Part shown: positions 1-64,000 of the stretch, piece after piece
How the letters are laid out: every line of letters begins with the position of its first letter
Position numbering within the stretch: position 1 is the stretch's first letter
Origin: Acidihalobacter yilgarnensis
GTDB taxonomy: Bacteria > Pseudomonadota > Gammaproteobacteria > DSM-5130 > Acidihalobacteraceae
Length of the DNA stretch: 64,000 bases
Assembly: GCF_001753245.1 (NCBI RefSeq)
Contig: NZ_CP017415.1
Span: forward strand, 1,082,501-1,146,500
Direction: 5' to 3'
Program-made: the position numbers and the translations under genes
The notes under the pieces: model-generated
Seen by the model: only the letters and a program-made list of their open reading frames with translations
The model's database searches: none
What the model was told of the DNA's origin: nothing

Positions 1-803
1 AGGTAGGTATCGAAGGAACTGAACGCCTGTGCGCCCGCCCATTCGTTCTGCAACGTGCCGAGGAAATTCACCATTTGTCCAACCGCGCTCGACAGGTGCC
101 GGGGCGGACCCGCCTCGACTTTTCCAGGGACGCCATTGAGCCCTTCGGCCAACAAGGTGCGTAGCGACCAGCCCGCGCAGTAGCCCGAGAGCATATCGAG
201 GTCGTGAATGTGCAAATCGGCATTGCGGTGGGCCTCGCCGATTTCGGGTGGATAGACGTGACTGAGCCAGAAATTTGCGATGACCTTGCCTGAGACATTC
301 AAGATCAAACCGCCCAGCGAGTAGCCTTGATTGGCGTTGGCGTGGACGCGCCAGTCCGCGCGGGTCAGATATTCCTGTACCGAGGATTCCACATCGATCA
401 GCGTCTTGCGATCCTCGCGCAATCGCCGGTGTTGTTCGCGATAGACGGCATAGGCGCGCGCGACGGCATAGTATTCGGCACGCATCAGTGCCAATTCGAT
501 CTGATCCTGGATGTATTCGATGTGCGCGCCGCCATCGTGCGACAGGCGCCGCTCAAGGGCGCGCGTTACCGCGTCGGTCAATGCCTGGAGCGTGTTGTCT
601 TGGCCGCTGGGAAGTGTGTTAACAGGGCCGGCGGCTAGAAATGCCTTCGTAATGGCAGTTTTGATTTTCGACGGATTGAAGGTCGAAAGTCGGCCATCTC
701 GATGAATGACTTTGTAGGCTGCTTGCGGTGGATGGACGGGTGCTTCTTTGCTGCGTGCGGGTGTCCCGGTGCGGGATTGGGTTGTCGTGGCATCGATGTT
801 CAT
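1..803 (-). CDS. nrdD: Anaerobic (class III) ribonucleoside-triphosphate reductase, N-terminal part
   Basis: This is the first 267 or so codons of NrdD, which makes deoxyribonucleotides without oxygen using a glycyl radical. The rest lies beyond the left edge. I read it directly on the minus strand from an ATG at 803, which is preceded by a strong AGGAGG site six bases upstream. Residues about 25-125 form an ATP-cone (YKVIHRDG, FNPSKIKTA), the allosteric dATP/ATP-binding domain. After it come the catalytic-domain motifs NANQGYSLGGL, HIHDLDMLSGYCAGW and AVGQMVNFLGT, typical of NrdD. The glycyl radical end and any nrdG activase are outside the window. Two NrdR-like boxes about 240 bp upstream suggest nucleotide-dependent repression. 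The family call is firm; the exact subgroup is less so. Confidence 0.9.
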   Translation of the reverse strand, partial: MNIDATTTQSRTGTPARSKEAPVHPPQAAYKVIHRDGRLSTFNPSKIKTAITKAFLAAGPVNTLPSGQDNTLQALTDAVTRALERRLSHDGGAHIEYIQDQIELALMRAEYYAVARAYAVYREQHRRLREDRKTLIDVESSVQEYLTRADWRVHANANQGYSLGGLILNVSGKVIANFWLSHVYPPEIGEAHRNADLHIHDLDMLSGYCAGWSLRTLLAEGLNGVPGKVEAGPPRHLSSAVGQMVNFLGTLQNEWAGAQAFSSFDTY

Positions 804-1042
804 GGCGCCTCCTGAGTCGGACTCATCTGGAGCGGGCGCCTACGCGGGCTGGGGTCAAGGGGTGACTCGGTGCCGAGTTGCACCAGCCGACTCCTTCACG
901 CGAAGTCATGGGTCGCGAAGGCTTGCTTATCTCGCGAGACGGGTCACGATTCAATCGCGCGAAGCGAGATTGGCGCGGGAGTGTGGCCTGTGCCCGGTCT
1001 GCGTGAGGAATCGGCGGGCATGCCGGCTTCCTTTCGATGATG

Positions 1043-1090
1043 GCACTGTATGTTGTGCTTCATTGTCAGATTGAGCACAACATATGCCTC
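1043..1090 (-). promoter_or_regulatory. Tandem NrdR-box-like sites upstream of nrdD
   Basis: Two 16-bp elements start exactly 32 bp apart (1043-1058 and 1075-1090). The first, read on the minus strand, is GCACAACATACAGTGC and matches the NrdR box consensus (acaCwAtATaTwGtgt) at roughly 11 of 16 positions. The second is weaker (about half). The facing 8-mers TGTTGTGC and GCACAACA form a perfect inverted repeat. NrdR boxes characteristically occur as pairs three helical turns apart, so the spacing supports the call. The rest of the 804-1145 gap holds about 240 bp of apparent nrdD leader and no gene I can support. Confidence 0.55.
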
Positions 1091-1145
1091 ATCCGCCTGA
1101 GTGTCAACGTCGCGTGAGCGCGCGCTGGTGGGCCGGGATTCGCAG

Positions 1146-4100
1146 CTATTGCAGCAGCCGTTCAAAATCGGCAGCGGGTAGGGGCTTCGAGAAAAGATAG
1201 CCCTGCCCATAGTCGCAACCGATGTCCATCAGTAGCCGGCACTGTCCCTCAGTCTCCACGCCCTCGGCGATGACCTTGAGCCCGAGCTTGTGTGCCATGA
1301 TCACGATGGCTTCGGATAAGGCTAGGTCGTTGGGTTCGGTTTCGAGGTTGCGGATGAACGACTGGTCGATTTTCAGGTAATCGATATCGAAGCGCTTGAG
1401 GTAGGACAGCGCCGAATAGCCGGTACCGAAGTCGTCGATGGCGACCTGGATGCCCGCATCGCGGAACCCGAGGAGCTTGTCGGTGACCTCGGGATGAGCA
1501 TTGAGCAACAGGCCTTCGGTAATCTCGATGCTCAGGTGACTTTCGGCCACGCCGAGGGCGCACAGATGCGTCAACCAGTCGTCGATGACCAGGGCCTCGC
1601 TCTGGAACTGCAGTGGTGACATATTGACCGAAATTTGCAGGTCGCTATCCGTATTCTGCGTCCAGCGACTTGCCCAGTAGGCGGCCTCGCGAAACACCCA
1701 GTCGCCGATTTCGATGATCAGGCCGGTTTCCTCGGCGAGTGGGATGAATTCGGCTGGACTGATCGTGCCCTGTTCGGGGTGTTGCCAGCGCAGCAGGGCT
1801 TCTGCCTTGATGATCCGCCGGCTCGTTAGCTCGATGATCGGTTGGAAATGAAGCGCAAGCTGCCGGCTCGGTAGCGCGGTACGCAAGTCGTTGATCAGTC
1901 TCAGGCGATGTTGCGCGGATTCCTGCAAAGCCTGGGTGAAGTAGCTCAAGCGATTGCGACCGGCGTTTTTGGCGGCGTACATGGCTTGATCGGCGTTGCG
2001 CAGGAGCTGCTCGAGATCGGTCGAGTCATCGGGATAGAGGGTAATGCCGACGCTGGCGGTAATGTAGGCCGAGTCAGAGCCGAAGGTGAAGGGCACCGAT
2101 ACGGCTGCGATGATGTGTTGAGCGATGCGCTCTGCGTCACGGGTGTCGGCCAGCTGGGTAAGAATTACGGTGAATTCGTCACCGCCGAGCCGCGCGACGG
2201 TATCGGATTCGCGGACGCACGCACCGATGCGTTCGGCGGCCTCGATCAGGAGGAGATCGCCGATCGGATGCCCGAGGGTGTCGTTGACTTCTTTGAAACG
2301 GTCCAGATCGATAAACAGCAGGGCAAGCAGCGAACCTTCACGATGTGCCTTGCGGATTTCCTGCTCCAGGCGGTCATGGAACATGTAACGATTGGGGAGT
2401 TCGGTGAGGAAGTCGAAGTTGGCCTGTCGCCAGATCAGTTCGTCGGAACGGACCTTGTCGGTGATGTCCGAGCCGAGCGCGACATAGCGCAAGACCTCGC
2501 CCGTTTCGTCTCGGATGGTGTTGATGGTCAGCCAGGAAGGAAAAATTTCGCCATTTTTACGGCGATTCCAGAGCTCGCCTTGCCACAGTCCTTCGCGGGC
2601 GATCGCTTGCCACATGAGTCGGTAGAATTCCGGGTCATGCCGGCCAGAACGCAGGATTCTGGGGTTTTTACCAAGGATTTCACTGAGTTCGTAACCGCTC
2701 ACCTTGGTAAAGGCGGGGTTGATGGCGATGATGCGGTTGTCGGCATCGGTCACCAGCATGGCTTCACTACTGCTGCGATAAATCAACGATGCGAGGTGAC
2801 GCTCATCTTCTGCGCGCCGACGCTCGATGGCGATGCCCATCAAATTGGCCGCGCTTTCGATAATGGCAATTTCGTGTGTGCCCGGTGCACAGGGGTGGTG
2901 GTGATAGATTGCAAAGGTGCCGAGCACGCCGCCGCCGGCTGCGCGAATGGGTTCTGACCAGCAGGCTGCGAGGCCGGCGCGCTCTGCGAGCTCTCGGAAC
3001 GCGCCACTCCAGTTGGGGTGCGTGGCGATGTTTTCCACCACGACCCGTTTTCCGCTATGGGCGGCTGCGCCGCAGGAACCGATGCCGGGGCCGATGCGCA
3101 GGCCGTTGACGGCCCCGTTATAAAAGCCGGGTAGACTGGGCGCTGCGCCGGTATGCAGTGTTTCGCCGCGCTCATCGAGCAGCAGGATCGAGCACATCAT
3201 GCCAGGGTTGCTGGATTCTACGTCGCGGATGAATGCAGGCATCAGTTCGCTAAGCGGGATGCCCTTGGCGACCCGTTCGAGGGCTTGTTCGCGCAGGCGA
3301 TCGCGCGCCTCGGCCTGCTTGCGAGAACTGATGTCCTCTACCAGTGAGACCACATAGGCAAGGCTGCCATCGTCGTTGCGTATCGCGCGCGCGGCGAGAT
3401 GCGCATGCAGAATGCCGCCTTCTTTGCGCAGGAAGCGTTTGTCCAGGGTGTATTCGTCGATTTCCCCGTTCTGTAGACGCGTGAACAGGGTTTCGTTGGC
3501 CTGCAGATCATCGGGGTGGGTCAGGGAGGACCAGGTCCGGCCGGCCAGTTCCTCGCGGGTATAACCAAGCATGTCGCACAGAGCCTGATTGGCCTCCAGC
3601 CACCCGCGATCCGGCAGCGTTGCTGCCATGCCCACCATGGAGCGTTCGAAGTAGGCACGGAAGTGTCGCTCACTGGTTGCCAGTGCCTCGATGGCGGTCT
3701 GACGCCCATTTTCCCGGTCGAAATTATCGAGGGCGAAGCTGATGTCACGCGCCATCTCGTCGAGCAGGGCGATGGTTTCTTCGTCGAAGAAATCCTCGAC
3801 GGCATGGTAGACCCCGAGCATGGCAAAGGGTTTGCCGCCGCGTTGAATCGGGAAGGAGCCGCTGCTGTTCCAGCCGAAGCGTCTGGCCTGGTCGCGCCAG
3901 GGGGTAGTGATCGGGTCGGCGAGATAGTGATTGATGATGACCGGCTGGCCATGACGGAAGGCTATGGCCGCCGGCCCTCGGCCTTCGGGCAGGGTATCCA
4001 GGACCGAAATGGTGATGTTCTCAAGATATTCGATGCCGGTGCCGTATGCCTGTATCGGAATGAGGTGGTCAGTCGCCGGCTCGTGCTGCCCGATCCAGGC

Positions 4101-4280
4101 CATACGCGCGCCCCCGAATTCGACCGCGACGCGGCAGACGAGCGGGAACAGTTCCGATTCCTCGCTCATGCGCACGATGGCCTGATTGATCTCGCTGAGC
4201 GCCTTGTACACCTGGGTAAGCCGCAGGATGCGGGCGGGCGACGGCGTTTCTGCCAGCCGTGTGGATCTATCGTCGCTCAC
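1146..4280 (-). CDS. Sensor diguanylate cyclase/phosphodiesterase (GAF-PAS-GAF-PAS-GGDEF-EAL)
   Basis: This 1,044-residue cyclic-di-GMP protein has no obvious membrane segment, so a cytoplasmic sensor is likely. Domains in order: GAF about 40-190, PAS about 205-320, GAF about 340-485, PAS about 490-610, GGDEF about 625-780, EAL about 800-1040. The cyclase motif is intact (ARLGGDEF), with an RxxD inhibitory site (RESD) five residues before it. The phosphodiesterase motifs are also intact (KAEALLRW, DDFGTGYSAL, KIDQSFI, AEGVETE), so both activities are possible and the net direction cannot be told. The start is a GTG with GAGAGG six bases upstream. It stands alone, downstream of cysB on the same strand with a 97-bp gap. 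Confidence 0.9.
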   Translation of the reverse strand: MSDDRSTRLAETPSPARILRLTQVYKALSEINQAIVRMSEESELFPLVCRVAVEFGGARMAWIGQHEPATDHLIPIQAYGTGIEYLENITISVLDTLPEGRGPAAIAFRHGQPVIINHYLADPITTPWRDQARRFGWNSSGSFPIQRGGKPFAMLGVYHAVEDFFDEETIALLDEMARDISFALDNFDRENGRQTAIEALATSERHFRAYFERSMVGMAATLPDRGWLEANQALCDMLGYTREELAGRTWSSLTHPDDLQANETLFTRLQNGEIDEYTLDKRFLRKEGGILHAHLAARAIRNDDGSLAYVVSLVEDISSRKQAEARDRLREQALERVAKGIPLSELMPAFIRDVESSNPGMMCSILLLDERGETLHTGAAPSLPGFYNGAVNGLRIGPGIGSCGAAAHSGKRVVVENIATHPNWSGAFRELAERAGLAACWSEPIRAAGGGVLGTFAIYHHHPCAPGTHEIAIIESAANLMGIAIERRRAEDERHLASLIYRSSSEAMLVTDADNRIIAINPAFTKVSGYELSEILGKNPRILRSGRHDPEFYRLMWQAIAREGLWQGELWNRRKNGEIFPSWLTINTIRDETGEVLRYVALGSDITDKVRSDELIWRQANFDFLTELPNRYMFHDRLEQEIRKAHREGSLLALLFIDLDRFKEVNDTLGHPIGDLLLIEAAERIGACVRESDTVARLGGDEFTVILTQLADTRDAERIAQHIIAAVSVPFTFGSDSAYITASVGITLYPDDSTDLEQLLRNADQAMYAAKNAGRNRLSYFTQALQESAQHRLRLINDLRTALPSRQLALHFQPIIELTSRRIIKAEALLRWQHPEQGTISPAEFIPLAEETGLIIEIGDWVFREAAYWASRWTQNTDSDLQISVNMSPLQFQSEALVIDDWLTHLCALGVAESHLSIEITEGLLLNAHPEVTDKLLGFRDAGIQVAIDDFGTGYSALSYLKRFDIDYLKIDQSFIRNLETEPNDLALSEAIVIMAHKLGLKVIAEGVETEGQCRLLMDIGCDYGQGYLFSKPLPAADFERLLQ

Positions 4281-4377
4281 GCCAAACCTCTCGAGTAGTG
4301 GGTAACACCAATGATCAGTCGAAGTTATGCCCCATCAGTTTGATGGTTTTAGGCTGGAGTGCAAGCGATGACGTGCT

Positions 4378-5409
4378 TTAAGGTTGGGCATATGAGGGCG
4401 GTGCCTCCGTTATGCGGCTGCGGCACTCGCTGAGCAGGGTTAAATAAGGAAGGTGGGCGCGGAAGAGTCTTTTCCCTTTATCGATGTCGTGAGACAGGAG
4501 GGCCGTGTCGATGGCGATGCGGTCGAGATGCGGCGCGAAGCGGTGAATGAAATCGTACATCGGCGGGCTGAGCACCAGTCCGCGCCGCAGCCCGATACTG
4601 GTGACTTCGTCCTGAAACAGATGCCGGATGTCGATGCAGGCCAGATCGGTGTCGCGTATGGGTTCGTAGGCCATGCGGGCGATGATGCCGACGCCCAGGC
4701 CGCTCCGGACGTATGTCTTGATGACCTCGGCATCCGTCGCCGTGAGGACTAGGTTGGGTTCGAGGCGCCGCCGCGCGAAGGCCGAGGTCATTTTGGAGCG
4801 ATCGGTGAAGCTGAAAACATAAGTGACCAGCGGGTAGCTGGCGAGGTCTTCCAGTGTCGGTCGTTGGATCTGAGCCAGCGGATGGTCTTTGGGCACGACC
4901 ACGGCTCGATTCCACAGATAGCAGGGAAACAGAACCAACTCATCGAAGTTTTCAAGACCCTCGGTGGCGATGGCGATATCCACCTTGCCGGCCACCGCCA
5001 GCGCTGCGATTTGATCCGGCGTGCCCTGGTGCAGGTTCAACCTGACGGCGGGGTAACGTGCGCGAAAGGCGGAAATAACGTCCGGCAACGCGTAGCGGGC
5101 CTGGGTATGCGTGGTGGCGATCGACAGGGTGCCGGTGCCCGGTGAGGTCAGTTCCTGCGCGGTGCGTCGTGTGTTGTCAACCTCGTGTTGTATGCGTTCA
5201 AGGTAGGGCAGGATGCCACGCCCGAATGCCGTCAGGCAGGTGAACTGACGCCCACTGCGTTCGAAGATTTGAGCCCCGAGTTCATCCTCGATCTGGCGGA
5301 TCTGTTTGCTCACGCCTGGTTGCGAGGTGAATAGCGCCTCGGCGGCTGCGGACACATTCAGCCCGTTGCGCGCCACCGTGCAGACATATTGAATCTGTCT
5401 GAGTTTCAT
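4378..5409 (-). CDS. cysB: LysR-type regulator of sulfur assimilation, CysB-like
   Basis: This LysR-family regulator is 343 residues long. The winged helix-turn-helix lies at the N-terminus (about 1-60, with SAAAEALFTSQPGVSKQIRQ), followed by a substrate-binding domain (about 90-310). I chose the ATG at 5409 because MKLRQIQYV is the usual CysB N-terminus and AAGGGG lies six bases upstream; the open frame extends further but without family similarity. It is divergent from cysHJI-cysG-sat, the classic target arrangement. In the CysB family, N-acetylserine or O-acetylserine induces and sulfide antagonises; that is family knowledge. The C-terminal tail after about residue 310 is somewhat longer than in the 324-residue E. 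coli protein. Confidence 0.88.
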   Translation of the reverse strand: MKLRQIQYVCTVARNGLNVSAAAEALFTSQPGVSKQIRQIEDELGAQIFERSGRQFTCLTAFGRGILPYLERIQHEVDNTRRTAQELTSPGTGTLSIATTHTQARYALPDVISAFRARYPAVRLNLHQGTPDQIAALAVAGKVDIAIATEGLENFDELVLFPCYLWNRAVVVPKDHPLAQIQRPTLEDLASYPLVTYVFSFTDRSKMTSAFARRRLEPNLVLTATDAEVIKTYVRSGLGVGIIARMAYEPIRDTDLACIDIRHLFQDEVTSIGLRRGLVLSPPMYDFIHRFAPHLDRIAIDTALLSHDIDKGKRLFRAHLPYLTLLSECRSRITEAPPSYAQP

Positions 5410-5601
5410 GCGAGCCCCTTGCGTGTATGGAGCCTGATTGGGTGAATGACTGCGACGATTCGCGCTTTTTATCTTATTCCAGAAAAGAATGTGTTGGTAA
5501 ATATTTGTTCTTTGTATCGAATAAGTGCGTCTTGCTAATGTCGCTCCGTCCCGTAGCGATGTGATCGTCGCGGGCCCGATCGACAAGCCGTAGGAGCATG
5601 T
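5410..5601. promoter_or_regulatory. Divergent cysB/cysH promoter region
   Basis: The 192 bp between cysB and cysH contain an A+T-rich block (about 5466-5530) inside otherwise G+C-rich DNA. Within it CTTATTC (5473-5479) and GAATAAG (5519-5525) form a 7-bp inverted repeat 39 bp apart. This is the natural place for CysB binding and for both promoters. CysB sites are degenerate, so no specific operator is claimed. Confidence 0.45.
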
Positions 5602-6312
5602 ATGTCCCCTTTGCCGAATACCCTGCCACGCAAAATAGACGGCGTGGTCGAGACTTTACGGGCTGCTGTGCGCGAGATTGCACCCGTGGCATTTGCCAAC
5701 AGTTTGGGTGCCGAGGATATGGTCCTCGCGGATTTGATCTACCGTTATATTCCTGAAATCAATGATTTCACGCTGGATACCGGGCGCTTGCCGGCGGAAA
5801 CCTATGAGCTGCTTGAGGTCGTCCGCCAGCGCTACGGGCGTGCGCCACGAGTTTATTTTCCCCGCACAGAAGCGGTCGAGCGCTACGTGTCCGAGTCGGG
5901 GCCGAATGCGTTTCGCGGTAGTGTGGAGTTACGAGTCCGCTGCTGCGAGATTCGCAAGGTCGAGCCGTTACGCAGAGCCCTGCAAGGCTATGGTGCCTGG
6001 GTGACGGGACTTCGACGCGGGCAGGCATTGACGCGCCAAACCCTCGACGATCGGGTGTGGGACGGCGTTAACGGTCTGTACAAGATTAACCCGCTGGCGG
6101 ATTGGCAGGAGGCGGAAGTCTGGGCCTACATCCGGGCACATCGCGTGCCTTATAACGCCTTACACGACAAACATTATCCCAGCATCGGCTGCGCGCCGTG
6201 CACACGCGCCATCGCTCAGGGTGAAGACGTGCGGGCCGGGCGCTGGTGGTGGGAGCAACCAGAATCACGGGAATGCGGATTACACCGTTCCCAGACAGGG
6301 CGGCAGGCGTGA
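5602..6312 (+). CDS. cysH: Adenylyl-sulfate (APS) reductase, iron-sulfur type
   Basis: A 236-residue member of the PAPS/APS reductase family that reduces activated sulfate to sulfite with thioredoxin. The cysteine pattern [11 protein letters not shown] near residue 115 and GCAPCTRA near 195 is the CC...CxxC set that binds a [4Fe-4S] cluster in APS reductases. The enterobacterial PAPS-specific enzyme lacks it. The catalytic ECGLH motif is at the C-terminus. GGAG lies five bases before the ATG. It is the first gene of an operon: its stop overlaps the cysJ start (TGATG). APS specificity is inferred from the cluster ligands; if right, the assimilatory pathway here bypasses PAPS. Confidence 0.9.
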
Positions 6313-8102
6313 TGAGTCGTGCCAGCGGCGCGGTCTCGATTCCGCATAACAACCCGACACCGATCCTCGACGCGCATTTGTACGGTGAGTTACGACGCTT
6401 AGCCGGTGCGCTCAATATGGAACAGCGGCTGTGGGCGAGCGGATATCTCGCCGGACTGCAGGGGGTGGAGGCAAGCGAGGAGGTCGCCGCGGAGCCACTG
6501 TCTGTCACCTTTCTGTACGGTTCGCAAACGGGGACCGGCGCTGCTCTGGCGAGCCGGTTGGCGCAGCGTGCGCGCGAGCGAGGTCTCGCGGTCGAGGTCG
6601 AGGACATGCAGCGCTACCGCCGTGCGCGTTTGCATGAGGATCGCAATTTATTGCTGATCGTGAGCACGCACGGCGATGGCGATCCACCCGATGGCGCGCA
6701 GGCATTGTACGCGTGGCTCACCGGGCCACGCGCGCCGCGCCTGGATGATACGCGTTATGCGGTGCTGGCCCTGGGCGACGCGAGCTATCCGCGTTTCTGT
6801 CAGACCGGCCGAGTATTCGACGCGGCACTGGCCGCTGCGGGCGCGGCGCGTATCGCCGAGCGGGTTGATTGCGATCTCGATTACGAAGTTGCGGCCCAGG
6901 TTTGGCTGGAGCAGGTCCTCGATACGCTGTGCCCAGTTGAGGGCGAGAAGGGCAGCGTGACGCCGCTATCTTCTGTCAGACCGGGTACGACGGTAACGCG
7001 TCTGCAACCATTTTCGGCGTCCTTGATCGAGAAGATTCGTCTGACCGGAAGCGCTTCAGAGCGCGAGGTGTGGCATCTGGAGCTGGATATCACGGGTGCG
7101 CCGCTCGATTTCTCGCCGGGCGACAGTCTGTCGATATTGCCGGCAAACCCGCCGGAATTGGTTGAGGCGCTGACCGCACGTCTCGGTTTCGATGGGCGCG
7201 AGATGGTGAGCACGCCCCGAGGTGATCACGCGCTCGCCGAAGCATTGACCCGGCACTACGAAATTACGCGTCTGACGCGGCCGTTTCTGATGCAGTATGC
7301 CGCGCTTGCCGGCGCACCGGCGCTGTGCGATCTGCTGGCAGACAGCGATGCGCTAGCCGCATGGATGGTGGGGCGCGACGTGCTCGATGCCATCGAGATC
7401 TACCCGGTACGCGATGTCGATGCCCAGCGCTTCGTCGAGTGCCTGCGCGGGCTTGCGCCTCGGCGTTATTCCATCGCTTCCAGTCTGCTGGCCTATCCCG
7501 GCGAGGTCCATCTGACGGTTGCGCCTGTGCGCTACACGCGTCATGGGCGCGCGCGTTTCGGCGTAGCTTCCACGCAGCTAGCTGATCGGTTCACCGATGG
7601 CGATACCGTGTCGGTATTCGTCGAGGGCGCCACGTCCTTCCATCTCCCAGAGGCGGCCGATTGCCCGATCATCATGATAGGTGCCGGTACCGGCATAGCG
7701 CCCTACCGCGCCTTTCTGCAAGCGCGCGAGGCGATGGGGGCCGCCGGTCGGAACTGGTTGTTTTTCGGCGATCGTAATCGGCGTACGGATTTTCTCTATC
7801 AGCGCGAGTGGCTGCAATGGCTAGACGATGGGCGACTCACACGGCTGGATGTCGCCTTTTCGCGTGATCAACCGAGCAAGGTTTACGTGCAGGATCGCCT
7901 GCGCGAGCACTCCGCCGAAGTGTATGCCTGGCTGGAAGAAGGCGCGGTGCTCTATGTCTGCGGCGCGGAGCGCATGGGGCACGATGTGCACCAGGCATTG
8001 ATCGAACTGGTCGGCACGGCTGGTGGTCTGTCTGCGGACAAGGCCCAGGCTTATGTCGAGGACCTCAAGCACTCGGGGAGATACCGCCGCGATGTCTACT
8101 GA
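6312..8102 (+). CDS. cysJ: Sulfite reductase flavoprotein (alpha) subunit
   Basis: This 596-residue diflavin reductase passes electrons from NADPH through FAD and FMN to the CysI haemoprotein. The flavodoxin-like FMN domain spans about 55-200 ([21 protein letters not shown]). The FAD domain follows (RRYSIASS near 390). The NADPH domain is C-terminal ([30 protein letters not shown]). I chose the ATG at 6312, which overlaps the cysH stop, over an upstream in-frame ATG at 6246, because the upstream residues lie inside cysH. The residues before about 50 are less conserved. The gene overlaps cysI by 11 bp. Confidence 0.93.
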
Positions 8103-9795
8103 AAAACCGCTATCGGACGTCGAACGCGTCAAGACGGCCAGCCGGGGTCTGCGCGGCAGTCTCGTCGAGAGCCTGACGTTGGGCTACACCGGTGCCATCA
8201 AGATCGACGACACGCAGGTGATCAAGTTCCACGGCATCTACCAGCAGGACGACCGCGATGTACGCGCCGAACGGCAGCGTCAGAAGCTCGAACCGCTATA
8301 CCAGTTCATGGCTCGTCTGCGACTGCCGGGCGGTGTGCTCAATGCCACTCAGTGGTTGGCATTGAGCGCGATTGCGCGTGCCCATGGCAACGCCAGTCTG
8401 CGCATCACCAGCCGCCAGAGCATCCAGTTCCACGGCTTGTTCAAAGGCGACATCAAGCCGGCACTACAAGATCTCGAACGTGCCTTGTTGGATACGATCA
8501 GCGCCTGCGGCGACATCAACCGAAACGTCATTGCCTGCGCCAATCCCGGTCGTTCACCGCTCTACGGCGAGGTGTACGGCTGGGCGCGGAAGATCGCCAC
8601 GCACTTGCTGCCGCGGTCGCGCGCTTACCACGAGATATGGCTCGATGGTGAGCCAGCGGCGCAGCCGGAGGCCGAGCCTTTGTACGGTTCGAGCTATCTG
8701 CCGCGTAAATTCAAAATCGCAATCGCCATACCGCCGTCCAACGATGTCGACGTGTTTGCCCATGACCTTGGCCTTGTCGCCATTGAGGCGGAAGGCTGCC
8801 TGACGGGTTTCAATGTGGCCGTCGGCGGCGGGCTCGGCCGCAGCCATGCGAATCCGGCGACTTATGCGCGGGTGGCCGACGTGATCGGTTTTTGCACGCC
8901 GGATCAGGTGCTTGCCGTGACCGAGGCCGTGGTTGCCGTCCAGCGTGATCACGGCAATCGCAGCGACCGTGCCCAGGCTCGGCTCAAGTACACCATCGAT
9001 CGCATGGGTCTTCGCACCTTCGTCGCCGAGGTGGCGCGGCGCAGCGGCTTCGACCTTTCGCCTGCGCGACCTGCGCGCTTCATCACTTCGGGTGATGATT
9101 TCGGTTGGGTCGAGCATTTCGACGGCACGGCCTGCCTGACGCTTTACGTCCCCGGTGGGCGTCTCGTTGATGGCGGTCAGGATCATCTGTCGCTGAGCGC
9201 CTTAGATACGCTGGTCCGCGCACATGCCGGCGAACTGCGCCTGACCTGCAACCAGAATCTGGCGTTGGTCGGCGTGACGCCAGCGGCTCGCCCGCGTATC
9301 GAGGCGCTGCTCGCACAGCATGCACTCGATCTCGCGCCGCGCCGCACGCCGCTGGAGACTGGCGCCATGGCATGTGTGGCGCTGCCGACCTGTCCGCTGG
9401 CGATGGCCGAGAGCGAGCGTTACCTACCCGTGTTGTTGACGCGTTTGAATGCATTGTTGGGCGACTACGGCCTGGAGCGGGAAGCGCTGTCGCTACGCAT
9501 GACCGGTTGCCCCAATGGTTGTGCTCGGCCGTATCTCGCCGAGATTGGCCTGGTCGGCAAGGCACCCGGCCGTTACGACCTTCATCTCGGTAGTGACCGG
9601 GCAGGGACCCGATTGAATACGCGGGTGCGCGAATCGCTGGACGAAGATGAACTGGTCGAGGTCTTACGCCCGCTGCTCGCCCGTTTCGCCGGCGAGCGTT
9701 TGCCGGGTGAGGCCTTCGGCGACTTTCTTCACCGCCTCGATCTGATCGAGGTCATCGACCCACGGGCAGTCGTGCCCAACAAGCACAAGGAATAA
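8092..9795 (+). CDS. cysI: Sulfite reductase haemoprotein (beta) subunit
   Basis: A 567-residue sirohaem/[4Fe-4S] enzyme that reduces sulfite to sulfide with CysJ. Two duplicated ferredoxin-like and sirohaem domains are recognisable. Arginine and histidine residues typical of the sirohaem site occur in [13 protein letters not shown]. The cluster ligands are CVALPTC (near 425) and TGCPNGC (near 470). The start at 8092 overlaps the end of cysJ, indicating translational coupling. It lies upstream of cysG, which makes the sirohaem this enzyme needs. Confidence 0.95.
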
Positions 9796-9797
9796 CC

Positions 9798-10430
9798 ATG
9801 AGCCTGCAACTCAATCAGATCGTACCCGATTTCAACATCGATTCTACGGAAGGGCCGATTCGCTTCCATGACTGGATGGAGGAGGACTGGGCGGTGCTGT
9901 TCTCGCATCCGGCGGATTACACGCCGGTGTGCACCACCGAGCTGGGCGAGGCCTCGCGCCTGCAGCCAGAGTTCGCAGCGCGTGGCGTGAAATTGATTGG
10001 CCTGTCGGTTGACGCACTGGAGGATCATCACGGCTGGGCCGACGATATCCGTGCAACCCAAGGGCATGCCCTGAACTTCCCGCTCATCGCCGATAGTGAC
10101 GGCGTCGTCGCGGATCGCTATGGCATGGTGCATCCGGAGGCCGACGCCAAGCTGACGGTGCGTACGGTATTCGTCATCGATCCGCGCAAGCGTTTGCGTC
10201 TGAGTTTCACCTATCCGCCTGCGGTGGGACGCAACTTCGATGAGATCCTACGCGTTGTCGATGCGCTGCAGACCGCTGATCGCGCGCAAGTGGCCACACC
10301 GGTGAATTGGAGGCCGGGCGAGCCGGTGATCATTCCACCGTCGATATCCGACGAGCGCGCACGCACGCTGTTCCCGCAAGGTTGGGATGCGCCACGCCCC
10401 TATTTGCGCTACACGCACCTGCCGAACTGA
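9798..10430 (+). CDS. Peroxiredoxin, 1-Cys (Prx6) type
   Basis: A 210-residue thiol peroxidase with the peroxidatic motif HPADYTPVCTTE (Cys about 45) and the longer C-terminal domain of the Prx6 group. No resolving cysteine was seen, as usual for 1-Cys enzymes. It sits two bases after the cysI stop and two bases before cysG, so it is part of the sulfate assimilation operon. A role in protecting the oxygen-sensitive reductases or in peroxide removal during sulfur metabolism is inference. Prx6-type peroxiredoxins are common in sulfur oxidisers. Confidence 0.9.
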   Translation: MSLQLNQIVPDFNIDSTEGPIRFHDWMEEDWAVLFSHPADYTPVCTTELGEASRLQPEFAARGVKLIGLSVDALEDHHGWADDIRATQGHALNFPLIADSDGVVADRYGMVHPEADAKLTVRTVFVIDPRKRLRLSFTYPPAVGRNFDEILRVVDALQTADRAQVATPVNWRPGEPVIIPPSISDERARTLFPQGWDAPRPYLRYTHLPN

Positions 10431-10432
10431 AA

Positions 10433-11872
10433 ATGGATTGGTATCCCGTATTCTGGAATCTGCGAGGACATCCGGTTCTCGTCGTGGGCGGCGGCCGGGT
10501 GGCGGCGCGCAAGGTGGCTGCACTGTTACGTGCGGGTGCGACGGTCAGCGTGGCCGCTGAGGGTGTGTGCGGCCAGTTGCGGGATGCATACGAGGCGGGC
10601 CGGATCGCGTATCTCGCCGGTGCCTACGTGGCCGAGGTTCTGCGTGGGCAGCGTCTGGTAATCGCTGCCACGGACGACCCGTCGATCAATCATCGCATCG
10701 CATGGGATGCACGCGATGCGGGCATCCCCGTGAATGTAGTGGATGATCCAGAGCACTGCGACTTTATTCTGCCGGCCGTTGTCGACCGTTCGCCCCTGCT
10801 GATCGCGATCTCGTCCGGCGGCCGAGCGCCGATGCTCGTGCGTCATCTCAAGACGTACCTGGAGGCCCGGCTGCCGCGCGCCCTGGCGAATTTGACCGAG
10901 CAGATGGGGCGCCTGCGAGGATGCGTCAAGGCCCGTTTGCCGACGCCGGCTGCGCGGCGTGCCTTCTGGGAACACGTGCTGGGAGGCTCCGAGCTGGTCC
11001 AGATCGACGCGCAACGGATGCGCGATGTCCGGCGAAACCTGGTACGGCATGCGGAGGCGCCAGACACGGCAAGTGGTCCGCCGTTGGTTGCGCTGGTGGG
11101 GGCGGGTCCAGGTGATCCGGATCTGCTGACGCTCAAGGCGCTGCAACTCATTCAGGGTTGCGACGTGGTGCTGCACGATGCATTGGTGTCTGCGTCGATC
11201 CTGGCGCTCGTGCGTCCCGAAGCGGAGCGCGTGTTCGTCGGCAAGCGTGCCGGCGGCGTGCACACACCTCAGGCGGAAATAGAGCGGCGGATGATTGCCT
11301 ATGCCCGCCGTGGTTTGCGTGTGGTGCGCCTCAAGGGCGGCGATCCGATGATTTTCGGCCGTGGCGGCGAGGAGATGCAGGCCCTGGAGCAGGCGGGCAT
11401 TCCATTCGAGGTGGTGCCAGGGATCAGTGCCGCCAATGGCTGCGCTGCCTATGCGGGCATTCCGCTGACCCATCGCCGGCATGCGCATACGCTGGTGATG
11501 ACCTCCGGTTGCATCCATCCCGATGGCAGCGAGCACGATTGGTCCGTACTGGCGCGGCGCCGTCAAACGCTGGTGTTCTATATGCCGCTGCGTGAGCTCG
11601 ACCTGATCTGCAAACAGCTAGTCGCACACGGCCTGCCGTCCGATTGGCCGGCGATGCTGATCTTCGAAGGGACCGCTCCCGCGCAGCGTGTGCTGCGTGG
11701 GACTCTGATGTCCTTGCCAAGACTCGCCACGGCAGATGGCATGGTGTCGCCTGCCGTCCTAGTGGTCGGCGAGGTCACCGCCTTGGCTGATCGCCTGGAT
11801 GAAGATGGCACGCCATCGCCGATTACCGGCGATGCACGTGAGCGGCGCGATACGGTGTATGCACTGCTTTGA
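10433..11872 (+). CDS. cysG: Sirohaem synthase (multifunctional CysG), first copy
   Basis: This 479-residue fusion converts uroporphyrinogen III to sirohaem. Residues 1-150 form the precorrin-2 dehydrogenase/ferrochelatase domain (VVGGGRVAARKV; later ILPAVVDRSPL). Residues about 215-465 form the SAM-dependent uroporphyrinogen methyltransferase ([39 protein letters not shown]). The ATG at 10433 follows the peroxiredoxin stop. This copy is intact and serves the sulfite reductase operon. A second, frameshifted copy lies in the nitrate cluster. Confidence 0.93.
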   Translation: MDWYPVFWNLRGHPVLVVGGGRVAARKVAALLRAGATVSVAAEGVCGQLRDAYEAGRIAYLAGAYVAEVLRGQRLVIAATDDPSINHRIAWDARDAGIPVNVVDDPEHCDFILPAVVDRSPLLIAISSGGRAPMLVRHLKTYLEARLPRALANLTEQMGRLRGCVKARLPTPAARRAFWEHVLGGSELVQIDAQRMRDVRRNLVRHAEAPDTASGPPLVALVGAGPGDPDLLTLKALQLIQGCDVVLHDALVSASILALVRPEAERVFVGKRAGGVHTPQAEIERRMIAYARRGLRVVRLKGGDPMIFGRGGEEMQALEQAGIPFEVVPGISAANGCAAYAGIPLTHRRHAHTLVMTSGCIHPDGSEHDWSVLARRRQTLVFYMPLRELDLICKQLVAHGLPSDWPAMLIFEGTAPAQRVLRGTLMSLPRLATADGMVSPAVLVVGEVTALADRLDEDGTPSPITGDARERRDTVYALL

Positions 11873-11902
11873 ACCTTAACCCAATATTCGGATAGCCCTC
11901 TC

Positions 11903-13084
11903 ATGAGCAGCAATACCAGCACCTCTACACTCATCGCCCCACATGGCGGCCGCCTGATCGACCGTGTCGAACCATCCACGACGCATGCGGACGCTATGCA
12001 TCAAGCCGAAACACTGCCGTGCCTGACCTTGACTGCGCGTCAGCTGGCCGATCTGGAGTGTCTCGCCACTGGCATCTATTCGCCTTTGGAGGGATTCATG
12101 GACGCGGGCGATTATCACAGCGTGCTGGAATCGATGCGCTTAGCCGATGGCACGTTGTGGCCGATCCCGGTGGTCTTTGACGTGGATGCCCAGGATTTGG
12201 CGCGGATCGGTGCGGCAGCGGAGATCGCCCTGGTTTGGGCAGGCCATATCGTGGGGACCCTGCAAATTGCCGCTCGCTACTCCGCGGACAAGGCGCGGGA
12301 GGCACGCGCGGTTTACGGTACGGAAGAGCCAGCGCATCCAGGTGTGTCTGCCCTGCGTGCATTGGGCGACGTCTATCTGGCCGGGCCGGTGCGTTTACTC
12401 GAACCCTCGCTACACGGCAGCTTTGACCGCTATCGGTACACGCCGTTACGAAGCCGGGCCGAGTTTATCCGTCGCGGCTGGCGCCGGGTGGCGGCCTTCC
12501 AGACCCGGAACCCCATTCATCGCGCCCATGAGTATTTGCAGAAGGTAGCGCTGGAGCATGTCGATGGCCTGTTCGTGCACCCGCTGGTGGGTATGACCAA
12601 GTCTGACGACATTCCCGCCGAGCTGCGGATACGCAGCTACGAGGTGATTCTGGAGCGTTACTATCCGCTTGAACACACGCTGCTGGGGGTGTTCCCGGCA
12701 GCCATGCGCTACGCCGGGCCGCGCGAGGCGCTGATGCATGCGATCGCGCGCCAGAACTACGGTTGCAGTCACTTCATCGTGGGGCGCGACCACGCCGGGG
12801 TGGGCGGCTACTACGGCACCTACGATGCCCAGCGGATCTTCGAGGGTTTGACTTCGGCGGATTTGGGTATCACGCCGCTACCTTTTGAGAACGCAGCCTA
12901 CTGCCCGAGTTGCTCACAGATGGCTACACGCAAAACCTGCCCGCATCCCGAAACCAACTGGGTACAGTTGTCGGGTTCTCGCGTGCGTGAAATGTTGCGC
13001 CAGGGCATCCGTCCTCCCGCCGAATTCACGCGTCCCGAAGTGGCCGACCTGCTCATGCTACAAGCCGGCTGCCTCGAGGGGTGA
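11903..13084 (+). CDS. sat: Sulfate adenylyltransferase (homo-oligomeric ATP sulfurylase)
   Basis: A 393-residue enzyme that forms APS from ATP and sulfate. An N-terminal PUA-like domain (ending about 165) is followed by the catalytic domain with QTRNPIHRAHE and GRDHAGVGG. A C-terminal cysteine/histidine group (CPSCSQMATRKTCPH near 335) resembles the zinc site of Sat-type enzymes. It carries no APS kinase domain, unlike the second Sat at 20240-21937. It is last in the cysHJI operon and supplies APS to CysH. Sat-type enzymes also work in reverse in sulfur oxidation, but the context points to assimilation. Confidence 0.93.
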   Translation: MSSNTSTSTLIAPHGGRLIDRVEPSTTHADAMHQAETLPCLTLTARQLADLECLATGIYSPLEGFMDAGDYHSVLESMRLADGTLWPIPVVFDVDAQDLARIGAAAEIALVWAGHIVGTLQIAARYSADKAREARAVYGTEEPAHPGVSALRALGDVYLAGPVRLLEPSLHGSFDRYRYTPLRSRAEFIRRGWRRVAAFQTRNPIHRAHEYLQKVALEHVDGLFVHPLVGMTKSDDIPAELRIRSYEVILERYYPLEHTLLGVFPAAMRYAGPREALMHAIARQNYGCSHFIVGRDHAGVGGYYGTYDAQRIFEGLTSADLGITPLPFENAAYCPSCSQMATRKTCPHPETNWVQLSGSRVREMLRQGIRPPAEFTRPEVADLLMLQAGCLEG

Positions 13085-13111
13085 GAGTGTGTTTGTGGGG
13101 ATGGGCGCGCG

Positions 13112-14440
13112 CTAGTCGACAGCGCTCCTTGGCGGACGTCTTGAGGCCTTCCAGGCACTTGTGCGGCGCTTGATATAGTTCTGGCAGGATTTGGCGGTAC
13201 GCAGCATGGGCATTTCATGATGGCTGCCGCCATGCTCGTCAGGTACATCGAGCTGTGAGACCAGCTCAGCGAAGACTCGCTCGAGGTGTGTGGGCACATT
13301 GGCCGCGGGGTGCTTCCCAGCGGGAGGGGGCACGCTGATGCCGGCGAGTGGGTCGTCGTCGCGCGGTTCGGCAAGGGTGAGGACGCCGCCGATATCGGGA
13401 GCGGCGGCGTCGCGACGGGTCAGTGGCGGGAGATGCCAGCGGCGTTCGATGGTTTTGAGGATCGAGGTGTGGTCTAGCGGCATCTCATGTTCAGCTACGC
13501 GGAACACCGTGCCGGGAGGGATCAACGGTGAGACGAGCACGGTGGGTACGCGGACGCCAAAGCGGCCGAAATCGAATCCGTACTCGCCGATGCTGTCGTC
13601 GGGTGCTACCGCGTGCGTCGGCGGCGCGACGTGGTCATAGCATCCGCCATGCTCGTCATAAGTGATGATCAAGAGTGTTCGTTGCCAGGCGGGACTGTTG
13701 CGCAGGGCGTAGTAGACATCGTGTATCAATTGTTCGCCTAGAGCGACATCGTAGTTGGGGTGCTGACTGTTGCCTGTGGCACCCCAACTAGGTTCCAGAA
13801 AGCTGAAGGCGGACAGCTTGCCGGTCTTGGCCGCGGTCTTGAAGTCGGAGAATTGGCCGAAATGTCGATCTTCGGCATGGGTGATGTCGGCGAAGGTATA
13901 GCGCGTTAGGGGTTCGGCATTGTAGCCGTATACGGACCAGTCGATGCCTGCATCAGAGAGTCGACCGAACACGGTGGGGCAGGTGAAATATTTCGTATCG
14001 TCGTTCATGTGTCCCTGTGAAGTGGCCGCACAGGCGAAGGCACGATTGGGCAGGGTTTCGGTGGGGGCCGAGCTGTACCAATGATCGCAGACCGCATAGC
14101 CTCGCGCGAGCCCGGAGAGCACGGGTAACGTCGCTGAGGTGAACATGCCCATGATGTTGTCGGCCTGCGTGCCCGGCAAGATCGAACGATGTTCGCGAGC
14201 CTCCCATCCCAAGGTGTATGCGTAATCCGTGACAAAGCCTCGGTTCGTGGCGATAGGGGGTGTCGGCGCCTGTCGGTGGCCGAAGAGCTGTGAGTTGGTA
14301 GCAGCGAAGCCTTCGCCGGGGTCGGCCCCAGGCATGAAATAGACATGCTCGTGTGAGCGCTCGATTGGAAAGGCGGGAACCGCACGCCCTTCGCCATCCG
14401 AATTGTCTTCGTGTCCGGTCAATCCCTCGAAGTCATGGCC
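13112..14440 (-). pseudogene. Phosphoesterase (phospholipase C/acid phosphatase family), main part after a frameshift
   Basis: About 440 codons of a PF04185-type phosphoesterase, with the metal/catalytic segment TYDEHGGCYDHV and a HISTIDINE-rich active site environment. The usual N-terminal motif (ENRSFDHMLG) is missing from this frame. It is encoded immediately upstream in the frame of the sedolisin gene. Reading through, GHDFEGLTG here continues the sequence ending NNNISPP there, so one base appears lost near 14438-14447. A TTG at 14422 could start translation only of a protein lacking its first metal-binding motif. Family members hydrolyse phosphate esters outside the cytoplasm, but no signal peptide is visible. 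It may be intact if the frameshift is a sequencing error. Confidence 0.75.
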
Positions 14441-16104
14441 GGCGGGGAGATATTGTTATTATCGGCATAGAGATAGCCGAGCATGTGGTCAAAGGACCGA
14501 TTTTCCAACATGAGTACGACGACGTGGTCGATGGCATCGAGTCGGTCGTGAGTTGTCGTTGCTGCTGTTTGGTGGCCCGCTAGTGATTGAGCCAGCGTCC
14601 GTCCGCGTGGTACGCCCAGACCGGCGCAGGCATTCCACCCTGTCGTGGCGTTGTAGCCGATATCGGTACCTGAGGGGATGTTGTTTCCAGAGGTGACGGG
14701 GCGAAGTAGATTCGGTTGTTCATAGAGGCGGGGCAGAAAAAATCCCAATGAGTTTTTCGCCTGTTGATTGATCAATGCAGTCAGACCGGCCCAGAAAGGC
14801 GCTACCGCGCTGGTGCCACCCACGGTGGTCATGTTGCCTTGGACTACGATGAGATAGCCGGTCGAGGGCGCCGCGTCGGCAGCGACATCCGGTACGCCAC
14901 GTCCACTGCGGCCGCTGTTGAGATTGGCGGGCATGGACAGATTTTTTTGGAATGTGGGTACGCCAAACACTTCACTGATACCACCCCCGGTGCCACGTCG
15001 GCCATTGTTCCATACGACTTCGTCGGTGATGACGCCGTGCTTGAGGGTGATCGCGGTACCGCCACAGCCAACGACCCAAGGGCTGGAGGCTGGGAAATCG
15101 ACATGTGCCCTCCCGTCGTTGATGCCGTCCGTGGCGAGATTGTCACCGGCGGCAGCGAAGACCGAGACGCCCAGCGTCGCGGCATCCTTGAGCACGCTGT
15201 TCATCGCCTGCAGCGCCTGAGGACTCCAGTTGACCTCGGCGCTTCCCCAGCTGATGGAAATCACGCTGGGTGAATTCGTTCGGTCATGGGCTGCAGCACT
15301 GATGGCATTCACGAAGCCTGCATCCGTATTGGGCGTGAAATAGACGGCGATGCGAGCACCTGGGGCAATACCGCCCGCGACTTGGATATCAAGCGCGACT
15401 TCGCCGTCGGCTCCTTGGTTGGGATTGGGCTGATTCACACCATGATCGACGGAGATCGATACGACATTCGGCGGTGGGAGCCCCATGGCTCGGAATGCGA
15501 CTTGTGTATCCGAATCGAGATATCCGCCGCCCAGCTCGACCAAGCCGATGCATTGGCCCATGCCGGTAACGTCGGTGGGGACATCGTATAAGGCACCGAT
15601 TGCGTTCGGGAGATGACCCGGCATTGATGCAGCGTCGTGCAAGGGGACGATATGCCGAGGCTCCGCGATCGGCCTTGTGTCGAGCCCGAGCACAGCTTCG
15701 GTGACGGCGGCGACCTCTTCAGGTACCCACAAGGGGCCGCTACGCGCCCGGAATGAGTGCGTGCCGTCGTGATAGTGCTCAAGCCGGGTACGGAAGGCTG
15801 CCTCGATGCCTTGTGTCGTGCCAGAGATGCGAATCAGGCGCCTACCGGGTTCGACAGTGATGACGCTTAGCCCTGCTTCGCGTGTGAAATCGACAATGCG
15901 GCGTATCTCTGTTTGATAGGCTTCCGCGCGTCGTTTATCGAGGCCTTCGCGAGTTTCTCTGCCATGGCTAACGGCTTCGTGAGGTTGGGGTTTGAGATAG
16001 AGGCTGATCTCGATGAATTCACCGGGCGACACATGCGCGAGGCGTGTCGCCGCAGGTACGGTCTTGTGACTGCCGGGCAATTCGATGTAGGAACGGATGG
16101 CCAT
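14419..16104 (-). CDS. Kumamolisin-like sedolisin protease (S53) fused to the start of a phosphoesterase
   Basis: A 561-residue frame with a pro-kumamolisin activation domain (about 1-150), an S53 catalytic domain (about 165-510) and the first 35-40 residues of a phosphoesterase (IDHVVVLMLENRSFDH at about 525-540). The sedolisin triad is present: E235 and D239 (GEVALDI), oxyanion D321 (AAAGD) and S432 (GGTSAVAPFWAG). The calcium-binding tail has N where family members usually have D (TGWNACAGLG). Sedolisins work at acid pH and activate by self-cleavage of the prodomain. There is no signal peptide. GGAGG lies seven bases before the ATG. The frame ends soon after the fusion point, and the phosphoesterase continues in the -1 frame (see 13112-14440). 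Confidence 0.88.
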   Translation of the reverse strand: MAIRSYIELPGSHKTVPAATRLAHVSPGEFIEISLYLKPQPHEAVSHGRETREGLDKRRAEAYQTEIRRIVDFTREAGLSVITVEPGRRLIRISGTTQGIEAAFRTRLEHYHDGTHSFRARSGPLWVPEEVAAVTEAVLGLDTRPIAEPRHIVPLHDAASMPGHLPNAIGALYDVPTDVTGMGQCIGLVELGGGYLDSDTQVAFRAMGLPPPNVVSISVDHGVNQPNPNQGADGEVALDIQVAGGIAPGARIAVYFTPNTDAGFVNAISAAAHDRTNSPSVISISWGSAEVNWSPQALQAMNSVLKDAATLGVSVFAAAGDNLATDGINDGRAHVDFPASSPWVVGCGGTAITLKHGVITDEVVWNNGRRGTGGGISEVFGVPTFQKNLSMPANLNSGRSGRGVPDVAADAAPSTGYLIVVQGNMTTVGGTSAVAPFWAGLTALINQQAKNSLGFFLPRLYEQPNLLRPVTSGNNIPSGTDIGYNATTGWNACAGLGVPRGRTLAQSLAGHQTAATTTHDRLDAIDHVVVLMLENRSFDHMLGYLYADNNNISPPAMTSRD

Positions 16105-16433
16105 CAGTTACCTCCCGATTGAGCCCAGCGGCATCTCGCCGATGGACGGTGTGGGTGATTGTTTGGCGTCGACTCCGTGAAACTGAGATGTGCGGGTTGT
16201 GTCCATTCAAGCCGCTGAGGTCCGCGTGAAGGGGAGCGGCGATGGCCGACACATCACGCATCCTAGCCACTCTGAGTTGGATGGCAATGTGTCGCCACAA
16301 GGCGTCAAATCGGGGGGGTATTGGGGCTTGTGCTAAATCGGTCTGCCTTCAGCTCGAAGGGGATGTCGTTGGCCGCAGGTTTTCCTGTCAGTAGGCGCTG
16401 GCTTTCTGACGATGGCCAAGCTTTGCCCCCGAT

Positions 16434-16793
16434 TCAATGACGACGACGAATCTCCGGACAGAAAATTTCGCGTACGTGGTGGATGAGTTCCAGCGTACGG
16501 TTATGACCGACACGGTAGAAGTGCCGGTTGCCTCGACGACGGCGTGAGACGAGCCCTCCGCCTAGTAGGATGCCAAGGTGTTGCGAGATATTGGTCTGTG
16601 TGGTTCCGACGAGATCGAGCAACTCTTTGACGCTGTATTCCTCGTCGCCCAGCGCGCACAGCAGTTTGAGGCGCATCGGATGCGCCATTGACTTGAGTAC
16701 TCTGGCGGCGAGTTCCAGATCCTCTGGGCGATCTGCGAGTGCTTGTTCGTGCCAGTACATATCGTGTGTTGCGGTTGAACTGAATTGAGACAT
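16434..16793 (-). CDS. ArsR-family repressor, persulfide-sensing (SqrR/BigR-like) type
   Basis: A 119-residue winged-helix repressor with the recognition segment TTQTNISQHLGIL. Two cysteines lie 66 residues apart, C46 (LLCALGD) in helix 2 and C112 (REIFCPE) in helix 5. In the reactive-sulfur sensors SqrR and BigR the dithiol pair has the same 66-residue spacing and similar contexts. I chose the ATG at 16793 (GGAAGGA upstream) over a longer frame starting at 16901. It is divergent from the small membrane protein at 17312. Sulfide/persulfide sensing is inferred; an arsenic or metal sensor is less likely because no metal-binding CxC motif is present. Confidence 0.8.
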   Translation of the reverse strand: MSQFSSTATHDMYWHEQALADRPEDLELAARVLKSMAHPMRLKLLCALGDEEYSVKELLDLVGTTQTNISQHLGILLGGGLVSRRRRGNRHFYRVGHNRTLELIHHVREIFCPEIRRRH

Positions 16794-17311
16794 CGCATCC
16801 TTCCCAGGGTACCGCTGGCCCGGAAAGTTCGCTTGGGGCGATGACCCGGTGTCCAGACTTAATGTGTGGATTAAGAGTTCTTGTGAGCAAAAATAACACA
16901 TCGCCGTACCGACGCGGCAGTGCCGTGCGCAAATAAAAATAAGTAAATCTAATCACAACGCGATGGGCAATGTTTTGTAGTTTATTGATCTGAGTCAAAT
17001 ATAAACCATCTTAAGTATGCGTGAATAGACGTCGGATACCCGTATAGACCACCTCAATGGATGGGTTACGACTGGGAAGTGGGTACGTCGTTTGGGAGGG
17101 GGCGTGGCGGTGGTAGCAGTGATGCCGCCTAGGCTGTCCTCAAATATTGGTGGGGCAGGCATGCTCTAAGCGCCACCAAAGTCATAACCATCTGTTATAA
17201 AAGAATAATTATATGTTGTGTGGGTCTTGGTGACTTGTTGAATGTTGCCATGCTGATGGGTGTTCAAAAAAAACGGTTTTGAATGAATCGATCCAGAGGA
17301 GAGATGTAAAA
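16794..17311. promoter_or_regulatory. Divergent intergenic region with an FNR-like box
   Basis: About 520 bp with no supported gene. It is A+T-rich at 16855-17000 and at 17195-17225. TTGATctgaGTCAA at 16985-16998 matches the FNR/Anr consensus (TTGAT-N4-ATCAA) at 9 of 10 positions. It lies about 190 bp from the repressor start and over 300 bp from the small gene, so its relevance is uncertain. ATGTGT (from about 16862) and ACACAT (about 16898) could form part of an operator in front of the repressor. Confidence 0.35.
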
Positions 17312-17530
17312 ATGAGCGTCCCCGCGCACAATCATGCCCTACCGCACCTGCATATTCCCAGCCTGCACTTCATTATTCCGCATACGATCGGCTTACCCGC
17401 CTGGTGGTGGATGGGGACCTATATGCTGGTTCCTTGGAGCTGCTTTTTGGTGGTTCTGTTCTGGTTCTATCGCAATGCTCGCAAGGAGGAAGAACTCAGG
17501 ATCCAGCATGTGGAAGATGATCTGAGCTGA
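17312..17530 (+). CDS. Small single-span membrane protein of unknown function
   Basis: A 72-residue protein with a histidine-rich N-terminus (NHALPHLHIPSLHF), one strongly hydrophobic helix (about 27-54, rich in Trp) and a short charged tail ending EEELRIQHVEDD. The ATG at 17312 is preceded by GAGGAGAG, which favours it over an upstream in-frame ATG at 17279. I do not recognise the family. The histidines in front of the helix could bind metal or haem, as in small subunits of respiratory complexes, but nothing proves it. The divergent position to a sulfur-sensing-type repressor suggests it could be a target. Confidence 0.65.
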   Translation: MSVPAHNHALPHLHIPSLHFIIPHTIGLPAWWWMGTYMLVPWSCFLVVLFWFYRNARKEEELRIQHVEDDLS

Positions 17531-17567
17531 ATTCCTCGCAGTGACGATGGGTCAATACCCCATTGAA

Positions 17568-17611
17568 GAGTCGCACGTTCATTGTGGCGATAGCGCGTGA
17601 GCGTGCGACTC
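17568..17611. repeat. Inverted repeat between two converging genes
   Basis: GAGTCGCACG (17568-17577) and CGTGCGACTC (17602-17611) are perfect 10-bp arms separated by 24 bp. The repeat lies between the ends of the small membrane protein gene and the flippase gene. It has no T-tract, so it is not a classical intrinsic terminator, but it could shield or end both transcripts. The remainder of 17531-17767 shows nothing. Confidence 0.6.
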
Positions 17612-17767
17612 ATATAAGGGATACGCGCGAGGATGAGGCTGAATCGGCGTCTTACACGTGCGTTTACCCAAAGGCGCGATACATTGGGCGTCGTTGCCTA
17701 GGTTATGTCACAGCCAGGCGATAAGGCGGACGCGTATGCGGGTGCAGCAGCGCGCGAATCTACGGGA

Positions 17768-19246
17768 TCAAACCTTTGTTCGCCATCTGGATAATCTATC
17801 TAATGCCGCCTTTTCTATACCATCAGGTCTGCCGGCCAGGAACCAAGTCACTGAAAGGGTCGATATATAGGTGAAGGCGCCAACAGCAACCATGGAAATC
17901 AGCGCGAAGAACGCATCGGGCATGGGTGAGATCCCCTCTCTATGGAAGGGGAGTGTCAGTAATGCCACTGACATGGCGAGGGCAGAAATCACGGGTCTGA
18001 GGGCGGAAAGTGCGATTTTGACCATACTCAGGCCGATGTAGTGGCGCAACAGTAATGCACTCAGCGGAAGTGTAGCGATTGAAGTAATCAGTAGGGCCAG
18101 TGCGGCGCCTGAAACGCCGTAGTGTCGAGATAAAAAATACACCAGTGGAATTAGTATGAGGGCCCTTAATCCTGAAATTATGGCGTCTATATTGGGTTTA
18201 TTTAGCGCAAAAAAAACATAGCCAAAATTGGATTGCAACGATATGAAGAGACCCGAAATGGAGATGATCTCGACAATGGGGATCGCAGGTAGCCATTTTT
18301 CACCCAATACGACTTGTACGAGTGGTTTTGCAACGAAATAGAGACCGATGCTGACGGGTATGGCGACGGTGGCAATGACGTTATAGATGTAAAGAATGGT
18401 TTTTTTGAGTGCGTCGTGTTGAGTTGCCAGTTTGGCGTACCCAGGGTATGCCGCTCTGTTGATTGTTGATGTGAGTTCCTGGGAAGGCATGTTGGCAATG
18501 TCTGAACCCACTGTGAATATGCCTAACGGCAATGTTCCTAGCATCTTGCCAATGATGAGTTCGGTGCTCTTATTGTTGATGAAGTAAAATAGATTTTTCA
18601 ACATCAGCCATGAGGAAAATCTGAACAGCGATCGTCGTTCGCTTAAGGTAATGTGGGGACGGTAAGGCGCAAGGTAATAACCCATGAAGAATAGTGTAAG
18701 TCGTGTTGCGATGAAGCCTGCCAGAAGCGCCCAATAGTTTTTGAACAGAAAAGCAGAAGTTATCGTAACCACCACGCCTACAATTTTTCCAGATAGAGTT
18801 AGGGCGAAGTCGTACTTAAATCTGAAGTGCTTCTGAAAATCGACGGTTTTGATGCTGTTTAGACCGGTGAGTACGAAGCCACCGGCAAGTACATAAAGGA
18901 TATCGGTAAGCGCGGGTGTCTCATAAAATCTTGAAATAGCAGGGGCTGCGATGATCAATGCGACGGCTGCAACAGTAAAATACAAAGCGTTGAAGGTCCA
19001 CGCGGTATCGTAATGGGCTTGAGTTGGCGCCGGGTGCTGGATGATGACTGTATCGAAGTCGAATGACCCCAGTAGTTGAAGAAATCCGATGAATACCATA
19101 CCCAAGGCCACCAGGCCGAAATCATGCGGTGTGAGGAGTCTTGCAAGTACCAAGGTGCTGACCAGTCCAATGGACCTTGCTGATAATCTGGCGAGCGCGG
19201 TCCAGAGGGCACCATTCGCAATGCTGCTGAGTATTCGATTGGTCAC
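17768..19246 (-). CDS. Polysaccharide/lipid-linked oligosaccharide flippase (Wzx/WzxC family)
   Basis: A 492-residue integral membrane protein with about 12-14 hydrophobic segments and the N-terminal pattern of the MATE-like polysaccharide exporters (LVLARLLTPHDFGLVALG). It would flip lipid-linked glycans across the inner membrane. The start appears to be a GTG at 19246 without a strong ribosome site. Base composition is markedly A+T-richer than the flanking operons, with many A/T runs, which suggests acquisition by transfer. Neighbours on the same strand are an acyltransferase, ATP sulfurylase/APS kinase and an E1-like enzyme, not glycosyltransferases, so the substrate is unclear. Confidence 0.85.
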   Translation of the reverse strand: MTNRILSSIANGALWTALARLSARSIGLVSTLVLARLLTPHDFGLVALGMVFIGFLQLLGSFDFDTVIIQHPAPTQAHYDTAWTFNALYFTVAAVALIIAAPAISRFYETPALTDILYVLAGGFVLTGLNSIKTVDFQKHFRFKYDFALTLSGKIVGVVVTITSAFLFKNYWALLAGFIATRLTLFFMGYYLAPYRPHITLSERRSLFRFSSWLMLKNLFYFINNKSTELIIGKMLGTLPLGIFTVGSDIANMPSQELTSTINRAAYPGYAKLATQHDALKKTILYIYNVIATVAIPVSIGLYFVAKPLVQVVLGEKWLPAIPIVEIISISGLFISLQSNFGYVFFALNKPNIDAIISGLRALILIPLVYFLSRHYGVSGAALALLITSIATLPLSALLLRHYIGLSMVKIALSALRPVISALAMSVALLTLPFHREGISPMPDAFFALISMVAVGAFTYISTLSVTWFLAGRPDGIEKAALDRLSRWRTKV

Positions 19247-19343
19247 GGGTTTGTTTTTTCTGTGCTGGTCGAGGTGTCGGGAGATTGAAAAGGGTTTTGA
19301 TCGCGCCTATCGCCATCGATTTTTCTTATAGTGATGCTTGCCC

Positions 19344-20108
19344 TCACGTACGGGTGCAGACGGAGTTCGTGCGTTCTATATCCAGCGATAACTGCGCGGC
19401 AAGATTGTCGCACAGTTTGGTATATAACGATTTCATATCGCCTGTCATTCCACGGACTGCGTCTTGCAATGTAATGCTGTAAGCCGCGCGAGAGCCATGG
19501 TAGTCGATCAAGGGCGCTTCTTGCCGGAATACGATACCGAAACGTGTCAGCATGCGAGCCAGTCTAGGTTGCATCATGGCGCAGGCATGTGCTTCATCCA
19601 GCGCGTAAATCTCGCCCAGAGCGATTACCGACAGATAAAGGGCAAGCGAGACTAGCGGGAATGTCCTGAGTTCGATCTCTGAAGTTGGCGGCTTAGTCGT
19701 TTCCAGGCCTAGCGGAGATAAGCGTTCTCCTGCCCGTCGCCTGAATTGGGGCGAGACCGCCAATCGTGAGATCTCGAACAAGGTCTCGCGTGGAATTTTG
19801 CCAAGATCGGGTTTCTTGACGTGACTGTCGTAGGCAAGTTCCAGTGGAAGAAATTCCCCAGGGCCGAGAGAATCAGCGCAGACGACGCGCACGCAGCCCG
19901 CGATTGTCCCGCTGGGAATGTGTTCGGCATACAGGTGCGTGGCACGTGGGTCGAATACATCGCATTCACGTTCTCCTGGACAATCCTCTTCGCGTTCATA
20001 TTGGAATTCACGACAGTAAACTAACCAGCGTAAATGCTGGATCCGTTCAACTTCGCCCGGTGTGCGTGCCATGTGGATGGCGAAATATTTCAGGAACTCA
20101 AGCGGCAT
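19344..20108 (-). CDS. PEP-CTERM/exosortase-associated acyltransferase (FeeM-like GNAT)
   Basis: A 254-residue GNAT-fold protein resembling the exosortase-associated acyltransferase family, related to autoinducer synthases and N-acyl amino acid synthases such as FeeM. Recognisable features are RWLVYCREFQYE near the N-terminus, a long AGCVRVVCAD strand, and RETLFEISRLAVSP, which matches the acyl-acceptor/CoA region of the family. AGGGGGAA precedes the ATG at 20108, supporting it over an upstream ATG. No exosortase gene lies in the window. It likely attaches a fatty acyl group to an amino compound; substrate unknown. Confidence 0.75.
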   Translation of the reverse strand: MPLEFLKYFAIHMARTPGEVERIQHLRWLVYCREFQYEREEDCPGERECDVFDPRATHLYAEHIPSGTIAGCVRVVCADSLGPGEFLPLELAYDSHVKKPDLGKIPRETLFEISRLAVSPQFRRRAGERLSPLGLETTKPPTSEIELRTFPLVSLALYLSVIALGEIYALDEAHACAMMQPRLARMLTRFGIVFRQEAPLIDYHGSRAAYSITLQDAVRGMTGDMKSLYTKLCDNLAAQLSLDIERTNSVCTRT

Positions 20109-20239
20109 GATGTTCCCCCTTCTGGCCCGATGCACGACTGGCCCTGTTGCAAGCCTTTTTGTCGGTTTGTGTTAATTGTCCCCGTATTGTTGAGCATACA
20201 CTCAAGCGCGGTAATTCGCCCGGCATGGCATGCATGCGG

Positions 20240-21937
20240 TTACGGCATATACCCGAGCGCCTCAAGTTTTAGCAGGATGAGTTGCACAATTGCCTCCGGT
20301 GAGGCATCGGTAGTATCCAGTTTCAGATCGGGTGACTCCGGTTCCTCATAGGGATCGTCTATCCCTGTAAAATCCTTTATTAAGCCAGCGCGCGCCTTGG
20401 CATAAAGACCCTTGCGATCACGTGCTTCGCAGATACTTAATGGCGTTGCCACATGGATCTCTACAAAACCGCCAACGGCTTCAATCATTTGCCTGACTTC
20501 ACGCCTGGTGGCGGTGTATGGCGCGATGGGTGCGCAAATCGCTATCCCACGATTTTTGGTGATCTCGCTTGCTACGAAGCCGATCCTGCTGACATTGAGA
20601 TCACGATGTTCCTTGGAGAAACCGAGTTCACTCGAGAGGTGGGTTCTGACAATATCACCATCGAGCAGAGAAACCGGCCGGCCGCCAACTTCCATCAATT
20701 TGACGAGTAAGGCATTCGCTAATGTGGATTTGCCAGATCCTGATAGTCCGGTAAAAAACACGGTAAAGCCTTGAGCATATCGAGGTGGATATGTCCGTCT
20801 GAGTTCGGTGACGATCTCTGGATACGTGAACCAGTCTGGAATATCCAAACCCTCGCGAAGTCGGCGTCTCAATTCAGTGCCGGATATTGAGCGTACAGTT
20901 TCATCAGGGAGGATTTCATCACTGGGCGCATATTCCGAGCGCTCCTCGACGTACACCATGGCTTGGAACGGAATCATGTGTATGCCGAGTTCCTCCTGAT
21001 GTTTGTACATGAGGTCCTGTGCATCGTAGGTGCCATAAATTTCATTACCCAGGCTATCGCACCCCGGGCTGGCGTGATCGCGGCCCACGATAAAATGGCT
21101 GCATCCATAATTGCGTCGGATGATGGCATGCCAAAGCGCCTCACGCGGGCCCGCCATGCGCATAGCAAGCGGTAACAACGATAGCATCGTGGTTTGCTCT
21201 GGGAAGCGATGCAATGCATGTTCGTAGCACCGTACGCGAGTGTAATGATCGACATCGCCGGGTTTGGTCATACCCACAACGGGATGAAGCAGAAGATTGG
21301 CTTCAGCTTGCTGGGCTGCTCTGAAAGTCAATTCAACATGCGCCCTGTGCATAGGATTGCGCGTCTGGAAAGCGACTACGCGTTGCCAGCCTCTACGTAT
21401 GAATTCATTGCGAAGTTGTTCGGGTGTGTAGCGTGATTGACGGAAATCGTAGTGAGGCGGCGGCGTGACACCGCTTAAGGTTCCGCCTATGTAGGTTTCA
21501 TTGGTACGGTGATAAAGATGGTCTACGCCTGGGTGTGCCTGGTCCTGCGTGCCATATACGCAGTCGGCCTCGATTTTTTTGTCTGCGACCCAGCGCGTGG
21601 AAACCTTCATGTGGGCAATCAATAGACCTTCGGCATTCCGCAACTCAATCGACTCGCCAATTTCGATCGACGCTGCAAATTCTGACGTGACATCCAGTGT
21701 CAGTGGCATGGGCCAGAGTGTGTGGTCCATTAGCCTCATTTCATGGAGTACGCGATTGTAATCATCCTCATTCATAAAGCCACTTAGGGGTGAAAAAGCC
21801 CCATTGAGCAATAATTCCGTATCACATAGCTGGCGTGCGCTCAGTACCCACGAATGGCGTAGCGCTACCATGGGTTCCGGTGAGGTTTGGTATAGGTTTT
21901 TAAGCGTGCCGCCATATGGGGTGATCAATTGAATCAT
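20240..21937 (-). CDS. Bifunctional sulfate adenylyltransferase/APS kinase (makes PAPS)
   Basis: A 565-residue fusion: ATP sulfurylase at about 1-385 (QTRNPMHRAH, GRDHASPG) followed by APS kinase at about 395-560 (P-loop FTGLSGSGKST, LDGDIVRTHLSSELGFS, TPLSICEARDRKGLY). The ATG at 21937 has AAGGAG seven bases upstream and begins MIQLITPYGG, the usual start. It makes PAPS, the donor for sulfotransferases. The assimilatory reductase CysH in this window looks APS-specific, so PAPS made here is probably for sulfating something else. No sulfotransferase gene is visible nearby. It is encoded in the A+T-richer island. Confidence 0.92.
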   Translation of the reverse strand: MIQLITPYGGTLKNLYQTSPEPMVALRHSWVLSARQLCDTELLLNGAFSPLSGFMNEDDYNRVLHEMRLMDHTLWPMPLTLDVTSEFAASIEIGESIELRNAEGLLIAHMKVSTRWVADKKIEADCVYGTQDQAHPGVDHLYHRTNETYIGGTLSGVTPPPHYDFRQSRYTPEQLRNEFIRRGWQRVVAFQTRNPMHRAHVELTFRAAQQAEANLLLHPVVGMTKPGDVDHYTRVRCYEHALHRFPEQTTMLSLLPLAMRMAGPREALWHAIIRRNYGCSHFIVGRDHASPGCDSLGNEIYGTYDAQDLMYKHQEELGIHMIPFQAMVYVEERSEYAPSDEILPDETVRSISGTELRRRLREGLDIPDWFTYPEIVTELRRTYPPRYAQGFTVFFTGLSGSGKSTLANALLVKLMEVGGRPVSLLDGDIVRTHLSSELGFSKEHRDLNVSRIGFVASEITKNRGIAICAPIAPYTATRREVRQMIEAVGGFVEIHVATPLSICEARDRKGLYAKARAGLIKDFTGIDDPYEEPESPDLKLDTTDASPEAIVQLILLKLEALGYMP

Positions 21938-22043
21938 TGCCGAACTCCTTTGGCTGGCTGGAGACATTTACTAGACGGCCTTGTTTGACGTGATGGCGCG
22001 ATTAAGTTGCGTGCCTGTCTTCGTTTAAAGGACATGTCCGTAT

Positions 22044-22961
22044 TCAGGTTTCGGAACGCGCCATGCGTTTCAGTTTCCGCCTGGCGATAACCAAAACCAG
22101 GCGTTGTATCGGATTTCGATTGCCGCCGGGACGCCAGGTATGTACGAGGCGTTGCCGGTAAGCGTCAAACTGTAAACCGTGTGGTGCAACTGAAACCGGG
22201 CCGCGTTTGAGTAACAACTTCAAGGCGGCTGTCGAGGCGATTCCGGCGCAGAGCTCACAGGCCATTGGAGTAGAAGGGCCGCGTTGTTCCTTGAAATTCA
22301 CCGCGTTGGGGTCTGCCAGATAGCCCTGATGAAGGATTCTGGGGGCGAGGCCTATTAGGAATCTCAGGAGCTGCTCTTCGTAGGGTTGTCCTTCGAGTTG
22401 GAAATAGTCCTCGAACGACATGCTTTTCGGCGAAAAAACCAGGAGACCAGCTCCCATGCCGAGCGGTGCTGCAGTGATCGCTGGAATACCGCGTTCTTGG
22501 CAAGCGGCGAATACGGCGCGACGTATGCCGACTTCGAAAAAATCCAGGCCATCGACATAGAGGTCGACGTCATTCAGGAAATCATCGAGATTGTCGAGGG
22601 ACACGCCTTCGGGATGTGGGGTGATCTGAGTATTCGGATTGATATCCTGTGCGAGCCGAGAGATGACGTCGAGCTTCGCTTGTCCCAGCGTGGAGTGGAA
22701 GGCGCCGGCCTGACGATTCATATTGACTTGTGCGAAGGTGTCCATGTCGGCCAGACTGAATCGCTGTATGCCGAGTCTCGCAAGCGTGAGGACGTGTGAG
22801 CCGCCGACGCCGCCCAAACCGGCGACGGCGATTTTTTTGTCCTTGAGTATGTTGCGTTCCGATTGGGTGATCCACCCGATCGTACGAGAAAAAGCTTCGT
22901 CGTAACTATGGTTGTCCAATTGGATGGCCCCGCGAGCTGAAAAACAAATCCTAGCGGACAA
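22044..22961 (-). CDS. ThiF/MoeB/HesA-family E1-like adenylyltransferase
   Basis: Up to 305 residues with the Rossmann ATP-binding motif GLGGVGGSHVLTLARLG (about 49-65), the DMDTFAQVNMNRQ segment with the conserved acidic, Asn and Arg residues, and a lysine in GQAKLDV. Such enzymes adenylate a carboxyl terminus. There is a single CxxC (ACELCAG, about 237-243) but no paired zinc-binding cysteines. The start is uncertain: a TTG at 22961 or a second TTG at 22919; no ATG fits. It is first in the minus-strand group with sat-cysC, acyltransferase and flippase. No ubiquitin-like or ThiS-like partner was seen, so the substrate is unknown. Confidence 0.8.
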   Translation of the reverse strand: MSARICFSARGAIQLDNHSYDEAFSRTIGWITQSERNILKDKKIAVAGLGGVGGSHVLTLARLGIQRFSLADMDTFAQVNMNRQAGAFHSTLGQAKLDVISRLAQDINPNTQITPHPEGVSLDNLDDFLNDVDLYVDGLDFFEVGIRRAVFAACQERGIPAITAAPLGMGAGLLVFSPKSMSFEDYFQLEGQPYEEQLLRFLIGLAPRILHQGYLADPNAVNFKEQRGPSTPMACELCAGIASTAALKLLLKRGPVSVAPHGLQFDAYRQRLVHTWRPGGNRNPIQRLVLVIARRKLKRMARSET

Positions 22962-23486
22962 CGGAAGAAAAGGCGCCTACAAAGACGCCTTTGGCGTTGA
23001 AGTCGATTCGAATGATGCTTAACGACCAGAATTCACCGCGCAATAGGGGTGATATTGATCATTTTGTCCATCGGACTCGATAGGTCGGCCATACTAAATT
23101 ATTTATGCAAATATCGAGCCTACTGTTGATGATGTGGGTGGTGTTTTTATAAGTTGTTGTTATATTGGCGGTATTTAAAGGGATGCGTCTCTATCATCGA
23201 TACGGGTGTGTTGTCTCGATCCTGGATTTGTAAATATTTCCGACGATCCCTGCTTATTTTGAGGACAGCAGTGCGATCATTGGACGAGATGAGTGGTCCA
23301 GCCGTAAAAAATCTCGACACTATTCAGTCGGTTGAGTATGGGTCAGTTGTTGCGATGATGGAGTCGTACCGGGAGGTTATCGGTAGCGGGTGGCCGACTT
23401 GTCGCGGGCGTAAGGATTTGTATCCGTTGCGAGTGCGGCAAGGCTGTCTCTGTCGTTGTGGGCATTTGGATTGGATGTCGGGCCGT
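22962..23486. other. Intergenic region, A+T-rich, no supported gene
   Basis: About 525 bp between the E1-like gene and the ABC permease. A hairpin, AAAGGCG (22969-22975) with CGCCTTT (22986-22992), lies just upstream of the E1-like gene and may act in its leader. The stretch 23090-23240 is strongly A+T-rich. An open frame on the plus strand (23154-23522) looks non-coding and overlaps the permease gene. Confidence 0.5.
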
Positions 23487-24289
23487 TCAGTTGGCGCTCT
23501 CCGCGTGGTAGCGGGCGAGTAGGCCGCTACGCACGGCGTGACGATAGACATACAGGAAGTAGGCGGTGGCCGCTACGATATACAACGCAGCAAGCGCGAA
23601 ACTCCACATCAACGTGATTAGTGGGAAATGGGCGCCGGCGGCCAGGGCGCGGATGCCGTCGAAGACGTATGCAGGTGGTAGCAGACGGCCAATAGCCTGC
23701 ATCCAGGTCGGTAGCGTGCTCAAGGGATAAAAAACCCCGGCGAAGGGTGAAATCACAGCTGGGATGGGCCAGATCAGCCATTCGGAGGCGGGGCCTAGAC
23801 GCAGTACCAGCGCGCTACAGAAGATGCCCAGCGCGATGCCGAACAGGAACAGAATGGCCAAGAATGGGATCAACAGCAGGCCATAGGCCAGAAATGAGAG
23901 TCCAAAGATCGTGCTCGCCATGACCATCATCAATGCGAGACCCAGGGCGCTGGTCACAATGCTGGTCAGCACCAATCCGCTGACATATTCGGGATGCTCA
24001 GTGGTGTGGCGAACAGATTAAGGAAATTACGCGCCCAGATGTCCTCGAAGAAGGCTGCAGTCATGCCGAGCATCACGCGTGTGAAAAAGTCCCAGAGCAG
24101 GACTGCGCCCAGTAGGCGGGGCACGAAGTCAAGACCGCTGCCTGAGATCTGATTGAGGTAGCGCGTAAAGAACCCCCACAGCACCATATCGACGCCGACC
24201 CAGATGAAAATAGGCAGTATGCGTGCAGGGCTGCCGCGCATGATGTAGAACTGACGCAACGCGATGGCGGCGATACGCTGTAGATTCAT
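23487..24289 (-). pseudogene. ABC-2 type transporter permease, split by a frameshift
   Basis: Two adjoining frames together encode one permease of about 260 residues. The N-terminal part (24289-23966) starts MNLQRIAAIALRQFYI and has two helices; the C-terminal part (from about 23985) contains four helices and the segment WPIPAVISPFAGVFYPLSTLP, typical of ABC-2 permeases of the NodJ type. The break is near 23978-23985: reading FATPLSIP then EYVSGLVLTS needs one extra base. It overlaps the ATPase gene by 4 bp. The exporter probably moves a polysaccharide or lipid. A single-base deletion, real or from sequencing, is the simplest explanation. Confidence 0.8.
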
Positions 24290-25065
24290 GAAGTCGTCGA
24301 TCCGAAGGCGAGCGGCTCGCGCGCGATGTGTATGAACAGATCTTCAAGGGTTTCACGTCCATGCGCTCGCGGTAAGGCGCGTGGGTCGCCCTCCAATAGG
24401 ATGCGTCCGCGGGCAAGAAACAGGACCCGGTCGCAAACTTCGGCCACCTCATACATATTGTGCGAGGTCCACAACACACCACAATGTCGGCGATCCGCAA
24501 AGGCACGCAGGCGCGCACGGATGTCGTGCGCGCTGGCGGGGTCCAGCGAGGCGGTAGGTTCGTCGAGCAGCAGCAGTTGCGGCTCGTTGAGCATGGCCTT
24601 GGCCAAAGCAACCCGAGTCTGTTCGCCGGAGGAAAGTACGCCACATTTTTGGCCGCGGTAGCGCTCGAGATCGAATTCGGCGATCAGCGATTCGATTCTG
24701 GCGCCCAGATTGTCCACGCCATAGAGCATGCCGAATATTTTGAGATTCTGATAAACCGTCATGTTGCCGGGTAGCGGCGCGTAGATCGCGGCGAAATTGG
24801 TGCGCGATAACGCTTGCTGACGCTCGGTGGCGAGATTGGCTCCCTCAATCAAGATTGCACCGGCCGTCGGTTCGAGGATGCCAAGGATCATATTGATGAT
24901 GGTCGTCTTGCCCGCGCCATTGGGGCCTAGGAGGCCGACGATTTCGTTGTGCTTGACCTCTAACCCGACGCCGTCCACGGCTACGGTAGTGCCGTACTGT
25001 TTGCGTAACGCATGCACGATTAATGCGGGCGCTGGGTCACTAAGGGGCTGGGTGCTTGTGATCAA
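24286..25065 (-). CDS. ABC transporter ATP-binding protein (ABC-2 exporter)
   Basis: A 259-residue ATPase with Walker A GPNGAGKTT, signature LSSGEQTRVALAKAM (variant of LSGGQ), Walker B LLLLDEPTASLDP and the switch histidine in LWTSHNMYE. It pairs with the permease just downstream, overlapping by 4 bp. The apparent start is a TTG at 25065 with no good ribosome site; a GTG 16 codons later is the alternative. Polysaccharide deacetylase lies 73 bp upstream on the same strand, which suggests export of a modified sugar polymer, by analogy with NodB-NodIJ. This substrate guess is inference. Confidence 0.88.
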   Translation of the reverse strand: MITSTQPLSDPAPALIVHALRKQYGTTVAVDGVGLEVKHNEIVGLLGPNGAGKTTIINMILGILEPTAGAILIEGANLATERQQALSRTNFAAIYAPLPGNMTVYQNLKIFGMLYGVDNLGARIESLIAEFDLERYRGQKCGVLSSGEQTRVALAKAMLNEPQLLLLDEPTASLDPASAHDIRARLRAFADRRHCGVLWTSHNMYEVAEVCDRVLFLARGRILLEGDPRALPRAHGRETLEDLFIHIAREPLAFGSTTS

Positions 25066-25138
25066 GAGGGGAATCTCGTGCGTGCTGCGATGTTTGTATG
25101 CAGGGGGTCACAGTCCATGTGCAAGATACGGCGCCTCG

Positions 25139-26005
25139 TCAGCTGTGCAGACTGGGCTCTCGATTCGCAGTGGCGTGAGGTATCCCCATATTCGGCGGTA
25201 GTGCAATCGCCCGCAGCCCTTGCGTGGCCAGGTGATCAAGCAGCAGTGGCAGTACTTCGAGTGCAAGAGGCGGCGTGTCTTTACCGCTACGGGTGTCGTG
25301 AAGCAACAGGATATCGCCGGGCGTGAGCCCTTGGATCAGGCGCTGATATACCCGGTGTGGATCGCGCAAGATGCGATCGTAACCGCGTCGGGTCCAGGCG
25401 ACGTGTGTCAGATCGAGCCGGCGCAACACTCCGGCGAGGAGCGGGCTGCGAAACCCCATAGGGGCGCGGAAATATCGCGGTATCTGGCCGCCGGTCTCGC
25501 TCAGTACGCGTTGTGCGGCCAGGATATCCCCAAGTAGCGCGCCAGCACCGAAGGCTGCAAACGCGGGAGCGTGGCGGTCGCTGTGATTTTCCACGCTGTG
25601 TCCGCGCCGTAGGATCTCACGGATCAGCTCGGGATGACGCGCGGCCTTTTGGCCGACGCAGAAGAAGCTTGCGTGGGCATCGTAGCGCTCAAGAATATCC
25701 AAAATCAGCGGCGTGACGGTTGGGTCCGGGCCGTCGTCAAAGGTCAGGGCGACGGCGCCCTGCGCGGCATCCTCATTCGGTAGCCGCGCGAAATTTGGAC
25801 CCAGCAGGCGGCAGCGTGGACAGAGCACAAGGGCGAACATGATTAGCAGATTGAGGCTCAGGATGGAGAGTCCTTCGCGCCAATCGATCACACCCAGCCA
25901 CACGGCCAACCCATTCAGGGTTTGGACACATAACGTAATCTGGTGTGCAGCAACCATGCGTTGTGGCAAAAAGGTGGCGGGCAAGGGCGTGATCGGTCGG
26001 GCCAT
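25139..26005 (-). CDS. Polysaccharide deacetylase (NodB/CE4 family)
   Basis: A 288-residue protein with two hydrophobic segments at the N-terminus (about 20-60) followed by a NodB domain. CE4 motifs are visible: ALTFDDGPDPTVT (motif 1, catalytic and metal Asp), VENHSDRH (motif 2, two metal His), RYFRAPMGFRSP (motif 3) and LLHD (motif 5). It would remove N- or O-acetyl groups from an envelope or exported polysaccharide. It appears to head the operon with the ABC exporter. The divergent 128-bp gap to the glutathione peroxidase gene should hold both promoters. Confidence 0.88.
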   Translation of the reverse strand: MARPITPLPATFLPQRMVAAHQITLCVQTLNGLAVWLGVIDWREGLSILSLNLLIMFALVLCPRCRLLGPNFARLPNEDAAQGAVALTFDDGPDPTVTPLILDILERYDAHASFFCVGQKAARHPELIREILRRGHSVENHSDRHAPAFAAFGAGALLGDILAAQRVLSETGGQIPRYFRAPMGFRSPLLAGVLRRLDLTHVAWTRRGYDRILRDPHRVYQRLIQGLTPGDILLLHDTRSGKDTPPLALEVLPLLLDHLATQGLRAIALPPNMGIPHATANREPSLHS

Positions 26006-26133
26006 ATCACCGTGTCGACGTGGATTGAGCTTGGATGTTGCCTATGCGTGTCGCGCCTGTCGAGGGGTTGGTGTAAAGACTGCGCTCGACGTTGCGTTCC
26101 GGTTAACCTCGAAGAGAATGCTGGGAGGGATTG

Positions 26134-26613
26134 ATGGGTCTGTATGAAATACCCCTAACTACGATTGATGGACGAACTTGTACCTTGTCGCGTTATCGCG
26201 GGAGGGTGTTGCTGATTGTCAACGTCGCCAGTCGCTGCCTGTTCACACCTCAATACGCCGCCCTGGAGACGCTTCATCGACGCTATGTCGATGCCGGTCT
26301 GAGCATACTGGGCTTCCCCTGTGATCAATTCGGGCATCAGGAGCCTGGCGGTGAGGCGGAAATTGCTGATTTTTGTGCGGCCCGCTATGCGGTGACTTTT
26401 CCAATGTTCGCCAAGATCGAGGTGAACGGGGAGAGCGCCCATGCGCTATATCGCTTGCTGACGGCGGCGGCGCCCGGTTGGTGGGGCGTGGAACGCATCC
26501 GTTGGAATTTCACCAAATTTCTGGTTGATCGAGAGGGACGCGTCTATAGCCGGCATGCGCCACAGACCGCGCCCCGACGGCTGGAACGCGGCATCAGGCG
26601 CTTGCTCGGCTAG
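26134..26613 (+). CDS. Glutathione peroxidase family thiol peroxidase
   Basis: A 159-residue protein of the glutathione/thioredoxin peroxidase family. The peroxidatic cysteine is in VNVASRCLFTPQ, and the tetrad partners are in FPCDQFGHQEPG and WNFTKFLVDREG. The second cysteine in FPCDQF is where thioredoxin-dependent members carry one nearby. The ATG at 26134 is preceded by GGGAGGG. It is a single gene that converges on the bufferin-like gene. Confidence 0.9.
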   Translation: MGLYEIPLTTIDGRTCTLSRYRGRVLLIVNVASRCLFTPQYAALETLHRRYVDAGLSILGFPCDQFGHQEPGGEAEIADFCAARYAVTFPMFAKIEVNGESAHALYRLLTAAAPGWWGVERIRWNFTKFLVDREGRVYSRHAPQTAPRRLERGIRRLLG

Positions 26614-26643
26614 AGAGGGTGTCGGTCGGTGGCGCGGGGCTAC

Positions 26644-27033
26644 CTAACCTTGATGTGGTGCCATCAAGGCATGGATTTTCTTGCTGAGCATTTCCATGGT
26701 GGCCTTACGCTCGGCGGGTGCCATGGCCATGAGTTTTTTGTGGAAGGCTTGTTCACGCTTGAGGGCAACCGGCGTCGTGTGCGTGGTGCCGCCAGCGATC
26801 ATCCCGCAGACGCCCTGAGGTACCAGGATAAAGGCATTGGGGTCGCGGGATTTGGGGTCGGTGCCGGCGCAGGAGCCAGTGGCGGTCTTGCATGCATTCT
26901 TGTGAGCGGCGTTGACGCCAAAGCATTTGACCATCTTCGGCGCGTCGGCGTGGGCGACGATCGGTGAGAGTAGTGGCGCGGCGGCCACGAGGCTACCGAG
27001 GGCGAGGCGAACGGCCTGATGCATATGTTTCAT
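26644..27033 (-). CDS. Bufferin-like (BufA1/DUF2282) precursor, orphan
   Basis: A 130-residue protein starting with a Sec signal peptide (about 1-29, ending VAHA) and then four cysteines in [19 protein letters not shown] and QGVCGMI, the DUF2282 pattern. Members of this family called bufferins are ribosomal peptides that bind copper and are modified by BufB (DUF692) with BufC. Neither partner gene is adjacent. A helical, Met- and Lys-rich tail (about 85-130) follows the cysteine domain and is longer than in short bufferins. The ATG at 27033 (GAGG upstream) gives the clean signal peptide. An unmodified metal-binding role is possible. Confidence 0.75.
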
Positions 27034-27109
27034 CGAGTGATTCCTCATGATTACCGCTAGGAGTGCCAAGGTAGACCGTTTACTGAGCACGCAGTTCCAC
27101 AACCTGAAA

Positions 27110-27137
27110 TTGTGTTGTCATCTAGAGCGGGCATAAT
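27110..27137 (+). promoter_or_regulatory. Sigma-70-like promoter in front of an orphan terminator
   Basis: TTGTGT (27110-27115) and CATAAT (27132-27137) are separated by 16 bp on the plus strand, upstream of no plus-strand gene. Together with the terminator at 27197-27229 they bracket a possible transcript of about 85 nt. Confidence 0.35.
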
Positions 27138-27143
27138 CCACAT

Positions 27144-27229
27144 GCTGTCGCGTGACTGGCCACGTGGTGGTGGAAATTCGATACTTTCCTCCTTATAAGC
27201 CCCGCACAGGGATGTGTGGGGCTTTTTTT
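27144..27229 (+). ncRNA. Candidate small RNA between two minus-strand genes
   Basis: Inferred only from a plausible promoter (27110-27137) and a very strong intrinsic terminator (27197-27229) on the plus strand, with no plus-strand coding frame between them. It would run divergent from the bufferin-like gene and antisense to the region downstream of the CDF transporter. No homology to a known RNA is claimed. Confidence 0.3.
27197..27229 (+). terminator. Intrinsic terminator, plus strand
   Basis: A 12-bp stem (AAGCCCCGCACA with TGTGTGGGGCTT, one G-T pair) closes a GGGA tetraloop and is followed by seven T on the plus strand. Both flanking genes are on the minus strand, so it matches neither. 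The minus-strand reading ends in CTTATAAGG and would be a poor terminator for them. Confidence 0.8.
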
Positions 27230-27238
27230 GTCTCGCGT

Positions 27239-28276
27239 TCAGGCGATCGGGATGGCATCGGTGCAGGCCGCGCCGGGACAGGGCAGTACCTCGACCGTGA
27301 GGTGTCCAAGTCCGGGAACTCCGGAGAGCAGCCCCTTGTAGTGGTCGGCAGGCCGGGGCGTATGGGTTACCACCGAGAGGATGCAGGCCTGCGCCTTGGG
27401 GCCTACTCGCCAGACATGCAGATCGGTTACCCGGTTGTCGGCATCTGCCTCGATGAGCGTGCGCACGCGCGCTTGCAGTGGGCGGGTGTCCTCTGCATCC
27501 AGTAGCACGGCACCGGAGTCGCGTAGCAACCCGATGGACCAGCGCGCTATCAGGATCGAGCCTACGATACCCATCAGCGGGTCCATCCATATCCAGCCAA
27601 AGTACTTGGCAGACAGCAGGGCGACGATCGCCAGCAACGAGGTGATCGCGTCGGCGGCTACGTGCAGATAAGCCGCGCGCAAATTGTGATCATGATGGCG
27701 CTCGGATTGTGAGTGGGCATGCGCATCGTGTTCGTGGTGCATCACTTCAGCATGCTCATGCTCATGCCCGTGCCCGTGCCCGTGCCCGTGCCCGTGGTGA
27801 TCGTGGTGATCGTGGTGATCGTCGAGTACTAGCGCGCTGGCCAAGTTGACCACAAAGCCAAGTACTGCAACCCAAATGGCCTCATTGAGGATCACGTTGA
27901 CCGGGTTGAGTAATCTATCGATGGACTCCAAGGCCATCAGCAAAGCGACGATGGCAAGGCTGACCGCGCTGGTGAAGCCGGCTAGCGAATTAACCTTGCC
28001 CGTGCCGAAGCTGAAGCGCGGGTCATGCGCATGCCGGCGCGAAAAGCCATAGGCGAAGGCAGCGATACCCAGGGCAGCGGCGTGCGAACCCATATGCCAG
28101 CCGTCCGCGGTGAGCGCCATTGAGTGAGTGAAGTAGCCGGTCACCAGTTCGACCGCCATCGTGATCAGCGTGATTGCGATGACGATATAGGTTCGGCGTT
28201 CGGAGGCTTGCGAGCCGGTCAGACCGAAACTGTGGCTGTGCCCTAGCTGTTGCAGCGTTTCGGCGTGAGTGTGCAT
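27239..28276 (-). CDS. dmeF: Cation diffusion facilitator, DmeF-like (Co/Ni/Zn export)
   Basis: A 345-residue CDF exporter with six transmembrane helices. The metal-site motifs are HSMALTADGWHMGSH (helix 2) and HVAADAITS (helix 5). A histidine-rich loop at about 150-195 (HHDHHDHHGHGHGH) binds metal, and HSHSFG near the N-terminus is typical of DmeF. The loop is encoded by tandem DNA repeats (27754-27821). The ATG at 28276 has GGAG seven bases upstream, preferred to an in-frame upstream start at 28309. DmeF relatives export cobalt and nickel; exact metal not determined. No DmeR regulator is adjacent. Confidence 0.85.
   Translation of the reverse strand: MHTHAETLQQLGHSHSFGLTGSQASERRTYIVIAITLITMAVELVTGYFTHSMALTADGWHMGSHAAALGIAAFAYGFSRRHAHDPRFSFGTGKVNSLAGFTSAVSLAIVALLMALESIDRLLNPVNVILNEAIWVAVLGFVVNLASALVLDDHHDHHDHHGHGHGHGHGHEHEHAEVMHHEHDAHAHSQSERHHDHNLRAAYLHVAADAITSLLAIVALLSAKYFGWIWMDPLMGIVGSILIARWSIGLLRDSGAVLLDAEDTRPLQARVRTLIEADADNRVTDLHVWRVGPKAQACILSVVTHTPRPADHYKGLLSGVPGLGHLTVEVLPCPGAACTDAIPIA
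27754..27821. repeat. Tandem repeats coding for the His-rich loop of the CDF exporter
   Basis: Seven 6-bp units (two GCTCAT, five GCCCGT; 27754-27795) encode alternating Gly/Glu-His on the minus strand. Three 9-bp units (TGGTGATCG; 27795-27821) encode Asp-His-His. Such repeats can change length by slippage without changing the frame. Confidence 0.9.
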
Positions 28277-28374
28277 GGCGGTCTCCGTGGCGATCTGCCA
28301 CACGGTCAATGTGAGGATGGCAAAGGGGGTGTTGGCGCCGATTATCCGGTTGCCGCGATGTGCGTCAATCAGCT

Positions 28375-28992
28375 TTAGCGAGTTTCGGCGGCATTACCGA
28401 TCAAAATCTTGAGGCCATACCGCAGGGTGATCGTTACGCCTAATCCGACGAAGATGCCGGCAAGGACATCGGCGGGGAAGTGTTGCCCAAGATTGATGCG
28501 TGATAGTCCGACCCAGACGATGAATAGGACTCCGAAAGTGCGTAGGGGACGGTTTAGCTGGGGCCAAAGACTGGCGATCAGCGTCGCCGCGAATGCGGCA
28601 TGCCCACTCGGCAGGCTGTGATCGCGTGCGGCGTGTCCGATTACCTGTATCGCCTCGGGCGGGAACACGGCAATCGGCCGAGGATAGTCCGCAAGAGCCT
28701 TGAGCCAGCCGATGAGTCCGATTTCAACCGTATAGGCCAGTGCGAATACGGCAATCACCAGTAGCCAGCCTCGCGCTTGCTCCAGTGCCTGACGGCTGAG
28801 GCTGTACCGGCTTGCGCCAATTACCGCGATCAGCGAGGCCAAGGCCAGATAGATCGGAAAGCGCTGGTGCGCGCCGAGGCTGGACCCGGTCAGCATGATA
28901 CGGTCGACCCATTCGCCATGGATGTTATTGATGGCGTGGAACAGCCAGATGTTCGCACCGCCCCAATCGTAAAGCGCGTATTTGAGCGTCAT
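28375..28992 (-). CDS. PAP2-family lipid phosphatase
   Basis: A 205-residue membrane phosphatase with about six helices and the three PAP2 motifs: KALADYPRP, LPSGHAA and SRINLGQHFPADV. These enzymes dephosphorylate phosphatidic acid or undecaprenyl pyrophosphate at the periplasmic face. The ATG at 28992 lies four bases after the stop of the DUF4337 gene, so the two are translationally coupled. Confidence 0.9.
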   Translation of the reverse strand: MTLKYALYDWGGANIWLFHAINNIHGEWVDRIMLTGSSLGAHQRFPIYLALASLIAVIGASRYSLSRQALEQARGWLLVIAVFALAYTVEIGLIGWLKALADYPRPIAVFPPEAIQVIGHAARDHSLPSGHAAFAATLIASLWPQLNRPLRTFGVLFIVWVGLSRINLGQHFPADVLAGIFVGLGVTITLRYGLKILIGNAAETR

Positions 28993-28996
28993 GGTT

Positions 28997-29566
28997 TCAG
29001 AGTATCGCCAGGCCGGCGAGACCGAGACCGCCCAGCGCCGCCGCGCCGGCAACGTAGAACAGCCAGCGCTTGCGTGTGAGGGCCGTAATCGAGGCCAGCG
29101 AGATGGCGATCTGGATCAGGCTGATCGACTGCTCCGAGCGGTGTAGTGGGCGCATTAGCGCCTGGCTTTGCTTGTCGGCCTGATGCGATTTGGCATCGAG
29201 GGTTTCGGCCTGGGTCTTGATCTCGATTTTCTGCTTTTCGTATTTGGCGACCTGTTCGCGGTAATGGACCTGTTTGCCGCCGCCGACGATATCGGCAGCG
29301 AGTTCCATCAGATGACCCTTGGTGCTTTTGGCCTGGTAGTAATTCCATTGATCCGAGGCCTTGGTGGATTCGAGCACCGCCTCATTCTTGAGCATCATCG
29401 CCTCGTTTTGCGTGGCGCTGACGTGGTAGCTGACTACGGCGCCCAAGGTGGCAAGCACCGCTGTGAAAATGGCCACGTACTGTGATAGGCCTGGCCCCTC
29501 GTGTTGTGCACGATGTTCGAGTTCGTGTTCGTGCGGACCGTGGACATGAAAGCCGTCGTTGGGCAT
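28997..29566 (-). CDS. DUF4337 membrane protein
   Basis: A 189-residue protein with a charged His/Glu N-terminus, one helix at about 28-48, a long alpha-helical, probably coiled-coil middle (about 60-140, rich in Lys, Gln, Glu) and two hydrophobic helices at the C-terminus. This is the layout of DUF4337 proteins, whose function is unknown. Its coupling to a PAP2 phosphatase gene suggests an envelope lipid role, but that is only context. Confidence 0.8.
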   Translation of the reverse strand: MPNDGFHVHGPHEHELEHRAQHEGPGLSQYVAIFTAVLATLGAVVSYHVSATQNEAMMLKNEAVLESTKASDQWNYYQAKSTKGHLMELAADIVGGGKQVHYREQVAKYEKQKIEIKTQAETLDAKSHQADKQSQALMRPLHRSEQSISLIQIAISLASITALTRKRWLFYVAGAAALGGLGLAGLAIL

Positions 29567-29989
29567 GGGATATTGCGCTCCTGGCGCGATGCGGTGGAGG
29601 AGAAAGCGGCGGCCTATATTATGCGGCTGTGTTGATGACGGCGAGACCTTCGTCGATGCGATGGCATACGTTTTTCGCGGCTATTGCAACTCCTGGGATG
29701 GCGGGACTATGATCTGCATGCCCCATTCCCAGGCACGTCTTCATGCGCTGCCGCACCAAGCGGCCCGCCCGCCAGGCGCAAGGTTCCGATCCCCTCTTTT
29801 ATATCCCTTCACTGAGCGGGAGGCTCGCGTGGTGAATGGTCCATTCCGGCTGTACTGAAGTCGCCGTTCATGGCGATCTGATTCCCCTGGATTTGCTCGC
29901 CGATCTCCCTGTTCATCTAGGGCGATGGCCAAGTTTGCTCGTCCCGCGGATATCCGCTGTTTCCCCGCCCAGTTGTGCAGAGGTTCGCC
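29567..29989. other. Divergent intergenic region
   Basis: 423 bp between the DUF4337 gene and the glycosyltransferase gene. It should hold promoters for both. Short open frames here have no ribosome sites or recognisable products. I see no clear operator. Confidence 0.4.
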
Positions 29990-31339
29990 ATGTCACTGAC
30001 GCCATCACCTGAATTGCCCGGTCCCCTTTTCCCCGCGCACGCTCCGGCCTTGCTGCAGCGTTTGCGTGAATTTCTCCTCGGCGGTCTCGTCCTCGCGTTG
30101 TTGTGCAGTATCGGCTACACGCTGGCGCATCCGGTCATGCGCAGTATCGGCCATCACCAGTGGTTGCAACCACTGGTCTATTTGCTGTTGATCTGGGCCA
30201 GCCTGGAGCTGGCGCTGTTGTTGCTTAAGACTGGACTCTGGTTCCGTTACCGGCCCGTCGCGTCTGCCATGCTTGCGACCGCGCCACGATTGACCGTAAT
30301 CATTCCCGCCTATAACGAAGGTGCGATGGTGGAGCAATCCATCGATTCGGTGGCCTCCGCGGCGTATCCGCATGAGCGCCTGGAAATTCTGGTCGTCGAC
30401 GACGGCAGTCGTGACGATACCTGGTTTTACATCGAGCGCGCCGCAGCACGTTATCCCGGCCTGGTCGTACCGATTCGCTTTACGGAAAATTGCGGCAAGC
30501 GGGCTGCGCTACTTGAGGGTTTCCGCCGCGCATGCGGCGAGGTGATCGTAACCATCGATTCGGATAGCGTGATCGATGTGGGGACGTTACTGGCCCTGGT
30601 GGCGCCGTTTACCGACGCACGCGTTGGCGCCGTGGCAGGCAAGGTGGTGGTGCACAATCGCGATGCGGGGGCAATTCCGAGGATGTTGCAAGTGGCCTAT
30701 ATCCTGTCCTTCGATTATCTGCGCGCGGCGCAATCGGGTTACCGGACCGTCTATTGCTGTCCGGGTGCCTTGGCGGCTTACCGTGCGTCGGCTGTCCATG
30801 AGGTTCTCGACGAATGGATGGGACAAACCTTCTGGGGCAGCGTATGCACCTATGGCGAGGATCGTGCGATGACCAATTACCTGCTCGCGCGCGGTTACGA
30901 CACGCTTTACCAGAGCACGGCCGTGGTGCATACCGTGGTGCCGACCACCTACCGCAGATTGTGCAAAATGTTCCTGCGCTGGGATCGTAGCTTCATCCGC
31001 GAGGAGATTCGCCTCGCGGGCATCGTGTGGCGCCGGCCGCCCGTCGCCCGGCTGATCACACTGTTCGATCGCGTAGTCACCGACGTGCGTTTCCCTCTGC
31101 GTTATCTGGGTACCGGGCTGGCCGGATTGATGGTGATGGACGAGCCCGCCGCGCTAGGGTCGTTGTTCCTTGGCAGTACGATGTTCAGCATGTTGTATGC
31201 GGTGTACTACCTGCGTAGCGAGCGTTCATGGAACGTTCTGTTTGGCGTGGTCTACAGCTACTACAGCGCACTGGCCTTGTGGTGGATTCTGCCTTATGCG
31301 GCCATGACCTTGCGCGCCAAGTCCTGGATGACCCGGTAG
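29990..31339 (+). CDS. Processive family-2 glycosyltransferase (NodC/hyaluronan synthase-like)
   Basis: A 449-residue membrane glycosyltransferase. After two helices (about 28-75) comes the GT-A domain: IIPAYNEG, VVDDGSRDDT, TIDSDSVID (DxD), TYGEDRAMTN (catalytic ED) and FLRWDRSF (QxxRW-like). Three or four helices follow at the C-terminus. This is the plan of chitin/hyaluronan/poly-GlcNAc synthases. AGAGG lies six bases before the ATG at 29990. It is a single gene; the polymer made is not known. The next gene is a c-di-GMP enzyme, and c-di-GMP often controls such synthases, which is only suggestive. Confidence 0.85.
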   Translation: MSLTPSPELPGPLFPAHAPALLQRLREFLLGGLVLALLCSIGYTLAHPVMRSIGHHQWLQPLVYLLLIWASLELALLLLKTGLWFRYRPVASAMLATAPRLTVIIPAYNEGAMVEQSIDSVASAAYPHERLEILVVDDGSRDDTWFYIERAAARYPGLVVPIRFTENCGKRAALLEGFRRACGEVIVTIDSDSVIDVGTLLALVAPFTDARVGAVAGKVVVHNRDAGAIPRMLQVAYILSFDYLRAAQSGYRTVYCCPGALAAYRASAVHEVLDEWMGQTFWGSVCTYGEDRAMTNYLLARGYDTLYQSTAVVHTVVPTTYRRLCKMFLRWDRSFIREEIRLAGIVWRRPPVARLITLFDRVVTDVRFPLRYLGTGLAGLMVMDEPAALGSLFLGSTMFSMLYAVYYLRSERSWNVLFGVVYSYYSALALWWILPYAAMTLRAKSWMTR

Positions 31340-31345
31340 GCCGGT

Positions 31346-31386
31346 CTTGTAGCGGCATGCATCCAATGGACGTATGTCGCTACAAG
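31346..31386. repeat. Long hairpin after the glycosyltransferase gene
   Basis: CTTGTAGCG (31346-31354) pairs with CGCTACAAG (31378-31386); pairing continues inward through CATGC/GTATG to a stem of about 15 bp with a 10-base loop. There is no T-tract, so termination would need Rho or other help, or the stem protects the 3' end. Confidence 0.6.
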
Positions 31387-31453
31387 GGCTGGTAGTTGAC
31401 TCGGCCGGCGTATTAATGATGCACTTGGGGTTTGCCCGATAAGAATTACTTTA

Positions 31454-34400
31454 GTGCGCCAAAAAGTCCTTCCGCAGGTTGGTCTGCTGTTGCTATTGAT
31501 TGCCGCTGTGGTGGGCTACGGCGCCAGTTCCTGGCAGGCTGCCCGCCGCCACATTCGTCACGATCTCGATCGTAGGACTCAGTTACAGGCCGAGCTGCTC
31601 AGTGACGCCTTGATGCGCTGGACCGCCGAGTTTCGAGCGCTGGGTTTCAGCTTGGAGGCCAACGACGATCTCGACGCGCTGACCCGCACACTGAACCTTT
31701 ACCACTCAGAGCATGCCGACGCGCCGCTGCCGATGTATATCTTTGCACCGAGTCCGGAGCGCCTGCTTGGCGGTGAGCCGGTTGAGGCGCCAAATGCGGC
31801 CTCGGCATTGGTTTTGCGTGCGCAGCGCCTGTGTGCGGGCAGCCGTCACAATCGCTTGGTGCTCAGCCCGAGCACGCGTCGCTTGCGTGGGCAGCCGTCG
31901 ATTATGGCGTGTTTGCGACTGCGCGACGCTGATGGGGTGCCTTTGATCGACATTCTCGGTCGGCTGCACTGGCCGCCAGTTTCAATACTGCAGGCGCGCC
32001 GCCTCACGATCAATCCACTCAATGCGACGACCGCACTGGCCTGGATCAAACCGGATGAGGGAGATGGAGGGGCCCGTTTGGCCTGGCTCGACAACGCATT
32101 GCCGGGGTTTGAGGGGGTGCTGCGAACGGCGGATCGCGCGGGCTCTGGACATTATGCCCAGGACGGTGTGCAACATGCCTGGGTTCGCCTATCCGATTGG
32201 CCCATGATCGTGGTTTCCTCGCTGAGCGAACGCCAGGTTTGGCATGTCTGGCTGCGGCGAGGCGGGGCCGGTGTGAGTGCCGGACTGTTGCTGCTGTTAA
32301 CCGCCATCTTGGCCTTCGCTGCGCTACGTTCTATCCGGTTGGCGCGTTCTGAAGGGCGTTTACGGCAGTACTATGGTGCGCTCAAGGACATCAATCAAAG
32401 CCTGATGATGCTGCCTCAGCCGGGGGTGCTTTATCAGAGCGTGTGTACCTTGCTCGTCGATCGAACCGAACTGCCGGTTGCCTGGGTCGGCTTGCAGCAA
32501 GGCGACCGAGTGAATGTGATCGCCTCGGCCGGCCCCGCCCATGCCTATGTGGATGGATTGTCGTTCGCGCCGGAAGCGGATAAGCCGGAGGGCTTGGGTC
32601 CAACCGGACGCGCGCTGCGCTCGGGCAGTACGGTGGTGGTGGCGGATTTGTGCGACGACCCTCAGTTCAGCATGTGGGCCTCGCGCGCCAGACGATATGG
32701 TTTGCGCAGCTCCGTAGCAGTGCCATTCGGCAGTGGTAACGGTACTCGCGGCGTGCTGGCCGCCTATTCGACGCGTAAGGGTTTCTTCAGTCAGGATATC
32801 GTGGATTTACTCGAGCAACTCGCGCGAGACATCGAACTGGGGCTTAGCCAGTATGCGCGAGTGGCCGAAATTACGCGTTTGAGTCAGCATGACCCGCTGA
32901 CCGGTCTGCCGAATCGGACCTACTTTATGGACAATCTGGAGCGATCGCTGGTACGCGTGCAGCGAAGCGAGCGCCTGATCGCAATCGGCATCCTGGACCT
33001 TGACGATTTCAAGGGCATCAACGATGTCCTGGGGCACGTCGCCGGCGACGAGCTGCTCAAGCATCTGGCCGGTCAACTACCCAAGGCCTTACGTCAGGGC
33101 GACATGGTTGCCCGGCTGGGTGGCGACGAATTCGGCATTTTTTTGGAGGGCGTGACCGGCGTGTCGGAGATTGAGGCCATAGCCGAACGTATCCTGTCGA
33201 CCGTGCGCCGACCGGTCCTGTTGTCGGAGGGGGAGTATGAGCTGTCATCGGATGCAAGTCTCGGACTGACACTTTATCCATTGGATGACGGTGACGCGGC
33301 CGATTTGTTGCGTCATGCCGACGAAGCCCTGTATGCGGCGAAAGGGGCTGGTCGGCACCGCTGGCATTTATTCGATCATGGATTGGAGGTGGCTTCACGT
33401 CAGCGTTACCACGTTCATCATCACTTGCCGGAGGCAATTGCGAGTGGACATATCGTGTTCCACTACCAGCCGCAGGTGGATATGGAGACGGGGCGTGTGA
33501 TCGGGGCCGAGGCGCTGGCGCGTTGGATCGATCCCGAGAAGGGGTTGTGGAGCCCGGCCGTGTTCATGCCCATGATCGAAAGCGACACGCGTCTAGCCAG
33601 GGCGCTGGGGCGCCACGCGCTGGCCGAGGCTGCGCGAGCGGTGTCTCGTTGGCATGCAGACGAACGGGGCCTGCGTCTGTCGGTGAACGTCTGCGCGCGC
33701 CATTTATTGCATGTGGCCTTTCTGGACGATCTGGACGAGGTGCTGGCACGTTACCCCGAGGCCGCACGTGTACTGACGTTGGAACTGACCGAAACCGCAG
33801 CTCTGGCCGATCTGGATGAAAGTGCCCGCGTACTTGCCGACGTTCGTGCCCGTGGATTACGGGTCGCGCTCGACGATTTCGGTAGTGGTTATGCCTCGCT
33901 GCAATACGTGCGACATCTACCGCTCGATGAAATTAAGCTGGACCTACAGTTCGTGCAGGACATGGAAGCCGATACCGAGGCCTTCGCGGTTGGATACGCG
34001 GCGCTGGAGTTGGCCGAGCTCAGGGGCGCGCAAGTCGTGGCTGAAGGCGTTGAGATCGAACGTACTGCTTGCCTCTGGCGTCGCCTCGGCGGCAGGCTCG
34101 CACAGGGATATTTGTTCGCCAAGCCGATGGCCGAGCAGGCTTGGCTGGATTGGGTTGCCTCGTTTGGTAGCGAACCCCGATTCCTCGAAATTCCGCGCTG
34201 GCGACCAAGCATGTCGCATCTGCCGCTACTGCAGGCCTTGCCACGGCATGCAGGACTCAAGCGCCTATTGGGCACGCAGGCGGACAGCGAAGGAGTGGAT
34301 GGTTACGGACATTTTTCCCGGGTATTGGACAGCTGGGATAGCAAGCACTGTCCTTTGACCGCTTGGTTGGATGCTGCGGGGCCGCTTCACGGTATCTCCC

Positions 34401-34561
34401 TCGGCGAGCTTGAGTCGGCGCACGAACGCCTGCACGCCACAGCGCTGAACCGGCTGGCCCGACATGAGCCATTGGAAGCGCATTTGGAAGCCAGTTGGGA
34501 GCGCTTCATCCATGCGCTGGACGATGTGATTGCCCAAATGGATTTGAATCACACGGCTTGA
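31454..34561 (+). CDS. Membrane GAF-GGDEF-EAL protein with C-terminal CZB-like domain
   Basis: A 1,035-residue protein, GTG start, weak ribosome site. TM helix at about 7-25, periplasmic sensor about 26-265, second helix about 270-295, GAF about 320-470, GGDEF about 480-640 (ARLGGDEF with RQGD inhibitory site), EAL about 655-900 (GAEALARW, DDFGSGYASL, AEGVEIE). The last 100 residues contain HCPLTAWL and ESAHERLH, the Cys and His pattern of the chemoreceptor zinc-binding (CZB) domain, so zinc or oxidant sensing may tune c-di-GMP turnover. Both catalytic motifs look intact. It is transcribed alone, downstream of the glycosyltransferase. Confidence 0.87.
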   Translation: MRQKVLPQVGLLLLLIAAVVGYGASSWQAARRHIRHDLDRRTQLQAELLSDALMRWTAEFRALGFSLEANDDLDALTRTLNLYHSEHADAPLPMYIFAPSPERLLGGEPVEAPNAASALVLRAQRLCAGSRHNRLVLSPSTRRLRGQPSIMACLRLRDADGVPLIDILGRLHWPPVSILQARRLTINPLNATTALAWIKPDEGDGGARLAWLDNALPGFEGVLRTADRAGSGHYAQDGVQHAWVRLSDWPMIVVSSLSERQVWHVWLRRGGAGVSAGLLLLLTAILAFAALRSIRLARSEGRLRQYYGALKDINQSLMMLPQPGVLYQSVCTLLVDRTELPVAWVGLQQGDRVNVIASAGPAHAYVDGLSFAPEADKPEGLGPTGRALRSGSTVVVADLCDDPQFSMWASRARRYGLRSSVAVPFGSGNGTRGVLAAYSTRKGFFSQDIVDLLEQLARDIELGLSQYARVAEITRLSQHDPLTGLPNRTYFMDNLERSLVRVQRSERLIAIGILDLDDFKGINDVLGHVAGDELLKHLAGQLPKALRQGDMVARLGGDEFGIFLEGVTGVSEIEAIAERILSTVRRPVLLSEGEYELSSDASLGLTLYPLDDGDAADLLRHADEALYAAKGAGRHRWHLFDHGLEVASRQRYHVHHHLPEAIASGHIVFHYQPQVDMETGRVIGAEALARWIDPEKGLWSPAVFMPMIESDTRLARALGRHALAEAARAVSRWHADERGLRLSVNVCARHLLHVAFLDDLDEVLARYPEAARVLTLELTETAALADLDESARVLADVRARGLRVALDDFGSGYASLQYVRHLPLDEIKLDLQFVQDMEADTEAFAVGYAALELAELRGAQVVAEGVEIERTACLWRRLGGRLAQGYLFAKPMAEQAWLDWVASFGSEPRFLEIPRWRPSMSHLPLLQALPRHAGLKRLLGTQADSEGVDGYGHFSRVLDSWDSKHCPLTAWLDAAGPLHGISLGELESAHERLHATALNRLARHEPLEAHLEASWERFIHALDDVIAQMDLNHTA

Positions 34562-34702
34562 TTCTTTGTTGGGCCGGTTTTTTTGGTCCGAACATTGCAA
34601 GCATTGCCTTAATGCCGGCGTGACGATGCGCCGATGGCCCCCTGAGTCGCGCTCGGCACACACGTTTATCGTGGTCAGTTTTTCCCTTGGGGGGGCTCAG
34701 GC

Positions 34703-35293
34703 ATGAATCAACGTGGTCGCTTGCGCGTGATGCTGTTCGATAAGTCGGCAGGTCGTGCGGCCATCCTGGAACAGGCGCTCAAAGACCAGGGCTGCGAGGT
34801 CGTTGCCCGGCTGGGCGATGGCGACGACGTCTTCAAACGGGTGCAGGAATTGCAGCCGGACATCGTGTTCGTGGACATGGACATCCCGGATCGCGACACC
34901 CTCGAATCCATGCGCTTGATCAACCGTGAAATTCCGCGTCCCGTGGTGATGTTCGCCGCCCAAAGCGACGGCGCAACGATCGAAGAAGCAGTGCGGGCAG
35001 GCGTCAGTGCCTACATCGTCGATGGGCTCAGCCCGAATCGCTTGAAGCCCATTATGGAAGTTGCGATCGCGCGTTTCCGTGAGTTCCAGGCGTTGCGCAA
35101 CGAGCTTGAGCTGACCCGTAACAAACTGGCGGATCGCCGCGATATCGACAAGGCCAAGGGTGTGCTCATGCGCCAGAAAGGGCTTTCGGAAGAGGACGCA
35201 TACGCTGCGCTACGCAAGTTGGCGATGGACCGTAATCAGAAGCTAGGGGATGTGGCCCGGATGCTGCTGGCAGCGGCTGAATTGCTCGGCTGA
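34703..35293 (+). CDS. nasT: ANTAR-domain antiterminator for nitrate assimilation (NasT)
   Basis: A 196-residue protein with a receiver domain (about 8-125; FVDMDIPD holds the would-be phospho-acceptor D58) and a C-terminal ANTAR domain (about 135-195; AKGVLMRQKGLSEEDAYAALRKLAM), which binds RNA leaders with paired hexaloop hairpins. NasT is known to antiterminate nitrate genes and to be held inactive by NasS without nitrate. Both expected partners are here: two matching leaders (35483-35562, 37435-37536) and nasS (37559). GGGGGG lies upstream of the ATG. No promoter was identified in 34562-34702. Confidence 0.92.
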   Translation: MNQRGRLRVMLFDKSAGRAAILEQALKDQGCEVVARLGDGDDVFKRVQELQPDIVFVDMDIPDRDTLESMRLINREIPRPVVMFAAQSDGATIEEAVRAGVSAYIVDGLSPNRLKPIMEVAIARFREFQALRNELELTRNKLADRRDIDKAKGVLMRQKGLSEEDAYAALRKLAMDRNQKLGDVARMLLAAAELLG

Positions 35294-35295
35294 GC

Positions 35296-35341
35296 GCACC
35301 ACATCGGGGCGACGATCCTGGCTGGAGCACCAATATGGAGC
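35296..35341 (+). promoter_or_regulatory. Two NtrC-type enhancer sites upstream of narK
   Basis: GCACC-N5-GGGGC (35296-35310) and GCACC-N5-GGAGC (35327-35341) each match the NtrC palindrome GCACC-N5-GGTGC at 9 of 10 positions. Their centres are 31 bp apart, three helical turns, and lie roughly 140 and 110 bp before the predicted sigma-54 start, like the glnAp2 enhancer. Confidence 0.75.
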
Positions 35342-35417
35342 CGAAAATCCAGTCGTGCCGCCCAGAAAAAACATCGTTCCCCCTGATCCCGTCAAGCTTG
35401 CGAACCTCTTTCTGCCA

Positions 35418-35434
35418 CTGGTACGGGTTTTGCT
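35418..35434 (+). promoter_or_regulatory. Sigma-54 promoter of the narK transcript
   Basis: CTGGTACGGGTTTTGCT matches the sigma-54 consensus (YTGGCACGrNNNTTGCW) at all but one defined position. The invariant GG is at 35420-35421 and GC at 35432-35433, with the required spacing. Transcription would begin near 35445, just ahead of the ANTAR hairpins. Confidence 0.8.
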
Positions 35435-35482
35435 TATCAAGCTACTGAGCATGATCGGGCCAACGACGGGCCGGTAGCTTCC

Positions 35483-35521
35483 AAGAGTCAATGCAGACTC
35501 TTAATCAAAGACAACGGCGTC
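35483..35521 (+). promoter_or_regulatory. ANTAR (NasT) leader hairpins P1 and P2, narK leader
   Basis: P1 (35483-35502) is a perfect 7-bp stem AAGAGTC/GACTCTT around the hexaloop AATGCA. P2 (35510-35521) has loop AACGGC with a short 3-bp stem GAC/GTC. Both loops have A at position 1 and G at position 4, the hallmark of ANTAR-bound RNAs. P2 shares bases 35513-35519 with the 5' arm of the terminator, so the two folds exclude each other. The weakness of the P2 stem is the main doubt. Confidence 0.75.
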
Positions 35522-35562
35522 ACCCAGACGAAGCAGCAATCGTCGGGGCCGCCGTTTTTTTT
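35513..35562 (+). terminator. Regulated intrinsic terminator in the narK leader
   Basis: AACGGCG (35513-35519) pairs with CGCCGTT (35550-35556), and an inner stem (CCC.GACGA with TCGTC.GGG) extends it. Eight T follow. It sits 137 bp before narK, so it must be bypassed for expression; NasT binding to the overlapping P2 hairpin is the expected switch. Confidence 0.85.
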
Positions 35563-35698
35563 GCGCCGAGATAACCGTTGGAGGCTGTGATGCGGCGGGT
35601 TGAAGGCAGTACTCGCCCGGTCAGCAGGTTGCACAGACGTGGCGGCCGACTTGAATCGGGCGTCGGCACCACACCGACTTGAACGCTCTGGAGGAATC

Positions 35699-37024
35699 AT
35701 GAAAACGCATAAGGTAGAACAGCTTGTCATCGCAACCGTAGGTTTTTTTTGGTGTTTTCTGATGTGGTTCTCGACGGCCGCCTTTAGCCCGAGTATCGCG
35801 AATCACTACAATCTCAGCTTGGCGGCACTCGGCCTGCTGGCGAGCTCGGCCATCTGGATGGCACCGATCGGCCGTATCATCGCCGGATGGGCAGCGGATC
35901 GCTTCGGCGCGCCGCGCACCTTCGCGGTGATCCTGGCCGTTTGCGGCCTAGTGTCCATTGCCTCGGCCTACACCACCGATTACGACATCTTGTTCATCGA
36001 ACGGGTGATCGTGGCGATCGCCGGCGTGTCGTTCGTGGTCGGTATTCAGCACGTGGCGCAGTGGTTCGAGCCGAGTGAAATCGGTACTGCCGAGGGTCTG
36101 TACGCCGGCACCGGCAATGTCGGTGCCGGCGTCGGCGCGCTGCTCTTGCCGCGTATGTTTGGCCTGGACTACCAGTCGGCATTCTTGTGGCTGGGCGTCA
36201 TTGCCCTCGTGATCGCGGCTTGGTACCTGCTGCGCGGCGAAGCGGCCAAGCATGAAAAGGTGCGCGCTACTGCACGTGAATCAGCCGATCTGCGCGGCAC
36301 GATTTTCGTTTGGAGCCGCTATATTGCCATTGCACTGATGCTGGCCTACGCCATGTCCTTCGGTTTGGAAATCGCGATGAATGCCTGGTTGCCCGGTTAT
36401 TTCACTCGCGGCTTCCATGAGGCGATCCTTGCGCTGGGCTTTACCAGTATCGCCGGCGTACAGATTGCGGCAGGTACCTTTGCCGCGGTGCAATCCTTCA
36501 CCGCGTCGCTATTCCGGCCCTTCTCGGGCTTTATGTCGGACCTGTTCCAGCGTCGCGGCTGGACACCGCTGCCGATGATCGCTCGGACGCTGCCCTACGC
36601 TCCGCGTCTGCACTGGCTAGCCATCTCGCTGTTGCTGATTACGGCGTCCATGGTGGCGCTGACCCTGGCCGGGCTGGCGAATTCACTACCGCTATCGGTA
36701 CTGGTGTTGGTGGCCTTCGGTATCTTCGTGAGTTTTGGTACCGGCGGTACCTTCGCGCTCGTGCCGTTGTTGTTCCCGGATCGTCCGGGGATCGCGGCTG
36801 GCTTCATCGGCGGGGTTTCCACGGCTGGCGGTATTGTCTATCCGCTGGTGTTCGCGCACTCCGGGAACATTCACATGGGGTATCTCTATATCGCCTTGTT
36901 CATGTTCATCCCCTTCACTCTGTTCTACTTCTGGGCGGCGCGTTATGAGCATCATCCCGAGGATCACGGCATCGGGGAGAACTGGATCGACCGGACGAAT
37001 CGCCCGGTGGGCGAGAAAGCCTGA
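35699..37024 (+). CDS. narK: MFS nitrate/nitrite transporter (NarK/NasA family)
   Basis: A 441-residue major facilitator protein with about 12 helices. It contains the MFS loop FGAPRTFA after helix 2 and the nitrate-porter-like glycine-rich segments GLYAGTGNVGAGVGALLLP and GTGGTFALVPLLFPDRPG. GGAGG precedes the ATG at 35699, which is preferred to an upstream start at 35600 that lies in the leader. It is the first gene after the NtrC/sigma-54/ANTAR module and would bring in nitrate for NasA. Confidence 0.9.
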   Translation: MKTHKVEQLVIATVGFFWCFLMWFSTAAFSPSIANHYNLSLAALGLLASSAIWMAPIGRIIAGWAADRFGAPRTFAVILAVCGLVSIASAYTTDYDILFIERVIVAIAGVSFVVGIQHVAQWFEPSEIGTAEGLYAGTGNVGAGVGALLLPRMFGLDYQSAFLWLGVIALVIAAWYLLRGEAAKHEKVRATARESADLRGTIFVWSRYIAIALMLAYAMSFGLEIAMNAWLPGYFTRGFHEAILALGFTSIAGVQIAAGTFAAVQSFTASLFRPFSGFMSDLFQRRGWTPLPMIARTLPYAPRLHWLAISLLLITASMVALTLAGLANSLPLSVLVLVAFGIFVSFGTGGTFALVPLLFPDRPGIAAGFIGGVSTAGGIVYPLVFAHSGNIHMGYLYIALFMFIPFTLFYFWAARYEHHPEDHGIGENWIDRTNRPVGEKA

Positions 37025-37030
37025 TATATC

Positions 37031-37070
37031 CCGCGATACCGAGCCATCAGCAGATAGCTCGGTATCGCGG
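37031..37070. repeat. Perfect 14-bp hairpin after narK
   Basis: CCGCGATACCGAGC (37031-37044) and GCTCGGTATCGCGG (37057-37070) are fully complementary, with a 12-base loop and no T-tract. It lies between narK and the small gene at 37114 and may stabilise the narK message or reduce read-through. Confidence 0.75.
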
Positions 37071-37113
37071 CGAGACTGGAAACGCTACCGATCGAAAACT
37101 GGAGATTGCCAAT

Positions 37114-37269
37114 ATGCAGACCAACGAGCAGCAAAGCACCCCGCACGAGCCTTGGTACAAATATGGCGTGGCCTTCATCTTCTTTGAGATGTTCATCGCC
37201 ATTGCGGTCAGTGTCTATTCGCTTTACATGGCCTTCAATGGTCTGGGCGGTTTCCCAGGCAAGCATTGA
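37114..37269 (+). CDS. Small membrane protein in the nitrate cluster
   Basis: A 51-residue protein with a polar N-terminus (MQTNEQQSTPHEPWYKYG), one hydrophobic helix (about 19-40) and a glycine-rich end (NGLGGFPGKH). GGAG lies nine bases before the ATG. I do not recognise the family. Its position between narK and the narK transcript terminator suggests it is co-transcribed with the transporter and may assist it or a membrane partner. Confidence 0.7.
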   Translation: MQTNEQQSTPHEPWYKYGVAFIFFEMFIAIAVSVYSLYMAFNGLGGFPGKH

Positions 37270-37275
37270 GCGGAG

Positions 37276-37313
37276 TGCCCGGGCGCCGGAATGGTGCCGG
37301 CCCCGGGTTTTTT
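37276..37313 (+). terminator. Intrinsic terminator of the narK transcript
   Basis: CCCGGG (37278-37283) pairs with CCCGGG (37302-37307), with an inner CCGG pairing, and six T follow. It ends the narK and small-gene transcript. It overlaps the first NtrC-type site of the next module. Confidence 0.8.
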
Positions 37314-37328
37314 GCACCAAAGTGGTGC
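37283..37328 (+). promoter_or_regulatory. Two NtrC-type enhancer sites upstream of nasS
   Basis: GCGCC-N5-GGTGC (37283-37297, 9 of 10) and GCACC-N5-GGTGC (37314-37328, perfect) have centres 31 bp apart, the same spacing as the pair upstream of narK. They precede a sigma-54-like promoter by about 60 bp. Confidence 0.78.
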
Positions 37329-37381
37329 GCTCTAGGTTGAGATTTGGGCGGGTACCCGTGTCTGGCGGCGGGTGTTCAGGG

Positions 37382-37398
37382 ATGGCACGTAATGTGCT
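37382..37398 (+). promoter_or_regulatory. Sigma-54 promoter of the nasS-nir-nas operon
   Basis: TGGCACG-N4-GTGCT gives GG at 37384-37385 and GC at 37396-37397, correctly spaced, with a perfect -24 element. The -12 element has G for the first T of TTGC. Transcription would begin near 37409. Confidence 0.65.
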
Positions 37399-37434
37399 TT
37401 ATCCATTTAGACAAGCGTGTAAAGCTGGAATGGC

Positions 37435-37495
37435 GCCCAACGGCGGGCTACCGATCCGGTTACCATGAGATCGAGTGTATTCGACAAAGGCGTCG
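37435..37495 (+). promoter_or_regulatory. ANTAR (NasT) leader hairpins P1 and P2, nasS leader
   Basis: P1 (37435-37448) is GCCC/GGGC around loop AACGGC. P2 (37482-37495) is CGAC/GTCG around loop AAAGGC. Both loops have A1 and G4. P2 overlaps the 5' arm of the following terminator (37490-37495). The 33-base linker is longer than in the narK leader, and another P1 might exist inside it. Confidence 0.72.
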
Positions 37496-37536
37496 TGACG
37501 TTCATGCGTGGCATGAACGGAGCGACGCTTTTTTTT
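37490..37536 (+). terminator. Regulated intrinsic terminator in the nasS leader
   Basis: An outer stem GCGTCG/CGACGC and an inner perfect 9-bp stem CGTTCATGC/GCATGAACG around a GTG loop are followed by eight T (37529-37536). It ends 22 bp before nasS, so the whole downstream operon depends on antitermination or on read-through. Confidence 0.9.
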
Positions 37537-37558
37537 GGCCTGAATGGAGCGGTTTGGC

Positions 37559-38947
37559 ATGGTGGATAAAAGTGCGAACGGGCGACCTCGGCTGAGTCTC
37601 GGCAATCGGCCGGGAGAGGATCTGGAACAGCGTGAGTTGACGCTCGGTTTTGTGCCACTGACCGATTGTGCGCCCTTGGTGGTCGCACGCGAGTTGGGCA
37701 TGTTCGCGGACGAGCATCTGGAGGTGACCCTCTCGCGTGAACCCTCGTGGGCGAATATCCGCGATAAGGTCATGATGGGCGCGCTTGATGGTGCACAGAT
37801 GCTTGCCGGCATGCCGGTTGCCAGTCAACTCGGCATCACTGCGGTACGGCGGCCATTGATAGCGGCTCTCAGCCTGGGACTGGGCGGCAATGCGATCACG
37901 GTATCGCGGCGGTTGTTCGAGCGCATGCGCGAGGTTGATGCCGAGGCCGTCCGGCATCGGCCGCGTACGGCCGGTGTCTTGCGTACGCTTATCGAAAGCG
38001 ACCGTCGCACGGGTCGGCCGCCATTGACCTTCGCGGTGGTCTATCCCGTATCAAGCCATAACTACGAGTTGCGCTACTGGCTGGCTGCCGCTGGCATCGA
38101 CCCCGACCGTGACGTGCGGATCGTGGTGATTCCGCCGCCGCAGATGGTAGCTCGTCTGCGTGCAGGGGAAATCGACGGATTCTGTGTGGGCGAGCCCTGG
38201 AACAGCGTGGCAGTACAGGGGGGGCATGGTCATGTCCTGATCACCAGCGACCAGCTCTGGCGCCACAAACCGGAAAAGGTCTTGGGCGTGACGCAGGAGT
38301 GGGCCGAGCGCCATCCGTTGACCTTGCGTGCGTTGGTGCGCGCCTTGATGCGCGCCGGGCAGTGGCTGGACGATCCCGATCATCGGGAGCAGGCAGCAGC
38401 CTTGCTGGCCCGATCGGAATATGTCGGCGTCAAGGAGGCGCTGCTGCGCCTGCCGTTGACCGAACAAATGATTTACGACCCTGGCGAATCGGCTGTTCCT
38501 CACCCCAATTTCAATGTGTTCCAGCGGCATGCCGCGATGTTTCCGTGGCGTTCGCACGCCCTGTGGTTCGTCACCCAGATCTATCGCTGGGGGCAGGTCG
38601 ATACGGCATATGACATGACCGCCGTGGCTGAGATGGCATATCGCCCGGAGTATTACCGGGAGGCTGCTGCGGCTTTCGGATGGTCCTGTCCGCTGATCGA
38701 TTACAAGCCAGAGGGATTGCACGCCGGTGAATGGCAATTGGCGCAGGCCGTGCCGGAGCCGTTGCGAATGGGGGCCGATGCCTTCTGCGATGGAGGTCGA
38801 TTCGATCCGCAGGACCCCGCGGGTTATCTGGAATCCTTCGAGGTCGCCACGCCCAGGGTCACACTGGAAACTCTTCGGCACATGAACCAATTTCAGCCGT
38901 CACGACCTGCCAGGACAGCGGGCAAGGCCAGTGACGGCGCATCCTGA
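37559..38947 (+). CDS. nasS: Nitrate/nitrite sensor, NrtA-like without signal peptide (NasS)
   Basis: About 462 residues related to the periplasmic nitrate-binding proteins NrtA/NasF (LTLGFVPLTDCAPLVVARELG, PSWANIRDKV, GEPWNSVAV). There is no signal peptide, lipobox or Tat motif, and no nrtBC permease or ATPase nearby. That identifies the cytoplasmic sensor NasS, which binds NasT without nitrate and releases it with nitrate. The start is uncertain: ATG 37559 (GGAG upstream) rather than ATG 37544. It is first behind the second NtrC/sigma-54/ANTAR module and 16 bp before nirB. Confidence 0.88.
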   Translation: MVDKSANGRPRLSLGNRPGEDLEQRELTLGFVPLTDCAPLVVARELGMFADEHLEVTLSREPSWANIRDKVMMGALDGAQMLAGMPVASQLGITAVRRPLIAALSLGLGGNAITVSRRLFERMREVDAEAVRHRPRTAGVLRTLIESDRRTGRPPLTFAVVYPVSSHNYELRYWLAAAGIDPDRDVRIVVIPPPQMVARLRAGEIDGFCVGEPWNSVAVQGGHGHVLITSDQLWRHKPEKVLGVTQEWAERHPLTLRALVRALMRAGQWLDDPDHREQAAALLARSEYVGVKEALLRLPLTEQMIYDPGESAVPHPNFNVFQRHAAMFPWRSHALWFVTQIYRWGQVDTAYDMTAVAEMAYRPEYYREAAAAFGWSCPLIDYKPEGLHAGEWQLAQAVPEPLRMGADAFCDGGRFDPQDPAGYLESFEVATPRVTLETLRHMNQFQPSRPARTAGKASDGAS

Positions 38948-38963
38948 TTCGGGAGATATCGAG

Positions 38964-41411
38964 ATGACACGCAAGCAAAGACTGGTACTGATCGGCAATG
39001 GCATGGCGGGCATACGCACGCTGGAAGAGCTGCTCAAGCTCGTGCCCGATATGTACGAAATCACGGTGTTCGGCGACGAACCCTATGGCAATTACAACCG
39101 GATCATGCTCTCGCCAGTGCTGGCGGGAGAGAAGACCGTCCATGACATTATGCTCAACGATGACGATTGGTATGCAGAGCACGGTATTACCCTGCACAAG
39201 GGTAAGCGGGTGACGCGTATCGACCGGGTACGTAGATGTGCCATTGCAGAGGACGGTACCGAGGCGCCTTACGACCGATTGATCCTCGCGACGGGTTCTA
39301 AGCCGTTCATCATCCCGGTGCCCGGACATGACAAGCGCGGTGTGATTGCCTTCCGAGACATCCACGATGTCGACACGATGCTTGCGTCGTCCCGTACGGG
39401 ACGACGCGCGGTGGTGATCGGCGGCGGTTTGCTCGGTCTTGAGGCCGCCAACGGTCTGATGAAGCAGGGCATGGAGGTGACGGTCGTTCACCTACTGGCC
39501 ACGTTGATGGAGCGCCAACTCGATGAGGCGGCGGCGGGGTTGTTGATGCGCTCGCTGGAGGAGCGAGGCATGCACTTCCGCCTGCAGGCGCAGACCACCG
39601 AGGTGCTGGGTGACGAGCGGGTCACCGGGGTGCGTTTTCAGGACGGCAGCGAGCTACCCGCGGACCTCGTGGTGATGGCGGTCGGTATTCGCCCGAACAT
39701 CGAGCTGGCGCAGCAGTCCGGGCTTTATTGCGAGCGGGGCATCCTGGTCAACGATACGCTGCAGACCTTCGATCCGAGCATCTACGCGGTGGGCGAATGC
39801 GTACAGCATCGCGGCAGCGTCTACGGCCTGGTTGCGCCTTTGTTCGAACAGGCCAAGGTCTGCGCAAATCACTTGGCCGAATACGGTATCGCCAAATACG
39901 GTGGATCGATGACATCGACCAAACTCAAGGTCACCGGCATCGATCTCTTTTCCGCCGGTGACTTCAATGGCGACGACAGCAGCGAGGAAATGGTGCTGCA
40001 GGACGCCGCGCGCGGCGTGTACAAGAAATTGGTGATCCGCGACAACCGTATCAAGGGTGCCGTGATGTACGGCGATACCCTCGACGGCGCCTGGTATTTC
40101 CAGCTGATGCGCGACGAGTCAGACATCACCGATCTGCGCGAGCATCTTCTGTTCGGGCAGGCACACATCGGAGACGCGGGCCATGGTGATGAAACTTCTC
40201 GTATCACCGCATTGCCCGACAACGCCGAAATCTGCGGTTGCAACGGCGTGTGCAAGGGCGAGATCGTCCAGGCCATCACCGAAAAGAAGCTGTTCACTCT
40301 GGAGGAAGTGCGTGCGCATACCAAGGCGAGCAATTCCTGCGGTTCGTGCACCGGCCTGGTGGAGTCGCTGCTGGCCAGTACGCTAGGTGGTGATTATTCG
40401 CAGACGCCATCGAAGCAATCCATCTGTCCGTGCACCGAGCACACACACGACGAGGTGCGCGAGGCCATCCATACCCGTGAACTCAAGACCATGCCGGCAG
40501 TATTTGAGGCCATGGCTTGGTCAACGCCGGATGGTTGTCATACCTGCCGTCCGGCGCTCAATTACTACCTGTTGATGAACTGGCCGGGCGAGTACGAGGA
40601 CGATAGTCGGGCGCGTTTTATCAACGAGCGGGTGCACGCCAACATCCAGAAAGACGGTACCTATTCCGTGGTGCCGCGTATCTGGGGTGGCGTGACCACG
40701 CCTGCCGAGCTGCGTGCCATCGCCGAGGTGGCGGAGAAGTATCAGGTGCCCACGGTCAAGATCACCGGCGGCCAGCGCATCGACCTGTTGGGCGTGAAGA
40801 AGGGCGATCTGCCGGCGATGTGGGGCGATTTGTCGCGTGCCGGCTTCGTTTCCGGCCACGCCTATGGGAAGGCCTTGCGCACGGTGAAGACCTGTGTGGG
40901 TTCTGAATGGTGCCGCTTCGGTACCCAGGACTCTACGGGGCTGGGTATCGCGCTTGAGCAGCAGACTTGGGGCACCTGGACGCCGCATAAATTCAAGATC
41001 GGCGTGTCCGGTTGTCCGCGCAACTGTGCCGAGGCCACGATCAAGGATCTGGGTGTGGTCTGTGTGGATTCTGGCTACGAGTTGCACGTGGGTGGCAACG
41101 GCGGAGTCAAGGTGCGTGCGACTGATTTTCTGTGCAAGGTCGCCAGCGAGGCGGAAGTACACGAATATACCGCCGCCTTCATACAGTACTACCGTGAAAC
41201 CGCCCGCTATCTGGAACGTACGGCACCCTGGATCGAGCGCGTTGGGTTGAGTCTGGTGAAACAGAAAGTGGTCGAGGACGAGGTAGGGCGCAAGGTTCTG
41301 GCGCGGCGCTTTGCCGAGTCGCAGCAGTACGCGCAACACGACCCCTGGTTGGAGCGTGCCGAAGGCACGGACGCGAACGAATATCGCCCGCTCAACCGTA
41401 TCAGTGCCTGA
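38964..41411 (+). CDS. nirB: Assimilatory nitrite reductase NAD(P)H large subunit
   Basis: An 815-residue enzyme that reduces nitrite to ammonium. Residues 1-400 form the FAD/NAD(P)H oxidoreductase (LIGNGMAGIRTLEEL, VVIGGGLLGLEAANGL). A BFD-like [2Fe-2S] domain follows (CGCNGVCKGEIV, NSCGSCTG; also CPCTEH). The sirohaem/[4Fe-4S] domain is C-terminal (TCVGSEWCRFG, SGCPRNCAEA). GGGAG precedes the ATG at 38964, which I prefer to the in-frame ATG at 38931 that overlaps nasS. Sirohaem would come from the cysG copy two genes downstream. Confidence 0.95.
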   Translation: MTRKQRLVLIGNGMAGIRTLEELLKLVPDMYEITVFGDEPYGNYNRIMLSPVLAGEKTVHDIMLNDDDWYAEHGITLHKGKRVTRIDRVRRCAIAEDGTEAPYDRLILATGSKPFIIPVPGHDKRGVIAFRDIHDVDTMLASSRTGRRAVVIGGGLLGLEAANGLMKQGMEVTVVHLLATLMERQLDEAAAGLLMRSLEERGMHFRLQAQTTEVLGDERVTGVRFQDGSELPADLVVMAVGIRPNIELAQQSGLYCERGILVNDTLQTFDPSIYAVGECVQHRGSVYGLVAPLFEQAKVCANHLAEYGIAKYGGSMTSTKLKVTGIDLFSAGDFNGDDSSEEMVLQDAARGVYKKLVIRDNRIKGAVMYGDTLDGAWYFQLMRDESDITDLREHLLFGQAHIGDAGHGDETSRITALPDNAEICGCNGVCKGEIVQAITEKKLFTLEEVRAHTKASNSCGSCTGLVESLLASTLGGDYSQTPSKQSICPCTEHTHDEVREAIHTRELKTMPAVFEAMAWSTPDGCHTCRPALNYYLLMNWPGEYEDDSRARFINERVHANIQKDGTYSVVPRIWGGVTTPAELRAIAEVAEKYQVPTVKITGGQRIDLLGVKKGDLPAMWGDLSRAGFVSGHAYGKALRTVKTCVGSEWCRFGTQDSTGLGIALEQQTWGTWTPHKFKIGVSGCPRNCAEATIKDLGVVCVDSGYELHVGGNGGVKVRATDFLCKVASEAEVHEYTAAFIQYYRETARYLERTAPWIERVGLSLVKQKVVEDEVGRKVLARRFAESQQYAQHDPWLERAEGTDANEYRPLNRISA

Positions 41412-41443
41412 GCAGTGCATCGATTTTTTGATGGAGTGAACCG

Positions 41444-41779
41444 ATGAAACAATGGATCGAGATCGCCGCGTTGACCGAGATTCCGCGTTTGGGCTCGCGG
41501 ATCGTTGCCCATGGGGACGAGGAAATCGCGGTGTTCCGGGCTAGCGACGACGCGGTGTTTGCGCTGCACAACCGTTGTCCGCATCGCGGTGGCCCCTTGT
41601 CAGAAGGCATCGTGCATGGCCATCGGGTGACCTGCCCGCTGCACAACTGGGTGATCGAGCTGGACCAGGGAGAGGCCGTCGCTCCGGATAGCGGCACCAC
41701 CACCTGCTACGCCACCCGCGTTGAAGATGGGCGTATCTGGCTGGAGCTGGACAGCGCTGCGGAAGCTGCTCATGGCTGA
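41444..41779 (+). CDS. nirD: Nitrite reductase small subunit with Rieske cluster ligands
   Basis: A 111-residue Rieske-type protein that partners NirB. It keeps the full ligand set, CPHRGG and CPLHNW (two Cys, two His), for a [2Fe-2S] centre, whereas the E. coli NirD has lost them. GGAG lies upstream of the ATG. Its end overlaps the nasA start by 8 bp, showing coupling. Confidence 0.92.
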   Translation: MKQWIEIAALTEIPRLGSRIVAHGDEEIAVFRASDDAVFALHNRCPHRGGPLSEGIVHGHRVTCPLHNWVIELDQGEAVAPDSGTTTCYATRVEDGRIWLELDSAAEAAHG

Positions 41780-44419
41780 GGCGATCGCCACCATTTGTCC
41801 CTACTGCGGCGTGGGCTGTGGCCTCAAGGTACGCCCCGGGGTCACGGTGGAGGTGCAGCCGGATACGACGCATCCCGCCAATCTGGGCCGCGTATGTTCC
41901 AAGGGCGCGGCCCTGGGTGAAACCCTGGGGAAGCTGATCGTCTGTGCCATCCAGAGATCAATGGTGCGCAGGCGAGCTGGGACGAGGCGCTCGATGAAGT
42001 CGCCGTGCGTTTGCGCACGGTCATCGAAGCGCATGGACCACAAGCTGTGGCCTTCTATGTCTCCGGTCAGCTGCTCACCGAAGATTATTATGTCGCCAAC
42101 AAGTTGATGAAGGGATTCATCGGCGCGTCGAACATTGATACCAACTCACGCCTATGCATGTCCTCTGCCGTGGCTGCCTACAAGCGTGCCCTGGGCGAGG
42201 ACGCGGTACCCTGCAGCTACCGAGACCTCGAAGAGGCCGATTTGCTGGTGCTGGCAGGCTCCAATGCGGCTTGGACGCACCCTGTGTTGTATCAGCGCAT
42301 CGTGGCTGAGAAGCGTCGCCGACCCGCTCTGCGTGTGGTTGTCATCGACCCGCGACGCACCGCAACCTGCGATATCGCCGACTTGCATCTGGCCCTGCGG
42401 CCTGGTGCGGATGCTTGGCTGTTCAACGGTTTGCTCAGCTATCTGGCTCGCGAGGGCGGCCTTGATCAGGATTTCCTGAACGCACACACGGGCGGGGCGG
42501 AGGCGGCACTAGAGGCTGCGCGTGCCGCCGCGCCGTCGATCCCGGCCGTGGCTGCGGCCTGCGAGCTGCCGGTGGCGCAGGTGGGCGAATTTTTCCGCTT
42601 GTTCCTGCGGACCGAGAAAGTCGTCACGATGTGGTCGCAGGGTTTGAATCAATCCAGCAGCGGGGTCGACAAGGGCGCCGCCCTGATCAATTGTCATCTG
42701 GCTACGGGCCGTATCGGTCGGCCCGGCATGGGACCGTTTTCGCTGACTGGGCAGCCCAATGCGATGGGGGGGCGTGAGGTGGGCGGGCTCGCCAATCAGC
42801 TGGCCGCGCACATGGATATCGACGACGCCGATGCACGCGATCGCTTGAGTCGCTTCTGGGGTGTGCCGGCGGTGGCCGATGCTCAGGGCCTCAAGGCAGT
42901 CGATTTATTTGAGGCAGTGGCCGATGGCCGGGTCAAGGCGGTCTGGATCATGGCGACCAATCCTGTCGTGAGCATGCCGGATGCCGACCGAGTGCGTGCG
43001 GCCCTGCAGGCTTGCGAGCACGTGATTGTTAGCGATTGCGTACGTGGCAGCGACACGGTAGCTTTCGCCGACGTACTCCTGCCAGTGGCAACCTGGGGTG
43101 AGAAGGACGGTACGGTAACCAATTCCGAACGTCGTATCTCGCGTATGCGTGCCTTTGTTGCGCCGCCGGGAGAGGCGCGCCCGGATTGGTGGATTATCAC
43201 TGAAGTGGCGCGGCGGTTAGGGCACGGCGATGGCTTCTCCTATCGTTCGCCGGCGGACATTTTCCGCGAGCATGCCGCGCTCTCTGCATTCGAAAATGAA
43301 GGTCGCCGAGTATTCGATATCGGCGCGCTCGCGGGCATTAGCGACGCACAGTATGATGCCTTGGCGCCGGTGCAGTGGCCGGTCAATGCGAAGCATCCGG
43401 AGGGTACCGAAAGATTGTTTGCCGACGGGTATTTCCCGACGGCCGATGGGCGTGCTCGCCTGCTGCCGGTAACCCCGCGCGCACCGGTGGTGGCCGCAGG
43501 CGATGAATATCCGCTGATAATGAATACGGGACGTATCCGGGATCAGTGGCACACCATGACGCGTACGGCACGCACGTCACGGCTGACCACCCACCTGCCG
43601 GAGCCCTTCGTGCAGATCCATCCGCTGGATGCCGATCTCTGGCACCTGAGCGACGGTAGCCTCGCACGGGTGATCAGTCCGCAAGGGCGCTTGCTGGCAC
43701 GGGTCAAGCTTGATCCGGCGCAACGGCCCGGATCGGTCTTCGTACCCATGCATTGGAACGAAGTCTACGCACGCAACGCGCGCGCCAATGCGTTGACCGC
43801 TGCCGTCACCGATCCGATCTCCGGGCAACCCGAATTCAAGCATGCCCCGGTGCGTGTGGAGCCCTTCCGCCCGCTCTGGGAGGGTTTTCTGCTCAGTCGT
43901 TCGCCACAAACCCTGCCGTTGGGCGAGTATCGGGTACACATTCCCAGCCGCGGTTTTCATCGCTACGAGCTGGCCGACGAGGCTTCGCCAGGAGACTGGG
44001 GACAGTGGGTGCAGGCGCACTTGCTCGGGCCAGGAGAATGGATGGAGTACGCCGATCCGGCAGCTGGGCGTTATCGCTGCGCACGCCTGCGTGACGGGCG
44101 TCTGGAGCTGGTGTTCTTCGTGGCGCCCGCGGGCCTTCCGGAGCGCAGTTGGCTGGGGCAGATGTTTGCGGAAGATTATCTCGATGACGTGGCGCGCATG
44201 AGCTTGCTCGCCGGGCGTCCGGTCACCGGCATGCGGGTCACCGGGCGGCAGGTCTGTGCCTGCTTCAACGTGGGGCTCAACACTCTGGTGGAGGCCATAG
44301 GCGAACAGGGTCTGACCAGTGTTGAAGCCATTGGGGAAGCCTTGCAGGCAGGTACCAATTGTGGCTCTTGTATCCCGGAGCTGCGGGAAATTCTGGCTCA
44401 GGCGCAACGGAGCGCCTGA
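41772..44419 (+). pseudogene. nasA: Assimilatory nitrate reductase catalytic subunit (one apparent frameshift)
   Basis: About 880 residues of a molybdopterin oxidoreductase. The N-terminus has the [4Fe-4S] set CPYCGVGCGL and GRVCSKG. The Mo-bis-MGD domain follows (SNAAWTHPV, GLNQSSSGVDKG, GPFSLTGQPNAMGGREVGG, NSERRISR). The C-terminus has a BFD-like [2Fe-2S] domain (VCACFNVG, NCGSC). Frame 1 is lost near 41927-41930: adding one G to the run GGGG gives LGEADRLCHPEINGAQASW, a normal NasA sequence joining frame 2. A sequencing error is likely because the flanks are well conserved. It reduces nitrate to nitrite for NirBD. Confidence 0.9.
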
Positions 44420-44439
44420 GCGGACGACGAGGAGGTCGC

Positions 44440-45899
44440 ATGAGGCATTTACCGATTTTCATGGACGTACAGGGGCACGACTGCCTTGTGGTTGGCGGCG
44501 GGTCCGTGGCGGTGCGTAAGGCTGGTCTGCTGCTGGAAGCAGGCGCCAAGGTCACCTTGGTAGCGCCCGAGGCTTGCAAGGAATTGCTTGAACAGCAGTC
44601 GGCGGGACGGATGATCTGGCTGGCGGAATCCTTCGCGGCTCGCCATCTTGCCGGTCGTATGCTGGTAATTGCCGCGACGGATGATGCCGGCGTCAATCGG
44701 CGCGTGTACGCGGCGGCGCGCAGCCGCAGCCTGCCGGTGAACGTGGCCGATCAGCCGGCGCTATGCAGTTTTATCCTACCGGCGGTGATCGACCGAGCCC
44801 CGGTAACCATTGCGGTATCGAGCGGTGGAACCGCACCGGTACTCGCACGCCATCTCAAGACCCGACTGGAAACATTCATACCGCATACCTGGGGCCGTTT
44901 GGCCGGCCTGCTCGGTGGTTGGCGCGGTGAGGTTAAACGGCGTCTGAGCTCGCCATTGGCGCGTCGTCGCTTCTGGGAGGATGCATTGGAGGGACAGGTT
45001 GCCTCGCTTGCCTTGGCTGGGGATACGGTCGGAGCCGAGGCATGTCTTGCACAGGCGTTATCTGCGGCGGTTGACGAGGGGGTACAGGGTCAGGGCGGCG
45101 AGGTTTGGTTGGTGGGTGCAGGACCGGGGGATCCGGAATTGTTGACGCTCAAGGCCTTGCGGCTGTTGCAGCGGGCGGATGTGATTGTTTACGACCGCCT
45201 CGTCGGCCCAGAAATACTCGCGCTTGCGCGCCGTGAAGCCGAGCGTGTTTTCGTTGGCAAGCGCGCAAGTGATCATGCGTTGCCGCAGGAGGCGATCAGC
45301 GAACTGCTGGTGCGGCTCGCAACGGAGGGCAAGCGCGTGTTACGTCTCAAGGGGGGGATCCCTTCATTTTCGGACGCGGCGGCGAGGAGATCGAGCGCCT
45401 GGCTGCCGCCCATATCCCCTTCCAGGTCGTGCCAGGGGTGACCGCAGCCAGCGGCTGCGCAGCTTATGCCGGTATCCCGCTGACGCATCGCGATTGCGCT
45501 ACTAGCGTGCGCTTCGTGACTGGGCACACGCGTGATGATCGCCTGGATCTTGATTGGGCTGGACTGGCGATGGCGCGGCAGACACTGGTGTTCTACATGG
45601 GGTTGGCCAACCTGTCCGAAATCTGCGAGCGGCTGATCGCGAATGGCATGTCGGCCGATACGCCGGCTGCGCTGGTGGAGCAAGGCACGACGCCTGGCCA
45701 GCGGGTCCACGCCGGCAATCTGACCACGCTACCGTCGCTGGCGGCCACGGCCGGATCGCCAAGCCTGGTAATCGTAGGCGAGGTGGTAGCCTTGCGTGAA
45801 CGTCTCGGCTGGTATGAGGGCGCGGCACCCGGACAGTCCTCATTTGATCGCCCACCCTGTACCGCGGTTGCCGAGGCGCTGCACAGCGAGGTGGCATAA
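44440..45899 (+). pseudogene. cysG: Sirohaem synthase (CysG), second copy, one apparent frameshift
   Basis: About 486 residues in two frames: precorrin-2 dehydrogenase/ferrochelatase (VVGGGSVAVRKAGLL) and uroporphyrinogen methyltransferase (VGAGPGDPELLTLKAL). The frame breaks at the seven-G run 45351-45357; eight G would give [16 protein letters not shown], exactly the conserved motif. AGGAGG precedes the ATG at 44440. It lies 20 bp after nasA and would supply sirohaem to NirB, parallel to the first cysG beside cysI. The two copies are clearly diverged in sequence, not a recent duplication. Confidence 0.9.
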
Positions 45900-46336
45900 G
45901 GCAATTATCATGAGGCCTGCGATCCCGAATTCCAGCGCCGTGGACACGCGATGACACCGGCCGAATCTGCGGCAATCGGCGGGCCGCACGGATTTCAGTC
46001 CGCGTACGGTGTCATTCGCGGAGCGCGGTGTCTATGCGTGGATTGGTGGGCGATGGGTTTCGCCATTGCGCTGCCTGCGAAATACCTTGTCCGCGCGAAC
46101 GGATCGTGCAGAGAGGGCGCTGTTTTGAACCGAAGTGATTTCCGTCGAGGAAAAGGGGGTGAATAATCCAGGCCACACCCAAGCGGATTTTGGAGCTGCA
46201 AGTCCCTGGTGTCGTGTCGGGGAAAGCGAATTCATCCGGCACGACACAGACATGGCACTCTACGGCTCCGAATGCGCTAATGGATTCGGGTTTCGATTTT
46301 TCAGATATGTCGATGGTGATTGTGGAGTATGTGCCG
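45900..46336 (+). other. Intergenic region before the hemD-like gene
   Basis: 437 bp. Short open frames (for example 45951-46166) show no recognisable product. No terminator-like T-tract, ANTAR hairpin or NtrC palindrome was seen, unlike the narK and nasS leaders. The hemD-like frame extends upstream to 46190 but the extra residues look non-conserved. Confidence 0.4.
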
Positions 46337-47173
46337 ATGATTGATCCGAATGCGCTGGAAGGGTTCGATGGCCGCTGTATCGCGCTGCCGGAAACCCGCC
46401 AACTGGATGTGCTGGCAGGGCTACTGGAGCGGCGTGGTGCGCAAGTGATCCGATGCCCACTGGTATCCATTCTGGATACGCCGGATCAGATTTCGGTAGC
46501 GACCTGGCTCAAGCATTTCATTCACGACGATACCGTGCGGGATCTGATCCTGCTGACCGGTGAAGGTGTTTCGCGCCTGCTGGACGCCGCGGAGCGGCAC
46601 TACATGCGCCCGGCCTTCGAGGCAAAGCTGGCGAGGGTGCGCAAGATCTCGCGCGGACCCAAGCCGGGACGCGCCCTGCGCGAGATCGGGCTGGTCAGCG
46701 ACGTGGTGAGTGTGAAGCCGACGACCGCTGGGGTGATCGAGACACTGGCGACATTGGAATTCGTCACCGACCGGGTGGCGGTACAGCTTTACGGGAGTGA
46801 GCCCAATCTACCGTTGCAGAACGCGTTGCGCGCGCGTGGCCTGGAGCCCATGCCCGTCGCGCCCTACATTTACGCCAGTGAAATGGACGATGTTCGTGTG
46901 CTCGATCTGATCGATACCCTTGCCGGAGGGCAGGTGGATGCGATTGCCTTCACCAGCCAGCCACAGGTCAGACGCTTGCTCGATCTGGCACACGAGCATG
47001 GCCGCGAAGAGGCGCTGCGTACGGCAATGGCCGGGATGTTGATTGCGGCCATCGGCCCGGTGGTGGCGGATCTGCTGGACAGCCGCGGCGTGCATGTCGA
47101 TGTGGTGCCGGAGGCGCGTTATTTCATGCGCCCATTGGTCGATGCTATCGCGGCGAAATTTACGGCGCCCTGA
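46337..47173 (+). CDS. Uroporphyrinogen-III synthase family protein (HemD-like)
   Basis: About 278 residues with the two-lobed HemD fold signs: [22 protein letters not shown] at the start (cf. RPxxQ...L...G), [13 protein letters not shown] in lobe 2 and [29 protein letters not shown] near the end. It would close the tetrapyrrole ring to uroporphyrinogen III, the substrate of CysG. The start at 46337 (GGAG nine bases upstream) is uncertain; 46307 or 46190 are possible. HemD-like genes with nitrite reductase genes are known in other bacteria. Its 3' end overlaps the convergent chemoreceptor gene by 55 bp. Confidence 0.78.
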
Positions 47174-48816
47174 GGGCGTTGCACGATCCGCTCGGGGGCT
47201 TCGGATTGCCCTCCGAAGCGTATCACCAGTGCACCGAGTTCATCTGCCAAGCTGATCAGTCCGCGTGCTCGGGTTTCTGTTCGCTGCGCGGCCTCGCACG
47301 TGATTTCGGCGGTATCGCGAATTGCGGTTACCCGACGGTTGATCTCTTCGGCGACCTTGCTCTGCTGCTCGCCGGCGATCGCAATCTGGGCGGTCATGTC
47401 GCCTATGATGGTGACCGCGCCGTCGATGGCGCCGAGGGCATCGACGACTCCGGCGGTTTCATCCACTCCTTGGCGGGCAAGGCGTTCGTTGGCCTTTAAA
47501 TTCTCGGTGCTTTCGCCGACCGTGTGCTGCAGTTGTTCGATCATGTCCTGAATGTCGGCGGTCGCGGAGGCGGTGCGTTTTGCGAGCGCACCGACTTCGC
47601 TGGCAACCACGGCGAAACCACGACCGTGTTCGCCGGCACGTGCAGCTTCGATGGAGGCGTTGAGTGACAGCAGATTGGTTTGATCCGCAATTTCCTTGAT
47701 CAGATCGACCACGTCGCCGATACGCGCGCTGTCGGCATTCAGTCGCTGCATGACGCGCCCCGCGTCGGCGATTTCCTCGGCGAGGCGAGTGATGGTGTCG
47801 CGGCTGGTATTGACGACGCCGCGCCCGCGGGCGGTTGCTTCGCGCGCCCGTCCGGCCGACTGTGCGGCTTCGGTGGTGTTATGTGCTACCTCCTGCACGG
47901 TGGCGGCCATCTCGTTAACCGCCGTGGCGACCGATTCGATCTGTGTCTGCTGTTCCTCGATACCGCGCACGGTCTGGGCGAGGATTTCGGCGGAATCGCC
48001 CGATGACCGGTGTAGATGGCGGGCATGTTCCTGGATGCGACCGAGTACGGTGCGCTGTCCTGCCTCGAGTAGCCGAAAGGCCAATTCTATCTCGCCTGAT
48101 TCGTCGCGTCGGTCGGTATAGACCGCCTGCATCACCGGATTGTCCACAATGCGTCGTGCTCGTGAGACGGTCCGGCGTAGCGGGGCGAGCAGGCCGATGG
48201 TCGCAAAAACGGAAATCATTCCCAGGACGAAGGCCGCACCCGTCGCAGCTGTCCGTGTCAGCCCACTTATTTCGCCGATGGCCAGTAGCGAGAACAGCCC
48301 TCCATTGACCGCGGCAATGCGCGTGCCCATGCGGTGCAACGGGGAGCGGCGCATGAGGCGAGTCAGACGGGCACCGGCGGTTCGCGTGTCCGCACCCCGC
48401 CCATCCGTAGGGCTGCCGAGTACTCGATACAGTTTTTCGGCGCGTGCGCGGTCCGCCGCTTGCGGTCGGACGCGCACGGACTCGTAGCCGCTCAGGCGAC
48501 CTTGTTCGTAGACAGGCGTGACATAGGCATCGACCCAGTAGTGGTCGCCGTTGTGACAGCGGTTTTTCACGACGCCCATCCAAGGGTGGCCGGATTTGAC
48601 CGTGTGCCACAGGTCGGCAAATGCCGCTTGCGGCATATCGGGGTGGCGCACGAGGTTATGGCTCTTGCCAACGAGTTCATCGGCACTGAAGCCGGCGACT
48701 TTGAGGAAGACCTCGTTGGCGTAGGTGACCACGCCGGCCGTGTCAGTGGATGAGATGAGTTGCTCGTCGGGCGCGAAGGACTGTTCGCGGCCGCTGATCG
48801 GGAGGTTTCGCTTCAT
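47119..48816 (-). CDS. aer: Aer-like chemoreceptor (PAS sensor, methyl-accepting protein)
   Basis: A 565-residue redox/energy-taxis receptor. An N-terminal PAS domain (about 15-120; [53 protein letters not shown]) matches Aer, which binds FAD. Two helices at about 170-210 anchor it without a periplasmic domain. HAMP-like residues and a signalling domain follow, with the hairpin tip [34 protein letters not shown]. The last 18 codons overlap the hemD-like gene on the other strand. No che genes are in the window. Confidence 0.9.
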
Positions 48817-48956
48817 GCCGGTGTGTTAGCGCCAGTTGGTCAGTGCCGTGGCCACGGGCACGCGCCGCGCGACCATTGAGGTGCGCGAGTATAAACATGT
48901 TCTGTATGGGGGTATAGAGCGCACCGCGGCGTGGCCGCGATGCGAATGCCGGTGCT

Positions 48957-49334
48957 CTACCAGGTGAGTACGCGGCCAGCCTCGCCCAATGCAGGTAGGG
49001 CCTGACTCGGCGTCAGCAAGGGCAGACTCTTGGTCAGATCGTCAACAGTCATGCCGTTGAGATCCAATGATTGCGCGCAGCCGATCACACGCACGCCATT
49101 GTCTTCGGCCAGCTTCATAAAGTCGGCGATGCTGTTGCCGCCCTCAAGCGGGTGGATGGATTCGGCCACGCCTTTTTTCAGCAGCTCGGTGGCTGGGCCG
49201 GTGAAGTACATGATGACGTTTTGCTCCATGGCGGCGGCGGTGGAGGCCAGAAAAAAGGCGGAGGGTAGCCGTTTGGGGTTTTCGGGGCCGGTGATCAGAA
49301 TAATCACCAGATCTGCTGCTTGTGAGTCAGCCAT
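48957..49334 (-). CDS. DsrE-family sulfur-carrier-like protein
   Basis: A 125-residue protein of the DsrE/DsrF/TusD-like fold (DLVIILITGPENPKRL, NVIMYFTGPATELL). The one cysteine, in RVIGCAQSL (about residue 85), is in the position where DsrE2-type proteins carry the persulfide-accepting residue. AGGAGG precedes the ATG. Family members shuttle sulfane sulfur in the cytoplasm of sulfur oxidisers. It stands alone, without dsr, rhodanese or tusA genes beside it. Confidence 0.82.
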   Translation of the reverse strand: MADSQAADLVIILITGPENPKRLPSAFFLASTAAAMEQNVIMYFTGPATELLKKGVAESIHPLEGGNSIADFMKLAEDNGVRVIGCAQSLDLNGMTVDDLTKSLPLLTPSQALPALGEAGRVLTW

Positions 49335-49717
49335 GTTGTGCCTCCTGCGGGTGTGGAGAATCGATAAACGTGCGAACCACCTTCATGTGGAGTGGCGCGC
49401 GACATGCCGAGTAGAGGAATCGGGCAGATTTCGTATGGCCTGCATCCACCTTTGCGCCGAGTGGACGATGGATAAGATGCCTGACCAGCTTTCGGGGGAT
49501 TCTTGTTCAGCACATGTGAATATAGGCAAATACCGGATGATTTGGTTCCCCCTGAGCCAAGTCCATGAACTTTATCCACGCATAGAATGTCTAGATTCGG
49601 ACAGTCGGTCATGTGCTGGCTGTAGTGCGCTCAAGGCCGCCAAGACGGCCGGCCTGCGGCGGAGGGTTACGACTTCGCCGCGGGCTTATCACCCATCTGT
49701 TTAAGGAGAGATCAACG
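49335..49717. other. Divergent intergenic region
   Basis: 383 bp between the DsrE-like gene and the small membrane protein. It should contain promoters for both. A G+C-rich imperfect palindrome lies near 49630-49680. I identify no operator or RNA. Confidence 0.4.
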
Positions 49718-49894
49718 ATGTCGCTCGTGAGCACCGTAATTGTACTGTTAACCATTATCGGACTGGCCATTGCCACAGGTGTTCTGGCTACGACGGGTTT
49801 GACCACCGGAGCGATCGGTACCGGGGTGTTGACCATCATCCTGGCCTTCATGTCCTGGCTGGGCTTCGTCGGCGTACGCACCCAAGAGGGTTGA
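49718..49894 (+). CDS. Small two-helix membrane protein of unknown function
   Basis: A 58-residue, almost wholly hydrophobic protein with two predicted helices (about 3-25 and 31-53), rich in Thr, Gly, Ile and Leu, ending VRTQEG. AGGAGAG precedes the ATG at 49718. The family is not recognised. It has its own terminator (49933-49972), so it is probably a separate transcript from the haemoglobin operon. Confidence 0.65.
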   Translation: MSLVSTVIVLLTIIGLAIATGVLATTGLTTGAIGTGVLTIILAFMSWLGFVGVRTQEG

Positions 49895-49932
49895 CCGGAA
49901 GGCCTCGCCCTCCGATTACGCCACTTCAACGT

Positions 49933-49972
49933 CGCAGGCCCGGTGTGGCGATCGCCGGGTCTGCGAGTTTTT
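49933..49972 (+). terminator. Intrinsic terminator after the small membrane protein
   Basis: CGCAGGCCCGG (49933-49943) pairs with CCGGGTCTGCG (49955-49965) through 11 bp with one G-T pair, followed by AGTTTTT. It separates the small gene from the haemoglobin operon. Confidence 0.8.
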
Positions 49973-50012
49973 CGGTTTATCCAGGCATTTGATATTTCGA
50001 AGCAAAACTGAG

Positions 50013-50053
50013 TTGACCTTGCCGGATCAAAACATGTATCTTCGATGCACCTT
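50013..50053 (+). promoter_or_regulatory. Promoter overlapped by an NsrR-like operator
   Basis: TTGACC (50013-50018) and TATCTT (50037-50042), 18 bp apart, form a sigma-70-like promoter 44 bp before the haemoglobin start. The 23-bp stretch 50031-50053 matches the NsrR consensus (AANATGCATTT-N-AAATGCATNTT) at about 15 of 20 defined positions and covers the -10 element. NsrR itself is encoded two genes downstream. Confidence 0.65.
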
Positions 50054-50085
50054 TTGATGGTGACAACGCTGAGGAGTATGTAAGG

Positions 50086-50451
50086 ATGAACAATCTGTAT
50101 GAACAGTTGGGTGGCGACAAGGCGGTGGATGCTACGGTCGACATTTTCTATCGCAAGGTTCTGGCGGACGACCGGGTCAACGGTTTCTTCGATGACACCG
50201 ACATGGAAGGGCAGGCCGCAAAGCAGAAGGCCTTTCTGACCATGGCCTTTGGAGGGCCGCATAGCTATACCGGGCGCGATATGCGAGAGGGGCACAAGCA
50301 TCTGGTCGACCGTGGGCTGAACGATACCCATGTCGATGTGATCATCCAGCTGATCGGTGAGTCGCTGCGTGAACTCAACGTGCCGGAAGCATTGATCGCG
50401 CAGGTGGCATCGGTCGCTGAATCGACGCGCAACGACGTCCTGAACCGCTGA
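50086..50451 (+). CDS. Group 1 truncated haemoglobin
   Basis: A 121-residue 2-on-2 globin (MNNLYEQLGG, FYRKVLADDRVNGFF, AFGGPHSYTGRDMREGHKHL). The proximal histidine is in the REGHKHL segment and Phe-Tyr at B9-B10 is present, as in GlbN-type proteins that oxidise nitric oxide with oxygen. It heads a three-gene group with an electron-transfer reductase and NsrR, so nitric oxide detoxification is the best reading. Globin identity is clear, the reaction inferred. Confidence 0.92.
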   Translation: MNNLYEQLGGDKAVDATVDIFYRKVLADDRVNGFFDDTDMEGQAAKQKAFLTMAFGGPHSYTGRDMREGHKHLVDRGLNDTHVDVIIQLIGESLRELNVPEALIAQVASVAESTRNDVLNR

Positions 50452-50500
50452 TCCTGCGATTCCAGGAACGCCCGATTCACGTCAGCAGGGAAGCAAACTC

Positions 50501-51489
50501 ATGACCGATATCCGCTATGCCGGACAGGAGCACGTGGCGCTGCCAAGCGAAAGCGTGCTGGAGACATTGGAGCGTGTGGGTGTTCAGATCCCCAATGCTT
50601 GCCGTAGCGGAGTTTGCCAGAGTTGCTTGATGCGGGCGCGGGCGGGCGATGTCCCGCCCGCAGCCCAAGCTGGACTGAAGGACACCTTGCGCAGCCAAGG
50701 CTATTTCCTGGCCTGTTGTTGCCGGCCGGAAGGCGATCTTGAGGTCGCCCTGCCGGATGATGACGCACTGGGCGAAACGGAAGTGAGCCTGACCGGTATA
50801 GAGCTGCTTAGCCCCAGCGTCATGCGGGTCTTGCTTAAGCCCGAGGCGGCGTTTGAATACCGGCGGGGGCAGTTCATCAACCTGATCCGCGACGATGGTC
50901 TGCGGCGCAGCTACTCGCTGGCCGGTTGTGCGGATTTGGGGGACGCGCTGGAGCTGCACGTACGTCACATTCCAGGCGGTGCGATGAGCGACTGGTTGAT
51001 GACCGGTCACGGCAGTACCGATAGCCTGCGCATTCAGGGGCCGCACGGCAATTGCTTCTATGTGCCGGGAAAACCCGATCAGGCGATGCTGCTGATCGGT
51101 ACGGGTACCGGGCTGGCGCCCTTGTACGGCATTGTGTGCGATGCCCTTGCGGCCGGGCACACCGGGCCAATACATCTGTATCACGGCGCGCGCACGCTTG
51201 AGGGCCTCTACTTGGTGGAGCGCATGCGCGAGCTGTCGGCGCGTCATGCCAATCTGTACTACACCCCTGCGTGATGGAATCCGGCGAGCCGTCCGCGGCG
51301 GGCACGGTTACGGTGGGGTCGGTGGACCAGGTTGGACTGGAGGCGCATGCCAGCCTCAAGGGATGGCGGAGCTATTTCTGCGGCGATCCGAACTTGGTCA
51401 CGCGTATGCGCAAGCGTGCCTATCTGGCGGGTGCGTCGTTGGCCGATATCTACGCAGATGCCTTCCTGCCGGCGGCCACGCCCACCTAG
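50501..51489 (+). pseudogene. Ferredoxin-fused flavoreductase (one apparent frameshift)
   Basis: About 329 residues: an N-terminal plant-type [2Fe-2S] ferredoxin (CRSGVCQSC, C at FLACC), an FAD domain (RRSYSLAGC) and an NAD domain (IGTGTGLAPLYGI), ending FCGDPNLVTRMRKRAYLAGA. Frame 1 stops at 51274 after NLYYTPA. Adding one C to the run 51264-51267 gives YYTPCVMESGE and joins the C-terminal frame (to 51489). It likely passes NADH electrons to the truncated haemoglobin encoded 49 bp upstream. The frameshift is probably a sequencing error. Confidence 0.85.
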
Positions 51490-51551
51490 CGCCCGAGCGT
51501 GAGCCTGGCCGGGGCGTTATACTGGCCAGTCAAGTTTACCGGCGCGGCGCC

Positions 51552-52022
51552 ATGCATCTTACTCAACACACTGATTTTTCGCTGCGCGTCCTGATGTATC
51601 TGGGCGCAATGGAGAACCGGCTCGTTACCATTGACGAGCTGGCGGATCGCCTGCATATCGCGCGTAGTCACCTCGCCAAGATCGTCAACCGCCTCTCCCG
51701 TCTGGGTTATATCGCCACCCTGCGCGGCAAAGGTGGCGGTATGCGTTTGGCGCATCAGCCCAGCGAGATTGTCATCGGTGCGGTGGTGCGGGATACAGAG
51801 CCTGGCACCACCCTGATCGATTGTCAGAGTCCGCCTTGCTCGATTCTCGGCGTCTGCGGGCTGGTCGGTACACTGGCCCGTGCGAAGGCGGCATTTTTCG
51901 AGGTGTTGGATGGGGTGACTTTGGCTGATCTCGTGGCCAATGGCGGGGCGTTGCGTCAGCGTTTCGAATCACCGGGTGAGGGTGCGCGTGTTATTCATCT
52001 CGTGACCCTGGACGGTTCCTGA
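51552..52022 (+). CDS. nsrR: Rrf2-family nitric oxide-sensing repressor NsrR
   Basis: A 156-residue regulator beginning MHLTQHTDFSLRVLMYLG with a winged helix (IARSHLAKIVNRLSRLGYI, TLRGKGGGMRL). The [Fe-S] ligands are CQSPPCSILGVC, the C-x4-C-x5-C spacing of NsrR rather than that of IscR. Nitric oxide destroys the cluster and relieves repression. It lies 62 bp after the flavoreductase and likely controls the operator at 50031-50053 and thereby itself. Confidence 0.9.
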   Translation: MHLTQHTDFSLRVLMYLGAMENRLVTIDELADRLHIARSHLAKIVNRLSRLGYIATLRGKGGGMRLAHQPSEIVIGAVVRDTEPGTTLIDCQSPPCSILGVCGLVGTLARAKAAFFEVLDGVTLADLVANGGALRQRFESPGEGARVIHLVTLDGS

Positions 52023-52084
52023 GTTCTGGATCGTCTCGCGCACACCCTTGTCATACCCGACCCGTAAGCACTGATGGAGCCCGG

Positions 52085-53272
52085 ATGGCCCTACCTGCGT
52101 CACCCCGTATTGCATTGATTCGACAACGATATACGCGCTTCGGCGGTGCCGAGCGCTTTGTGGCTGGCGCACTTGAGGCCCTGGTGGCCCGTGGCGCCCG
52201 CCTGTCGGTCATCACCCGTCGTTGGCAACATCAACCCGGTGTCGAGACGATCGGCGTCAACCCGTTCCATCTCGGCCGGGTTTGGCGCGACTGGGCCTTC
52301 GCGCGGGCCGCTTGCCGGGTGGTCGACGCCCGCGGCTTCGATCTGGTCCAGTCGCACGAGAGGATCGCCTGCTGCGATGTCTATCGCGCGGGTGACGGCG
52401 TTCATCGCGTCTGGCTACAGCGTCGGGCCGCCGCTGGCGGTTGGCGCGCACGCTTCGGGCAATGGCTCAGCCCATATCATCATTATGTCCTGCATGCGGA
52501 AAGGCGCTTATTTGAGAGCCCGAGGCTCAAGGCAGTGATCTGCAATTCGGCCATGGTGCGAGACGAGATCAGCGCATGCTTCGGCGTCCCGGAGGCGCGT
52601 ATCGAAGTGATTTATAACGCGGTTGATAGCGAGTATTTCACGCCGATACTGCGTACGCGCTACCGTCAGGAGATGCGCGAGCGTCTAGGCGTGCCAGAAT
52701 CCGCAATGGTCTATCTGTTCGTCGGCTCTGGGTTCGCGCGCAAGGGACTGGACACAGCTATCCGCGCCTTGGCGGCGCTGCCCAGCCATTGTTGCCTTGT
52801 GGTGGTGGGCAAGGATCGCGCGACGCCGCGTTACCGGCGTCTGGCGCGTAAGCTTGGCTTGGCGTCGCGTGTCTATTTCGCAGGTCCGCAAGCCGATACG
52901 GCCCCGTTTTACGGTATGGCTGACGCGCTTGTGCTTCCGACGCTCTACGATCCCTTCCCCAATGTAGTGCTGGAGGCACTGGCCTGTGGATTGCCGGTAT
53001 TGATCAGCGATAGCTGCGGCGCGGTGGACATTATCCGCGACGGGGAGAATGGTTTTATCTGCGCCGCACGGGATCTCGAGGGTTTGATCGCGCGTATGCG
53101 CCGACTGATGGATGCCGAATTGAGAGACCACCTCATGCCGGTCTCCCGCGCGTTGGTCGAGTCCTGGCAGGCGGAGGCCATGTCGGCGCGACTGCTTGGG
53201 CTCTATCGACGCTTGCTCAAGCATGAGGATGAAATAACAGACAAGGTACACGCCCGAATCCCCCTCGAGTGA
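52085..53272 (+). CDS. Family-4 glycosyltransferase (WaaG-like, LPS core)
   Basis: A 395-residue GT-B enzyme. The acceptor lobe starts RIALIRQRYTRFGGAERFVAGALEAL. The donor lobe carries LFVGSGFARKGLDTAIRAL, VVVGKDR and the EX7E-like DPFPNVVLEALACGLPVL. It resembles WaaG/RfaG glucosyltransferases that extend the lipopolysaccharide core. GGAG lies six bases before the ATG. It is followed by an FHA gene with a 99-bp gap; no other core genes are adjacent. Confidence 0.87.
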   Translation: MALPASPRIALIRQRYTRFGGAERFVAGALEALVARGARLSVITRRWQHQPGVETIGVNPFHLGRVWRDWAFARAACRVVDARGFDLVQSHERIACCDVYRAGDGVHRVWLQRRAAAGGWRARFGQWLSPYHHYVLHAERRLFESPRLKAVICNSAMVRDEISACFGVPEARIEVIYNAVDSEYFTPILRTRYRQEMRERLGVPESAMVYLFVGSGFARKGLDTAIRALAALPSHCCLVVVGKDRATPRYRRLARKLGLASRVYFAGPQADTAPFYGMADALVLPTLYDPFPNVVLEALACGLPVLISDSCGAVDIIRDGENGFICAARDLEGLIARMRRLMDAELRDHLMPVSRALVESWQAEAMSARLLGLYRRLLKHEDEITDKVHARIPLE

Positions 53273-53371
53273 TGACGCGGGATACGAACTGGCCCACGCG
53301 CGGCTATGCTATGCAGGAATTTATGTAAACCGGGTGGCTCCGGCACCCGATGGCATAGCGAGGATACGATT

Positions 53372-53839
53372 GTGAGCGAAAACCGGCGCGATCACGAACG
53401 GCGGCACTGGGATCGGAAAGTACATTATCCCTTTCGGGATAGTGACGGTCGGATGGTGGTGCACAATCGCCGGCGGGTCGTGGAGCGGCGTTCCAGATCC
53501 GCACGGGCACTGGATGCGCGCCCCGTACTCAAGCTGCGTTTTCGGGGGCATGATGTCGCATTGCGTAACGGGCAGCTGAGGGTCGGACGCCATAGCGGCA
53601 ACGATATCGTGATCAATCAACCGGTCGTCTCGCGCCATCATGGCGTGATTCTATCCCTCGGCGACGGCTATTTGCTGGTGGACACCAGCCGGAACGGTAC
53701 GTATGTGCGGCTGGAAGGGGCATCGGCGGACGTGCATGTCCAGGCAGGCGAGTACAAGCTCGACAGCCGCGGGACCCTCAGGCTGGGTCGCGTCACGGAT
53801 GCGCCGGGCAATGATCTGCTGTACTTCGAGTTGATCTGA
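53372..53839 (+). CDS. FHA-domain protein
   Basis: A 155-residue protein, GTG start at 53372 with GAGG upstream. The first 45 residues are highly basic and Arg-rich (RRDHERRHWDRKVHYPF, NRRRVVERR). The FHA domain spans about 65-150, with the phosphothreonine-binding residues in LRVGRHSGNDIVI, VSRHHGVI and SRNGTYV. It should bind a phosphorylated partner, but no Ser/Thr kinase or type VI secretion gene is nearby. The basic N-terminus might bind nucleic acid or membrane. Confidence 0.85.
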   Translation: MSENRRDHERRHWDRKVHYPFRDSDGRMVVHNRRRVVERRSRSARALDARPVLKLRFRGHDVALRNGQLRVGRHSGNDIVINQPVVSRHHGVILSLGDGYLLVDTSRNGTYVRLEGASADVHVQAGEYKLDSRGTLRLGRVTDAPGNDLLYFELI

Positions 53840-53861
53840 CCGACGCGTCCTCGGTGTCCCC

Positions 53862-54869
53862 TCAAACCTGATGGTATTCGCGGTACCAGTCCACGAAGCG
53901 ACGAATACCGTCCTCGATCTGAGTCTGTGGTTGATAATCCACGTCCTCGATGAGCTGTTCGACATCGGCGTAGGTGTCGGGTACATCGCCCGGTTGCAGC
54001 GGCAATAAATTCTTTTCAGCTTGCCTGCCGAGGCATGCTTCCAGTACCTCGATGTAGCGCATCAACTCCACCGGTTGATTGTTCCCGATGTTGTAGAGGC
54101 GGTAGGGCGCCAGACTGGTTGCTGAATCCGGGTTGTCTCCCGACCACTCGGGGTTCGGTGTTGCTACGTGATCCAGCGTACGAATGACACCTTCGACAAT
54201 ATCGTCGATATAGGTGAAATCGCGGCGATGGTGCCCATAGTTGAAGACATCGATCGGTTCGCCGGCAAGAATCTTGCGCGTAAACATGAATAAGGCCATG
54301 TCGGGGCGGCCCCAGGGGCCATAGACGGTGAAGAAACGCAGGCCGGTGGTCGGCAGGCCGTAGAGATGACTGTAAGTGTGCGCCATCAGCTCATTGGCCT
54401 TTTTGCTGGCGGCATACAGACTCACCGGATGGTCCACATTGTCGTGTACCGAGAAAGGCATGTGGGTATTGGCGCCGTAGACCGAGCTGGATGAGGCGTA
54501 AACCAGATGCTCGACGTCATGGTGGCGGCAACCCTCCAGGATGTTGACGAAGCCGACCAGATTGGTGTCGACGTAGGCGTGCGGGTTGATCAGCGAATAG
54601 CGCACGCCGGCCTGGGCGGCGAGGTTGACCACGCGCTCGGGGCGGTGCCGGGCGAAGACGGCGGCGATGGCGTCGCGGTCGGCGATGTCGATGCGCTCGT
54701 CCGTAAAGCCGGCGTGACCCTGGATGCGTGCGAGCCGGGCCTGCTTCAGGCGGACGTCATAGTAGTCGTTGAGGTTGTCGACGCCGATGACTTCGTCGCC
54801 GCGTTCGAGCAGGCGGGCAGATAGGGCGGAGCCGATGAAGCCGGCCGAACCAGTGATGAGTACGCGCAT
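53862..54869 (-). CDS. UDP-glucuronate 4-epimerase-like NAD-dependent epimerase
   Basis: A 335-residue extended SDR with [14 protein letters not shown], the catalytic YAASK (Tyr-x3-Lys) and [17 protein letters not shown] and [15 protein letters not shown] are typical of the UDP-glucuronate/galacturonate epimerase (CapI) group. It lies 18 bp after the dehydrogenase gene, so the two probably make a uronic-acid sugar nucleotide for surface polysaccharide. GGGGGAA precedes the ATG. Confidence 0.88.
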
Positions 54870-54887
54870 AAATTTCCCCCGGTGGTT

Positions 54888-56165
54888 TTATAGTCGTCCG
54901 TCGACGCTGTCGACCGGCAGTACGGACTTGACGTCGAACACGATAGCGTTTTCGTGACCTTGGGCACGGATATACGCAGCCCCTCGTTCGAGGAAGGTGT
55001 CGTGCGACACGGCCAGGATAACGGCATCGTAAATTCCCGTTTGTGGCGTCTCGACGGGGCGAATGCCGTATTCGTGCATCGCTTCCTCCGGGTCTACCCA
55101 AGGGTCGTAGACATCGACCAGGGCGTGGAATTCGCGGAAGGCTTCGATCACGTCGATCACCCGCGTATTGCGCAGATCAGGGCAATTCTCCTTGAAGGTT
55201 AGCCCGAATATCAGGATGCGCGCGCCGACGACATGCAGTTTGCGTTGCGTCATCAGTTTGAGTACGCGTTCCGCTACGTAGGCGCCCATGCCGTCGTTGG
55301 TACGTCGCCCGGCCAGGATCATGGCTGGGTGATGACCGACTTCCTGGGCCTTGTGGGTCAGGTAGTAGGGATCCACGCCGATGCAGTGACCGCCGACCAG
55401 CCCAGGCCGGAAGGGCAGGAAATTCCACTTGCTGCCGGCGGCTGCAAGTACCTCCTGGGTATCGATGCCGAGTCGGTGAAACAGCATGGCCAACTCGTTG
55501 ATCAGGGCGATATTGACATCGCGCTGAGTATTTTCGATCACCTTGGCAGCCTCCGCGACGCGGATGCTGGCGGCGCAATGGGTCCCCGCCGTGATGATGC
55601 TGGCATAGAGCGCATCGACGAAGGCTGCGGCCTCCGGCGTTGAGCCGGAAGTGACCTTTCGGATACTGGTGACGCGGTGCTCTTTGTCGCCGGGATTGAT
55701 GCGTTCCGGGCTATAGCCGGCGAAGAAATCGCGATTGAAGTGCAAGCCGGAACAGGCTTCCAGAATTGGGACACAGACTTCCTCCGTGGCGCCGGGATAG
55801 ACGGTGGACTCATAGATCACCACGTCACCGGGCTTCAGGAGGTTCCCGACCGTGCGGCTGGCGGACTCAAGAGGGCTGAGGTCTGGCCGTTTGTGACGAT
55901 CCACCGGCGTGGGCACGGTCACGATGAACACGTTGCAGGTACGCATATCTTCGGGTTGACTGGAGAAGCTGAGCTGTGTGCTGGTGCTGAGTTCCTCCTT
56001 GCTAACCTCGCGCGTGCTGTCATGGCCGCGGCGCAGTTCGTCGATGCGCTCGGGCTTGATGTCCAGTCCAGCGGTTGGGTAATGACGACCGAATTCCACT
56101 GCCAGTGGCAGCCCCACGTAACCCAGTCCAACGATGCCAATACGAACGGAAGTCAGATCGACCAC
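54888..56165 (-). CDS. Nucleotide-sugar dehydrogenase (TviB/WbpA type)
   Basis: A 425-residue UDP-sugar 6-dehydrogenase. The N-terminal NAD domain has [14 protein letters not shown]; the catalytic cysteine is in [13 protein letters not shown] (about 260); [17 protein letters not shown] marks the C-terminal domain. Sequence features ([17 protein letters not shown]) suit the Vi-antigen TviB/WbpA group acting on UDP-GlcNAc or UDP-GalNAc, though UDP-glucose is possible. It starts at a GTG preceded by GGGAG. Confidence 0.88.
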
Positions 56166-56180
56166 GATTTTCTCCCAAGG

Positions 56181-56756
56181 TTATTTCACATACTGAAGGA
56201 TTTCGGCCAATTTGTCGGGCGGTGGTGTGCCCTCGAAATAGAAGGCGGAGCCGTCGGTGGTGGCAAACAGTGTGACCGGTACACCGTTGAGGCCGTGGTC
56301 GGCCAGTAGGCCATTGTTGATATCAAGCTCGTGACGGGTCTTCGCGCTGGGGTTCTGCAGAGGTGCAATACCGCCGCCGGGCGTATCGCCGAAATTCCAA
56401 TCGTGCTCGCTCTGATAGAAGGCCTTCAGACGATCCTTAGACTGAAGAATCGCCGCTGCCTTACCGGGACTGGTGCTGGTGAGGATGCCAACGGTTATCC
56501 AATGCACCGTCACTTCGTCCCTTTTCACATAGGGGCGAAGTTCCTCGAAGAGCTTGTGGCAATACGGGCAGTTCGGGTCGAAGAAGATATACAGTGTCTT
56601 GGCGCCCTTGCCCTCGGTGATTTGTACCGCCTTGTGCACGTCCTTGAGCAGCGAGATGGCGGGATTCCCGCTAGCGGCATGCGCAGGTGAGGCGACCAGG
56701 CCGGCAATCAGCAGGAAGGCGGCAAAGAGGGCGTACGGTTTTTGCAGGAAGGGCAT
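56181..56756 (-). CDS. Periplasmic thioredoxin-fold protein, DsbG/DsbC-like
   Basis: A 191-residue protein with a Sec signal peptide (about 1-28, ending AHAAS), then a thioredoxin fold with the active site DPNCPYCHKLFEEL (CPYC) and the cis-proline region GLNGVPVTLFA. It lacks the long N-terminal dimerisation domain of DsbC/DsbG, so it is a truncated family member, perhaps monomeric. It is 15 bp upstream of the sugar dehydrogenase gene on the same strand and apparently leads that transcript. Confidence 0.85.
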   Translation of the reverse strand: MPFLQKPYALFAAFLLIAGLVASPAHAASGNPAISLLKDVHKAVQITEGKGAKTLYIFFDPNCPYCHKLFEELRPYVKRDEVTVHWITVGILTSTSPGKAAAILQSKDRLKAFYQSEHDWNFGDTPGGGIAPLQNPSAKTRHELDINNGLLADHGLNGVPVTLFATTDGSAFYFEGTPPPDKLAEILQYVK

Positions 56757-56910
56757 GCTGGCTCCGGGCGCAGGATCGCGCGGTGGATGTGGCGGGCTTG
56801 TATATCATAGCCGCCCGGCGCTGGCCATTGGCGGGTCGGCAGAGTCGTGGCAGCTTCGTTACAATCCGACGCTGGAAGCGCCCCCGATCTTACAGGAAGG
56901 ATTCGACGCC

Positions 56911-58707
56911 ATGTCCCAATATTCCGCCGATGCAGGCCTCGGTTCCCGCCAGCGCTTCGATCGCCGTTTCTTCGGCGATGTCTGGCGTCTGGCTAAACCT
57001 TACTTCACTCAGTCCGATGAGCGCTGGGCCGCAATCGGGCTGGTGATCATGATTCTCGTCACCATCGGCGGCGGGGTTTATATCAATCTGCGGATCACCA
57101 ATTGGTACAACACTTTTTACAACGCCCTGCAAACGTATAAGAGTGATGCCTTCTGGGGCTTGATGGGCGAGTTCGCGATCCTGGCGACGATCGGCATCGC
57201 ACTCAGCGTGTATCAGACCTACCTTACTCAGTTCCTCGACCTGCGCTGGCGCCGCTGGCTCACTGGTGCCTTCCTGACCCGTTACCTCAATGCACGTACC
57301 TACTATCACATGGAGGTGTTCAAGCGCGGGCAGGACAACCCCGACCAGCGCATTGCCGACGATCTGTCCGCCTTCGCCCAGTACACCAGCAACCTGGTCA
57401 GTGGCCTGCTCAGCGCGATCCTGAACCTGATCACCTTCATCGGCTTGCTGTGGGTGCTGTCGGCCAAGGTGATCGTGCCTTGGGGCGGCGCGGAGCATCA
57501 CATACCGGGTTTCCTGGTGTGGACGGCGCTGCTCTATGCGATCGCCTGGACCTGGGTGGCAGCCTTTATCGGCAATCCGCTGATCCGCCTCAATTACCAT
57601 CAGCAGCGCTTGCAGGCGGACTTCCGCTACAGCCTCGTGCGTCTGCGCGAGAACAGCGAGGGGGTTGCGCTCTACGGTGGCGAGGACAAGGAGCGGACGC
57701 AGTTCGATCACCGGTTCGACCATGTGTTCGGGAACTACAAACGCCTGATTCTGATGCGCAAACGATTCAACTGGTTCACGGCCTCCTTCAGCCAGTTCGC
57801 CATTATTCTGCCTTTTCTGGCCGCCGCCTCGGCCTATTTCGCCAAGGCCGTGCCGCTGGGTTTTCTGATGCAGATCAGTTCCGCCTTCGGCAATGTGCAA
57901 GGTTCCTTCGCTTATCTGGCCACAAGCTACGACAGCCTTGCACAGTGGCATGCGGTGACCGATCGACTGAGAGGCTTCCTGGGTTTCATGGAGGAGGTCG
58001 AGGCCATGCAGCGCACCGAAGGCCACATCGAGCGGCGTACTGGGGACGTGCTTGAGGTCTCCGATCTGAGTTTGAGGCTGCCCTCTGGCGGTACTATCGT
58101 CAGCGATCTCAATCTGCGGGTGGCGCCGGGCGAGCGGGTGTTGGTAACCGGGCGCTCAGGAATCGGCAAGAGCACGTTGCTGCGCGCTATCGCCGGTATT
58201 TGGCTGTTTGGCGAGGGCCGCATCGCGCTGCCGAGTGCGGGGCACAGCCTGTTTCTGCCACAAAAACCCTATTTGCCGCTGGGTAGTCTGCGCGAGGCTC
58301 TGCTCTATCCTTCGGGCAGTATCAAGACACCGGATGCGGATCTGGTTCGCGCACTCGAACTGGTCGGTTTGCCTGCACTGATCCCTCAAATGGGTGAGCT
58401 GCAGCCCTGGCCACACGTGCTCTCGCTCGGCGAGCAGCAGCGCGTAGCCTTCGCGCGAGTATTGCTGCAGCGTCCGGCCTACGTGTTTCTCGACGAGGCG
58501 ACCTCGGCGCTGGATGAGCCTTCGGAGCTGGCACTCTATGGGTTGTTGGGCGAGGTGTTGCCAGAGATGGCGGTGATCAGCGTGGGGCATCGTAGTACCT
58601 TATTCGCCTTTCACTCGCGTCGTCTGCATTTGCTGCCTGAAGGGCGCTGGGAAGATAACGCCATCGACCCGACGGCACCCGGAACGGAGCCGCAATTCGC
58701 AACCTGA
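56911..58707 (+). CDS. SbmA/BacA-YddA-type ABC transporter (fused permease-ATPase)
   Basis: A 598-residue protein with a SbmA-like membrane domain (about 20-350, six or so helices; WYNTFYNALQTYKSDAFW, RRWLTGAFLTRYLNARTYY, NPDQRIADDL) and a C-terminal ATPase (Walker A GRSGIGKST, signature LSLGEQQRVAFAR, Walker B VFLDEATSALDEP). YddA/BacA-type members carry very-long-chain fatty acids, vitamin B12 or peptides. ATG 56911 is preceded by GGAAGGA. A longer frame starting at 56554 overlaps the DsbG-like gene and is not coding there. Confidence 0.9.
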   Translation: MSQYSADAGLGSRQRFDRRFFGDVWRLAKPYFTQSDERWAAIGLVIMILVTIGGGVYINLRITNWYNTFYNALQTYKSDAFWGLMGEFAILATIGIALSVYQTYLTQFLDLRWRRWLTGAFLTRYLNARTYYHMEVFKRGQDNPDQRIADDLSAFAQYTSNLVSGLLSAILNLITFIGLLWVLSAKVIVPWGGAEHHIPGFLVWTALLYAIAWTWVAAFIGNPLIRLNYHQQRLQADFRYSLVRLRENSEGVALYGGEDKERTQFDHRFDHVFGNYKRLILMRKRFNWFTASFSQFAIILPFLAAASAYFAKAVPLGFLMQISSAFGNVQGSFAYLATSYDSLAQWHAVTDRLRGFLGFMEEVEAMQRTEGHIERRTGDVLEVSDLSLRLPSGGTIVSDLNLRVAPGERVLVTGRSGIGKSTLLRAIAGIWLFGEGRIALPSAGHSLFLPQKPYLPLGSLREALLYPSGSIKTPDADLVRALELVGLPALIPQMGELQPWPHVLSLGEQQRVAFARVLLQRPAYVFLDEATSALDEPSELALYGLLGEVLPEMAVISVGHRSTLFAFHSRRLHLLPEGRWEDNAIDPTAPGTEPQFAT

Positions 58708-58761
58708 GCGCAGCGGCGCGGTGGGGGCTGAATCCGCCGCGCTTCTGCTACAATGCGCGCC

Positions 58762-59862
58762 ATGGCAGGCAACCGCATCGGACAGGCATTCACCGTCACC
58801 AGCTTTGGCGAAAGCCACGGTCCAGCCATCGGCTGCATCGTCGATGGTTGCCCGCCGGGGCTGGCGTTGGACGAGGCCGACTTGCAGGCCGATCTCGAAC
58901 GCCGTCGTCCGGGCAAGACTCGCCATACCACCCAGCGGCGTGAGCCGGATACGGTACGCATTCTCTCCGGCGTATTCGAGGGCGTGACCACGGGTACGCC
59001 GATTGCGCTGATGATCGAGAATGTCGATCAGCGTTCCAAGGATTACGGCAATATCCTCGACCGCTTTCGCCCCGGTCATGCCGACTACACCTACTACAAG
59101 AAATTCGGCCTGCGCGATTATCGCGGCGGCGGGCGTTCCTCGGCCCGCGAAACCGCGATGCGTGTGGCGGCAGGTGCGATCGCCAAGAAGTATCTGCATG
59201 ATCGAGTAGGTGTCGCCATTCATGGCTACCTCGCTCAACTCGGCCCGCACAAACCCACCCGCTTCGATTGGGCCGTGGTAGAGGAAAATCCGTTTTTCTT
59301 CCCCGATGCGGCCATGGTGCCCGAGCTCGAGGCCTATATGGACGCGCTGCGCAAGTCCGGAGACTCCATCGGCGCGCGCGTCAACGTGGTTGCCCGTGGC
59401 GTGCCGCCGGGCTGGGGGGAGCCGGTATTCGATCGCCTGGACGCGGACATCGCCCACGCCATGATGAGCATCAACGCGGTCAAGGGCGTCGAAATCGGCG
59501 CCGGCTTCGCCTGCGTTGAGCAACATGGCAGCGAACATCGCGATGAGATCACGCCGTCGGGCTTCCTCAGCAACCATGCAGGCGGCGTGCTTGGCGGCAT
59601 ATCCAGTGGGCAGGACATTGAGGTCAGCCTGGCCCTCAAGCCGACCTCCAGCCTGCGCCTGCCGGCACGTACCGTGAATCTCGCGGGCGAGCCGGTAGAA
59701 ATTGTGACCCATGGCCGACACGATCCCTGCGTGGGTATTCGCGCCACGCCGGTCGCTGAGGCGATGTTGGCCATCGTGCTCATGGACCACCTGATGCGCC
59801 ACCGTGGCCAGAACGCAGAGGTGAACACCGCACTGGCAGACATCCCGGCGCACCCGGCCTGA
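58762..59862 (+). CDS. aroC: Chorismate synthase
   Basis: A 366-residue enzyme, length normal, that converts EPSP to chorismate with reduced FMN. It opens [20 protein letters not shown] and has the signatures [27 protein letters not shown] and [10 protein letters not shown]. The start at 58762 matches the family N-terminus; an ATG at 58753 is three codons longer. TACAAT just upstream looks like a -10 element, so the transcript may have a very short leader. Confidence 0.95.
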
Positions 59863-59868
59863 GGCCGT

Positions 59869-60732
59869 ATGTTCGCCTATCGGCATGGTTATCACGCCGG
59901 CAATCATGCCGACGTTCTTAAACACCTGATCCTTGTCACCTTGCTCGATGCCTTGCGGCGCAAGGACAAACCCTTCTTCGTGATGGACACCCATGCCGGC
60001 GACGGCGGTTATGCGCTGGATTCGGCGATGGCGGGCAAGCTCGCTGAATACGCCGATGGCATCGGTCGTCTATGGCCGCATCGTGGCCTACACCCGGCAA
60101 TCGATGGCTATCTCGACGCAGTTGCCTCGTACAATACCGAAGGCAGATTCGCCCAATATCCCGGTTCGCCGCTCATTGTTGCCGGCCGTTTACGAGTGGG
60201 CGATCGCTTGCTCGCGGTGGAGGCGCATAGCGCAGCCGGCGCTCGACTTGATGAGCTGCTGTCAGACCATGCAAATGCCCAGGTTTTACGCGGCGACGGT
60301 TATGCCGCGCTCAAGGCGGCATTGCCACCGCGCGAGCGGCGCGGTCTGATCCTGATCGATCCGAGCTTCGAGGTTGCCGGTGAATTCGAGCGACTGACTG
60401 AGGCATTGAGGCTGATTCACCATCGATTCCGGCAGGGTTTGGTCGCCATCTGGTATCCCTTGCTCGGCCATAAGCCCGCCGCCCCTTGGCTGGACACGGT
60501 GCAGAATCTCGGCATTCCCGACATCCTGACCGCAGAACTGCGTGTGGGTCCACCGACGCAAGGTCCTGGGCTGTATGGCAGCGGCATGTTGTTGGTCAAT
60601 CCGCCCTGGGGGACCGAATCCCAGTTGCGCGAGGTGTTGCCGATGGTCTCTGAATGCCTCAATGGGCATCGGGACGGCGCCTGCGTGAGAACGCTGGTCG
60701 GAGAACGGGGCGAGGTTGCGCCGAGGGCATGA
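59869..60732 (+). CDS. rlmJ: 23S rRNA (adenine-2030-N6)-methyltransferase
   Basis: A 287-residue methyltransferase with the RlmJ N-terminus (YRHGYHAGNHADVLKHL), SAM-site MDTHAGDGGY and catalytic motif DPSFEVAGE (DPPFE in E. coli). GAGG lies four bases upstream of the ATG, six bases after aroC. Its end overlaps the MFS gene by 4 bp. Confidence 0.92.
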   Translation: MFAYRHGYHAGNHADVLKHLILVTLLDALRRKDKPFFVMDTHAGDGGYALDSAMAGKLAEYADGIGRLWPHRGLHPAIDGYLDAVASYNTEGRFAQYPGSPLIVAGRLRVGDRLLAVEAHSAAGARLDELLSDHANAQVLRGDGYAALKAALPPRERRGLILIDPSFEVAGEFERLTEALRLIHHRFRQGLVAIWYPLLGHKPAAPWLDTVQNLGIPDILTAELRVGPPTQGPGLYGSGMLLVNPPWGTESQLREVLPMVSECLNGHRDGACVRTLVGERGEVAPRA

Positions 60733-61916
60733 GCCTTTCCTCACCGACGGCATCGGCAGCAGCGGTACCTTACTGGCGGCTGTCGAGCTTCTATCTCGTC
60801 TATTTCACCGTCACAGGCGCCTTCGTACCGTACTGGAGCGTCTATCTCAAGGCACTCGGCTACGGTGCGGTCGCCATCGGTGCGCTGATGGCACTGCCGA
60901 TGGCGACCAAGGTATTTGCGCCCTATCTATGGGGTTGGCTGGCGGATCGTACCGGGCGACGCGTGGGCGTGATTCAGCTGGCCACACTGCTGGCCGGCAT
61001 TGCGCTGGCCGGCGTGGCACTGGGGCATGGCGTCTGGTGGTTAGCTGTCGTGGTAACGGCCTTCAGCTTCTTCTGGAACGCGGCCTTGCCGCAGTTCGAA
61101 GCGGTAACGCTCAGCCATTTGCGTCACCGCGGGGAGCATTACTACAGCCTGGTGCGCCTGTGGGGCTCAATCGGATTCATTCTCAGTGCGCTGTGTCTGG
61201 GCTGGTTGTTCGACTGGCTCAGTATCACCTGGTTGCCGGCCATCCTGGTGGGATTGCTGGCGTGGCTTTGGATCGCCAGCCTCGGCGTACCCGCACCGGT
61301 AGCCACCGGCACCGTAGTGGGCGACCACTCACTGGGCGCGGTAGTACGTCAGCCCGCCGTGCTGGCCCTTTTGGCCGTTTGCTTCCTGATGCAAGCAAGC
61401 CACGGCCCTTATTACAGCTTCTTTACCCTCTATTTGCGCGAGAACGGCTATGGCTCGGGAATCACGGGCGTGCTTTGGTCGCTGGGCGTGTTGGCGGAAG
61501 TTGGCGTGTTCCTGCTGATGCATCGACTGCTGCCGCGCTTCGGCGCCCGCCGGCTGCTACTGTTTGCGACGCTGGTCACCGCCGTGCGCTGGGTGCTGAT
61601 TGCTGGCTGGGTCCGCGATCTGCCTTTGCTCGTGTTCGGCCAAACCCTGCATGCAGCCAGCTACGGCATCTATCATGCTGCCGCGATCTCATTGATCCAC
61701 AAGCATTTTCCGGGTCGATTGCAAGGGCGCGGCCAGGCGCTGTATTCCAGTGTGAGCTTCGGCCTAGGCGGCGCCTTCGGCAGCATCGTCAGTGGCTACG
61801 TGTGGAGTGGTTTGGGGCCGGCCGACACCTATCTCGTCGGCGCCGGGTTCGCGTTGCTGGGCGCCGCGATCGGTTACTGGGGGTTGCCCGCGCCGGCGGT
61901 GCGGGCGCCGTACTGA
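60729..61916 (+). CDS. MFS transporter, phenylpropionate permease (HcaT)-like
   Basis: A 395-residue major facilitator with 12 helices (LVYFTVTGAFVPYWSVYLKALGY, WLADRTGRRVGVIQ as the loop 2-3 motif, GRGQALYSSVSFGLGGAFGS). It resembles the PPP/HcaT and YcaD-type sugar-like branch. Substrate unknown. The ATG at 60729 overlaps the rlmJ stop. Its last 43 bp overlap the convergent pqiC-like gene. Confidence 0.85.
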   Translation: MSLSSPTASAAAVPYWRLSSFYLVYFTVTGAFVPYWSVYLKALGYGAVAIGALMALPMATKVFAPYLWGWLADRTGRRVGVIQLATLLAGIALAGVALGHGVWWLAVVVTAFSFFWNAALPQFEAVTLSHLRHRGEHYYSLVRLWGSIGFILSALCLGWLFDWLSITWLPAILVGLLAWLWIASLGVPAPVATGTVVGDHSLGAVVRQPAVLALLAVCFLMQASHGPYYSFFTLYLRENGYGSGITGVLWSLGVLAEVGVFLLMHRLLPRFGARRLLLFATLVTAVRWVLIAGWVRDLPLLVFGQTLHAASYGIYHAAAISLIHKHFPGRLQGRGQALYSSVSFGLGGAFGSIVSGYVWSGLGPADTYLVGAGFALLGAAIGYWGLPAPAVRAPY

Positions 61917-62566
61917 GGCGAATTGCATAGACCTGTGTCTACGCGACGGTTCAACCAATGGTTAACGGCTCGCGTCCACTGTTCGACTGCTAGGTTGGTC
62001 GCGGTGACGCCGGCTACGGGATTGGGTGCCGATACGTCTTCCTTGATGTCAAAGCGCCGGGTGGCCAGGGTGTGGTCGTTGCGCGTGTCGTTCAATGTCG
62101 TGTCGACGATCAGGTGAATACGGCTGTGGTCACCGTGGAAGACCTGCAGCAATGTGACCAGGTGCGTTGCGATCGACAGCGGAGTGACCGACGGCGTGGT
62201 GCCGCCGATCACGTGCTTGAAGTTACCGCTCGCGCGCAACGCTTCGCTCAGGGGCATTGCCAACATGGCGGCGGGTGGGGCGATCCAGCGGTGGTAGGCG
62301 AAATCGGCGATCTGGTAGGGCGCGGTGCTGTAGCGCATGCCGGTGCCCTCGAAGCCGGGTGCCGCGGTGGGCGTGGCTACGCGCAGGTCGGGGCAGCGGG
62401 CTTCGTCGTGCCAAGCGACGGGACCGGGCAGTGGGGGTGCTATACGGTATTCCGTCACTTGCTGGGTGGCTTGGCGGTCGGGTAGCAGAGAGCAGCCGCC
62501 GAGCACGGTGGCAAGGCAAGTGAGGATCACGGGCGCGAGTTGGCGTATAGAGGGCGACATATTCAT
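61874..62566 (-). CDS. MCE-associated auxiliary lipoprotein (PqiC/DUF330-like)
   Basis: A 230-residue lipoprotein with lipobox LGGC (about 22-25). The ABC-type transport auxiliary domain follows (YRIAPPLPGP, MRYSTAPYQIADFAYHRWIAPPAAML). It would sit at the outer membrane and help an MCE lipid channel. Its start overlaps the end of the mce gene by 4 bp. Confidence 0.87.
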   Translation of the reverse strand: MNMSPSIRQLAPVILTCLATVLGGCSLLPDRQATQQVTEYRIAPPLPGPVAWHDEARCPDLRVATPTAAPGFEGTGMRYSTAPYQIADFAYHRWIAPPAAMLAMPLSEALRASGNFKHVIGGTTPSVTPLSIATHLVTLLQVFHGDHSRIHLIVDTTLNDTRNDHTLATRRFDIKEDVSAPNPVAGVTATNLAVEQWTRAVNHWLNRRVDTGLCNSPQYGARTAGAGNPQ

Positions 62567-63423
62567 TCTCCCGGACCCGGCGTGGGCGGTGTCGGGCCAT
62601 ACAGCAGGGCGCTGGGGTCCTGTTGCAATTGGTTGCTGAGCTGGCGATAGCTGCGCACCGTTGCGGTGAACTGGCGCAGCGCCTGATCGGTCTGTGGCAG
62701 CGTGCGCTGGATTGCGCGCGCGCTGTGGCTCACTTCGGCGGTGAGCTGGTCGAGGTGGTGCATCAGCGCGGGGAGTTGGGCGGTGCTGGCGCGTGTTTGG
62801 CGCATCAGCGCGTCGAATTGCGCGATGGCATCGTCCATGCGTCCTGCGTGCCCGGCCAGATTGGCCGACAGCGCATCCAGATTGGCAAGAGCGTGCGAAA
62901 CGTGCGCGATATTACGGTCGCTAAGCAATTGCGCGAGGCGTTCACTGGATTGCGTGACGCTCTTGCCAACCTGATTGACGATCACGTCCAGGCGTTGCAT
63001 CAACGAAGGCGAGGTCTTGATCACGGGGTAGGGGGCTTGCCCCTTGCGCTGCAGCGGTGGCGAGGACGTGGCGCCGCCGGTCAGGCTGACGAAGGCAGAA
63101 CCGGTGATGCCTTGCAGTTGCAGCGTCGCCCGGGTGTCGGCCTTGATCGGCGTGCCGTGCTCGATGTCGAGCAGCAGGCGCACACGTGAGGGATTGGTCG
63201 GGTCGAGCCCGATTTGGCTGACGTGCCCTACGCGAACACCGTGATAACGGACCGCGGCGTCCTGTGGCAGGGCCCAGACGGATTCGGTGGTGTAGACAAG
63301 ATAGTGTTCGTAGTCGTGCCGTCCGGGGCCGCCGGCGGCGAACCAGAGCAGCGCGGCGATTAGGCCGGTGCCTAGCATGAGTACGAAGGCGCCGACGAGG
63401 GCGTAATTCGTGCGGGATTCCAT
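62563..63423 (-). CDS. MlaD/MCE-family substrate-binding protein
   Basis: A 286-residue protein with an N-terminal membrane anchor (about 7-28), an MCE domain (about 40-120; VRYHGVRVGHVSQIGLDP, LQGITGSAFVSLTGG) and a long helical tail (about 140-260). MCE proteins form periplasmic hexameric tubes that carry lipids. It overlaps the ATPase gene by one base. The operon order is ATPase, mce, pqiC; the permease gene presumably lies upstream beyond the window. Confidence 0.9.
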   Translation of the reverse strand: MESRTNYALVGAFVLMLGTGLIAALLWFAAGGPGRHDYEHYLVYTTESVWALPQDAAVRYHGVRVGHVSQIGLDPTNPSRVRLLLDIEHGTPIKADTRATLQLQGITGSAFVSLTGGATSSPPLQRKGQAPYPVIKTSPSLMQRLDVIVNQVGKSVTQSSERLAQLLSDRNIAHVSHALANLDALSANLAGHAGRMDDAIAQFDALMRQTRASTAQLPALMHHLDQLTAEVSHSARAIQRTLPQTDQALRQFTATVRSYRQLSNQLQQDPSALLYGPTPPTPGPGE

Positions 63424-64000
63424 CAGGCGGGCATCTCCTTGGGATTGAAGAAGGTGCGTACTTCCGGGTTCTGATGCGAGCGTAGTGCCGCCGGACTGCC
63501 GGTGGCGAGCAGACGACCGCCGCCAAGCAGCGCGACACGGTCGGCGATGCCATCGACCGAGGCGAGGTCGTGCGTGACCATGACCACTGTCAGCGCCAGC
63601 GCCTTGCGCAGGCCAAGGACGAGGTGGTCGATGGCGCGCGCGCTGACTGGGTCCAGTCCGGAGCCTGGCTCGTCAAGGAACAGTAATTCGGGGTCGAGGG
63701 CAATGGCGCGCGCCAGTGCGGCTCGCTTGCGCATGCCGCCGCTCAGTTCGCTGGGGTAGAGGCTTGCGCTCTCTGGCGGCAGTCCGGTGAGATCGATCTT
63801 GAGCATGGCCAGTTGACGGATGAGCGAGGTCGGCAGCCGCGTGTGTTCGGTGAGCGGGAGGGCGACGTTTTCAAGTACGGTGAGCCCGCCGAACAAGGCG
63901 CTGGACTGGAATAGTACGCCCATCCGGCGTCGTAGGCTGATTTCGGCCTCCATGCCGATCCGGTCGCGTGCGCCGTGACGCTGACCGAACAGCTCGATTT
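63423..64000 (-). CDS. MlaF-like ABC ATPase of an MCE system, partial
   Basis: The C-terminal 192 codons of an MlaF-type ATPase: GVLFQSSALFGGLTVLENVALPL (Q-loop), LSGGMRKRAALARA (signature, the GGM form typical of MCE ATPases), LLFLDEPGSGLDP (Walker B) and MVTHDLASVDGIADR (switch His). The frame continues past the right edge, so Walker A is outside. An ATG at 63953 is internal, not the start. Confidence 0.92.
   Translation of the reverse strand, partial: IELFGQRHGARDRIGMEAEISLRRRMGVLFQSSALFGGLTVLENVALPLTEHTRLPTSLIRQLAMLKIDLTGLPPESASLYPSELSGGMRKRAALARAIALDPELLFLDEPGSGLDPVSARAIDHLVLGLRKALALTVVMVTHDLASVDGIADRVALLGGGRLLATGSPAALRSHQNPEVRTFFNPKEMPA

Follow-up and report, generated by a model that had tools for sequence, protein, structure and literature searches.

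The window analysed here, a 64,000-nucleotide (64 kb) stretch of the genome of Acidihalobacter yilgarnensis, an acidophilic, metal-oxidising gammaproteobacterium, carries on its minus strand an open reading frame for a sedolisin (S53) protease that continues, with no stop codon, into the opening motif of a PF04185 phosphoesterase; the remainder of that enzyme lies in an overlapping second frame. The question raised by this locus is whether the two enzymes are made as a single chain, here interrupted by one missing base, or are separate neighbours whose frames meet by accident; if the chain is real, a further question is what a protease and a phosphoesterase may do together.

Organization of the locus

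Open reading frame and Pfam analyses of the window, which belongs to a genome of 3,566,941 bases in a single contig, reproduced the layout and the coordinates given in a preliminary description of this DNA, namely an S53 frame reading into a PF04185 motif with the rest of that enzyme in another frame. The features are the following:

16110–16116, minus strand: Shine-Dalgarno-like GGGAGGT, 5 bases 5' of the S53 ATG, a good ribosome-binding site (read from the upstream sequence)
14419–16104, minus strand: kumamolisin-type S53 frame, 561 aa, up to the frame break and including the first phosphoesterase motif
15625–16104, minus strand: pro-domain PF09286, about residues 1–160, without signal peptide
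14581–15624, minus strand: S53 catalytic domain, about residues 161–508
15382–15408, minus strand: catalytic Glu/Asp motif DGEVALDIQ (alignment to kumamolisin)
15139–15153, minus strand: oxyanion Asp motif AAGDN (alignment to kumamolisin)
14797–14820, minus strand: nucleophile Ser motif GGTSAVAP (alignment to kumamolisin)
14614–14706, minus strand: region of the family calcium site (alignment; ligand identity from PMC2914745)
14533–14580, minus strand: interdomain linker with no in-frame ATG, GTG or TTG; the corresponding stretch is of low confidence in the structural model
14485–14532, minus strand: first PF04185 strand and metal/catalytic motif IDHVVVLMLENRSFDH, in the S53 frame
14438–14447, minus strand: frame break in a C/G run, one base fewer than in the intact congener copy
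13112–14422, minus strand: remaining part of the PF04185 enzyme, in a frame of 436 aa
14312–14323, minus strand: phosphoesterase motif DPGE
14042–14062, minus strand: phosphoesterase motif TETLPNR
13754–13768, minus strand: phosphoesterase motif SQHPN
13643–13660, minus strand: phosphoesterase motif YDEHGG

Specifically, Pfam places Pro-kuma_activ at residues 63–143 of the first ORF and the subtilase fold at 238–451; residues 525–549 of that ORF match PF04185 positions 1–25 (22.9 bits), and PF04185 positions 68–356 match the second ORF with 197 bits. The pro-kumamolisin domain, which had been described as complete, does align with its relatives over the full length, but the Pfam match (PF09286, the pro-kumamolisin activation domain; 43.6 bits in the window and 37.9 bits in the congener G001, cut-off 23.5) covers only its C-terminal 60% (positions 60–142 of 143).

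An intact copy in a congener establishes the joint

A second genome of the same genus, G001, holds the whole gene intact, its 1,001 aa encoded in a single open frame, in agreement with the single chain of about 1,000 residues that had been proposed for the window. The G001 protein matches PF04185 with 237 bits over positions 1–356 of 356, above the curated cut-off, and is identical to the window's translation at 71% of positions in the protease part and 75% in the phosphoesterase part. In a codon comparison of the two copies, dN/dS was 0.11 in the protease part and 0.16 beyond the break, which indicates that both parts of the gene have been under purifying selection since the two species split. 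The gene stands at a different locus in G001, where it adjoins a penicillin-binding protein gene. Since G001 encodes the same arrangement as a single 1,001-residue open frame, chance is excluded and we conclude that the fusion joint is real.

The preliminary description had held that a stop between the domains, or an independent start for the second enzyme, would speak against a single chain; G001 has no stop codon between the two domains, and a search for ATG, GTG and TTG codons in the linker of both species returned none. In the window these codons are absent from the end of the S53 domain up to a methionine inside the first phosphoesterase strand, and in G001 two TTG codons lie at the S53 C-terminus, just before the linker, with no start codon after them. 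Barring an abnormal start, a linker without start codons implies that the phosphoesterase is made only as part of the fusion. That the two enzymes are translated separately, with the read-through frame as an accident of gene adjacency, would fit their occurrence as separate genes in all other genomes examined; this reading is nevertheless rendered very improbable by the G001 copy with its uninterrupted joint, and separate translation of the phosphoesterase was rejected because of the linker devoid of start codons.

Nature of the frame break

Alignment to G001 recovers the single-base break that had been placed at 14438–14447 and puts the missing base at about 14446, in a short C/G run. Three single-base absences of this kind are found along the 64 kb, all of them at G/C runs; for the two outside the fusion gene, the comparison is between the window and G001 alone. 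One affects the assimilatory nitrate reductase gene nasA (plus strand; apparent start at about 41775, listed frame 42005–44419), which has one base fewer at about 41930, at a G run. The other falls at position 45354, in a G7 run of the second of the window's two cysG (siroheme synthase) copies, splitting it into frames 44359–45441 and 45429–45899 (plus strand), probably by a read error.

Given that all three absences occur at G/C runs, a read error is a likelier cause of the break in the fusion gene than a programmed shift or other functional feature. Programmed frameshifting, by which the two frames would be joined by design, could draw on the position of the break, in a short run of C with an otherwise intact domain on either side; we consider it extremely improbable, as inspection by eye revealed no canonical slippery heptamer at the break, and rejected it because in G001 this protein is read in a single frame. 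A true mutation, which would make this strain's gene a pseudogene being lost and leave the phosphoesterase unmade, is a more serious alternative, possible but on the whole unlikely. In a second congener, G002, the gene has been lost by deletion, with only about 74 C-terminal codons left between arsR and a GGDEF/EAL gene, the same two genes that flank the fusion region in the window. The fusion is thus dispensable and its loss tolerated in the genus, which makes true decay possible in the window's strain as well. Against decay, the 436 codons past the break are still open, 75% identical to G001 and evolving at a dN/dS of 0.16, and the like absences in nasA and cysG form the pattern of read errors. 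The G002 remnant itself maps to L041:6332-6565, and an IS66-like transposase gene is found nearby (L041:4146-5591).

Predicted structure of the fusion protein

An AlphaFold model was obtained for the G001 protein (mean pLDDT 79.9, pTM 0.59), in which both halves fold and linker residues 513–524 have pLDDT values below 50. The corresponding linker of the window is 16 residues long. Such a low-confidence linker is predicted to be flexible, a property that would permit, without proving, the self-release of the phosphoesterase by the sedolisin. The solved folds closest to the model are pro-kumamolisin (1t1e; TM 0.82 on target) and, for the second half, the non-specific phospholipases C NPC4 of plants (8hav/8haw) and RePLC of fungi (8k3g), with TM values of 0.74–0.78 on target.

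The protease half is a kumamolisin-type S53 with a modified calcium site

The S53 half scores 394 bits against solved kumamolisin and keeps the catalytic Glu and Asp, the oxyanion Asp and the Ser. With kumamolisin and kumamolisin-As (PDB 1t1e and 1sio) it has in common the pro-domain, the catalytic domain and the Ser-Glu-Asp site, and Foldseek alignments to kumamolisin give 43% identity across the pro-enzyme, rising to about 52% when only the mature domain is counted. Mature kumamolisin, however, is a single-domain protease, whereas the fusion chain runs on into the phosphoesterase and lacks the Asp residues of the calcium site. Two Asp ligands of this site are described as conserved in S53 enzymes and as necessary for the processing of pro-TPP1 (PMC2914745); in the window their places are taken by Pro and Asn, in G001 by Pro and Ser. 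As these carboxylate ligands are missing from both fusions, self-activation may be impaired. The sister standalone S53s also vary at the ligand positions, and the fusions therefore represent a variant of S53 rather than an outsider.

No export signal was found on the fusion protein, as had been remarked at the outset, and this counts against a mechanism based on exposure to acid. The standalone relatives of each half lack one as well, nearly all the S53s compared being without an evident signal peptide, and its absence is thus not peculiar to the fusion.

The phosphoesterase half leans towards non-specific phospholipase C

The active site of NPC4 comprises E23, N24, D76, H79, T158, H264, D299 and E300, with His79 as the proposed general acid (PMC9837106). 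Seven of the eight equivalents are kept in the fusion (E, N, D, T, H, D and E); the His79 equivalent is a Glu, as it is in most of the standalone relatives aligned. NPC4 and RePLC, which have the same PF04185 fold, are 28–32% identical to the fusion's phosphoesterase, which differs in having Glu in place of NPC4 His79 and in its position behind a protease. AcpA-type acid phosphatase (2d1g), of the same Pfam superfamily and fold, gave a lower TM on target (0.54–0.57), and the phosphocholine-specific phospholipases C PlcH and PlcN (TIGR03396), likewise of this superfamily and fold, gave 0.42–0.44. The post-break frame of the window falls well short of the curated cut-offs of the two NCBIfam models compared, with 82.8 bits for TIGR03396 (equivalog cut-off 580) and 75.8 bits for TIGR03397, the Burkholderia-type acid phosphatase (cut-off 363). 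In predicted fold, this half is closer to non-specific phospholipase C than to acid phosphatase; of the two activities named in the preliminary description, phosphatase or phospholipase, the fold comparison favours the latter, as a phospholipase C.

Distribution and origin of the two parts

The intact fusion was used as a query against about 1,630 genomes, in partly overlapping sets (369 of the class, 399 of the phylum, 397 of an actinobacterial phylum, 148 of an actinobacterial order and 250 of an alphaproteobacterial order); most runs scored the best two to five candidates per genome, a depth at which remote fusions could be missed. Among these candidates, no fusion was found outside the window's genome and G001, and only separate genes were detected. 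In collections of plasmids and phages no fusion was found either, no single place matching more than about half of the query, and no S53–PF04185 fusion emerged from open papers searched in full text. The arrangement, which had been flagged as unfamiliar, was thus seen nowhere else in about 1,600 other genomes. We conclude that this domain arrangement is novel as far as these searches reach and, among the genomes searched, found in only one genus, each half belonging to an ordinary, well-known enzyme family.

Three long frames examined as candidates were discarded. In L047, most of the 1,102-codon frame with PF04185 that precedes a Tat-type leader is non-coding, so that it is no fusion, the 1,117-codon frame in L078 ends at a stop as a plain 540-aa S53, and the 3,126-codon frame containing an S53 in L045 (G454) is a run of N.

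Distant relatives encode the two enzymes separately, which shows the source of the fusion's parts; both occur as unlinked standalone genes in G371, G1238 and Caballeronia sp. SBC2. Specifically, leaderless PF04185 proteins of Actinomycetota, Caballeronia and one gammaproteobacterium (L006, L007, L096, L116 and L016) are 57–66% identical to the fusion half and like it in domain length, motifs and missing signal peptide, but are encoded by separate, unfused genes of 439–503 aa. Leaderless S53s of alphaproteobacteria, including L106, are 53–60% identical to the fusion's protease and are either single-domain or carry a propeller instead of a phosphoesterase. Two of the standalone genes have neighbours of their own: in a Mycobacterium MAG (L007:4149-6308) a tyrosinase-like gene immediately precedes that of the phosphoesterase, neither product having a signal peptide, and in Caballeronia sp. 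SBC2 (L117:4929-10579) two genes come after the standalone leaderless S53, identified by eye as those of a probable S10 carboxypeptidase and a catalase.

A tree of 20 S53 domains nests the fused pair within one alphaproteobacterial family (support 97/96), with L106 as its sister (96/91). The L106 gene (L106:487-3036, minus strand) encodes a leaderless alphaproteobacterial S53 followed, at the same C-terminal boundary, by tandem PLL-like beta-propeller repeats, which weakly match a Photorhabdus protein structure (8q83). This second fusion suggests that leaderless S53s exchange modules at their C-terminus. Long branches obscured most inner branches of the phosphoesterase tree, from which we took no grouping other than that of the two fusions with each other. 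The fusion illustrates how protease and phosphoesterase genes, separate elsewhere, came together, and it adds a domain arrangement absent from the open papers searched and from the genomes searched outside one genus.

A possible acid-activated protease–phospholipase

The observations as a whole are probably best explained by a fusion gene of Acidihalobacter encoding an S53 zymogen, a flexible linker and an NPC-like PF04185 enzyme, the chain presumably being activated by acid and the break in the window likely a read error. An alphaproteobacterial-type S53 gene would have been joined, at its C-terminal end, to a leaderless standalone phosphoesterase. Reasoning from sequence, the product is most likely a zymogen made in the cytosol and self-activating in acid, bearing on its flexible tail an enzyme that hydrolyses lipids. 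Synthesised in the near-neutral cytosol, the chain would be kept inactive as a protease by its pro-domain. The pH optima of the genus lie near 2 (PMC9062700), and we infer that the chain, on meeting the outside acid through lysis or some export route, would have its pro-domain cut away and probably its linker too. Protease and phospholipase may then break down the protein and phospholipid of dead cells, chiefly for scavenging.

It is also conceivable, if rather doubtful, that the fusion is merely tolerated as two independent hydrolases on one chain, with neither self-release nor acid-triggered delivery. The shortness of the linker, the degraded calcium site and the confinement of the arrangement to one genus would all be compatible with such a reading; on the other hand, the fusion has been kept, with purifying selection on both parts, since the split of the two species, and the S53 standing nearest to it in the tree bears another C-terminal domain at the same joint. 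A broader proposal extends the acid-activated zymogen to leaderless kumamolisin-type S53s of acid-tolerant proteobacteria in general, which would act as acid-triggered, self-cleaving carriers with cargo at one C-terminal joint (the phospholipase of the Acidihalobacter fusion, the lectin-like propeller of the alphaproteobacterial L106) activated or released only in the acid outside; we hold this for a speculative and rather improbable extension. If the acid-activated zymogen is the correct reading, a protease silent at neutral pH coupled to an enzyme attacking membrane lipids, in an organism living near pH 2, would offer a simple natural test of a zymogen controlling a partner enzyme on the same chain.

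Among the other genes of the window are two for sulfate adenylyltransferase, at 11903–13084 (plus strand) and 20240–21967 (minus strand), the second of which is fused to APS kinase.
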